39,084 nt of DNA from Gammaproteobacteria bacterium (GTDB taxonomy: Bacteria; Pseudomonadota; Gammaproteobacteria; Steroidobacterales; GCA-2729495): assembly GCA_024276095.1 (NCBI GenBank), contig JAJRXW010000123.1, positions 1-39,084 of the forward strand, written 5' to 3'. The notes under the pieces were generated by a model. That model was not told where the DNA came from and did not search any database. It saw nothing but the letters and a program-made list of their open reading frames with translations. Every line of letters starts with the position of its first letter. The first letter of the stretch is position 1. Position numbers and translations under genes: made by a program. Below are positions 1 to 39,084 of this stretch, one piece after another.

Positions 1-1
1 C

Positions 2-1771
2 TTTTTCCTGCCCACCAGCAGTCCCGCCGGACAGGCCCAGCAACATAGCCAGCGCAACCTTCGTACGCGTTACGGGCTGCAGGAACGCAATTTCAGCGTG
101 CGGATACCGGAAGACTCCATACTGGTCGGCAGGTCCATTGCTGACAGCAGGATTGGCTCTGCCGCCGGCTTGATTGTGATGGCGCTGGAGCGTGACGGGC
201 GCATCGAAACATTACCGCCACGCACGACAATCCTGAAAGGCGGCGATAAACTGCTGGTTCATGGGCGCCGCGACCGCTTCGATGACATGCGCAGCTGGAG
301 CGACCTGGTTGTGGAACGGGAAGCGCCGATGCTGCACGATCTCATCGCAGAGCGAACCCGGCTGATCGAGGTCACGATTGCGGACGATGCCGGGCTGATC
401 AGAAGCCCCATCGGCGAAGTCGGTTTCCGTCGCCGTTTTGGCGCCGATGTACTGGCGATCTGCCACAACGATATCGTACGCCGCGATCACCTGGCACGTG
501 TCCCCTTGCGGGGCGGCGATCAGCTGCTGTTGCGCGGCAGCGATCAGTCCCTGGCAAAGCTCAGGGCCAGCCATGAGTTTTCATCCGCTGAAACGGTTCT
601 CGCCGAGGACCTGGATGAAAACTACCGGTGGCAGGATCAGACATTCATCGCCCGCGTGCCCACGGGGTCGAGTCTCGGCGGCACGACCCTGGCCGGCAAC
701 CGGCTCGCGGAAGCTTTTGATTTTCACGTTCTGGCCAGATTTCATCAGGGCAACCTGCAGCTGATGCCCGGGCTGGACGATGTCATACTCGGCGGGGACC
801 TGCTGGTGATCCAGGGACGCCCGGAGGACCTGGACGTGCTCCGCGGTTTGCAGGAGCTTGAGATCGATGCCACCACCTCTGCGAGCCTGAACATATTCGA
901 AGCGGATCGGCTCGCCACGGTAGAGGCTATTCTCACACCACGTTCTGCGCTGACCGGACAGTCGGTGCAGGACATCAATTTTCGGGAAAAATACGGCCTT
1001 GAACTCGGTGCAATCTGGCGGGCGGGCAAGATTATCCGTGAGGACCTCGACAATGAGCATCTCCAGTTTGGCGATGCCTTCATCCTGATCGGTCCCCGGC
1101 AGCGACTTGCGATACTGAACGAGAACCCTGACCTGCTTGTTCTGACCCCCGTTGTCTACACCGATATCGATACGCGGCGAGCCCCGCTGGCTGCGGCGAT
1201 TCTTGTCGGTGTGGTGATATCGGTGCTGGTCGGCTGGATGCCGATCTCGATCGCGGCGATTGCGGGGGCCAGCACCATGGTCCTCACCGGCTGCCTGAAC
1301 ATGGAGCAGGCCTATCGGGCGATCGACTGGCGCGCGGTGTTCCTGATTGCCGGAATGCTGCCTTTGGGTATTGCGATGCAGGAATCCGGTACCGCCGAGT
1401 TCCTGACCACGCTGGCGATGAGCGCGGTCGGCAACAGCAGTCCCTGGATCGTGATTGCCGGCCTTTATGCGGTGACCGCAATCGGTACCATGATTATTCC
1501 CACTGCGGCGCTGGTAGTCCTGATGTCCCCCATTGTGATTTCGGTATCGCTGGAAATGGGATTCGCGCCGCAAACCGCGATGATGGCGGTCGCCATGGCG
1601 GCATCCGCCAGCTTTACCAGTCCGATCTCGCACCCGGCCAATATCCTGATCATGGGACCGGGCGGCTATCGATTCTCCGACTACCTGAAACTCGGCGGCC
1701 CGCTGACAGTAATTGTATTCATAGCTGTCATGATCCTGTTGCCTGTTTTCTGGCCCCTGCAACCCATCTGA
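2..1771 (+). CDS. SLC13-family permease with four TrkA-C-like domains (5' truncated)
   Basis: The reading frame is open to the window edge, so the true start is upstream; the first possible internal start is GTG at 98. The visible part begins with four tandem repeats resembling the TrkA-C (RCK_C) regulatory fold, at roughly residues 5-75, 85-150, 180-250 and 270-345 counted from the GTG. Each has a beta-rich pattern ending in a G-G-D-x-L or F-G-D-A-F type turn. A hydrophobic part follows (from about residue 360) with several membrane helices, including a V-x-I-x-V-L-V-G-W segment and a proline/serine-rich S-F-T-S-P-I-S-H-P-A-N stretch typical of the DASS/SLC13 (divalent anion:Na+ symporter) C-terminal half. 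In this family TrkA-C pairs sit in a cytoplasmic loop between two membrane halves, so the missing 5' part should hold the first half. The substrate (dicarboxylate, sulfate or other anion) cannot be read from the sequence. Confidence 0.85.
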   Translation, partial: FFLPTSSPAGQAQQHSQRNLRTRYGLQERNFSVRIPEDSILVGRSIADSRIGSAAGLIVMALERDGRIETLPPRTTILKGGDKLLVHGRRDRFDDMRSWSDLVVEREAPMLHDLIAERTRLIEVTIADDAGLIRSPIGEVGFRRRFGADVLAICHNDIVRRDHLARVPLRGGDQLLLRGSDQSLAKLRASHEFSSAETVLAEDLDENYRWQDQTFIARVPTGSSLGGTTLAGNRLAEAFDFHVLARFHQGNLQLMPGLDDVILGGDLLVIQGRPEDLDVLRGLQELEIDATTSASLNIFEADRLATVEAILTPRSALTGQSVQDINFREKYGLELGAIWRAGKIIREDLDNEHLQFGDAFILIGPRQRLAILNENPDLLVLTPVVYTDIDTRRAPLAAAILVGVVISVLVGWMPISIAAIAGASTMVLTGCLNMEQAYRAIDWRAVFLIAGMLPLGIAMQESGTAEFLTTLAMSAVGNSSPWIVIAGLYAVTAIGTMIIPTAALVVLMSPIVISVSLEMGFAPQTAMMAVAMAASASFTSPISHPANILIMGPGGYRFSDYLKLGGPLTVIVFIAVMILLPVFWPLQPI

Positions 1772-1819
1772 AGGGACCAGGGCATAATAGCGTTGTCCCG
1801 TAACTGCGCCGCCGGGTTA

Positions 1820-1839
1820 AGCCTTCCTTAAGAAAGGCT
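1820..1839. terminator. Hairpin without T-tract, possible weak terminator
   Basis: AGCCTT and AAGGCT form a 6-bp stem around CCTTAAGA, in the 114-bp gap between the SLC13 gene and the PNPOx-like gene. No T-run follows on either strand, so Rho-independent termination is doubtful. It is recorded as the only obvious structure in this gap. Confidence 0.2.
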
Positions 1840-1885
1840 GTGTACGCTATGCCAGATATCTGGTTAATCCGCCGAGAACCCGCCC

Positions 1886-2386
1886 ATGACCGATGATCGT
1901 GATTTTCATCCGGGAGAAATTGCCGCCCAGGAAAAGTGGCAAACCGCACATATGTGGGACGAGGCAAGGCGAACCCGCCTGCTCATGGACCACCTTCCGG
2001 GAATATTTCATGAACGTGTCGAGAATGCGCCGTTCTTCTTTCTCGCTACCAGCAACAGCACCGGCAACTGTGATTGTTCTTTCAAGGGAGGCGGCCCCGG
2101 AATTATTCATATAATCGATGAAACCAGGCTTGCTTTTCCGGATTACGACGGTAACGGTGCCTTTATGAGTGTGGGCAATATCCTCGAGAACCCGCATGTC
2201 GGACTGTTGTTTATCGATTTCGCGGATGGCGCCCGACTGAGGGTAAACGGCCGGGCATCGGTCCATGATGACGGTGCAGTCAAGGAACTGTTTCCGGACC
2301 ACCAGCGTGTGATTCTTGTGACTGTTGAGCAGGTGGTGCCCAACTGCCCTGCACATGTACCCAGGCTTGTCCCGGCGCCGGAATAA
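1886..2386 (+). CDS. Pyridoxamine 5'-phosphate oxidase (PNPOx)-like flavin-binding protein
   Basis: This 166-residue protein has the look of the PNPOx-like split-barrel family. An early F-F-F-L-A-T-S strand (about 48-54) is followed by a D-C-S-F-K-G-G-G-P-G loop, F-P-D-Y-D-G-N-G-A-F (about 85-94), N-P-H-V-G-L-L-F-I-D-F (about 104-114) and R-L-R-V-N-G-R-A (about 119-126). The C-terminus has V-E-Q-V-V-P-N-C-P. Such small proteins bind FMN, F420 or heme and are usually oxidoreductases of unassigned substrate; this subgroup (with V-x-N-C-P) is annotated only as 'pyridoxamine 5'-phosphate oxidase family'. It is unlikely to be the vitamin B6 enzyme PdxH. The stop lies 2 nt before the radical SAM start, so the two are probably cotranslated. 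No strong Shine-Dalgarno precedes the ATG. Confidence 0.85.
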   Translation: MTDDRDFHPGEIAAQEKWQTAHMWDEARRTRLLMDHLPGIFHERVENAPFFFLATSNSTGNCDCSFKGGGPGIIHIIDETRLAFPDYDGNGAFMSVGNILENPHVGLLFIDFADGARLRVNGRASVHDDGAVKELFPDHQRVILVTVEQVVPNCPAHVPRLVPAPE

Positions 2387-2388
2387 CG

Positions 2389-3435
2389 ATGCAAACCTAC
2401 AAAGTCGCGGTAAATCTCGAATGGAGCAGCAAATGCAACGCCCGTTGCATTATGTGCCCACAGCACAAAATTGTACATCCGCAACTCATGACGGTCAGTA
2501 CTTTTCACAAAGCACTTGCACGCATCAATACCGACGATGTATTTCGCACCGTTATTGCCGGGTACGGGGAACCAACCACGCATCCCGCTTTCATGAAGTT
2601 TGTCTCCGCTGTCGGCACACACCCCGGTCGTTTCGATATGGTGAGCAACGGCCAGTTGCTGGACGAAAACAAACTGCGGCATCTCGATGGAAAAATTGAA
2701 CTGCTGGTGATCTCGTTTTCAAGCATCGATGCCGATGTTTATCGAAGCGTGCACGTCAACCTGGATCATGAGCGGGTAAAGGCGAATATCGTACTGGCCG
2801 GAAAACTGTTGAAGAAGACCTCCCTGGCGATCAGTCTCACACCGCTCTCGGAGTGTATCGAAACGCTGCCCGAAACGATCAGATGGTTCCACGCGCAGGG
2901 CATCGATCAGCTGACGATGTCCCCTACTCTGTACAATCGAGCCGGAACCATGGAACAGCACCGGCAGGCCACGGGCAAACTGCGCGAAATTATTCGTGAA
3001 TACGGGCTGCACTCACAGGAACTGGATTTTATCCCTTCGATAAAAGATTCTTTCGGGCAGTTCCGCAAGAACCGGTTCAGGTGTATTCCAAGAAACAGCG
3101 ATCTTTTCATCACCGCCAGCGGCGACTATCTCTATTGTTACAACGATATCTCGCATCTAAATACCTTCGCGCATATCGACCAGCTCGGTATCAGGCAGGC
3201 CCTGAACCAACGGGAAAAAATGCCGGCGATTCCCGGCCTGTGCGAGCACTGCAACATGCGCAACCGGTACGGGTTGGGCGAAGTGCTGGGCGTTGCCGCT
3301 CAACACATCTACGGAAAAGCCGCCGGACTGGCCACCAGCAGGGGCCATGCGCGCCGCATGCAGGACAGCGGCACTGTTGACGACGGGTCTAGTGCCGTGA
3401 CGGAAACCTCCGCCCGGGATCATAGGTATAATTGA
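2389..3435 (+). CDS. Radical SAM protein with SPASM-like C-terminal cysteines
   Basis: The 348-residue protein starts 2 nt after the PNPOx-like stop. Cys16, Cys20 and Cys23 form the CxxxCxxC signature that binds the radical SAM [4Fe-4S] cluster, and G-Y-G-E-P (about 63-67) is the SAM-binding GGEP motif. Near the C-terminus, R-F-R-C, Y-L-Y-C-Y-N-D and L-C-E-H-C give four more cysteines in the layout of a SPASM/twitch auxiliary cluster. SPASM proteins modify peptides, proteins or small molecules by radical chemistry; no precursor peptide or obvious substrate gene is adjacent, so the reaction is unknown. The last 47 nt overlap the 3' end of the convergent barrel gene, and the final 35 or so residues look non-conserved. 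Confidence 0.88.
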   Translation: MQTYKVAVNLEWSSKCNARCIMCPQHKIVHPQLMTVSTFHKALARINTDDVFRTVIAGYGEPTTHPAFMKFVSAVGTHPGRFDMVSNGQLLDENKLRHLDGKIELLVISFSSIDADVYRSVHVNLDHERVKANIVLAGKLLKKTSLAISLTPLSECIETLPETIRWFHAQGIDQLTMSPTLYNRAGTMEQHRQATGKLREIIREYGLHSQELDFIPSIKDSFGQFRKNRFRCIPRNSDLFITASGDYLYCYNDISHLNTFAHIDQLGIRQALNQREKMPAIPGLCEHCNMRNRYGLGEVLGVAAQHIYGKAAGLATSRGHARRMQDSGTVDDGSSAVTETSARDHRYN

Positions 3436-4204
3436 AGGCCAGCCTGAACGTAAAATCGTCGCTCTGGCTGGTCAGTCCGATTCCCGTGCCAATACTCATA
3501 CCCAGATGCTTGGTCAATGCGATATCGACGTTTGGCACCAGGTAGTGACTCTGGTTGCTGAGGTTACCGATATTTCCGGATTCGCCCATGAAACTGTGAA
3601 GCTCAAGGTTCACGCCGATTTTGTCTGATACATCGAACAGCAGGGCATTGGCAAAACCATAGTTCGGCTTGCCGAGATCGTCAGGCCCGCCGATATTCTG
3701 GACCACCATCGGGCCAAGAATCAGGCTGAAGCTGCCGAAGTTTTTCTCGAAAATAAACCGGAACTCTGCCGTATCCGCGACGTCGGTTTCACCAAAGGCA
3801 CTGATTTTGTCATTCATGGCCATGGCCAGTTCGATGTTCAGGCGAAAATCGAAAAAATGTTTGCCTTTTTCGGAAAACGGAAAATTGAACTCCGTCTTTA
3901 ACGCTGAAATCTCGCTGACACCATCAAAATTGCCGCTGCTGGCGGCATAGTCATAGTCAATGTAAAAAGACTGCATCCAGTGCTTGTTGATGGCGTATTC
4001 GATCTCTATCTCGTGCAGCATCGGATTACCTTCTGCAACACCGGCCTTGGGTCCGGACACCCGGTCGAAGTTATAGGTCACGACGGTCTGGCCGACGTCT
4101 GCGATATCATAACCGTAAAGCTTCAGGTGTTTGGCTTGTGCATTCAGCGCAATCACGCTTAATACGAATAACGTCAGGCATTTGATCCGAATTCCGTGCA
4201 ACAT
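3389..4204 (-). CDS. Putative outer-membrane beta-barrel protein, unknown function
   Basis: This 271-residue protein has an N-terminal Sec signal: basic residues, then a hydrophobic stretch (about 9-20) ending in A-N/Q-A-K with likely cleavage after A-Q-A (about residue 24). The rest alternates polar and aromatic/hydrophobic residues in short strands separated by G/D/N turns, as in a transmembrane barrel (for example F-Y-I-D-Y-D-Y, F-D-F-R-L-N-I-E-L, F-R-F-I-F-E-K). The last strand is F-R-L-A-F-N-Y-T-Y, a plausible barrel end, followed by about ten extra residues. An AAGGA ribosome site lies 7 nt before the ATG. I do not recognise the family. The gene is convergent with, and overlaps, the radical SAM gene by 47 nt; nothing ties the two functionally. 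Confidence 0.7.
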   Translation of the reverse strand: MLHGIRIKCLTLFVLSVIALNAQAKHLKLYGYDIADVGQTVVTYNFDRVSGPKAGVAEGNPMLHEIEIEYAINKHWMQSFYIDYDYAASSGNFDGVSEISALKTEFNFPFSEKGKHFFDFRLNIELAMAMNDKISAFGETDVADTAEFRFIFEKNFGSFSLILGPMVVQNIGGPDDLGKPNYGFANALLFDVSDKIGVNLELHSFMGESGNIGNLSNQSHYLVPNVDIALTKHLGMSIGTGIGLTSQSDDFTFRLAFNYTYDPGRRFPSRH

Positions 4205-4232
4205 ATACCATCCTTCTACTGGTCGTCAGGCT

Positions 4233-4262
4233 AAAAAAAAACCGGGCCGATGTGCTATCGGC
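4233..4262 (-). terminator. Rho-independent terminator downstream of the KAS III/SDR unit
   Basis: On the minus strand GCCGAT and ATCGGC form a 6-bp stem with an AGCAC loop, followed by CCGG and nine Ts. It lies about 90 nt past the SDR stop and only about 30 nt before the barrel-protein ATG, so it should end the KAS III/SDR transcript. It also sits in the leader of any barrel-gene transcript that starts further upstream. Confidence 0.7.
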
Positions 4263-4312
4263 ACGATATAGATGATTGCCGCATTAATGCAGTGGCAAAA
4301 AGAGACGTAAGG

Positions 4313-4318
4313 ATTATA
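4313..4318 (-). promoter_or_regulatory. Possible -10 element (TATAAT) upstream of the barrel-protein gene
   Basis: The minus strand reads TATATATAAT here, containing an exact TATAAT about 110 nt upstream of the barrel-protein ATG in an AT-rich patch. No good -35 is seen at 16-18 nt spacing. If used, the transcript would cross the T-tract hairpin at 4233-4262 before the gene. Confidence 0.2.
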
Positions 4319-4351
4319 TATAAAATCGCGCCGCCGTGGGAAGTATCCCGG

Positions 4352-5116
4352 CTATGCCAGGTAGCCACCGTCAACGGTGATACATGAGCCCGTCGTGTAA
4401 GAAGACGCATCGGAAACGAGATACAGGACGGCGCCCGCCATTTCCCCGGGTTCGGCCACTCTGCCCAACGGTATGCTTTTCAGAAAAGCATCCAGCGCTT
4501 CCTGGTTTGAAGTGAGTGTGCCGGCAAACTTTGTTCGGGTCAGGCCCGGCAGCAATGCGTTGACGCGAATACCCATACCGCCGCATTCTGTCGCGAAAGC
4601 CCTGGTCATGCTGATGACCGCGGCCTTGGTAATCGAATACACAGCCTGCAGCGGCCCGGGCGTCACGCCATTGACTGATGCCACGTTCACGATCACGCCT
4701 TTCCCCTGTTCGCGCATCATCCGTCCCGCATGGACTGACATGTAAAAGTAGCCCCGAATATTGACATCGACAGTTTTTCTGAATGCCGGCAGGGGTGTGT
4801 CGAGTACATGTCCATAATACGGGTTGGCTGCAGCATTATTGACGAGAATATCAAGCCGCCCTTCGTTGGCCTGGATGTCGGCAAATGCCGCTTCGATCTG
4901 CTCCATGTCGCCGACATGGCAGGCCAGTGCCCGAGCCTTTCCGCCGACCTGCCGAATGGACCCGGCAACTGTTTCGCAGCCATCCCGCCGGCGGCTTGAA
5001 ATCACCACGGTAGCACCGTGCCTGGCGAGCAGCCGCGCGATAGCTTCTCCGATCCCCCGGCTCGCACCGGTCACCAGCGCCACCCGGCCGCCCAGGTCGA
5101 ACAGATTATCCGTCAT
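4352..5116 (-). CDS. Short-chain dehydrogenase/reductase (SDR), classical type
   Basis: The 254-residue protein is a classical SDR. The cofactor motif T-G-A-S-R-G-I-G is at 17-24 and the N-N-A-A motif at about 93-96. The catalytic set is Ser147, Tyr160 and Lys164 (Y-S-I-T-K), and the C-terminus ends V-D-G-G-Y-L-A. The basic S-S-R-R-R at 40-44, after the second strand, suggests NADP(H) preference (inference). It starts 2 nt after the KAS III-like stop, so the two form an operon in which it could reduce the ketoacyl product of the synthase. It resembles FabG and other 3-oxoacyl reductases or glucose/alcohol-type SDRs, so the substrate is not fixed by sequence. An intrinsic terminator follows at 4262-4233. 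Confidence 0.92.
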   Translation of the reverse strand: MTDNLFDLGGRVALVTGASRGIGEAIARLLARHGATVVISSRRRDGCETVAGSIRQVGGKARALACHVGDMEQIEAAFADIQANEGRLDILVNNAAANPYYGHVLDTPLPAFRKTVDVNIRGYFYMSVHAGRMMREQGKGVIVNVASVNGVTPGPLQAVYSITKAAVISMTRAFATECGGMGIRVNALLPGLTRTKFAGTLTSNQEALDAFLKSIPLGRVAEPGEMAGAVLYLVSDASSYTTGSCITVDGGYLA

Positions 5117-5118
5117 TG

Positions 5119-6207
5119 TTATGATCCGGCGGGCGCCTGCCGGGCGAACTCCAGGGACGGCTGAATCAGCTCTCTGGCCGACAGCTCACACGGCGGCAGT
5201 TCCACCGGACTGACGGATATGGGATCGACACGCTGACCCCAGCGCATCAGCATCGCAGCACGTGTCAGTCCGGCGCCGAAGGCAGGAAAAAGGATCAGGT
5301 CGCCGGGTTTTACCCTGCCCTGCTCAAGGGCTTCGACCAGTGCAAGTGGAATGGATGCGGCCGAGGTGTTGCCATAACGATGCAGGTTGGAAAACACCTG
5401 GTCCGGACGTTCGGCAAAGCCCAGGCGCTTGCCCACCGACTCGATGATTCTCAGGTTTGCCTGGTGCGGAATCAAAAGATCGACGTCCTCAAGGGTAAGA
5501 CCGGCATCGTCGAGTACGGAATGGCTTAATGTGCACATTGCACGAACCGCCCGCTTGAATATTTCCTGACCATCGAACAGCAACTCGAGCCTGCCGGCAT
5601 CGAGCGTCCAGCGGTCCATTCCGGAACCGAAATCGGGAATCATCAGCGCGCGACCGGCCTCGGCTTCGCAACCGAGTTCGGCGGCGAGGAGACCCTCGCC
5701 TTCCGGGCCGGCCTCGACAATGGCTGCGCCGGCGCCATCGCCAAACAACACGGCAGAATCGCGCTGGGTCCAGTCGATGAAAAAACTCAGCCGCTCGGCG
5801 CCAACGATCAGCATTCGCTTGTGCGTTCCGGTGGAGATTAATCCATGGGCCACCGCCATCGAATAAACAAAACCGCAACATCCGGAATTGATATCCATCG
5901 CGGCAATACCCTTGACCCCCAGCTTTTCCTGCAGGCGCGAAGCAGTATTGGGAATGATAAGTTCCGGGCTGGCACTGGTGAGAATGATTCCATCGATGTC
6001 ATCCGGCTCAAGACCGGCCGCGGCCAGTGCCCGGCATGCAGCGACGTAGGCCAGCTCACTGACATCGACATGCGAAATCCTGCGCTCATGAATGCCGGTA
6101 CGGGTTCGGATCCACTCGTCGCTGGTGTCCAGAAATTCCGCGATATCGTCGTTGCTCAATACACCGGGCGGAACGCATTTTCCCCACCCTGTGATCACTG
6201 TAGACAT
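5119..6207 (-). CDS. Beta-ketoacyl-ACP synthase III (KAS III/FabH-like)
   Basis: The 362-residue protein belongs to the thiolase-fold KAS III family, which condenses an acyl-CoA starter with malonyl-ACP or a related extender. The Cys-His-Asn triad is visible: Cys110 in S-G-C-C-G-F, His248 in P-H-Q-A-N and Asn280 in Y-G-N-T-S. The N-terminal G-W-G-K-C-V-P-P and D-E-W-I-R-T-R-T-G-I segments are typical. The family usually ends soon after the G-A-G-L-T turn at about residue 315; this protein carries about 40 extra residues. It is not in the fab cluster at 18669-21131 but is paired with an SDR, so it could be the housekeeping FabH or a specialised starter synthase for a secondary lipid. AGGAAGG precedes the ATG. 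It is divergent from the K+ channel gene. Confidence 0.9.
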   Translation of the reverse strand: MSTVITGWGKCVPPGVLSNDDIAEFLDTSDEWIRTRTGIHERRISHVDVSELAYVAACRALAAAGLEPDDIDGIILTSASPELIIPNTASRLQEKLGVKGIAAMDINSGCCGFVYSMAVAHGLISTGTHKRMLIVGAERLSFFIDWTQRDSAVLFGDGAGAAIVEAGPEGEGLLAAELGCEAEAGRALMIPDFGSGMDRWTLDAGRLELLFDGQEIFKRAVRAMCTLSHSVLDDAGLTLEDVDLLIPHQANLRIIESVGKRLGFAERPDQVFSNLHRYGNTSAASIPLALVEALEQGRVKPGDLILFPAFGAGLTRAAMLMRWGQRVDPISVSPVELPPCELSARELIQPSLEFARQAPAGS

Positions 6208-6309
6208 CCTGATGCCCCCTTCCTGCCGTAAGCCACCCGTCTTTTTACGTCAAACTACCCGCTGGCACAAACCCGGTTACAATGACGCCGAATCAGCAAC
6301 CTGTCTGCT

Positions 6310-6771
6310 TTGGAGATTCGGATGTCATTCGATGCGCCCCACATTATCACGGCACTCAGCACCGTGGCCATCATCATAGCTATCGTGATGCTTCACTACG
6401 AGGGGCTGTACTGGCTGGGGCGCCTGGGCCGGCTTGAATTTTCCGGATTGATGCGCCACAGGCCACATATTGCCATCATTATTTTCGGACAGCTGATCCT
6501 GCATGTCATATCGATCTGGATTTTCGGCCTTGGCTATTATCTGCTGTTGCGCCAGCCGGAGTTCGGGGCATTCGAGCCCATCGTTGCCCACACCATCGGC
6601 GAATGTGTGTACTACTCGGCCGTCGTATACAGCACGCTCGGATTTGGCGATGTGATTCCTACCGGCCCGATACGATTCCTGACAGGAATGGAAGCGGTAA
6701 CCGGCCTGGTGCTGATCACATGGTCGGCGTCATTTACATTTCTTGAGATGCAGCGTTACTGGAAGGAATAG
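6310..6771 (+). CDS. Small potassium-channel-like membrane protein (Ion_trans_2 pore)
   Basis: The 153-residue integral membrane protein has helices at about 7-25 and 55-80, a pore region, and a last helix at about 120-145. The pore carries S-T-L-G-F-G-D, a variant of the K+ filter T-V-G-Y-G-D, followed by V-I-P as in two-helix channels. There is no visible RCK or nucleotide-binding domain. Proteins of this kind are annotated as ion channel family with untested function. GGAG lies 6 nt before the ATG. The last 38 nt overlap the convergent glycerophosphodiesterase gene. Confidence 0.82.
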   Translation: MEIRMSFDAPHIITALSTVAIIIAIVMLHYEGLYWLGRLGRLEFSGLMRHRPHIAIIIFGQLILHVISIWIFGLGYYLLLRQPEFGAFEPIVAHTIGECVYYSAVVYSTLGFGDVIPTGPIRFLTGMEAVTGLVLITWSASFTFLEMQRYWKE

Positions 6772-7675
6772 CATTGTCCGGAGCCTGCTTCAGCCAGTCG
6801 ACCGCCAGGTCCGGGAAATCCGTGAACAGGCCGTCGACTTTCAGGCGCGAAACAAACAGCTCCAGCAGAGATGCAAAGTCCGGGATTCCATCCGGTAATT
6901 TATCTGCCCTGAATGTATAGGCGTGAACGGCCAGGCCCGCCTCGCGCGCCTCATCCGGCAACGAACTGAGGATCGGCTGATGGTCACCGTCGATGCCGGT
7001 ACAGAGCATCCCGATGGATACCCCGATCCCCTGTGCATAGCGGGCAATTTCTTCCAGTGCCGGGTAGTCTTCCCGTGAATTCATCAACTGGATCACTTTG
7101 ATCCGGGCACCGAACTCCTTGCGCACTCTGGCCAGTTCTTCGTGATCGAAACACTGCAGGTAGACAGGATCACTGGAAGAACGATAGCCGTACCGCTCAA
7201 GCATGTGCAGAATGTCGGCAGTGATATCGATGCCCTGTGATCGATGCCATTGCGGCTGCTTGATTTCAGGATAGATTCCGACATTCTTGCCGGTCGATCT
7301 GTTCAAACCCTGGATAAAGCGGATTTCTTCCTCCAGGGTCACGATTCCAAAACGCCCCGAATTGAGGGAAAACCGGCCGGGAAATTTTCGCTTGCCATCC
7401 GGATTGCGTCGTTCGGATATCCTGAGCGTTCGAATCTCGTCAAGATCGAAGTCAATACAATAGTAATGCCCGTCGTCCCGCGCTCGCCGGGGGAACACAT
7501 CTGCAACGTCGCTGACATTGTCCAGAATGATGTCATGCAGAACGACCAGCGCGCCGTCCCGCGTGGCGATCACGTCCTGTTCGAGATAATCCGCACCCAT
7601 GGCAAAAGCCAGCGCCTTGCTGACGAGCGTATGCTCGGGCAGATACCCGCATGCCCCCCGGTGCGCGATGACCAA
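6734..7675 (-). CDS. Glycerophosphodiester phosphodiesterase (GDPD)
   Basis: The 313-residue TIM-barrel GDPD hydrolyses glycerophosphodiesters to sn-glycerol 3-phosphate and an alcohol. Visible hallmarks are A-H-R-G (catalytic His near residue 5), Y-L-P-E-H-T, the metal-binding E-x-D in L-E-Q-D-V, L-H-D-x-x-L-D, and Y-P-E-I-K. The long insert with D-F-D-L-D-E-I-R-T-L and the P-E-x-K pattern resemble the periplasmic GlpQ type, but there is no signal peptide. The only listed start is TTG at 7675, which begins almost in the first barrel strand. GGAGGAAG at 7694-7701 sits 6 nt before an in-frame CTG at 7687 (adding four residues, L-K-P-P) and 18 nt before the TTG, so CTG may be the real start. 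The gene follows the reductase stop closely and is probably cotranscribed with it. Confidence 0.88.
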   Translation of the reverse strand: MVIAHRGACGYLPEHTLVSKALAFAMGADYLEQDVIATRDGALVVLHDIILDNVSDVADVFPRRARDDGHYYCIDFDLDEIRTLRISERRNPDGKRKFPGRFSLNSGRFGIVTLEEEIRFIQGLNRSTGKNVGIYPEIKQPQWHRSQGIDITADILHMLERYGYRSSSDPVYLQCFDHEELARVRKEFGARIKVIQLMNSREDYPALEEIARYAQGIGVSIGMLCTGIDGDHQPILSSLPDEAREAGLAVHAYTFRADKLPDGIPDFASLLELFVSRLKVDGLFTDFPDLAVDWLKQAPDNAIPSSNAASQEM

Positions 7676-7688
7676 TGGCGGTTTCAGG

Positions 7689-8717
7689 TCAGTCTTCCTC
7701 CACTCCCAGCCGTTTTTTCATGATCGGACTGGTCGTGGTGTACTGCAGGTTCACCTTCTTCCCGGGTTCAATCAGTGCTTTTGCCGCAAAAGCAGCCAAA
7801 GCAGCTTCATGGAAACCACTGAGAATGAGCTTCTTTTTCCCCGGATAGGTGCAGATATCACCGATTGCAAAAATGCCGGGTGTACTGGACTGGAAAGTAG
7901 CGGTGTCGACTTCTATCGCCTTTTTGGATATCTCCAGCCCCCAGTCCGCAATCGGCCCCAGCTTGGGTGCCAGCCCAAAAAACACCAGCAGATCATCGAC
8001 CGGCAGTGTTTCCGGGTCGCTGTCGGTGATCTGGATATCTACGGTTGCCAGTCGATCGCCGTCAAGCCCCAGCGCAGTGGCTTTGGCGCATTCCATCATT
8101 CTGAGCTTGCTGCCCGCCTCCAGTTCTTTCAATGCCGCCACGGTGGCAGGTGCGCCCCGATACTCGTCACGCCGATGGACCAGGGTCAGGGAACTGGCGC
8201 CTTCCCAGAGTGCCAGCGCCCAGTCCAGCGCCGAATCGCCGCCCCCCAGGATCACGACATTCCTGTCCTGAAACCGGGCCGGGTCTCGAACCTTGTAATG
8301 TACGCCGGTGCCCTCAAGCTGTTCCGCTTCCGGGAGACGAAGTTTGCGGGGCTGAAACGACCCTACTCCCCCGGCGACAAAAACGGTTTTTGCATGAAAT
8401 TCGGTGCCGTTATCCGTGGCAACGTGAAAGCCGTCATCGAGCTGCTCGACTACGGTCACCTCCTCACTCATATGGAAACGCGCACCGAAGGGCTCGATCT
8501 GCACATGCAACGCGTCAATTAACTCCTGTCCCGTACACACGGGGACGGCCGGAATGTCGTAAATAGGCTTGTCCGGGTACAGTTCGGTGCACTGGCCACC
8601 CGAATTGGGCAGCGAATCCAGTATGTCGGCCTTGATGCCGAGCAGGCCCAGCTCAAATACCTGGAAAAGGCCACAGGGTCCTGCGCCCACGATTAATGCG
8701 TCTGTTTTGATCGTCAT
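7689..8717 (-). CDS. Ferredoxin-NADP+ reductase-like flavoprotein (thioredoxin-reductase type)
   Basis: From the ATG at 8717 the protein has 342 residues; a TTG at 8735 would add six and is less likely. It is a two-dinucleotide-domain FAD/NAD(P)H enzyme: FAD motif G-A-G-P-C-G (about 11-16), G-G-Q-C-T-E-L-Y-P-D-K-P-I-Y-D-I-P (about 40-56), NADPH motif L-G-G-G-D-S-A (about 157-163), H-R-R-D, and the second FAD motif F-A-I-G-D-I at about 285-290. It lacks the CxxC redox pair of thioredoxin reductase. The layout matches the YumC-like homodimeric ferredoxin/flavodoxin-NADP+ reductases, which exchange electrons between NADPH and ferredoxin. No ferredoxin gene is adjacent. It starts 4 nt after the TIR-like gene and ends next to the GDPD gene, forming a three-gene minus-strand unit. 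Confidence 0.9.
   Translation of the reverse strand: MTIKTDALIVGAGPCGLFQVFELGLLGIKADILDSLPNSGGQCTELYPDKPIYDIPAVPVCTGQELIDALHVQIEPFGARFHMSEEVTVVEQLDDGFHVATDNGTEFHAKTVFVAGGVGSFQPRKLRLPEAEQLEGTGVHYKVRDPARFQDRNVVILGGGDSALDWALALWEGASSLTLVHRRDEYRGAPATVAALKELEAGSKLRMMECAKATALGLDGDRLATVDIQITDSDPETLPVDDLLVFFGLAPKLGPIADWGLEISKKAIEVDTATFQSSTPGIFAIGDICTYPGKKKLILSGFHEAALAAFAAKALIEPGKKVNLQYTTTSPIMKKRLGVEED
7694..7701 (-). promoter_or_regulatory. Ribosome-binding site inside the reductase 3' end, for the GDPD gene
   Basis: GGAGGAAG lies within the last codons of the ferredoxin-NADP reductase-like gene. It is spaced 6 nt from CTG (7687) and 18 nt from TTG (7675). This is the strongest Shine-Dalgarno sequence near the GDPD start and favours the CTG codon. 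Confidence 0.5.
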
Positions 8718-8721
8718 CCAT

Positions 8722-9189
8722 TCAGTCCATGTCAAATTCTATGACTTCCCACTGGGAGGTAATCTCCCCGCGGGCGTATTTCTTTATCCCATCGACAATT
8801 GCACGATCGTCCCAGTTCACGACGTCCTTGGCGCGATCCAGGATGATTTTGGCGATCATGACCGTGCCACCGAACGACTTGATCCCGAGCACAGGAATAT
8901 CGCAGGCTCCGGTAACATCCATCTGGTACTCCACCAGGTCGGGGTTTTCGGTGTGGAGGCTTACCGGCAATACCAGGATTTCCGCTTTCTTGATCTGCTC
9001 TCTCAGCTCATCCTTGAGGGCATCCGCCCCCCCGCCGGTCGGGATATTATCCGGATCGCTGGTATTCTGATAGTAAAAATTATCCCGGCTCTCCAGGTAC
9101 TCGAAGACCCGCTGATAATCAGGGTTTTCGGCAAAAAGGTGTGCAACGAACACACGAATCGGGTTTTTCTCGGACACGGGCAGCTCCAT
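8722..9189 (-). CDS. TIR-like domain protein (MTH538/ThsB-type, DUF1863)
   Basis: This 155-residue protein is essentially one domain. It begins with strand I-R-V-F-V-A-H (about 11-17), then Y-Q-R-V-F-E-Y-L, an N-F-Y-Y-Q-N-T-S-D-P segment, L-K-D-E-L-R-E-Q-I-K-K-A-E-I-L-V-L-P-V (about 60-78), D-L-V-E-Y-Q-M-D-V-T-G-A and I-P-V-L-G-I-K-S-F-G-G. It ends with V-V-N-W-D-D-R-A-I-V-D-G-I. That order fits the MTH538 TIR-like family, which includes ThsB of Thoeris anti-phage systems. The Glu in L-V-E-Y sits where TIR NADases carry the catalytic Glu (inferred alignment). Most family members are uncharacterised, so NAD+ cleavage or a defence role is not established. No ThsA-like effector is nearby. It is probably cotranscribed with the reductase 4 nt downstream. 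Confidence 0.72.
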   Translation of the reverse strand: MELPVSEKNPIRVFVAHLFAENPDYQRVFEYLESRDNFYYQNTSDPDNIPTGGGADALKDELREQIKKAEILVLPVSLHTENPDLVEYQMDVTGACDIPVLGIKSFGGTVMIAKIILDRAKDVVNWDDRAIVDGIKKYARGEITSQWEVIEFDMD

Positions 9190-9301
9190 GGGTGTCTATC
9201 GTGATAACGGGCACAGTTTAGCTGACTGGACTGCATTTCTCACCGGCCTTGCAACGGCTGCGGTTTTCCCCAGCCCCCACAGGGATTACACTGTCTGCGC
9301 A

Positions 9302-10045
9302 ATGCGGCTTCTTCTATACAATATGCGTTACGCCGTCGGCGGTGGCGCACCGGCACGGGTGCCGGTGCCCGGGGCCGAATACCTGTTCGGCAGCCGCGGG
9401 ACGCTGAAAAACATCATTGAATTCATCAAGTCTCAGAATGCCGGCATCATCGGCCTGATCGAGGTGGATATCGGTTCGGTCCGCAGCGGAAGGATCAACC
9501 AGGTCGAAGAAATGGCCCGCGCAATCGGCCGCTATTCCGCATACGAGTGCAAGTACGGCGAAGAATCGGTCAATCAACGCCTGCCTATTTTGCGCAAACA
9601 GGCCAACGCTTTCCTCGCTGCGCCTACGATAACCGGAGAGCGCTTCCATTATTTCAATACCGGGATCAAACGCCTGATCATCGAACTGGAACTGGAGGAC
9701 GTCGCCGTATTCCTGGTCCACTTGTCATTGAAATACCGCCATCGGCAGATCCAGCTGCGGCGGCTCTACGAACTGGTGACTGAGTCCAGCAAGCCGGTCA
9801 TCGTTGCCGGTGACTTCAATACGTTCTGGGGCGAGGATGAAATCTTTCTCTTTATGAAGGCCGCCGGGCTGAGAAGTGCCAACGTCGAGAGCCTGCCGTC
9901 CTACCCGGCACGTGCACCGCGGCTGGAACTGGACTTCATTCTGTATGGCAAAGGCATCGAGGTTTCCGGTTTTTCCATCCCCAGGGTCACTTTTTCAGAT
10001 CATCTTCCGTTGATCTGCGATTTCGAAGTCAGGAGCAGTCAATGA
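9302..10045 (+). CDS. Endonuclease/exonuclease/phosphatase (EEP) family protein
   Basis: The protein has 247 residues from the ATG at 9302, where the first barrel strand M-R-L-L-L-Y-N-M-R-Y begins; an upstream GTG at 9188 would add a non-family segment overlapping the TIR-like start. EEP metal-phosphoesterase motifs are clear: I-I-G-L-I-E-V-D (metal-binding Glu), V-H-L-S-L, G-D-F-N-T-F, L-D-F-I-L and the catalytic S-D-H-L-P at the end. Members cleave DNA, RNA, phosphoinositides or other phosphodiesters; the substrate here is unknown and there is no signal peptide. Its stop overlaps the next ATG by 4 nt (ATGA), implying translational coupling to the beta-oxidation enzyme. Confidence 0.85.
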   Translation: MRLLLYNMRYAVGGGAPARVPVPGAEYLFGSRGTLKNIIEFIKSQNAGIIGLIEVDIGSVRSGRINQVEEMARAIGRYSAYECKYGEESVNQRLPILRKQANAFLAAPTITGERFHYFNTGIKRLIIELELEDVAVFLVHLSLKYRHRQIQLRRLYELVTESSKPVIVAGDFNTFWGEDEIFLFMKAAGLRSANVESLPSYPARAPRLELDFILYGKGIEVSGFSIPRVTFSDHLPLICDFEVRSSQ

Positions 10046-12111
10046 ACAATCCGGGAGATCCCCCCGCGCAATCGGCACGCACAGGTCAGTTTCAGCACTG
10101 GCGCCTGGAGGCCGGAGAAGCGGACATCCAGTGGTTGTGCCTCGACAAGGCAGACAGCAGCACCAATGTACTGTCCACCGCGGTATTGCTCGAATTTGCC
10201 GAAATCGTCGAGTCACTGGTGGCCAGCCCACCGCGCGGGCTGATCATTTATTCCGGCAAGGATAACGGCTTTATTGCCGGTGCCGACGTCAACGAGTTCC
10301 CGCAGCTTCGCGAAGGAAGCAACGCCGTTGAGCTGATCCGCAGCATGCAGGACGTACTGGACCGCCTGGAGAGTCTGCCGACATCCGTGGTCGCGGTGAT
10401 CAACGGGTTTGCAATGGGCGGCGGGCTGGAACTGGCGCTTGCCTGTGACTGGCGTATCGCATTCGAAAGCGACCGCTCGACGCTGGGGCTTCCGGAGGTG
10501 CAGCTTGGTGTCCACCCGGGGTTCGGCGGCACCGTCAGGCTGGTGCGGCTGCTGGGAGTACGCCAGGCCATGCCCATGATGCTGACGGGCAAGCCGGTTC
10601 GCCCGGCAAAGGCCCGGCAAATCGGACTGGTGGACAGAACCTGTACCGGCGACAACTGGCGGGAGATCGCAGCCGAACTGGCGGGCAGGCAGGCCCCGGC
10701 GCGGCAGGCCCCGGCGCTGGACCGGATACTGAATGCCGGCCCGATCCGGCCGTTCGTTGCCCGGGCGCTCGGCAAACAGGTTGGCAAACGCGCCCGGCGG
10801 GAACACTATCCGGCCCCCTATGCCATCATTGACCTGTGGCGCCGGTACGGCGCAAAGGGCAAAGCCGCCTATGAAGCCGAGGCAGCATCATTCGCCGAAC
10901 TGCTGGCTTCTCCCACGTCGCGCAACCTGGTCAGGGTCTTTTTCCTGCAGGACCGGCTCAAGCGCCCCCTCGAGCAGACCCTGCCCGCAGCGAAACACGT
11001 ACATGTTGTCGGTGGCGGCATAATGGGGGGCGATATCGCGGCCTGGTGCGCCCTGAAAGGCCTGTCCGTCACGCTGCAGGACCGGGAAATGCACTATATC
11101 GTGCCGGCGCTGGAGCGTGCCGAGCGGCTGTTCGGCAAAAAGATTCGCAACGATGAAGACCGCGAAAAAACCAGGCAAAGACTGGTAGCCGATGTGAACG
11201 GCGAAGGGGTTGCCGAAGCCGATATCGTCATCGAAGCCATTTTCGAGGACCTGGAGGCGAAACAGGCTCTCTACCGGCAGATGGAACCGCGCATGAAGCC
11301 GGATGCAGTGCTGGCATCCAATACTTCCAGTATCCCTGTGCAGGACCTTTCCAGCTGCCTGCAGAACCCCGGCAGGCTGGTTGGATTGCATTTTTTCAAC
11401 CCGGTTGCGAAATTGCCGCTGGTGGAGGTCGTGAGTGCCGATACGACCGCACCCGGCACTACCGCAGTGGCTCTGGCATTTGCGCAGCAAATCGGCAAGC
11501 TCCCGGTGCCGTGTCGGAGCCATCCGGGATTCCTGGTCAACCGCATACTGGCTCCCTATATGGCAGAAGCCATGGACCTGGCCCGCGAAGGCGTGCCGAT
11601 CGCCGAAATCGACCGGGTTGCCGTGTCGTTCGGCATGCCGATGGGGCCCGTAGAACTGGCGGATACGGTCGGCCTGGATGTCGCCCTGCACGTGGCCCGG
11701 ATACTCGCTCCCGTGATCGGCAGGACCAGCGCTCCCGAACTGGAAAAAATGGTCGCAGACGGCCACCTGGGCAGAAAGACCGGCCGGGGCTTCTATGAAT
11801 ACCGGGACGACCGGCCAATCCGGGAAAAACCGGCAAAACCCGGTCATTACAAGGATGTGGAGTCGCGCCTGATGCTTGCCTTCGTCAATGAGGCGGCGAA
11901 ATGCCTCGACGAAGAGGTGGTCAGTGACGCAGACCTGGTGGATGCCGGCGTGATATTCGGTACCGGTTTTGCCCCCTTTCGGGGCGGACCGCTGCATTAC
12001 GCCAAAGAACGGGGGGTGAATGAGGTCGTTACCGAACTCGAGCGGCTGGCCGAGGTCTACGGTCCGCGGTTCAAACCATCAGGTGGCTGGCAAAAGCTGT
12101 CCGGATTATGA
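10042..12111 (+). CDS. Fatty-acid oxidation multienzyme: enoyl-CoA hydratase / 3-hydroxyacyl-CoA dehydrogenase
   Basis: The 689-residue protein is organised like FadB/FadJ (about 715-730 residues). The N-terminal crotonase domain (about 15-210) has N-G-F-A-M-G-G-G-L-E-L-A and L-P-E-V-Q-L-G, which carry the two catalytic glutamates. A linker leads to the NAD-binding domain at about 320, with V-V-G-G-G-I-M-G-G-D-I-A. G-L-H-F-F-N-P-V holds the catalytic His, and two C-terminal 3HCDH domains follow (about 500-590 and 620-689). It hydrates 2-enoyl-CoA and oxidises the 3-hydroxyacyl-CoA. AGGAG sits 6 nt before the ATG. No thiolase (FadA/FadI) follows, unlike the usual fadBA or fadJI pair; whether it acts as FadB or FadJ, or in a specialised degradation route, is open. 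Confidence 0.93.
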   Translation: MNNPGDPPAQSARTGQFQHWRLEAGEADIQWLCLDKADSSTNVLSTAVLLEFAEIVESLVASPPRGLIIYSGKDNGFIAGADVNEFPQLREGSNAVELIRSMQDVLDRLESLPTSVVAVINGFAMGGGLELALACDWRIAFESDRSTLGLPEVQLGVHPGFGGTVRLVRLLGVRQAMPMMLTGKPVRPAKARQIGLVDRTCTGDNWREIAAELAGRQAPARQAPALDRILNAGPIRPFVARALGKQVGKRARREHYPAPYAIIDLWRRYGAKGKAAYEAEAASFAELLASPTSRNLVRVFFLQDRLKRPLEQTLPAAKHVHVVGGGIMGGDIAAWCALKGLSVTLQDREMHYIVPALERAERLFGKKIRNDEDREKTRQRLVADVNGEGVAEADIVIEAIFEDLEAKQALYRQMEPRMKPDAVLASNTSSIPVQDLSSCLQNPGRLVGLHFFNPVAKLPLVEVVSADTTAPGTTAVALAFAQQIGKLPVPCRSHPGFLVNRILAPYMAEAMDLAREGVPIAEIDRVAVSFGMPMGPVELADTVGLDVALHVARILAPVIGRTSAPELEKMVADGHLGRKTGRGFYEYRDDRPIREKPAKPGHYKDVESRLMLAFVNEAAKCLDEEVVSDADLVDAGVIFGTGFAPFRGGPLHYAKERGVNEVVTELERLAEVYGPRFKPSGGWQKLSGL

Positions 12112-12210
12112 AAACCCGGAACTGCTTGGCTTCCGCAAAGCATATTCTTATGTTTACAATACCCGGTTGCTGAATCTGGCCAGGATACTATCTAAGGACA
12201 CACAGACTGA

Positions 12211-13257
12211 ATGCCAACGAATGTTGATACAGCCTACCTGCGACGATTCACCCCTCTGCGCAGCCTGAAACGGGAAAATATCTCCGCTCTGGCCAAGAAA
12301 ACCGAGGCCCGCGTACTGAGTTCCGGTGAGACGCTCTTCAAAGAGGGTGACAGCGAAAAACGCACGTATTACCTGGTTTCCGGGATCCTGGAACTGAAAG
12401 ACCAGGACGGAAATATCAAATCTTTGACCGCCGGGAACGAAGAGGCCATGGGGCCGGTTTCACCCATGCTGCCGAGGCGTTGCACGGCAACTGCAATCAA
12501 TGAAGTCGAGTACTTTTCCGTTGATACCGATTTACTGGATGTAATGCTGACCTGGGATCAGACGGGCACCTACGAAGTCAGCGATCTTCAGACAGAATCC
12601 AACGATGGTGCCGACGACTGGATGACGACGCTGCTGCAGACCAAGGCCTTTCACCGGATTCCGCCGGCAAATATTCAGGCCATTTTTATCCGCATGCAGC
12701 AGGTCAACTTCAATGCCGGAGACGTGGTCATCAAGCAGGGTGACGACGGCGATTATTTCTATGTCCTGACAAAAGGGCGCTGTAATGTGACCCGCGAAAC
12801 TCCTTTGAACAAGGAAGGAATCAAGCTGGCCGAACTGGATGTCGGGGATACCTTTGGTGAAGAAGCGCTGATTTCCGAATGCACGCGGAATGCAACGATC
12901 ACGATGATTACCGACGGATCGGTCATGCGCCTTGGCAAGGACGACTTCAACACCCTGATGAACGAACCCATGCTCGACTGGGTCGACTACCAGGAAGCCA
13001 AGGACCTGGTCGCCAATGGAGCACGCTGGCTGGATGTACGCCTGCCCAGCGAATTCGAGATGTCACACGAACCCGATGCAACCAATATCCCGTTGTACTT
13101 CATACGCCTCAAGCTCAATGCGCTCGATACCAACGTCACCCACGTGGTCTGCTGCGATACCGGCAGGCGAAGCTCTGCTGGCGCGTTCATTCTCAATGAA
13201 CGCGGATTCACGACAAAAGTTTTGAAAGGCGGCCTGAATATGACCGGGCTGGGCTAG
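12211..13257 (+). CDS. Two cyclic-nucleotide-binding domains fused to a rhodanese domain
   Basis: The 348-residue protein has three parts. A first, degenerate cyclic-nucleotide-binding (CNB) barrel (about 15-115) lacks a clear phosphate-binding cassette. A second CNB barrel (about 145-255) has F-G-E-E-A-L followed by R-N-A-T, the Glu and Arg pattern that binds the cyclic phosphate and ribose. A rhodanese domain (about 262-348) has the active loop C-D-T-G-R-R with Cys315 as the likely persulfide-forming residue. There is no helix-turn-helix, so it is not a Crp-like transcription factor; it may gate sulfur transfer or act as a sensor (inference). The gene follows a 99-bp gap after the beta-oxidation gene, has AAGGA 12 nt before the ATG, and is convergent with pilZ. 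Confidence 0.9.
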   Translation: MPTNVDTAYLRRFTPLRSLKRENISALAKKTEARVLSSGETLFKEGDSEKRTYYLVSGILELKDQDGNIKSLTAGNEEAMGPVSPMLPRRCTATAINEVEYFSVDTDLLDVMLTWDQTGTYEVSDLQTESNDGADDWMTTLLQTKAFHRIPPANIQAIFIRMQQVNFNAGDVVIKQGDDGDYFYVLTKGRCNVTRETPLNKEGIKLAELDVGDTFGEEALISECTRNATITMITDGSVMRLGKDDFNTLMNEPMLDWVDYQEAKDLVANGARWLDVRLPSEFEMSHEPDATNIPLYFIRLKLNALDTNVTHVVCCDTGRRSSAGAFILNERGFTTKVLKGGLNMTGLG

Positions 13258-13312
13258 CTCCGGAGCAGAGCCGCAGGCAGACGGTCTCCGGGGTCCGCCA
13301 GGCGCCGTAAAA

Positions 13313-13651
13313 TTACATGGTATGAGTCGGCTTGTCGCCACCCAGCGCACCGGCCAGATAGTTCTCGATTTTTTTCTGCGTGGTCCCGCCGTCCTGGTCG
13401 CTTAACTGCACCCCTATGCCGGCCGTGCGCTTGCCCTGGGCACCTTTCGGCGTCAACCAGATCACCTTGCCCGCAACCGGAATCTTCTCCTCTTCTCCCA
13501 TCAGGTTCAGCAGCATGAACACCTCATCGCCCAGTGCGTAGGTGCTGTTGGTCGGAATAAACAGCCCGCCATTTTGCACGAACGGCATATACGCCAGGTA
13601 CAGTGCGCTGCGATCCTTGATCGTAAGTGTCAGTAAACCAGGTTTTGCCAT
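13313..13651 (-). CDS. pilZ: PilZ, type IV pilus assembly PilZ-domain protein
   Basis: The 112-residue protein closely matches the type IV pilus PilZ of pseudomonads and xanthomonads in length and motifs: L-T-I-K-D-R-S near the start, Y-M-P-F-V-Q-N-G-G-L-F-I-P-T, L-G-D-E-V-F-M-L-L-N-L, I-P-V-A-G-K-V-I-W and P-K-G-A-Q-G. It lacks the N-terminal RxxxR loop used for c-di-GMP binding. The known role of this type is to support pilus assembly through PilB and FimX rather than to sense c-di-GMP directly. It is the last gene of the fab-pab-mltG-tmk-holB run, the order seen in many gammaproteobacteria. The holB stop is 30 nt upstream. Confidence 0.93.
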   Translation of the reverse strand: MAKPGLLTLTIKDRSALYLAYMPFVQNGGLFIPTNSTYALGDEVFMLLNLMGEEEKIPVAGKVIWLTPKGAQGKRTAGIGVQLSDQDGGTTQKKIENYLAGALGGDKPTHTM

Positions 13652-13681
13652 TTTTGTCTGGCGCTCACCAGAGCCCTCTCG

Positions 13682-14725
13682 TCAGCTGTTCAGAGGCTCA
13701 GGAGCGCTGAATCCTCCATACCACCACATCAGGAGACTATTCAGATTTAACTCTTTGTTCAACGCCGTACTGTCGAGCCGGCGAAATTCCGCCAGCTCCC
13801 CCAAATAAGCGAAGAAGGGTTGCATGTTTAGGTTTTTCGCCCCGTTTTGCAAGTGAGTATTGTCCGCTCCCGGCGCAGGGTCATCGCCCCGGCGCAAAAT
13901 CTGTGACCGGATCACCCGGCAAACGCGATAGAACAACCAGCGCACATACAGATCGGTCTGATCGCCGGGTCCTTTTTTCGCCTCACTGGCCCACTTTTTC
14001 GATACCGCACTGGGCGTCTGCTTGCGTGCCAGCAGATCCCGGATGTCCTGCTCCAGCTGCGCATCGAGTGTCGCAAAGCCCGATACAGCAAGGTCCAGAG
14101 CACGTAACGGAGCGCCTCCTGAGAAATCGAGCATCCGTTGCCAGTCAAAACTCTGCCCGGACTGCTTGTCGAGCCAGTGGATCGACTCGTCACGGCGCGG
14201 AATTTTCACCCGCAGCCGGTGGCAACGACTGACGATTGTTGCCGGCAGTTGCGACGGCAGATCCGCAATCAGAACGATCAGGCTGCCGGCCGGCGGTTCT
14301 TCCAGGACCTTCAGCAACGCATTGGCGGAGTTTCTGTTTAACGCCTGCGCAGGATAAACAATGGCGATTTTCGCCCCTCCCTGATGACTGGTAAGTTGCA
14401 TGAAATCAATCAACTGGCGAACCTGTGCAACATTGATGACCCGTTTTTCAGGTTCCGGCTGCAAAACCAGCAGATCGGGATGGTGGGTCGGCAGGGGCTC
14501 CGTCTCGCTGCCCTGCACACCGGTCAGGCAACCCGGGTCGATCCTTTCTGCGACGCCCAGCATCGTTCCCGCCAGCCACAAGGCCAGAGCACGCCGACCG
14601 GTTCCCCACGGCCCGTTGAGCAACAGAGCATGCGGCATCTGGCCCTTGGCAAGCATCCCCTCGATGGCCTGCTTCGGCACCTCAAGCCATGGGCAATCGT
14701 AGTACAATTCTTTCTTAATTTCCAA
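13682..14725 (-). CDS. holB: DNA polymerase III subunit delta' (clamp loader)
   Basis: The 347-residue AAA+ clamp-loader subunit opens and loads the beta clamp with gamma/tau and delta. Visible are the degenerate P-loop G-P-W-G-T-G-R-R-A (about 38-46; the usual Lys is Arg), H-H-P-D-L at about 84, N-S-A-N-A-L-L-K-V-L-E-E-P and the S-R-C motif in T-I-V-S-R-C. A four-cysteine zinc knuckle normally lies between the P-loop and the H-P-D-L motif; here that segment keeps only one Cys. The start is uncertain: the frame opens with TTG at 14725 and another TTG lies six codons later, with no ATG before the first conserved motif. The order tmk-holB-pilZ supports the call. Confidence 0.92.
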   Translation of the reverse strand: MEIKKELYYDCPWLEVPKQAIEGMLAKGQMPHALLLNGPWGTGRRALALWLAGTMLGVAERIDPGCLTGVQGSETEPLPTHHPDLLVLQPEPEKRVINVAQVRQLIDFMQLTSHQGGAKIAIVYPAQALNRNSANALLKVLEEPPAGSLIVLIADLPSQLPATIVSRCHRLRVKIPRRDESIHWLDKQSGQSFDWQRMLDFSGGAPLRALDLAVSGFATLDAQLEQDIRDLLARKQTPSAVSKKWASEAKKGPGDQTDLYVRWLFYRVCRVIRSQILRRGDDPAPGADNTHLQNGAKNLNMQPFFAYLGELAEFRRLDSTALNKELNLNSLLMWWYGGFSAPEPLNS

Positions 14726-14757
14726 TTAGTTAAATGCCAATATTTAAGTAAATTCTA

Positions 14758-15399
14758 CTATTTGTGCAACTCTGAACCAGCATCGCTGACGAAGTTTTCC
14801 AGTACCGTTGCGATCTGCTGTTGCACCTGCGGCAACGGCAAACTGGCATCCACAAGTTTGACCCGCTCCGGCTCGGCAGCGGCAATATCCAGGTAGCTTG
14901 CCTTGACCCGGGTGAAAAAAGCCAGCTGTTCCGCCTCGAAACGATCCGTCCCGCCGCGCTTCTTGCGACGCTGTTCGGAAACCTCCATCGGCACATCGAG
15001 AAGAATGGTCAGATCCGGTTCAAGCCCCTGCTGAACCCGGCTTTTGAGTTCGTCGATCATCTCCGTGGCGAGTCCTCTTCCGCCGCCCTGGTAGGCATAG
15101 CTGGCGTCTGTAAACCGGTCGCACACCACCCAGTCTCCCCTGCAAAGTGCTGGGCGCACCACTTCTTCAAGGTGAACGGCGCGGGCAGCAAACATCAACA
15201 GCAGTTCGCATTCGCTGGAAAGCTGGCGCCCCGGCTGCAACAGGATTGACCGGATCTCCTCGGCGACCGGTGTGCCACCGGGCTCCCGGGTCACGACAAC
15301 ATTTTTCCCCTGTTGTCGTAACCAGTCGGCGACAAACTCCAGGTTGGTAGACTTCCCTACCCCCTCGATCCCTTCGATGGTAATCAACCGGCCATTCAT
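14758..15399 (-). CDS. tmk: Thymidylate kinase (dTMP kinase)
   Basis: The 213-residue enzyme phosphorylates dTMP to dTDP. It has the P-loop E-G-I-E-G-V-G-K-S-T (about 9-18), R-E-P-G-G-T-P (about 39-45), D-R-F-T-D-A-S-Y-A-Y-Q-G-G-G-R (substrate binding, about 95-109), and a LID region with R-R-K-K-R-G-G-T-D-R-F-E. Length and motif order are standard for the bacterial enzyme. The ATG overlaps the mltG stop as ATGA, indicating translational coupling. A short AT-rich stretch (14726-14757) separates it from holB. Confidence 0.97.
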   Translation of the reverse strand: MNGRLITIEGIEGVGKSTNLEFVADWLRQQGKNVVVTREPGGTPVAEEIRSILLQPGRQLSSECELLLMFAARAVHLEEVVRPALCRGDWVVCDRFTDASYAYQGGGRGLATEMIDELKSRVQQGLEPDLTILLDVPMEVSEQRRKKRGGTDRFEAEQLAFFTRVKASYLDIAAAEPERVKLVDASLPLPQVQQQIATVLENFVSDAGSELHK

Positions 15400-16442
15400 T
15401 GCCTGTTTTCCCGAAGCCGGCGAAGATACCGCCTGACCGCAGCGTTATGTTCCTCCAGCGATGCCGTGAAATAGTGACTGCCGTCCGGCTGCCCCGTAGC
15501 CACAAAGTATAATGCGTTGCCGTCATCAGGGTTCATCACTGCCTGCAGCGAGCCGGCTCCCGGCAGGGCAATCGGTGTAGGCGGTAATCCTTTTCTCATA
15601 TAGGTGTTATACGCCGAGTCCGTTTTCAGGTGGCGGCGCGTCAGATTGCCGTCAAAAGCATCGCCCAGACCATAGATGACTGTCGGGTCTGTCTGCAGCC
15701 GCATTCCCTTTCTCAGCCTGCGAACGAATACCCCGGCAATCTGCGGCCGCTCGCTGTCCAGCGCTGTTTCGCGCTCCACGATCGAAGCGAGAATAAGGGC
15801 CTCGTACGGCGTTTCATACGGCAGCCCCGCCTGGCGTTTGTCCCAGGCAGCCAGCAGCCGCTGTTTCATTATCCTGTGTGCTCCGAGCAACAGCCTGGCG
15901 TCCGTCGTCCCGCGCGGGAAATGATAGGTATCGGGGAAAAACCATCCTTCCGGGCTGGCGGTCTCCAGTTCCAGATCCCGCGCCAGATCCTCCAGTTGCC
16001 GGTTTCTGACCGCATCCAGCGTAATTTTGATCGCCGGATGTTCGGTCAGGGCCGTTAACAGTTCCTTTACCGTCCAGCCTTCGATCACCGTGAGCGAGTA
16101 CAGCTTGACGCGCCCCTCGACCAGCAGATCGAGCAGAGCGTATGGTGTCGTCCCCTTCGGCACCGCATACTCGCCCGCCTGGATGCTTCCCGCCTGACCG
16201 GAAAGCCGGCCGTACCAGGCCAACACTGCAGGATGAGCCAGCAGCCCCTGATCGGCAAGCCGGTTGGCAATGCCCGTGAGTGAACTGCCGACACCGACAT
16301 CCAGTACCAGTTCTTCGCTCAGGGGCAACGGCTGCAGCAGTATCTGCCGCGCCCAAAGTGCGCCGGCTATGGCCGCAGCAGCCACAAGGACAACCATGAT
16401 CCCGGTCACCCGGATCACTGCCGCTCTCCTGCTCCGTGTCAT
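15396..16442 (-). CDS. mltG: Endolytic peptidoglycan transglycosylase MltG
   Basis: The protein has 348 residues from the ATG at 16442, which overlaps the pabC stop as ATGA with GGAG 10 nt upstream; a GTG at 16451 is less well placed. A basic N-terminus and one membrane helix (about 11-30) anchor it in the inner membrane. A LysM-like segment with Q-A-G-E-Y follows, then the YceG catalytic domain with E-G-W-F-F-P-D-T-Y and A-S-I-V-E-R-E-T, where Glu223 is the expected catalytic residue. The motif T-D-P-T-V-I-Y-G-L-G and the terminal H-N-A-A-V-R-R-Y are typical. MltG cleaves nascent glycan strands and sets their length. Confidence 0.96.
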   Translation of the reverse strand: MTRSRRAAVIRVTGIMVVLVAAAAIAGALWARQILLQPLPLSEELVLDVGVGSSLTGIANRLADQGLLAHPAVLAWYGRLSGQAGSIQAGEYAVPKGTTPYALLDLLVEGRVKLYSLTVIEGWTVKELLTALTEHPAIKITLDAVRNRQLEDLARDLELETASPEGWFFPDTYHFPRGTTDARLLLGAHRIMKQRLLAAWDKRQAGLPYETPYEALILASIVERETALDSERPQIAGVFVRRLRKGMRLQTDPTVIYGLGDAFDGNLTRRHLKTDSAYNTYMRKGLPPTPIALPGAGSLQAVMNPDDGNALYFVATGQPDGSHYFTASLEEHNAAVRRYLRRLRENRQ

Positions 16443-17272
16443 ATTGAGCACTCTCCGACACCGGCTTGCGACAACCGCATCATCAGCTGCCGCGTGACCG
16501 GCCCAAGGCGGTAGTGCCAGGCATCCACCCGGATCACCGGCCAGATTCCAATCAGTGCGTTGGTTACAAAAACCTCGTCGGCATGCGCCAGGTCACCGGG
16601 AACGATCGCCTGCTCCCGGCTCATGATGCCGCACTGTTTCGCCTGGTCCATGACGACTGAACGCATCACGCCGTTCGCACCACATTGAGAAAGATCCGGA
16701 GTCAACACCTTGCCCTGGCACACGATAAAAAGATTGCTCATGGTACCGCAGATGATCCGCCCGGCAGTGTCGCGCATCAGCCCTTCCACGATGCCCGGAT
16801 CCTGCCATTCCGCGCGCGCTACGACCTGCTCCAGACGTGCCAGGGTTTTCAGGCCCGCCAGAGCCGGCGTACCACTGATCGGCGTATCGCAGATGCGCAG
16901 CCTGGCGCCATAATGCGGGCTTTGCGGCCCCGCACTGCCAACCGGGGAAAAGCCGACGATACGCGTCGGCACAGGCGTTTCGGGCAATGCATAGCCCCGC
17001 TCCGCCGACCCCCTGGTGACGATGATTTTTATCGTGCCATGCATGCTGTCGTCGATCAGCTGCGCTGCTTCACCGGCGAGAACCCGGCCATCCTGCGCAG
17101 GAATCCCCAGCCGCCGGCAACCTGTCGCCAGCCGATCCAGGTGTTTTTCGAAAAACCTCGGTTGCCCCGAGCGGACAGCGATTGTCTCGAACAGGCCATC
17201 GGCATAGTTGAGCCCGCGGTCAGACAGACCGATCGAGTCCTGCGAATCACCGTTGACCAGCCACCTTTGCAT
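16439..17272 (-). CDS. pabC: Aminodeoxychorismate lyase
   Basis: The 277-residue fold-type IV PLP enzyme releases pyruvate from 4-amino-4-deoxychorismate to give p-aminobenzoate for folate. It shows G-L-N-Y-A-D-G-L-F-E-T (about 20-30), K-I-I-V-T-R-G-S (with the likely PLP lysine), R-G-Y-A, R-D-T-A-G-R-I-I-C-G-T-M-S-N-L-F (about 166-181) and the product-site G-V-M-R. The ATG overlaps the pabB stop by one base (TGATG), and its own stop overlaps the mltG ATG. Adjacent pabB and pabC give a complete route except for the glutaminase PabA, which is not in the window. Confidence 0.94.
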   Translation of the reverse strand: MQRWLVNGDSQDSIGLSDRGLNYADGLFETIAVRSGQPRFFEKHLDRLATGCRRLGIPAQDGRVLAGEAAQLIDDSMHGTIKIIVTRGSAERGYALPETPVPTRIVGFSPVGSAGPQSPHYGARLRICDTPISGTPALAGLKTLARLEQVVARAEWQDPGIVEGLMRDTAGRIICGTMSNLFIVCQGKVLTPDLSQCGANGVMRSVVMDQAKQCGIMSREQAIVPGDLAHADEVFVTNALIGIWPVIRVDAWHYRLGPVTRQLMMRLSQAGVGECSI

Positions 17273-18672
17273 CAGCCATGCAACGCCAGCAACATGCCTT
17301 TGGCCTTGGCGCGCGTCTCCTCGAGTTCAAAAGCCGGCTCGGAATCGGCCACGATGCCGCTGCCGGCTGCCAGTGACAGTTCCGTGCCATGCGCTACCAT
17401 GGTTCTGATGAGAATATTGAAGTCACAACTTCCGTCACGGTTCAGGTAACCCATCGACCCGGTATAGGCACCACGCGGCCGGCCTTCCTGTTGCTGAATA
17501 ATCTCCATGCACCGTACTTTAGGACAACCGGTAATCGTGCCGCCCGGAAAAACCGCGCGCAACAATTGCCCTGGCCTGATATCGGGACCGATCCTGCCGG
17601 TCACATTGGATACGATATGGTGGACGTGAGCGTAGGACTCTACAGCCATAAGCTCGCTGACCTCGACGGTCCCCGGCTCGCAGACGCGGCCCAGATCGTT
17701 TCTCTCCAGGTCGATCAACATCACATGCTCTGCGCGCTCCTTGGGGTGATCGAGCAACTCGCTGCGACGCTGTTCCTGCTGACCTTCCGGGCCGAACCGT
17801 GCACGAGTGCCGGCGATCGGCCGGGTCTGGACGAAACCGTTTCTCGAGGACACCAGTCGCTCCGGCGAGGAACTGATCACTGCTGTACCGCCGAACAGCG
17901 CCATGCCGGAAAAAGGCGCCGGATTGGCCTGCCTGAGCCGGTGGTATACCTGCCAGGGCCGGGTATTTTTGGTCAACTTCGTCCGCCACACCCTGGACAG
18001 GTTGGCCTGGAAAATATCTCCTGCAGCGATGTGCAGCTTCGCCTGCTCGACGGCAGCAATAAACTGCGCCGGCGGATCTTCCCGAACCGGCTCCTCCAGC
18101 ACTTCATCCCGGGCGCGAACCGAAAGATCATCGGGTATTCGACCTGCCAGCCGGTCGATATCCGCCAACACCTCTGCCGCGCGCACTGCGTACCCGGCTT
18201 CGGTGACAATCACGGTGCGCTGATCCACCCGGTCCCTGACCAGCGCCACGGGAATTCGGGTTGCACAGGCGACCGGCAGCAGCGGATCGGTCACCAGGCG
18301 AAGACAGGGCTCTATTTCCTGCGCGAGTTCGTATCCCATGAAAACAAACCAGCCACCGGAAAATGGCAGACCGGTATCCGTCTCACCAACAGTGGACAGC
18401 TCATACCACCAGTCATCCAGCGCCTGGAGAAATCCTTTGTCCGCAGACGAGCACGGCCCGGTCAGTTCAAGTCCGGCAGTGAGTTGCAGCGTCTCCTGCG
18501 GAAAGGCAAACAGAATATCGTATCGTCCCAGCGGCGTGCCGCTGGCCGAACTTTCCAGCAGAAACGGATAGCGTTCGGAAGCCAAGGCATGGAGGGAAAG
18601 AAAATCCGGACACCCGGGGACTTCGGTCACGCAAACCGGCGGTTCCGGGCTCCGTCTGCTGGCGTGTATCAC
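17272..18672 (-). CDS. pabB: Aminodeoxychorismate synthase component I (PabB-like)
   Basis: The start chosen is GTG at 18672, which overlaps the fabF stop as GTGA and gives 466 residues, the usual size. The frame stays open up to 19062, but that extension is the fabF gene read in another frame. Chorismate-binding motifs are present: A-G-D-I-F-Q-A-N-L-S-R (about 217-227), S-S-S-P-E-R-L, L-I-D-L-E-R-N-D-L-G-R, F-P-G-G-T-I-T-G-C-P-K and Y-T-G-S-M-G-Y. An N-terminal L-L-E-S motif resembles the tryptophan site of this superfamily. The motif at 285-289 is P-I-A-G-T, as in anthranilate synthase TrpE, instead of the P-I-K-G-T lysine typical of PabB. Genomic coupling to pabC supports PabB. Confidence 0.88.
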   Translation of the reverse strand: MIHASRRSPEPPVCVTEVPGCPDFLSLHALASERYPFLLESSASGTPLGRYDILFAFPQETLQLTAGLELTGPCSSADKGFLQALDDWWYELSTVGETDTGLPFSGGWFVFMGYELAQEIEPCLRLVTDPLLPVACATRIPVALVRDRVDQRTVIVTEAGYAVRAAEVLADIDRLAGRIPDDLSVRARDEVLEEPVREDPPAQFIAAVEQAKLHIAAGDIFQANLSRVWRTKLTKNTRPWQVYHRLRQANPAPFSGMALFGGTAVISSSPERLVSSRNGFVQTRPIAGTRARFGPEGQQEQRRSELLDHPKERAEHVMLIDLERNDLGRVCEPGTVEVSELMAVESYAHVHHIVSNVTGRIGPDIRPGQLLRAVFPGGTITGCPKVRCMEIIQQQEGRPRGAYTGSMGYLNRDGSCDFNILIRTMVAHGTELSLAAGSGIVADSEPAFELEETRAKAKGMLLALHG

Positions 18673-19913
18673 ACCCGCTTGAAAATCAGACTGCCGTTCG
18701 TTCCGCCAAAACCGAAAGAATTCGTAATCACTGCGTCCACCTTCATGTTTCGGGCCTGATTCGGGACGTAATCCAGATCGCAGTCCGGACTCGGCTGCTC
18801 CAGATTGATTGTCGGCGGAATAACCTGGTCCCGCATCGCCAGGATGCTGAACACCGCTTCGATGGCGCCGGCAGCACCGAGCAAATGACCGGTTGTCGAT
18901 TTGGTCGAACACACCGCAAGTTTGTCCGCGTGGCTTCCGAATACGGTCCTGATGGCGCGGGTTTCCGCAACATCTCCGAGCGGCGTGGAGGTGCCATGCG
19001 CATTCACGTGCTGTATCTGGTCCGGATTCATGCCGGCATCCGTCAAGGCAGACTGCATGCACTGACTGGCGCCGCTGCCATCTTCCTTGGGGGCGGTAAT
19101 ATGGTGAGCATCGGCGCTCATGCCAAAGCCGGCCACTTCCGCAAGAATATCCGCGCCTCTGGAACGTGCGCTTTCGTACTCCTCGAGCACCAGGCAGGCA
19201 GCACCGCTGCTGAGTACAAAGCCGTCCCGGTCCTGGTCCCAGGGTCTGCTGGCTGCTTCAGGATCGTCGTTGCGTATCGACAACGCCCTTGCCGATGCGA
19301 AGCCGCCAAGCCCCAGCGGTGTCGCCGCAAATTCCGCACCACCGGCCACCATCGCATCGGCGTCTCCATAGGCGATCGTGCGGGCGGCAATACCGATACA
19401 GTGGGTCGATGTCGTGCATGCCGTTACCAGTGCGAGGTTTGGGCCGGTCATGCCGTGCTTGATCGAAACATGACCGGAAATCATGTTGATGATGCTTCCA
19501 GGCACAAAAAACGGCGAAATCTTGCGCGGGTTACCGCCTGATTCCATGTACTTGCCATGATTACTCTCGATGGTATCGATTCCACCGATTCCGGAACCGG
19601 TTGCAACGCCAATCCGATCTGGAGCGTAGACTTCAACCGAAAGCCCGGCGTGCTGGATCGCCTGCTCGGCAGCCGCTATTCCATAATGAATAAACGGATC
19701 GATCTTGCGGATATCCTTCGCCGCAACATACTGTCCGGGATCAAAGTCCCTGACACAGCCTCCGATCCGGGTCGCAAACCTGCTGACATCGAAGTCAGTA
19801 ATCAGGGTGATACCGCTGGTGCCGGACACGACGGTTTGCCAGGCGGTTTCCGTATCGTTTCCGACCGGGGAAATAACGCCGAGACCAGTTACGACAACAC
19901 GTCGTTTAGTCAT
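18669..19913 (-). CDS. fabF: 3-oxoacyl-ACP synthase II (KAS II)
   Basis: The 414-residue condensing enzyme elongates acyl-ACP with malonyl-ACP. The Cys-His-His triad is at Cys166 (T-A-C-T-T-S), His306 (N-A-H-G-T-S-T) and His343 (T-G-H-L-L-G-A-A-G), with Lys338 between, each three residues beyond the E. coli FabF numbers. The C-terminal N-S-F-G-F-G-G-T-N-G is typical. It follows acpP by 59 nt on the same strand, and its stop overlaps the pabB start by 4 nt. It is distinct from the KAS III-like gene at 5119-6207. Confidence 0.97.
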   Translation of the reverse strand: MTKRRVVVTGLGVISPVGNDTETAWQTVVSGTSGITLITDFDVSRFATRIGGCVRDFDPGQYVAAKDIRKIDPFIHYGIAAAEQAIQHAGLSVEVYAPDRIGVATGSGIGGIDTIESNHGKYMESGGNPRKISPFFVPGSIINMISGHVSIKHGMTGPNLALVTACTTSTHCIGIAARTIAYGDADAMVAGGAEFAATPLGLGGFASARALSIRNDDPEAASRPWDQDRDGFVLSSGAACLVLEEYESARSRGADILAEVAGFGMSADAHHITAPKEDGSGASQCMQSALTDAGMNPDQIQHVNAHGTSTPLGDVAETRAIRTVFGSHADKLAVCSTKSTTGHLLGAAGAIEAVFSILAMRDQVIPPTINLEQPSPDCDLDYVPNQARNMKVDAVITNSFGFGGTNGSLIFKRV

Positions 19914-19972
19914 TTCTATGGCTCTGGTTAGGGCGCACGACCGATTCGCCGTGGCAGTTCACAAAAAACAGG

Positions 19973-20215
19973 TCAGGACGCTTTTTGCCGGGCGTTGATG
20001 AAGTCGATGGCTTGCTGAACGGTGGTGATTTTTTCTGCGTCCTCATCCGGGATCTCTGTCTCGAATTCTTCTTCCAACGCCATGACCAGTTCCACTGTAT
20101 CCAGCGAATCCGCACCAAGATCGTCAACGAAGGATGCTTCGTTGGTCACTTCATCGTCCTTAACACCCAATTGTTCAGCAACGATGCTTTTTACTTGTTC
20201 CTCAATAGTACTCAT
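19973..20215 (-). CDS. acpP: Acyl carrier protein
   Basis: The 80-residue acidic four-helix protein carries growing acyl chains on 4'-phosphopantetheine attached at Ser37 in the D-S-L-D-T-V-E-L motif, which is preceded by D-D-L-G-A. Length, charge and the [10 protein letters not shown] recognition segment are those of housekeeping bacterial ACP. AGAGGG lies about 10 nt before the ATG. The 151-bp gap to fabG is one of the longer gaps in this run and could carry an own promoter, common for this abundant protein; I saw no convincing -35/-10 pair. Confidence 0.98.
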
Positions 20216-20366
20216 GCTTGTTTTGCCCTCTTCAAAGAGTCGTCAAAATCGAGATTAAAGATGATATACGTGATTCGCCGGATGCGTATTTTAAGGCAAT
20301 ACCTCTAGCCAATCTACCATAATGGCAAGTCCGTTGAAGAACTTTTCCGGCCGTCATTTAATCCTG

Positions 20367-21131
20367 TCAAATCATATACATACCACCATTCACATGAATG
20401 GTTTCACCGGTAATGTAGTTTCCCGCAGGGGATGCAAGAAACAATACCGCATTGGCGACGTCCCGTACCGTGCCCAGTTTCTGCAGTGGAATCTGGCCGA
20501 TCAACTGCGCCTGCTGGTCCTCCGCGAGCGATTCTGTCATGTCTGTCTGAACGAATCCCGGGGCGATTACATTGACGGTAATTCCCCTGCTGCCGACTTC
20601 ACGTGCCAGGGATTTACTGAAACCGATCATGCCTGCCTTGGCGGCTGCATAGTTGGATTGCCCGGCGTTTCCCATCACCCCGACAATGGACGCGATACCG
20701 ATAATGCGCCCCTGCCTTGCTTTCATCATGCCGCGCAGGAATACCCTGGCCGTGTAATAGCTCGAAGACAGGTTGGTCCTGATGATGTCATCCCAATCGT
20801 CGTTTTTCATGCGCATCAGCAGATTGTCACGCGTGATCCCGGCATTGTTGACGAGTATCGTTACGGTACCTTCGTTAGCGGCGATGTCTTTTTGAACTCC
20901 CGTGACCGATTCCGCATCCGCTACGTCAAGCACAATACCACGGCCGGAAAATCCCGCTGCCGCAAACCGCTCAGTGACTGCGTCAGCCCCCGATTGACTG
21001 GTAGCGCTGCCAATCACGGTCGCGCCGGCATGTGCCAGTGTGTCGGCTATATCAGCCCCGATCCCGCGCGTAGCGCCGGTCACGAGAGCTACCTGGTCTT
21101 TCAGTGAAAATCTTTCTGCTATGTCATTCAT
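20367..21131 (-). CDS. fabG: 3-oxoacyl-ACP reductase
   Basis: The 254-residue SDR reduces 3-oxoacyl-ACP with NADPH in fatty-acid elongation. It has the cofactor motif T-G-A-T-R-G-I-G (18-25), N-N-A-G (95-98), catalytic Ser148, Tyr161 and Lys165, and the FabG-specific segments T-R-D-N-L-L-M-R-M and the terminal H-V-N-G-G-M-Y-M. It leads the fab run here. fabD, fabH and plsX, which commonly precede fabG, are absent; a rhombosortase gene ends 36 nt upstream on the same strand instead. It is more FabG-like than the SDR at 4352-5116. Confidence 0.96.
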   Translation of the reverse strand: MNDIAERFSLKDQVALVTGATRGIGADIADTLAHAGATVIGSATSQSGADAVTERFAAAGFSGRGIVLDVADAESVTGVQKDIAANEGTVTILVNNAGITRDNLLMRMKNDDWDDIIRTNLSSSYYTARVFLRGMMKARQGRIIGIASIVGVMGNAGQSNYAAAKAGMIGFSKSLAREVGSRGITVNVIAPGFVQTDMTESLAEDQQAQLIGQIPLQKLGTVRDVANAVLFLASPAGNYITGETIHVNGGMYMI

Positions 21132-21167
21132 TATCGCTGCGCCAGCCGTTTGTCATGCCCGTGCGGA

Positions 21168-21788
21168 TTATACCTGCGGCAACTTGCCGGACAATGCGCG
21201 CGGCCAGATCGTCAGCAGCGAAGCGAATATCAGTCCGCCTGCCGCACCCCAGACATGCGCATCCGTGACGATTGCACTGCCGGTGATTTGCTCCGATAAA
21301 CCCGACCCGCCGTATAGCTGTTCCGCTACCAGCTTGCCACCCAGTCCAAGCAAAAGCAGAAATCCCAGCCGGTCACCGGCCCTGATCCAGTCGATGGCAC
21401 CCACCACCATCAATCCATGCAGCGCTCCCGACAGGCCCACACACCAGGTGATCTGCGGGCTGAACCAATACAGACCCAGGCCAGTGGATAAAGAGCTGAC
21501 AAGCAGCGCGACAAGCCACTCCAGCGGAGACTGCCGCCCGCCAAACAACCAGCCAACAAGCAGCAAACCACTGAGGTTGAGCGCCAGGTGCCCCCAGCCC
21601 AGGTGAATGAAGTTGCCGGTCAGAATGCGCCAGAATTCGCCATTTGCGACGCCGTTCCGTTCATAACGCATCAGGCTGTGCCAGTTTTCAGGACTGAGCT
21701 GCAGCAATGCCAGCACTGCTGCAACCGCTGTCACGTACACCAGCGTCGAACGGTGCGGTTGCAGCATGCTATCTGGGATCCACCTCAT
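21168..21788 (-). CDS. rrtA: Rhombosortase (rhomboid-family intramembrane serine protease)
   Basis: The protein has 206 residues from the ATG at 21788 (an in-frame ATG seven codons later is an alternative); a longer open frame upstream crosses the gspG start and has no family features. Six hydrophobic segments are visible. The serine protease dyad is Ser120 in V-G-L-S-G-A-L-H-G and His178 in D-A-H-V-W-G-A-A-G-G, with N-F-I-H-L-G-W-G-H-L-A-L-N in an early helix. This compact form matches the rhombosortase branch, known to cleave GlyGly-CTERM tails of proteins that then move to the surface through T2SS. It is divergent from gspG and lies just upstream of fabG on the same strand. No GlyGly-CTERM substrate is visible in this window. 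Confidence 0.85.
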   Translation of the reverse strand: MRWIPDSMLQPHRSTLVYVTAVAAVLALLQLSPENWHSLMRYERNGVANGEFWRILTGNFIHLGWGHLALNLSGLLLVGWLFGGRQSPLEWLVALLVSSLSTGLGLYWFSPQITWCVGLSGALHGLMVVGAIDWIRAGDRLGFLLLLGLGGKLVAEQLYGGSGLSEQITGSAIVTDAHVWGAAGGLIFASLLTIWPRALSGKLPQV

Positions 21789-21793
21789 TTTGA

Positions 21794-21799
21794 TATAAT
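21794..21799 (+). promoter_or_regulatory. Possible -10 element (TATAAT) in the rrtA/gspG divergent region
   Basis: An exact TATAAT lies 72 bp before the gspG ATG in the only intergenic space (82 bp) between rrtA and gspG. No acceptable -35 sits 16-18 bp upstream, so use as a promoter for gspG is only a suggestion. Confidence 0.2.
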
Positions 21800-21870
21800 T
21801 CTCATGCCCTATACACTCTTTCCATCCCGCCGTATTACACCGGATCATCTCAAAATCACAGGCTGATTTC

Positions 21871-22317
21871 ATGAACAGATTAAGTCGCGCTTCCCGTTCC
21901 AGACATGTCCGAGGCTTCACGCTGATCGAGATCATGGTGGTGGTGGTCATCCTCGGTATCCTGGCAGCACTGATCGCGCCGAATGTGATCAACCGTATCG
22001 ACGATGCCCAGGTGACCAAGGTACGTGCGGACATTCGTGCAATAGAGAGCGCGCTGAAACTCTACCGGCTCGATAACTTCCGCTATCCCAGTACCGATGA
22101 AGGCCTGGAAGCACTGGTCACCCGCCCGCAGAATTCCGATGCCAAGTGGCCTGAAGGCGGTTACCTGGACCGTATTCCTGTGGATGCCTGGGATCGCCCG
22201 TATGTCTATCTGTACCCGGGCAACCAGGGTACTTTCGACCTCTATTCCCTGGGACGCGACGGACAGCTGGGCGGTGAGGGACTGGATGCGGAAATCGGTA
22301 ACTGGGATCTGGACTAG
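21871..22317 (+). CDS. gspG: Type II secretion major pseudopilin GspG
   Basis: The 148-residue pseudopilin precursor has a short basic leader ending in Gly15, then F-T-L-I-E-I-M-V-V-V with Glu20 (position 5 of the mature protein) and a hydrophobic helix. Prepilin peptidase is expected to cut after Gly15 and methylate Phe16. The C-terminal half has Y-P-S-T-D-E-G-L-E-A-L, D-A-W-D-R-P-Y and L-Y-S-L-G-R-D-G-Q-L-G-G, the calcium-site region of GspG. It is the main subunit of the periplasmic pseudopilus that pushes folded substrates through the outer-membrane secretin. It is first of the gsp genes here and is separated from gspH by a 209-nt gap containing a large inverted repeat. Confidence 0.97.
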   Translation: MNRLSRASRSRHVRGFTLIEIMVVVVILGILAALIAPNVINRIDDAQVTKVRADIRAIESALKLYRLDNFRYPSTDEGLEALVTRPQNSDAKWPEGGYLDRIPVDAWDRPYVYLYPGNQGTFDLYSLGRDGQLGGEGLDAEIGNWDLD

Positions 22318-22320
22318 TCC

Positions 22321-22488
22321 TCTGAGGTGAGCACCGTAATGGGTACCGGGGCCGGGGGTGGCGTCCCCTTCCGAGACTGTAGCCGGCTGGCTAGAACCCG
22401 TAACATCCCTCCGTTGCCCGATTGCCCGCGTGTCTCGGAAGGGGACGCCACCCCCGGCCCCGGTACCCATTACGGTGCTCACCTCAGA
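22321..22488. repeat. Perfect 57-bp inverted repeat with 54-bp spacer between gspG and gspH
   Basis: Positions 22321-22377 and 22432-22488 are exact reverse complements over all 57 bases, compared base by base; pairing fails at the next base on both sides. The arms are very GC-rich (runs such as GGGGCCGGGGG) and contain GGTACC. The 54-bp spacer holds a smaller hairpin TAGCC-GGCT-GGCTA (22380-22393). The element starts 3 nt after the gspG stop and ends 38 nt before gspH. Just outside the left arm lies the palindrome GGACTAGTCC (22311-22320), which includes the gspG stop. No target-site duplication or transposase is visible. It could be a REP/MITE-like insertion or a functional RNA hairpin acting as partial terminator or 3' stabiliser for gspG mRNA. 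Confidence 0.97.
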
Positions 22489-22526
22489 TTTATCGCGTTA
22501 TCGACAGTGTTGCGGTACCAGGAACC

Positions 22527-23057
22527 GTGACACATCGTCAGCTCAATCGCGGTTTCACGTTGCTGGAACTTCTGGTCGTGGTCTTCATTGTCGGCATTCT
22601 GGCCACGCTGATCACCCTGTCCGTGGGCGTTGTCAACGATGACCGGGTATTGCGCACCGAGGCCGAGCGGCTCGAAGCACTGGTCAGACTGGCCTCGGAA
22701 GAAGCAACGCTGGGTGCGCGCGAACTGGGACTGAATTTCGAACCGCACGCCTACATGTTCATGACCCTCGACCCGCTCCGGAACCTGTGGGTCACAGCGG
22801 ATCTTGGAGACGAACTCAGGCGCCGCGAACTGGATGAATCCATTGTGCTGGAGCTTGAAATTGACGGCCTGCAGATCGTTCTCAAGGAGTTCGTACAAAC
22901 CGATAAAATCGATGCCGGAAAACCGCAGATATTCATTTTCTCGAGCGGCGACATCAGCCCGTTTTTTCTGCGCCTGCGGCGTGAGGCGGACGATGCGAAC
23001 TACACGCTGACCGCAGCGCCCGACGGTACGCTGGAACTGGCGGCACATGAAAGCTAG
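22527..23057 (+). CDS. gspH: Type II secretion minor pseudopilin GspH
   Basis: The start chosen is GTG at 22527, giving 176 residues with a short leader (T-H-R-Q-L-N-R-G) before F-T-L-L-E-L-L-V-V-V. Predicted cleavage is after Gly9, and Glu14 is mature position 5. The frame extends upstream into the inverted repeat, but that part has no pseudopilin character. AGGA lies only 3 nt before the GTG, an unusually short spacing. The globular part (E-E-A-T-L-G-A-R-E-L-G, F-E-P-H-A-Y) fits GspH, a minor subunit in the pseudopilus. The last 11 nt overlap gspI. Confidence 0.92.
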   Translation: MTHRQLNRGFTLLELLVVVFIVGILATLITLSVGVVNDDRVLRTEAERLEALVRLASEEATLGARELGLNFEPHAYMFMTLDPLRNLWVTADLGDELRRRELDESIVLELEIDGLQIVLKEFVQTDKIDAGKPQIFIFSSGDISPFFLRLRREADDANYTLTAAPDGTLELAAHES

Positions 23058-23496
23058 GGGTTTTACGCTGCTGGAAGTGCTGGTCGCACTGGCCATCGTC
23101 TCACTGGGGATGATCGCCGTGTTCGGGCAAATCAACCAGTCCGTCGCCGGTGCCAGCCACCTGCGAAACAAAACCCTCGCTCACTGGATTGCGCTGGACC
23201 AGATCACGGAACTGCGGATCAAAAACGAGTTTCCGGCCGTCGGTGAACACAGCAAGGAAATTGAAATGGCCCATGCACTGTGGCGCTATACCGTCAAGAT
23301 ATCCGAAACGCCTGCAGATAATTTACGGCGCATCGATGTCAGTGTCGCTTTCGAAGACACACCTGATTCGGTGCTGTCGACCGCCACCGGTTTTATCGCC
23401 CCGCCAAGCCCCAATCCACTGGCGGCCAACCTGCCGGTGGGCGGCTGGCTGCCACTCGATCCCAATAACCTCCCCACCCAGGGCATCACCAATTGA
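23047..23496 (+). CDS. gspI: Type II secretion minor pseudopilin GspI
   Basis: The 149-residue precursor has a very short leader M-K-A-R-G and then F-T-L-L-E-V-L-V-A-L, with cleavage expected after Gly5 and Glu10 as mature position 5. The segment N-K-T-L-A-H-W-I-A-L-D-Q-I-T-E-L-R is diagnostic for GspI. GspI nucleates the I-J-K tip complex of the pseudopilus. It overlaps gspH by 11 nt and gspJ by 4 nt, so the minor pseudopilins are tightly coupled. Confidence 0.95.
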   Translation: MKARGFTLLEVLVALAIVSLGMIAVFGQINQSVAGASHLRNKTLAHWIALDQITELRIKNEFPAVGEHSKEIEMAHALWRYTVKISETPADNLRRIDVSVAFEDTPDSVLSTATGFIAPPSPNPLAANLPVGGWLPLDPNNLPTQGITN

Positions 23497-24110
23497 ACAC
23501 CGGGCGTAAGCGCTGCAAAGGATTCACGCTGCTGGAGCTGCTGGTCGCCATGGCGATTTTCGCCGTGATCGGCGCGTTGGGGCTGGGGGGGCTCAATGCC
23601 GTAGTGACCCAGCAAACGATTGCCGGGGACAACATCGAACAGCTGGTGCAGCTACAGCGTGGCATCCGCCTGATGACCGGCGACCTGAGCCAGCCTCATC
23701 CCCGTTACGTGCGCGGGGAACTGGGCCAGATTCAGGAAGCGCCACTGCTCGCAGATGGGCGGGGCGACTATGAAATCCGCCTCACCCGCGCCGGCTGGAG
23801 AAACCCGGCGGGCCTGCCCCGGGGTGAGCTGCAGCGGGTCCAGTATCGACTCGAGGACGATCAGCTGATCCGTGAATACTGGCCGGTGCTGGATCATGTT
23901 CTGGGTACCGATCCCAGAAGCGAGGTTCTTTTCGACGGTGTGGTGTCGCTTGAATTCAGTTTTCTCGATGCCAGGGGCGAATGGCAAAAACGGTGGCCGG
24001 CACCGAACCAGATCGGCGCCCCGCTGACGAATCTGCCGCGAGCCATACGCATCGAACTGGAACTCGAATCCTGGGGTGAGATACAGCGCCTGGTGGATGT
24101 CTCCTTGTGA
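23493..24110 (+). CDS. gspJ: Type II secretion minor pseudopilin GspJ
   Basis: The 205-residue precursor starts at TTG 23493, overlapping the gspI stop as TTGA. The leader ends in K-G (Gly10), followed by F-T-L-L-E-L-L-V-A-M with Glu15 as mature position 5. Family features are L-Q-R-G-I-R-L-M-T-G-D-L (about 55-66), R-V-Q-Y-R-L-E-D-D-Q-L-I-R-E-Y-W-P-V-L-D, and V-V-S-L-E-F-S-F-L-D. GspJ is part of the tip complex with GspI and GspK. No other start in this frame lies before the cleavage site. Confidence 0.95.
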   Translation: MNTGRKRCKGFTLLELLVAMAIFAVIGALGLGGLNAVVTQQTIAGDNIEQLVQLQRGIRLMTGDLSQPHPRYVRGELGQIQEAPLLADGRGDYEIRLTRAGWRNPAGLPRGELQRVQYRLEDDQLIREYWPVLDHVLGTDPRSEVLFDGVVSLEFSFLDARGEWQKRWPAPNQIGAPLTNLPRAIRIELELESWGEIQRLVDVSL

Positions 24111-25072
24111 AGTCGCTGCCCGCCAGGCGTCGTCAACGCGGCATCGCGGCCCTAACGGCAATGCTGATCGTCACTCTGGCTACGGTGCTGGCGGTGGAAC
24201 TGCTGTGGCAGTTCAATCTGGACCTGCGTCGCACCGAAGCCATGCTGGTGAGAGACCAGGCGCAGCAGTACGCGCTGGGTGTGGAGAGCTGGGTCATCGA
24301 TCTGTTGCGTACCGATATTGCCGAGGGCGGAGGCGATAATGACAATCTCGAAGACCCGTGGGCGCAGGATATCCCGCCATTGCCGATCGATGGAGGCATT
24401 GTCGAAGGCTTTATCGTCGACCTGCAGGGGCGCTTCAATCTCAACAAACTGCTGGGTCAGAACGGCAGGCTGGACAGGATTGCCTTCGAGCAGTTCAAGC
24501 AGTTGCTAGTCATACTGGATCTGGACCCGGGGCTGGCGGATGCAGTGGTAGACTGGATCGATCCGGATGATCTTGCATCGCTCACCGGCGCAGAAGACGA
24601 TATCTACACCTCCAAAATACCGCCTTACCGCACCGCCAACTTCTGGTTTACGACACCCACCGAACTGATGGCGGTCGAAGGCTTTAACCAGGAAATCTAC
24701 GACAGGCTGGCGCCGCACCTGTCGGTGCTGCCGCCGATGTCGGTCGCGGCCGCCAAGGTGAATATCAATACTGCTACGAAAGAAGTGCTGCAGTCGCTCG
24801 AGACGGGGCTGACCCCCGCAGATATCGAACGCCTGGTGCAGGACCGGCCCTTTGACGACCGAGCTGCGTTTCAGAACAATTTCGGGCCGGAAGTCTGGTC
24901 TTTGCTGGATGTGGCGACCGATTACTTTGGGCTGACCGTGATCGTATCTATTGGCAGCACCCGGCTGACTATGTACAGTTTGCTGGCGGAAACCAATCAG
25001 GACGTCATCCCGCTGCTTCGCAGTTACGATCTTCCCGTCCCGATTCGGACCGACGTGGACCAAGATGAATGA
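24107..25072 (+). CDS. gspK: Type II secretion minor pseudopilin GspK
   Basis: The 321-residue protein starts at GTG 24107, overlapping the gspJ stop as GTGA. The basic leader (P-A-R-R-R-Q-R-G) is cut after Gly12; mature position 5 is Thr rather than Glu, as expected since GspK characteristically lacks Glu5 and caps the pseudopilus. The large inserted domain has D-L-Q-G-R-F-N-L-N-K-L, D-A-V-V-D-W-I-D-P-D, and V-N-I-N-T-A-T-K-E-V-L, a helix-hairpin-helix-like element usual in GspK. It overlaps gspL by 8 nt. Confidence 0.95.
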   Translation: MKSLPARRRQRGIAALTAMLIVTLATVLAVELLWQFNLDLRRTEAMLVRDQAQQYALGVESWVIDLLRTDIAEGGGDNDNLEDPWAQDIPPLPIDGGIVEGFIVDLQGRFNLNKLLGQNGRLDRIAFEQFKQLLVILDLDPGLADAVVDWIDPDDLASLTGAEDDIYTSKIPPYRTANFWFTTPTELMAVEGFNQEIYDRLAPHLSVLPPMSVAAAKVNINTATKEVLQSLETGLTPADIERLVQDRPFDDRAAFQNNFGPEVWSLLDVATDYFGLTVIVSIGSTRLTMYSLLAETNQDVIPLLRSYDLPVPIRTDVDQDE

Positions 25073-26342
25073 ATTCCTGATAATTCGACTGAACAGCAAC
25101 CCGGATCTGGCGGACTGGGTTGCCGTTGATCAGGCCGGCACTGTCATTGCCGGGCCTTTTAACGGCCGGCTCGCTGATGCCGCTGCTACCGCTGCAGGTC
25201 GCCGCGTGATTGCCCTGGTACCCGCCCGTGATGTATTGCGAACCAATATCCGGGTTCCCCTGAGCAATCGCGGAAAATTACGCCAGATCCTGCCGTTCGC
25301 TCTCGAAGACCTGTTGGCAGAAGATATTGAATCGCTCCATTTTGCCGCCGGCCAACGCTCTTCGGAAGGGACCGTCCCGGTCGCCGTGGTCCACAACGAT
25401 AAAGTCGCCGAGTGGAAGGATCGTTGCCGGTCGGCCGGGCTGGATCTCGCTGCGCTCTATGCTGACAGTGACGCAATCGGTGACATACCCTCTACAGCCA
25501 CACTGCTGATCGAACAAAACGGGCCCGATCCCGGTGCAATTCTGCGCGACCCGGACGGCGAAACCAGTGTCATCGATCTTCCGCAACTCGAATTCATGCT
25601 GGATTTATGGCTGGCACGCCGGCAACCATCGGGTGACGAAGAAGAAACACCGACACCCATCAACCTTCAGGTGTATTGCGCCAGTCAGACCGGCGAAGAA
25701 CTGGACCCGCTGTGGGACAAACTGCGCGCTGCAACAAACATGCTGGACATCAAGCTGCTGTCCGGCGGTGCACTGCCCCATCTGGCGCGCCATATTGTCG
25801 CGCAGCCGGGGATCAACCTGCTGCAGGGAAAGTTCGCGCGCCGCTCCAATATTGCCGCCTATTTGCCCGAATGGCGTGTCGCGGTGGCGCTGCTGGTGGC
25901 ACTGGGCGTTGTGTCCATGGGCATCAATTTTGTGGAATTACGCGCAATGAACCAGCAGGTCGCCCGGCTTGACAGCGAGATCGAAGCGGCGTTTCGCTAT
26001 GCCTTCCCCGATGTCAATACCATTCGCGATCCCAGGGCCCAGATGGAATCGCTGCTCAGAGCGCGGGGCCAGGCCACCGGACAGTCCCGTGACATTCCGT
26101 TTCTCGACACGCTGCAGGCGGTCGCCAAAGCCGTGACCAGCCAGAAAGACGCGAAGCTCGATTCACTCAATTTCAGATCGGGACTCATGGAGTTGCGGCT
26201 GCAGGCCCCCGGCGTGGAAACTCTCGACAGGATTCAACAGCAGGTCACTGAAGAAAGCGGCCTGAACGCAGAAATACAGTCTGCCAGTGCATCCGGAGAC
26301 CGGGTAGACGGTCGCATCCGAATCAAACGGCCTTCGCAATGA
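25065..26342 (+). CDS. gspL: Type II secretion inner-membrane platform protein GspL
   Basis: The 425-residue protein begins with an actin-like cytoplasmic domain (about 1-255), including V-I-A-L-V-P-A-R-D-V-L-R, L-P-F-A-L-E-D-L-L-A-E-D and L-L-Q-G-K-F at its end. One membrane helix follows at about 268-290 (V-A-V-A-L-L-V-A-L-G-V-V), then a periplasmic ferredoxin-like domain with L-Q-A-V-A-K-A-V. GspL recruits the ATPase GspE to the membrane and pairs with GspM. The stop (26340-26342) overlaps an ATG at 26339 that is out of frame with gspM. Confidence 0.94.
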   Translation: MNEFLIIRLNSNPDLADWVAVDQAGTVIAGPFNGRLADAAATAAGRRVIALVPARDVLRTNIRVPLSNRGKLRQILPFALEDLLAEDIESLHFAAGQRSSEGTVPVAVVHNDKVAEWKDRCRSAGLDLAALYADSDAIGDIPSTATLLIEQNGPDPGAILRDPDGETSVIDLPQLEFMLDLWLARRQPSGDEEETPTPINLQVYCASQTGEELDPLWDKLRAATNMLDIKLLSGGALPHLARHIVAQPGINLLQGKFARRSNIAAYLPEWRVAVALLVALGVVSMGINFVELRAMNQQVARLDSEIEAAFRYAFPDVNTIRDPRAQMESLLRARGQATGQSRDIPFLDTLQAVAKAVTSQKDAKLDSLNFRSGLMELRLQAPGVETLDRIQQQVTEESGLNAEIQSASASGDRVDGRIRIKRPSQ

Positions 26343-26358
26343 TCATGAAACAGTACCG

Positions 26359-26838
26359 ATTAACAACTGGTTCCAACAACTCGCCCCCCGGGAACGACTG
26401 CTGGTATCGGCAGCGGCTGCTCTAGCCGTAGTTGCCATCATCATCGTGGCAATCATACGACCGATTGTGACCGGTAAAACACTGGCCGAGCAGCGTATCG
26501 ACGACAAGCTGCAGTTGCTGAGCGAACTGGAAACGGCCGGGGCGCGATTTGGGCCGGTACCCGGTGTTCCGGCACCCGCCGGCGCGGACTCGAACCAGTC
26601 ACTGGTGGTGCTGGTGGACCGCACCACGCGCCGCTATGGCCTGGGTGCTTTTCTGAAAAGAAACCAGCCCGACGGGAATTCCAGCATTCGGCTGCGGTTT
26701 GAAAATGCGCCTTTCGATGCGATGGTGAGCTGGTTATCCGAACTGCAGACGAATTTTGCCCTGACCACGGTATCGGCCAGTATCGACAGCGCCCAGGAAC
26801 CCGGGCGGGTCAACTGTAACCTGGTGCTGGCCCGCTGA
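26359..26838 (+). CDS. gspM: Type II secretion protein GspM, start codon anomalous
   Basis: The conserved start of GspM is clear in one frame: N-N-W-F-Q-Q-L-A-P-R-E-R, then the single membrane helix (V-S-A-A-A-A-L-A-V-V-A-I-I-I-V). That frame has no ATG, GTG or TTG between its upstream stop (26305) and GTG 26446, which lies inside the helix. ATT at 26359 is the candidate placed just before the conserved residues and gives 159 residues, the normal length. Alternatively translation starts at ATG 26339 (ATGA overlap with gspL) and a single missing base or -1 shift near 26362 joins M-I-M-K-Q-Y-R-L to N-N-W-F. GspM binds GspL in the inner membrane. The stop overlaps the gspN ATG by one base (TGATG). 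Confidence 0.82.
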   Translation: MNNWFQQLAPRERLLVSAAAALAVVAIIIVAIIRPIVTGKTLAEQRIDDKLQLLSELETAGARFGPVPGVPAPAGADSNQSLVVLVDRTTRRYGLGAFLKRNQPDGNSSIRLRFENAPFDAMVSWLSELQTNFALTTVSASIDSAQEPGRVNCNLVLAR

Positions 26839-27596
26839 TGAGTCAACGTAATACGCTGATCGCAGCAGGCAGTATCTCTTTCGTCCTGTTTTTGCTGTTG
26901 CTGCCCCCGGCGCGGATACTTGCGACGGCAGCCGAATCGATGGATATTCAGCTGCGCGGCATCAGCGGAACGCTATGGCACGGACAGGCACGCAGCATCA
27001 GGGTTCAGGGGCTGGAACTGCGCGATACCGACTGGGAGATCGCGCCGCTGTCGTTGCTGCTCGGACGGCTGGGTATGGATTTCAGGTCAAAGCTGCCGGG
27101 CGGGTTTGCCAGCGGCCACCTGACGCTGTCGATCGGCGGCGTACTGAGCATATCGAACCTGGAACTGGCAGCAGCAATAAACCCTTTGGCCGCTCTCGCC
27201 GGCATGCCTGCAGCGGCCGGTGACCTGTCAGCGCGCTTCGAGCACCTTGAAGTTGCCGATGGCTGGTTTCGAAGCGCTGTCGGCATCGTCAGGGCCGGCA
27301 ATTATCCTCTCCTGCCGGCCACTGCATCGAAGCCGGCGGTCACGGCGGGATTTGAAGTTGTCTTCGATACCGACGAGCTGGCAGACGACCGGGTCCTGCG
27401 GGGGCTGGTACAGGACCTCGACGGTCCATTCGAGGTTTCGGCCGAGCTGATTCTGACACCACCGGCGAACTATGAACTCAATGGCCGTATTGCCGCCCGT
27501 CCGGGGACACCGGCCAGGCTGTCGCAGGCCCTGCAGCTCCTCGGCCCTGCGAGCCCGCAGGGAGGCTACGAATTTTCGCTGGCCGGTTCCTTGTGA
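26838..27596 (+). CDS. gspN: Type II secretion protein GspN
   Basis: The 252-residue protein has one N-terminal membrane helix (about 6-27) followed by a periplasmic beta-rich domain with G-I-S-G-T-L-W-H-G-Q-A, L-P-G-G-F-A-S-G-H-L-T and Y-E-L-N-G-R-I-A-A-R-P. The order after gspM and the architecture match GspN, an accessory subunit found in only some T2SS. Its exact role is not settled. It is the last gsp gene; gspC, D, E and F are not in the window. The final 31 nt overlap the convergent helicase-nuclease gene. Confidence 0.88.
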   Translation: MSQRNTLIAAGSISFVLFLLLLPPARILATAAESMDIQLRGISGTLWHGQARSIRVQGLELRDTDWEIAPLSLLLGRLGMDFRSKLPGGFASGHLTLSIGGVLSISNLELAAAINPLAALAGMPAAAGDLSARFEHLEVADGWFRSAVGIVRAGNYPLLPATASKPAVTAGFEVVFDTDELADDRVLRGLVQDLDGPFEVSAELILTPPANYELNGRIAARPGTPARLSQALQLLGPASPQGGYEFSLAGSL

Positions 27597-30500
27597 GGAC
27601 CGCTGCCTGCGGACGTATCGACCTCATGGAATATACCCAGTAGCGGGAAATAGAGCGCCGTACGGATCTTCTCGCTGGGATCGTGCCGGGCCATTGCATC
27701 GCGATATGCGGCCAGCTGCGGCCGGTAACGATCGACTTCGGAACCGAGAAAAGCGTCCAGATCGCCCCCTTCATGGGTGCTGGTCTTGTAATCAATGATC
27801 CACCGGAAACCATCCGCGCAAATGAAAGTGCGGTCCAGTACCAGCCTTCGAAACCCCTTCCTGTCGCAGATCGTCAACGCCAGCTCATTCGCTGCGCGCT
27901 GATGACCGGCCGATAATATCCAGCGGCCACGATCGTCCTCAAGCGTTGCTGCCAGTGCTGCCATCACCCGGTCGGCGGCGCGATGCAGCGACTCATCGTC
28001 CGTACCTTCGCTTTTCAGCATCCTCTCGACGACCGGTCGCAGCTGTGTGCTGTTGGCCTCATCCCATGATTCGATACCGGCCTGCGCGAAGTACTGCAGG
28101 CACCGATGCACTACCGAGCCGACGTGCATCGCCCAGCGGCTGGCCCAGTCGAAAACGACTGCCTGCCGGTCGACATGCGCGGTTTCTGTCATCGCCCGGC
28201 AGCTGTCCGGGGGCAACGATGGCCGCCATTCGACCGGCAGGCGACGAATGGGGATCTGCACCCAGTGCGGCGAATCGTGCGGTCGATCCCGGGGCTCGCC
28301 GCATCCGGTGGCATAGCGCACATCCTGCAGCGAATACCGGCGCTCGATCGCCGGCCACAGCCTCCCCAGCAATGTCGCAGCCGGAGGCGGTTTGATGTGC
28401 TGCTCATTATCGAGCGTCACCTGGGCAAACAGGTGCAGGTTTTTTTTCGCCCGTGTCGCGGCAACATACAGCAGCCGAATTTGCTCGCGGCTGTCCTTGA
28501 GTTGCTCGAAATGCCAGAGAAAATCATGGATCGCATCGTTGTCTGCACCGCTGCCCTCGATCGGCGCAAGCACCGTCACAGGGTCATCCGGGTCGTATAC
28601 ATCCTGCGACAACAACAAAGCCGGCCGATCGCTGGTGCGGGTGCGGTAACCCAGGCCCGGAAGAATGACGGTATCGAATTCAAGCCCCTTTGCTTTATGC
28701 ATGGTCATGAGTTGCACGGGTGCCGTGGCGCGGGTCCCGGACACCGGCAGCTCATTCAGGGTTTCAGTCAGCTGTACCCCATCGATACAGTCACCACCGC
28801 GATCCAGCCGATCGAGGTAACCGAAGAAGCTGTCGGCGCACTCGAAATCTTCCGGATCGTCGAGTATCGCCACACCGCCCAGTTCCTGCCAGACACCCTC
28901 TACCCAGTCCCGCAAGCGATGCTGTCCCTTGCCGTTCAGGGCTGCATCCAGGCAGGGCCGCTGGCGATCCAGCCGTTGCCGGCCATCTGCGCTGAGCTGC
29001 TCCAATACCGCAGGGCTGTTCAGCAAATCCCAGATCGACGCTTCCAGATCGGCGCTCGCAAGGCGGTGCAGATCCACCAGGCTCAGACCGAACCAAGGTG
29101 TGCGAAGCAGCGCCAGCCATGCCAGCCGGTCGCCAACATGGCCAAGTGCCCGGGTGAGCGCGGCCAGGTCCTGCACGACACTGCGCTGGCCCAGCGAATC
29201 GAGCCCCCGGCCCTGAAAAAGGATTTTCGCACTGCGTAATGCCTCTATTAACGCCACCGCGTGGCCGCGGCTGCGCACCAGGACAGCAATACTCTCGTCA
29301 GCAGAATGCTCCAGAGATTTTTCGATCAGCGCGACGATGCATGCAGCCTCCTGCTGTTTTTCGTCCCTTGGAACCCAGTGAATACTGACACCGCCTGCTC
29401 CGGAATCCCTGTTGGCTGCGATGCCGGGGCCAAAAGCGACCGACCCGATGGCAATATTCTCCGGCTCGTCGCACAGCTGGCCAAACGTCGTATTGGTCCA
29501 TTCGACAATGGCCGGTTCAGAGCGGAAGTTTGCCTGCAGGCGCAGAAACTCGAGCCTGACTTCCCCGATGCCGTAGTCGCGGGCACGAATGTACAGGCTC
29601 ACATCCGCCTCACGAAAACGGTAAATCGACTGCATCGGATCGCCCACCAGAAACAGCGTCCGGCCATCCCCGGGCATCCAGCCCCGGGTCAGTGCCTGCA
29701 ACAGATCGAACTGGCTCCTGGAGGTATCCTGAAACTCATCGACCAGGATGTGGCTGATCCGGTAATCGAGCGAAAGACCCAGCTCGGTCGGACGACCCTC
29801 CTCGCCCAGCGAACGCAGCGCTTCATGGGCAACTTCCTGGAAATCGGTTTCACCTCGAGCCGCGAACACGAGCTTCAGATGGGCTGCCGCAACCGGCAAC
29901 ACCGATAGCAATGCTTCCAGTATTGCCCACTGCCGGTCCGCATAGCGCGGCTCGGGCAACCGGGCGACCTCGGCCAGAATAGGCTGCAGAGATGGAATCT
30001 CCCGCAGCATGGCGATCAGCTCGGCAACCTGATCTTTACGACCGTCTTTTTTGGGCGGAAATCCCTGGTGCTTATTCAGCCGCTTGCGCCATCGATTCTC
30101 GTTTGTCAGCAAGGTGGTGACCAGGCCTTTCCACAGCGCCAGCTCCTCACCAACCGGGTCCGGCATTTCCCGGCGGCCCGCCCAGGCCACGACAATCGAC
30201 GCCGGGTTTTCCCGGGCGAGATTCCGGGCCGCATAATCCATCAGTTCCGTAATCGACGCATCGTGACCGGTCGGGATGGCGCTGCGCAGGCGCAGCAGTG
30301 ACCTGTCGATCAGTTTCCTCAGACCGGCTTCGAGCCGCTCCCGCAACAGCGGCGTGTCGTCCCCCGAGCCGATTATCTGCAGCCATTGATCCCGGCGCTG
30401 GAGCATTGCGATGACGAGGCGCTCAAAACGATCGGTGCTATTGCCAAGATGTTGCAGCAACAGACCTGCAGCCGTACCGTAGCGATCCGAATCAACCGCC

Positions 30501-30985
30501 AGCGCCAGTGTCTTGCGGGCCGCTTCCTGATACAGGGCACCTGCATCGTCAGTCGTCCTGTTCAGTGAAATCGTTCCGGCACTCAATGGCGAACTGCCGG
30601 CAATTCGGGCATTCACCGAATCGATGGTTCCCACCCGCAGGCGCGCCGGATGCTCATAAAGACCCCATTGCTGTTCCCGGTCCTTTTTCAGCACAGCAAC
30701 AGCCAGCTCTCGGGTTCGCCGCTGATGGTCGTTTTGCGGTTGCCCGGACTCTTCTTTCCGCGCTTCATGCAGTGCGTTCAGGATTCGGGTGCGTATCTCG
30801 GCCGCAGCTTTTCGCGTAAAGGTAATGGCAAGGATTTGTTCGGGTTCTGCAACCACCGCAAGCAGCCCCAGGTAGCGCTGGATCAGCAAACCCGTCTTGC
30901 CCGACCCCGCCGGCGCCTGAACGATAAACGAGGCTGACGGGTCGAGTGCCCGCAAGCGAGCCTGCTGATCAGGAACCGGTGTCAT
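27566..30985 (-). CDS. AddA-like UvrD-family helicase with C-terminal PD-(D/E)XK nuclease
   Basis: The 1139-residue protein combines a UvrD/RecB superfamily 1 helicase with a RecB-type nuclease. Helicase motifs include Walker A A-P-A-G-S-G-K-T (24-31), I-T-F-T-R-K-A-A-A-E-I (motif Ia), L-V-D-E-F-Q-D-T (motif II), G-D-P-M-Q-S-I-Y-R-F-R-E-A (III), M-T-M-H-K-A-K-G-L-E-F-D (V) and L-L-Y-V-A-A-T-R-A-K-K (VI). The nuclease part near the C-terminus has L-D-R-T-F, W-I-I-D-Y-K-T-S and Q-L-A-A-Y. This suits AddA-like double-strand-break end processing with the nuclease encoded directly upstream, which overlaps it by 17 nt. No Chi-recognition claim can be made from sequence. Confidence 0.9.
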   Translation of the reverse strand: MTPVPDQQARLRALDPSASFIVQAPAGSGKTGLLIQRYLGLLAVVAEPEQILAITFTRKAAAEIRTRILNALHEARKEESGQPQNDHQRRTRELAVAVLKKDREQQWGLYEHPARLRVGTIDSVNARIAGSSPLSAGTISLNRTTDDAGALYQEAARKTLALAVDSDRYGTAAGLLLQHLGNSTDRFERLVIAMLQRRDQWLQIIGSGDDTPLLRERLEAGLRKLIDRSLLRLRSAIPTGHDASITELMDYAARNLARENPASIVVAWAGRREMPDPVGEELALWKGLVTTLLTNENRWRKRLNKHQGFPPKKDGRKDQVAELIAMLREIPSLQPILAEVARLPEPRYADRQWAILEALLSVLPVAAAHLKLVFAARGETDFQEVAHEALRSLGEEGRPTELGLSLDYRISHILVDEFQDTSRSQFDLLQALTRGWMPGDGRTLFLVGDPMQSIYRFREADVSLYIRARDYGIGEVRLEFLRLQANFRSEPAIVEWTNTTFGQLCDEPENIAIGSVAFGPGIAANRDSGAGGVSIHWVPRDEKQQEAACIVALIEKSLEHSADESIAVLVRSRGHAVALIEALRSAKILFQGRGLDSLGQRSVVQDLAALTRALGHVGDRLAWLALLRTPWFGLSLVDLHRLASADLEASIWDLLNSPAVLEQLSADGRQRLDRQRPCLDAALNGKGQHRLRDWVEGVWQELGGVAILDDPEDFECADSFFGYLDRLDRGGDCIDGVQLTETLNELPVSGTRATAPVQLMTMHKAKGLEFDTVILPGLGYRTRTSDRPALLLSQDVYDPDDPVTVLAPIEGSGADNDAIHDFLWHFEQLKDSREQIRLLYVAATRAKKNLHLFAQVTLDNEQHIKPPPAATLLGRLWPAIERRYSLQDVRYATGCGEPRDRPHDSPHWVQIPIRRLPVEWRPSLPPDSCRAMTETAHVDRQAVVFDWASRWAMHVGSVVHRCLQYFAQAGIESWDEANSTQLRPVVERMLKSEGTDDESLHRAADRVMAALAATLEDDRGRWILSAGHQRAANELALTICDRKGFRRLVLDRTFICADGFRWIIDYKTSTHEGGDLDAFLGSEVDRYRPQLAAYRDAMARHDPSEKIRTALYFPLLGIFHEVDTSAGSGPHKEPASENS

Positions 30986-33668
30986 CGACCGCTCCCGTCA
31001 CACCTTCATCGAGGTCCCGGATACGCGTCAGCATCGTATATGGCCCCTCCGCCAGGGACCGGTTCCGGCGGTCGATTCTGAAGTCTCCTGCAACAAACTC
31101 CGTTGCCACGGTCTGCAAACAACGATGCCAGTAGTCAACCAGCGCAGGCCAGTCCGCCGGCCCGTTTGGAAACGCCTTTTGCACGGCCTTGATACCGGCA
31201 ACATCCAGGTCCTCTGCACCGACACCCAGGACCCGAATTCCACTGTCATTGATTTGCATGATCGCAACGCCCTGTGCCTCACTGGTCGTGGCATACAGGG
31301 GCAATTGCGGATCGGCCAGTCGTGGTCCGTTCCAGCCGGCCAGACTGAATTGCCCGGTCTTGTAGTCGAGAACCAGTTCTGCACCGTTGTTTAACCGATC
31401 GATTCGATCCAGGCGCAGGCGCAGCGTTAACGGACCGACGGTGACCTGGCAGGATTGTTCCCTGGCGATCACTTCGAACGGGGTACGCTCGCGCTCGTAT
31501 GCCAGCAGCTGTTCCAGCAGTGGCACCAGGCGCTCCCTTTCAAACTGCGCCAGCCTGGCGATAAATGGCTGACCCAGGGGAAGATAGCTTGCCAGCGTCT
31601 CTGCGATCACTTCCTCCAGCTGTTGCCTGCGCTGGCCCTCATCCATCTGCGCTATAGCGAGGGGACTGCCGGTCAGTCCGAAAAGCCGTTCCAGCGCCCG
31701 GTGGACTATCATTCCGCGGACCGCGGCATTGATGCCGATGGCCGGTACTTCGATTTCTTCAGCGCCGAGGCGCCACTGCACGAATGCCCGCGCCGGGCAT
31801 GCGGCCTGGTGCGCCAGCAGCGACGCGCCGCCACGGGCATGTTCGGCCCCGGTCAGTCCGGGGGCGGCATCCGCGGCAACGGGCAACAGTTCCAGCCGGC
31901 AACTGCCGCTCATACGCTCACGCCAGGGACCCGTCGTGCTGGCCGGCAGCAGTTTGCGATCCCGCGCAGGCAGGCGCTCGACCACCGGACTGGGATCGCG
32001 CTGCTCGTCTTCATGCCACTGTACCCAGCTGATCCGGGCTTCGGTTGCACCGGACAGTATGCCGGAGAGCCTCGCTATCGCCCTGCTGCGGGTGTCCTCC
32101 TCACAGGCATCCGGCATTCCGAGGCGCCTTTGCAGACCCAGTGGAATCAGGGGATCCGGCCGGGCGACCGGCGGCCAGGCATCGCTGGTCATGCCACACA
32201 CCCAGACCGCTTCGAACTGCTGACCGATGGCTTCCAGCATGCCCAGCACCTGAATGCCGCCATCAGGGCCCTCGGGCTGGAACAGTTGTTCGCGCGCCAT
32301 CCCGGTCAGAATATCGATGACCTGGCGCAGCGAGATGCTCCCCAGCACCTGGTCGCAAGCGGCGAAAGAAACCAGCAAGCGATGCCAGGCTTCGCTTGCC
32401 TGGTACTCGGTGCTGCTCAGTGGTGCGTCACCCGGCCAGCCGGCCGCCACCAGGAAATCGCCCACCCGGCTCACCCACTGGCCGGGAACCATTCGACCCG
32501 ATGTATCCTGATCGAGCGCCGCAGCCCGCTCCACGATGCCGGCAAAAACAGGCGCCCACTCATGAGCCCTGGCCGTGATCGTGGCCAGCTCGATCTCGGT
32601 GCCGATCCGGCGGCGCAGCCAGATATCCAGCCTGGCCCGACCGCTGCGTTCGTCGCTGCCACCACCAAGGTAACGGGACCGCAGCAATACACCCAGCTCA
32701 CGGTAATCCATTCGGCCAACTGCCAGCTTCAGCGCCAGCAACGCACCATGGACGAGCCCCGAGTCGTATAAAGGCCACCCGTAGGAAATATTGACCGGCG
32801 GAACAGCGCTCCTGGCGAAGGCCATGGGCGCGGCAAAAGCCAGCGGCGATTGCCAGCCCGGCTCGAGCACATTCAGAAACGTACGGCGGACCTGTGCTGC
32901 ACGCTGCGCAAGATCCGGAATCACCACTGCAACGGTGCCGTTGGCATCGTTTTCCAGCTGGTATCTTGCCCACCGTGCAGCAGCTTCCAGCTCCTGTTGC
33001 TCGTCGCTGAAAACCGTGGAGGTTGCGTGCTCTGGCGCCGCGATATCAACATCGTCATGGACAGGCAGGCACACCACCCGGCTGCCCGCCGCTTCAAACT
33101 GTTCCGCAAACTGCTGTCGTTGCAGCGGCCAGACATCGAAACCGGCAAACAGCAGTTCTGCCGGAGGCTTTAACAGCCCGGAGCGAAGATCATCACCGAG
33201 CAGTTCGGGCAGCAGCCCCAGGTCAGTCCAGCGCTGCGCCAGGCAATAGCGCCGGTAACGGCCGGCCCACAAAGCAAACTGCCGGCTGTCATGGCTGGTT
33301 GCGGCCTCTTGCAGGGTTTGCTCGCTTATCGCCCAGTCGCAACAGGATCGCCATGCGCGCTGAGCGAGCCGTGCGACACTCTGGCGGCTCAGAAAAGGAT
33401 CGCCCCGGGTCTGCTCGCGTATGACACGTTCCCAGGTGAAACGGGATTGCTGTTCATTGAGCAAGGCATTGCTGCCTGCCACGCCCCCTGCAAGCAGGGA
33501 TTCCCGCCACAGGCGATCCAGCCAGGCATTCCACGGCAGGATATCCGGCGTCGCCCAGGCGGTCAGCCCGCCGGCGGCCCGGGCAAGATTGAAGTCGCGA
33601 TGCAGATAACGCGCCAGCCGGTTGTTGGCGGTCACGACAGTAGCCCCACGGGTCAGCGCATCCCGCAT
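30969..33668 (-). CDS. AddB-like PD-(D/E)XK nuclease, probable DNA repair protein
   Basis: The protein has 899 residues from ATG 33668, which has AGAAG a few nt upstream; TTG 33698 would add ten residues. An inactivated helicase-like N-terminal part starts T-V-V-T-A-N-N-R-L-A-R-Y-L and lacks a Walker A motif. A RecB-type nuclease lies at the C-terminus with L-R-L-D-R-I-D-R-L, L-V-L-D-Y-K-T-G and Q-L-P-L-Y-A. A-C-P-A-R-A-F (about 650) resembles the first Cys of AddB-type iron-sulfur nucleases, but the later cysteines of that cluster are absent. It fits the family often annotated as 'probable DNA repair protein' (as I recall, TIGR03623) that travels with an AddA-like helicase. It is downstream of the aminotransferase after a 53-bp AT-rich gap. 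Confidence 0.87.
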   Translation of the reverse strand: MRDALTRGATVVTANNRLARYLHRDFNLARAAGGLTAWATPDILPWNAWLDRLWRESLLAGGVAGSNALLNEQQSRFTWERVIREQTRGDPFLSRQSVARLAQRAWRSCCDWAISEQTLQEAATSHDSRQFALWAGRYRRYCLAQRWTDLGLLPELLGDDLRSGLLKPPAELLFAGFDVWPLQRQQFAEQFEAAGSRVVCLPVHDDVDIAAPEHATSTVFSDEQQELEAAARWARYQLENDANGTVAVVIPDLAQRAAQVRRTFLNVLEPGWQSPLAFAAPMAFARSAVPPVNISYGWPLYDSGLVHGALLALKLAVGRMDYRELGVLLRSRYLGGGSDERSGRARLDIWLRRRIGTEIELATITARAHEWAPVFAGIVERAAALDQDTSGRMVPGQWVSRVGDFLVAAGWPGDAPLSSTEYQASEAWHRLLVSFAACDQVLGSISLRQVIDILTGMAREQLFQPEGPDGGIQVLGMLEAIGQQFEAVWVCGMTSDAWPPVARPDPLIPLGLQRRLGMPDACEEDTRSRAIARLSGILSGATEARISWVQWHEDEQRDPSPVVERLPARDRKLLPASTTGPWRERMSGSCRLELLPVAADAAPGLTGAEHARGGASLLAHQAACPARAFVQWRLGAEEIEVPAIGINAAVRGMIVHRALERLFGLTGSPLAIAQMDEGQRRQQLEEVIAETLASYLPLGQPFIARLAQFERERLVPLLEQLLAYERERTPFEVIAREQSCQVTVGPLTLRLRLDRIDRLNNGAELVLDYKTGQFSLAGWNGPRLADPQLPLYATTSEAQGVAIMQINDSGIRVLGVGAEDLDVAGIKAVQKAFPNGPADWPALVDYWHRCLQTVATEFVAGDFRIDRRNRSLAEGPYTMLTRIRDLDEGVTGAVDDTGS

Positions 33669-33721
33669 GAATTCTTCTGAATTATCTAGTTTATACAATG
33701 CATTACATATGATACTTGCAG

Positions 33722-34954
33722 TTAATTATCACTATGCTCAGACGCATAGGCGGTCAGGATTTCGTCAATACGCTGAAAGACATCCATCAGCATCCCGGCA
33801 TCCGGCAACAGTGTGATTCGAAACGAATCATTGTAACTGACATTGAAGCTGGTCCCGGGCGCCACCAGTACGTGCTTTTTCTCCAGCAGGTCGAGTGCAA
33901 ACTGCCGGTCGTCGAACTGCGGCAACAAATTCTGATCGACGCTCAAAAACGCATACATCGAACCCGACGGCGGCACCAGGCTCAGGTAACGGCTGGCGGC
34001 CACCGCATCCAGAATCGCCTGGCGCGATTCGTATAACCGGCCACCCGGTTCGACCAGCCCGCCGATACTCTGGAATCCGCCCAGTGCCGTTTGCACCGAC
34101 CATTGGCCCGGCACGTTGCTGCACAGGCGCAGCGACGCCAGCAGGTCCAGCGCATCGAGATAGGCCTGTGCCTGCTCCCGCTCACCGCTGAACACCACCC
34201 AGCCCACCCGGTAGCCACAGGCCCGGTAAACCTTGGACAAGCCGCTGTAGGTGGCACACAGCGTGTTATGTACCAGCTGCGCCACCGGTATGAAGCAGGC
34301 CTCGTCATAGGTCATCTGGTCATAGATTTCATCGCTGAGCACCATCAACTGGTGCTGCTCGGCAATGGCCACCATTGACTCCAGCGTCTTGCGGGAATAC
34401 ACCGCTCCGGTCGGGTTATTGGGGTTGATAATCACCAGCGCCCGGGTCCTGGGCGTTACCAGCGCCGCCAGTGCTTCCAGGTCCGGTTCAAAGCCGTTTT
34501 CCCGCGGGCAAGGGTAATGGACGGCCCTCCCCTGGTTCAGCGTGACGCCCGCCGTCCATAACGGGTAGTCCGGACTGGGCACCAGGACCTCATCGCCCGG
34601 ATCGAGCAAGGCACGCAGACTCAAATCGATGAGCTCGCTGACGCCGTTACCGATGAACACGTGCTCGGCCGAGACATCGCCGATACCCCGGTCCTGCTGC
34701 TGCATGACGACCGCCTCACGGGCCGGAAACACGCCTTTCTGGTGGCTGTAGGCTTCGCTCTGGCCCAGATTCTCGATCATTGCCAGTCTCATGGTCTCGG
34801 GAGTGCGAAAGCCGAAAACACCGGGATTGCCGATGTTAAGGGATATGATTTCGTAGCCCTGGCGCTCCAGTTCCAGGGCCCGGCCGGCCAGTTTGCCTCT
34901 GATCTCGTAGCGAACGCCCTGCAGCGCTGCGCTGGGTCTGAATGGATGCGTCAT
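33722..34954 (-). CDS. PLP-dependent aminotransferase, AlaA-like (glutamate-pyruvate type)
   Basis: The start at ATG 34954 gives 410 residues, the usual length; the open frame further upstream runs into the MFS gene and has no family features. It is a fold-type I class I/II aminotransferase: Y-E-I-I-S-L-N-I-G-N-P (about 34-44), I-G-N-G-V-S-E-L-I (about 101-109), S-P-D-Y-P-L-W, I-I-N-P-N-N-P-T-G-A, L-S-D-E-I-Y-D, and the PLP lysine Lys241 in Y-S-G-L-S-K-V-Y-R-A-C-G-Y-R. The G-L-S-K-x-Y-R-x-x-G-Y-R-x-G-W pattern and the N-terminal segment match AlaA, which makes alanine from pyruvate and glutamate. It is 37 nt downstream of the MFS gene. Confidence 0.92.
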   Translation of the reverse strand: MTHPFRPSAALQGVRYEIRGKLAGRALELERQGYEIISLNIGNPGVFGFRTPETMRLAMIENLGQSEAYSHQKGVFPAREAVVMQQQDRGIGDVSAEHVFIGNGVSELIDLSLRALLDPGDEVLVPSPDYPLWTAGVTLNQGRAVHYPCPRENGFEPDLEALAALVTPRTRALVIINPNNPTGAVYSRKTLESMVAIAEQHQLMVLSDEIYDQMTYDEACFIPVAQLVHNTLCATYSGLSKVYRACGYRVGWVVFSGEREQAQAYLDALDLLASLRLCSNVPGQWSVQTALGGFQSIGGLVEPGGRLYESRQAILDAVAASRYLSLVPPSGSMYAFLSVDQNLLPQFDDRQFALDLLEKKHVLVAPGTSFNVSYNDSFRITLLPDAGMLMDVFQRIDEILTAYASEHSDN

Positions 34955-34991
34955 GGTTCGTGTCCCGGAATATGGTGCTGAAAGCCTGCCG

Positions 34992-36239
34992 TCAGGCCCG
35001 GTATGCTGCCGGATCCGTATGCAGCCTGGTCGCCAGAAAAACAGCAAAACACACCAGGCCCGCGATTACCGCAAACGGAATCGTGTACGATTGAAAATTG
35101 TCGAACATCACGCCGGTCAGAAAAGGCCCCATCCCGCCGCCGAATGAATCCAGAATGGTGATGGTACCCAGGATCTTGCCCAGATCCTGAACACCGAACA
35201 GATCGCCCGCCAGCACCTGCAGCAGGGTGTACAGCCCGCCCCACCCCAGGCCAAACAGGGTCAGCGCCGGCCAGAAGGTAAACTCATTGGTACTGATCAG
35301 CATCACGGCACCCACCGCCATGATCGACAGGGTCACCAGCAGGACGGGTTTTGTGCCAAAACGATCCGAAAGAAAACCGCTCAGCACCTTGCCCAGCAGG
35401 CCCAGGCTGAACAGCACACCCAGACCGCTGGCGGCCATTTGAGCTTCGAATCCCTGCCCCCGCATATGCAAAAACAGATGCGCCATGATGGCCAGCACCG
35501 AATAGAAAGTAGTCATTGCGATCAGCGCCAGTATCCAGAATGCCGGTGTCCTGATCGCCTCGGAAAAGCTCATGCTGGTCACCGGCTGCACAGGCTGGGC
35601 GGAGGTGCCGCCCGGCCCTGCCATCGCTTCCGGCCCGGGATCCTGCGGTTTTTCCCGTATGACAAACAGCACCATTGGAATTAACAGCAGCGGCAATACG
35701 CTGCCGTATACAAATGCCGTTTGCCACCCGTATTCCGCAATCAGCCAGGTGTTCAGCTGGGGAATACTGGCATTTCCCAGGCTGCTGCCCGCGATGGCAA
35801 TTCCCATAGCCGTTCCCCGGTGCCGGACAAACCAGCGCGAAACGATGATGACATTGACCACCAGGCCTGCGCTGGCAATCGATGCCGCAAGGAGCACGTG
35901 AATGGCATAGATATCGCCAAACCCCGAGACCCGGGAATAGAGAAAGTTGCCCGTGGCCAGCAACAGCAGACCGCAAACCATCAGCGGCCGGACGCCGATA
36001 CGATCGGCAATGGCCCCGGCGATCGGCGCCATCAGCCCGCCGCCAATCAGGGTAATGGTGTCGCGAAACTTGAGTTGGCCGAGCAGGTTTTGCTCCCCCG
36101 TAGCCTCTTTGAGCACGCGCAACAGTTCTTCGTCGAATACCGTCAAACCGGCGAAAATCATGCCGTTGTTAACCCAGAGCATGATCATCGAGACCGCCAC
36201 GATGACCCAGCCGTAGTAGAATCCCGGTGTCCGATTCAA
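34992..36239 (-). CDS. Major facilitator superfamily transporter (OFA/monocarboxylate-like)
   Basis: The 415-residue integral membrane protein has about 12 hydrophobic segments and a central cytoplasmic loop at about 195-225. It starts at TTG 36239 with AAGGAG 8 nt upstream, a good ribosome site. The first segment, F-Y-Y-G-W-V-I-V-A-V, is typical of the oxalate/formate antiporter and monocarboxylate branch. A-G-A-I-A-D-R-I-G-V-R-P (about 74-85) and G-F-L-S-D-R-F-G-T-K-P are the two MFS loop signatures. The likely substrates are small carboxylates, but this is not decided by the sequence. It is divergent from the GST gene and leads the aminotransferase-addB-addA run. Confidence 0.9.
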   Translation of the reverse strand: MNRTPGFYYGWVIVAVSMIMLWVNNGMIFAGLTVFDEELLRVLKEATGEQNLLGQLKFRDTITLIGGGLMAPIAGAIADRIGVRPLMVCGLLLLATGNFLYSRVSGFGDIYAIHVLLAASIASAGLVVNVIIVSRWFVRHRGTAMGIAIAGSSLGNASIPQLNTWLIAEYGWQTAFVYGSVLPLLLIPMVLFVIREKPQDPGPEAMAGPGGTSAQPVQPVTSMSFSEAIRTPAFWILALIAMTTFYSVLAIMAHLFLHMRGQGFEAQMAASGLGVLFSLGLLGKVLSGFLSDRFGTKPVLLVTLSIMAVGAVMLISTNEFTFWPALTLFGLGWGGLYTLLQVLAGDLFGVQDLGKILGTITILDSFGGGMGPFLTGVMFDNFQSYTIPFAVIAGLVCFAVFLATRLHTDPAAYRA

Positions 36240-36306
36240 GAGAGTGGCTCCTTATTTTGACCCGCAAAAGGCGCCACGATACCCGATAAATGAGGAAACG
36301 AGAAAA

Positions 36307-36972
36307 ATGATTACCATTTATGGATCCATGGCATCGCCGTGGGCTGCGCGTGCGGTAATGGCAGCGAAGTACAAGGGACTGGCGTTCGATATGAAACTGC
36401 CCGACGGAGGTCTGAAGAGCGACGCCTACCTGGCATTGAACCCGATGGGAAAAATTCCCACGCTGGTTGACGGGGAGATCACGCTGCCCGAGTCCGACAT
36501 CATTTGCCAGTATCTCGAGGACCGCTACCCGGAGCCGGCCCTGTTGCCTGCAACGGCCACCGAGCGCAACCAGGTTCGCCTGCTCAGCCGTATTGTGGAC
36601 CTGTATGTCTGGCCGCCCGTGTCAGCCATGTTGCGGCAGATGCTCACCAAAAATACCGACGAAGCGAAGATCGAAGCGGCCATCGCCGAAGGCTGCCAGG
36701 CGATCGAGCACCTGGTGCATTTCATGGGTCCGGGCCCCTACGCCTGGAGTGAGAACCTGACGCTGGCCGACTGCGCCCTGCTGCCCACTTTCTTTTTCCT
36801 CGATGCCCCGCTGGAAAACATGAATGCGGTGCGAATCATCGACTCCACGCCAAGAACGGCTGACTGGTGGGCATATATCCGGCAGGATGCCTTTGGCGGC
36901 CCGATTGTCGAGGAGTGTGCCGTGGCACTGGAAGCTTTTCGCAAACGCTTCGCAAACAGGCAATCCGGCTAG
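36307..36972 (+). CDS. Glutathione S-transferase family protein
   Basis: The protein has 221 residues from ATG 36307; an upstream GTG or ATG-like start at 36244 adds a segment with no family match. The N-terminal thioredoxin fold has I-T-I-Y-G-S-M-A-S-P-W-A-A-R (Ser10 is the likely glutathione-activating residue), N-P-M-G-K-I-P-T-L-V-D-G and the glutathione-binding E-S-D-I-I-C-Q-Y-L. The C-terminal helical domain has L-T-L-A-D-C-A-L-L-P-T with the capping Asp. GAGG lies 11 nt upstream. Substrate is unknown. It is followed by the DUF885 gene after about 100 bp. Confidence 0.92.
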   Translation: MITIYGSMASPWAARAVMAAKYKGLAFDMKLPDGGLKSDAYLALNPMGKIPTLVDGEITLPESDIICQYLEDRYPEPALLPATATERNQVRLLSRIVDLYVWPPVSAMLRQMLTKNTDEAKIEAAIAEGCQAIEHLVHFMGPGPYAWSENLTLADCALLPTFFFLDAPLENMNAVRIIDSTPRTADWWAYIRQDAFGGPIVEECAVALEAFRKRFANRQSG

Positions 36973-37052
36973 ACAGCCTGTACCATATCGAAATACAGAA
37001 GATGCAGGAATGCGGATGATCTTCGATCCATTTCATGCCACGCCCGAACCCC

Positions 37053-37062
37053 GGGGGAGGAG
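37053..37062 (+). promoter_or_regulatory. Strong ribosome-binding site deciding the DUF885 start
   Basis: GGGGGAGGAG ends 7 nt before ATG 37070. The frame is open far upstream, but this site together with the lipoprotein signal immediately after the ATG fixes the start. Confidence 0.85.
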
Positions 37063-37069
37063 AAAGCAA

Positions 37070-38857
37070 ATGATCCACTTCAAGCGACTGGTTTTCGTCA
37101 TCGCGTTCGCCGTGATCGGCCTGTCAGCGTGTCAACCGGCACCGGAAAAAAACACCGTCAGCGAGTCGAAAAAAGCCAACGCGTTTTTTGCACGGGTATT
37201 CAATGAAGAAGTCGATCGCAGCCCCGAGTTCCAGACCCAGTTGGGCATCCATAAAGACTATGGCAAATGGGACGATATCTCCGATGCCAACGCAAAAAGG
37301 GAATTGGCGATTACCCAACAGGAACTCGCCAGACTGAAACAGCTGGTGGACTACGATCTGCTGGACAGTCAAACGAGAATCAGCTACGACCTGTTCGTCC
37401 GTAATTCGCAACGGCAGATAGATCAATTCGAATACCGGTTCCATAACTACCCGGTCAACCAGATGTTCGGGCGGCATTCGTTTATCCCCAGTTTCCTGAT
37501 CAACATGCATCAGATCTCCGATCAATCGGATGCCGAAGCTTACATCTCAAGACTTGAAGGGGTCGATGAACTCATCGATCAGCTGATCGTCAACCTGATT
37601 GCCCGCGAGGAAAAAGGGATCATTCCACCGACATTTGTTTTCGCGCACGTGATTCGCGACAGCGAAAACATCATCGGTGGCGACGTGCTGATCAGCGACT
37701 TCAGCGCCAAAGTCGAAGCCGTGGATGCAATCGATGCAGCAACCCGCGCTGACCTGCTGAACAGGGCACAACAGGCGATCGATGGCTCGGTGGTTCCCGC
37801 CTACCGGAATCTTGTCGACTATCTCAAAAAGCTTGAGGAAAAATCCACCACCGACGATGGCATCTGGAAATGGCCGGACGGTGAGGCCTATTACGCGATT
37901 GCGCTGAAAAACATGACGACCACCAACCTGAGCGCCGCGGAAATTCACGAGATCGGCCTGAGCGAAGTCAAACGCATCCATGGCGAAATACGCGCCCTGA
38001 TGGCGCAGATCGGATTCGACGGCGATTTACAGGACTTCTTCGAGTTCATGCGCACCGACCAGCAGTTTGTCTATCCCGATACCGAGGCAGGACGAGCCCG
38101 GTATCTTGCGGAAGCCACGCAGCTGATCGAAACGATGAAAGGGCAACTGGACAACCTGTTCCTGGTCAAGCCCAAGGCGGATATCGTCGTTAAAAGAGTT
38201 GAGCCCTTTCGCGAGCAGTCCGCCGGCACAGCTTTTTACCAACGGCCCGCACCGGATGGCAGCCGGCCGGGATATTACTATGCCAACCTCTATGACATGA
38301 GCAACATGCCGACTTACAAAATGGAAGCACTTGCATATCATGAAGGCATTCCCGGCCATCACATGCAAATTGCCATTGCGCAGGAATTACCCGGGATTCC
38401 CGATTTCCGCAAATACGGCAGCTATACCGCTTATATCGAAGGTTGGGCGCTGTATTCGGAATTATTGCCGAAAGAAATTGGCTTTTACACTGACCCCTAC
38501 TCCGATTTCGGCAGACTGTCGGCAGAACTCTGGCGCGCCTGCCGGCTGGTTGTCGATACCGGCATCCACTACAAGAAATGGACGCGACAACAGGGCATCG
38601 ATTTCTACGCTGCCAACACCGCCAACCCGCCCGGTGAGATTGTGAAAATGGTGGAACGGCATATCGTGATGCCCGGACAGGCAACGGCCTACAAGATCGG
38701 CATGCTCAAGATCCTCGAACTGCGCAGAATGGCCAGGGAAAAACTGGGCGACAAATTCGATATCAGGGCATTTCACGATGTCGTTATCACCAACGGGGCA
38801 GTCCCGCTGGACGTACTCGAGGAACTGGTCAACGAGTGGATAGACAGCGTGAACTGA
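37070..38857 (+). CDS. DUF885 lipoprotein with metallopeptidase-like HExxPGHH motif
   Basis: The 595-residue protein starts with a lipoprotein signal: basic H-F-K-R, a hydrophobic helix and the lipobox G-L-S-A-C with Cys21 as the lipidated residue. The next residue is Gln, favouring outer-membrane sorting (inference). The body matches DUF885 proteins, with I-S-Y-D-L-F near residue 105, Y-Y-A-N-L-Y-D-M, and the signature H-E-G-I-P-G-H-H at 424-431. A distant Glu in Y-I-E-G-W-A-L-Y-S-E-L could complete a zinc site. The family is annotated as predicted metal-dependent peptidases; substrates are not known. The preceding frame-open region from 36824 belongs to the GST gene. Confidence 0.9.
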   Translation: MIHFKRLVFVIAFAVIGLSACQPAPEKNTVSESKKANAFFARVFNEEVDRSPEFQTQLGIHKDYGKWDDISDANAKRELAITQQELARLKQLVDYDLLDSQTRISYDLFVRNSQRQIDQFEYRFHNYPVNQMFGRHSFIPSFLINMHQISDQSDAEAYISRLEGVDELIDQLIVNLIAREEKGIIPPTFVFAHVIRDSENIIGGDVLISDFSAKVEAVDAIDAATRADLLNRAQQAIDGSVVPAYRNLVDYLKKLEEKSTTDDGIWKWPDGEAYYAIALKNMTTTNLSAAEIHEIGLSEVKRIHGEIRALMAQIGFDGDLQDFFEFMRTDQQFVYPDTEAGRARYLAEATQLIETMKGQLDNLFLVKPKADIVVKRVEPFREQSAGTAFYQRPAPDGSRPGYYYANLYDMSNMPTYKMEALAYHEGIPGHHMQIAIAQELPGIPDFRKYGSYTAYIEGWALYSELLPKEIGFYTDPYSDFGRLSAELWRACRLVVDTGIHYKKWTRQQGIDFYAANTANPPGEIVKMVERHIVMPGQATAYKIGMLKILELRRMAREKLGDKFDIRAFHDVVITNGAVPLDVLEELVNEWIDSVN

Positions 38858-38880
38858 AACTCAGCGCGCACCGGTACCGT

Positions 38881-39084
38881 TCATTCGATCAGTTCCACCA
38901 GCTCATAGGCAGTTTGCATGTATCCTGCGACCTCGCCTCTGAGAAACAGGAAATCCTCGTCATTGGTGCACCAGACATCGTAGGGCGGATGCTCCTGGGG
39001 CAGTCCGGGCGATGAAACGAACCGGTAATGAAGCGCATCGAAGCTGCCTGCTTCGACTTCGATGCGTTCTTCGCCCACGTATTC
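38881..39084 (-). CDS. Hypothetical protein, 5' truncated by window end
   Basis: The frame is open to the right edge and ends at TGA 38881, giving the last 67 codons. The visible segment E-Y-V-G-E-E-R-I-E-V-E-A-G-S-F-D-A-L-H-Y-R-F resembles the pattern of DUF3108-like or 'AG-x-F-x-x-x-H' periplasmic proteins, in which a beta-strand with A-G-S-F is followed by H-Y-R-F. The match is by pattern only and the function is unknown. It is convergent with the DUF885 gene, 23 bp away. Confidence 0.6.
   Translation of the reverse strand, partial: EYVGEERIEVEAGSFDALHYRFVSSPGLPQEHPPYDVWCTNDEDFLFLRGEVAGYMQTAYELVELIE

Follow-up and report, generated by a model that had tools for sequence, protein, structure and literature searches.

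REP sequences carry an unpaired tag of the GTAG or CGTC type at one foot of a 20–40 bp hairpin, and REP dimers lie within palindromes in A. variabilis and H. neapolitanus (PMC3733652). Perfect inverted repeats of up to 284 bp form coding palindromes in the mitochondria of Nematomorpha (PMC6649704). Intrastrand template switching creates and maintains stems and enriches G-C over C-G pairs (PMC8794818). The palindrome described here lies in a T2SS operon within a 39,084-nt window (the whole stretch of DNA that was analysed) from a gammaproteobacterial draft assembly of 2.87 Mb in 322 contigs, which was searched for further copies. On balance, we favour the reading that it is a hairpin repeat that moves and that template switching during replication keeps its two arms identical and makes them longer, in a lineage mostly without SbcCD.

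Structure of the gspG–gspH palindrome

The inverted repeat is exact. Its 57-bp arms (22321–22377 and 22432–22488) are 100% complementary around a 54-nt loop, as a preliminary description of this DNA had claimed, and each arm has an outer and an inner part (Table 1). The very stable RNA hairpin claimed in that description is also recovered by folding: the palindrome has a predicted energy of −149.6 kcal/mol compared with −70.0 ± 4.5 kcal/mol for shuffled sequences (z = −17.8). The inner-arm motif has two matches in the window and none in shuffles. The letters TTTATCG directly follow the stem. A scan for intrinsic terminators (a stem-loop and then a T run), which permits loops of 3–8 nt only, found no such pattern at the element, and no promoter was found there.

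The gap between gspG and gspH is 209 nt long, in agreement with the preliminary description, which had also stated that the other junctions of the operon overlap or are about 16 nt long. This holds for H–I, I–J, J–K and K–L, which overlap, and depends for L–M on where gspM starts: the gap is 16 nt with an ATT start (26359) and 103 nt with the first GTG (26446). Positions 26343–26446 of the window contain no ATG, GTG or TTG before 26446; a start there would truncate the N-terminus, and the ATT start would bring back the N-terminal region.

Table 1. Features at the gspG–gspH junction (window coordinates) and loci of a second hairpin repeat (coordinates within each locus)
Feature	Position	Strand	Remarks
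gspG	21871–22317	+	Element begins 3 nt past its stop codon
Outer left arm, 28 bp	22321–22348		Locus-private; mirror is 22461–22488
Inner left arm, 29 bp	22349–22377		G-rich family-level consensus; end is TTCCGAGAC
Core (loop), 54 nt	22378–22431	+	Subtype A (TGTAGCCGGCTGGC...GCCCGCGT); dispersed part
Inner right arm, 29 bp	22432–22460		Exact reverse complement of 22349–22377
Outer right arm	22461–22488		Locus-private; exact reverse complement of 22321–22348
gspH	22527–23057	+	In-frame GTG start, 38 nt past element
Second hairpin repeat (ATAAAGCGGACCGCAGGGAGCCA loop)	L286 1708–1848; L312 17126–17212; L314 10855–10941; L288 11352–11533; L291		

A dispersed repeat with two subtypes

The source genome contains about 36 dispersed copies of the element, which match in the loop and in about 29 bp of inner stem and do not match in the arms beyond. 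A covariance model of the window's core (subtype A) gave eight strong matches that represent seven loci, because one palindrome is split between the ends of contigs C87 and C7; eight further weak matches turned out to belong to a second subtype, B. A model of subtype B gave 33 matches, or about 29 loci once halves at contig ends are joined. Subtype A cores score 22.6–24 bits under the subtype B model, which is weak, over the full model length and are among the best matches in the genome after B itself. Because of these scores, the shared ends (RGACTGT...GYGTGTCY) and the similar consensus of the inner arms, subtype A, including the window copy, is probably a diverged relative of B. Searching the genome with the arm sequence, which the preliminary description had proposed as a check on mobility, would mislead: the outer arm is unique to its locus, and arm-sequence searches will miss families of such repeats with conserved loops and private arms.

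Arms of the source-genome copies are 28–126 bp long each and mostly have 0–1 mismatch. The arm consensus fades about 29 nt from the core, and pairing runs up to 97 bp further in locus-unique sequence. Nine private arms were used to search for a donor, and none has a second copy anywhere in the assembly. Pairwise divergence among subtype B copies is 3.3% in the core, 24% at arm positions 1–11 and 45% at positions 12–29, so that the arms differ between copies 7–14 times as much as the core. Within a copy, arm mismatches average 0.00 (positions 1–11) and 0.05 (positions 12–29) compared with 2.6 and 8.2 expected from independent drift; in the related genomes G055 and G071 the corresponding values are 1.1 observed and 4.4 expected. 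The arms thus diverge between copies yet match within each copy, and changes are therefore mirrored.

Arm composition is also distinctive, with G-rich 5′ arms and C-rich 3′ arms on whichever strand the copy lies and base fractions of 0.155 for A and 0.126 for T. The ratio of CAGG to CCTG is 48:2 in outer arms, compared with 48:47 in the sequence that follows other genes and 1894:2180 in coding sequence of the same genome. CAGG recurs at 13-nt spacing in the private arms of several loci (e.g., L296, 6327–6412). Nested 29-bp insertions were considered as a source of long arms and rejected, as arm lengths are not multiples of 29.

Genomic position and insertion

None of 20 relatives carries an element at the gspG–gspH junction. 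The distance from the gspG stop codon to the GspH prepilin motif is 19–87 nt in these relatives (55 nt in the same-genus genome G001) compared with 233 nt here. Judged from this comparison of sequences, the element in the gap is a lineage-specific insertion. Five other copies are likewise unmatched in G001. The genes on either side keep their order there, with gaps between matches of about 16 to 240 bp; exact insertion points cannot be located against G001 as the intergenic DNA is too diverged.

Most copies sit close to stop codons. Neighbouring genes were predicted for 25 copies; they are convergent around 11 of these and tandem around 10. A flanking stop codon is present for 21 copies and lies no more than 20 bp from the end of 17 of them, although these distances are approximate because genes were called with a simple codon score. 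One copy, seemingly within a gene, in fact precedes a hydantoinase-domain gene for which the predicted start is too early.

Occurrence and anatomy in other genomes

Subtype B is, to judge from its sequence matches, a widespread gammaproteobacterial repeat. Its model detects the repeat in 21 of 99 genomes (the source genome and relatives), and a pattern scan of public genomes includes Xanthomonas, Stenotrophomonas, Marinobacter, Halomonas, Parahaliea, Alcanivorax, Microbulbifer and others among the matches listed. For subtype A, a DNA search of relatives with its core matched the source genome only, and its pattern has no matches in public genome and viral contigs. A plasmid search with a Xanthomonas copy gave no match. 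The window copy and eight loci do not reach the Rfam gathering threshold, the core letters are absent from the open-access papers searched, and key words yield no description in that literature. The repeat family is apparently undescribed.

At about 110 bp, the canonical unit has a core of about 52 nt between a G-rich arm of 29 bp and its mirror image. It is highly regular in G055 and G071, two genomes of the same order, which have 29-bp arms from GGGGA, a 52-nt loop and a total length of 110 bp. Arms in other genomes are mostly about 22–43 bp long, and canonical copies there have arms of about 29 bp with 0–4 mismatches. Subtype B is predicted to fold as a three-way junction that comprises an outer stem, a variable-stem hairpin with an ANGGA(C/T) loop and a second hairpin with a similar loop. 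Across 97 copies, 97% of cells are paired, double changes occur in 25 of 27 pairs, and G-U pairing is very rare.

Several side observations concern individual loci. ANGGA is the CsrA/RsmA recognition motif and occurs in both loops of 91 of 97 subtype B copies (L037–L116, L242–L281), a count that is partly biased by the search pattern. Inverted pairs about 160–280 bp apart, which resemble REP dimers, are frequent (L044, L053, L057, L061, L065, L326). Copies lie near the rpoA–rplQ ribosomal operon in Stenotrophomonas and Parahaliea (L037, L047, L057, L093, L111). Core B copies with shared arms are packed in a larger, MITE-like repeat in genome G006 (L030–L036), which measures about 280 bp by eye and has the ends TGGTGTCAGACACCA. 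The source genome and G001 also contain a second hairpin repeat with a conserved 23-nt loop and variable, near-perfect stems of 32–59 bp (Table 1).

Competing explanations

The preliminary description had suggested a mobile insertion of REP or MITE type. Its mobile part is supported by about 36 copies and empty sites in relatives. It appears rather unlikely that the element is a REP/RAYT or MITE-type repeat that a Y1 transposase, or a different one, moves in trans and whose arms are terminal repeats of the usual kind. Copies are dispersed, extragenic and near stop codons as REPs are (PMC3733652), at gene 3′ ends in convergent or tandem arrangement; some genomes have inverted pairs, the G006 copies lie within a MITE-like unit, and the insertion is missing at the orthologous site. 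However, the copies have no consistent tag on a canonical unit of 110 bp, and terminal repeats, unlike these arms, would be expected to recur at other loci. We do not file the family as REP/RAYT because nine copy-rich relatives (G048, G055, G064, G071, G075, G081, G086, G095 and G098) have no Y1 transposase (PF01797) and because no transposase or other gene was found that is shared by the neighbourhoods of the copies. As a separate observation, the sole Y1 match in the source genome (G000:C253:56–382) contains a TAG stop. Each arm could instead be a one-time inverted duplication of the local flank through snap-back replication at the core, which would suit locus-specific arms and palindromes that often end at stop codons; this is improbable given an outer-arm CAGG:CCTG skew unlike that of ordinary downstream or coding DNA and given one site at which a single private arm (58 nt) is longer than the gap in the sister species (41 nt between matches).

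Subtype B may be a selected RNA structure that binds CsrA at dispersed sites or acts as a sponge for it, and the window copy would be a decayed version. This is unlikely: ANGGA is present in both loops of most subtype B copies and the stems covary, but ANGGA does not occur in the window copy and there are almost no G-U pairs. In addition, the search pattern that brought up many of the copies prescribes TGGAC in the second loop, so that only the first loop is unbiased in those copies. The preliminary description had further proposed that the hairpin terminates transcripts behind gspG or leads to their processing there, and so fixes the ratio of major to minor pseudopilins. We regard this as quite unlikely despite the great stability of the hairpin and its location exactly between the two genes, 3 nt past the gspG stop. 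As a purpose, it is unsupported because no relative has the element at this junction and because the same element also occurs behind unrelated genes, among them those for thiolase and EF-P; nor was a promoter found, or a T-run terminator pattern in the scan with loops of 3–8 nt. An incidental effect may still arise, since a transcribed hairpin of about −150 kcal/mol may lower gspH expression or uncouple it. An assembly or amplification artefact is highly improbable. The assembly is a draft, and several of its contigs end inside such palindromes, but related cores are conserved in many species and laboratories, and gene order that is continuous across five other palindromes relative to the sister species argues against an artefact.

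A proposed self-mirroring hairpin

The favoured reading, a mobile hairpin repeat maintained by template switching, would begin with a copy of the dispersed subtype A repeat added just after gspG in the source lineage. During replication, the nascent hairpin would serve as its own template (quasipalindrome template switching), a change in one arm would be copied to the other, and the arms would stay perfect while loci diverge. Template switching would occasionally lengthen the arms after insertion. Such growth seems to be specific to the source genome because canonical copies elsewhere keep arms of about 29 bp. The element would then be mainly selfish or neutral. In a stronger form of this reading, the core is what moves and is conserved, template switching at every locus keeps rewriting the arms as perfect mirrors and extending them, and palindromes of 150–300 bp would thereby build up in gaps behind stop codons where SbcCD is missing; this form is plausible although somewhat short of probable.

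SbcCD cleaves long palindromes. The SbcD model has no match in the source genome and exceeded its cut-off in one of the 40 genomes searched, with the E. coli control detected. Long palindromes should be able to persist in a lineage that is mostly without detectable SbcD, and SbcCD loss in most of the lineage would explain how those of 150–300 bp remain. Relatives without SbcD have short arms, so its loss is permissive and not sufficient.

Template switching fits the perfect stems and the G-C over C-G asymmetry of the arms. The T-A over A-T excess that it also predicts is missing (A 0.155, T 0.126), which argues against it, and the CAGG richness and 13-nt spacing in outer arms are unexplained by mirror copying alone. 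The case for template switching is drawn from comparisons of copies within assembled genomes. The roughly 36 copies are natural replicates within one genome, with stems that are 24–45% diverged between loci and still paired within each locus. They provide a direct handle on how long perfect hairpins arise and stay paired, in an apparently uncatalogued family that extends to Xanthomonas, Stenotrophomonas, Marinobacter, Halomonas and others.

Relation to known systems

The family resembles REP and REPIN elements in that short extragenic hairpins are dispersed close to stop codons, for the most part where the neighbouring genes are convergent or tandem (PMC3733652). The letters ‘attcacg’ before the right arm of H. 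neapolitanus REP dimers can be compared with TTCACGG in the present element (PMC3733652). Unlike REP and REPIN elements, the element is about 110 bp long, folds with a predicted three-way junction, has a conserved loop and variable stem with no consistent tag, is abundant in genomes without Y1 transposase and has private arms of up to 126 bp. As in MITEs, copies are non-coding and dispersed, have inverted terminal repeats and are inserted relative to the sister species; unlike in MITEs, copies have only the inner 29 bp in common and not the outer arms, and no target duplication is apparent by eye in the flanks of the source-genome copies. Subtype B shares with CsrA/RsmA-binding hairpins its paired hairpins with ANGGA loops, which are candidate sites, but these are set in a long DNA palindrome and the motif is missing in subtype A, including the window copy. 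Template-switch hairpins and quasipalindrome correction (PMC8794818, PMC8604942) provide parallels in perfect stems, compensatory changes and G-C over C-G asymmetry, whereas the stems here reach 126 bp, belong to a dispersed bacterial repeat and have no T-A asymmetry, and the shared mechanism is our inference. Nematomorpha mitochondria likewise have many long perfect inverted repeats per genome (PMC6649704), although theirs lie in coding genes and the element here has a conserved loop and belongs to a dispersed family. What stands out is the addition of mirrored, private arms to an otherwise known type, the dispersed palindromic repeat.
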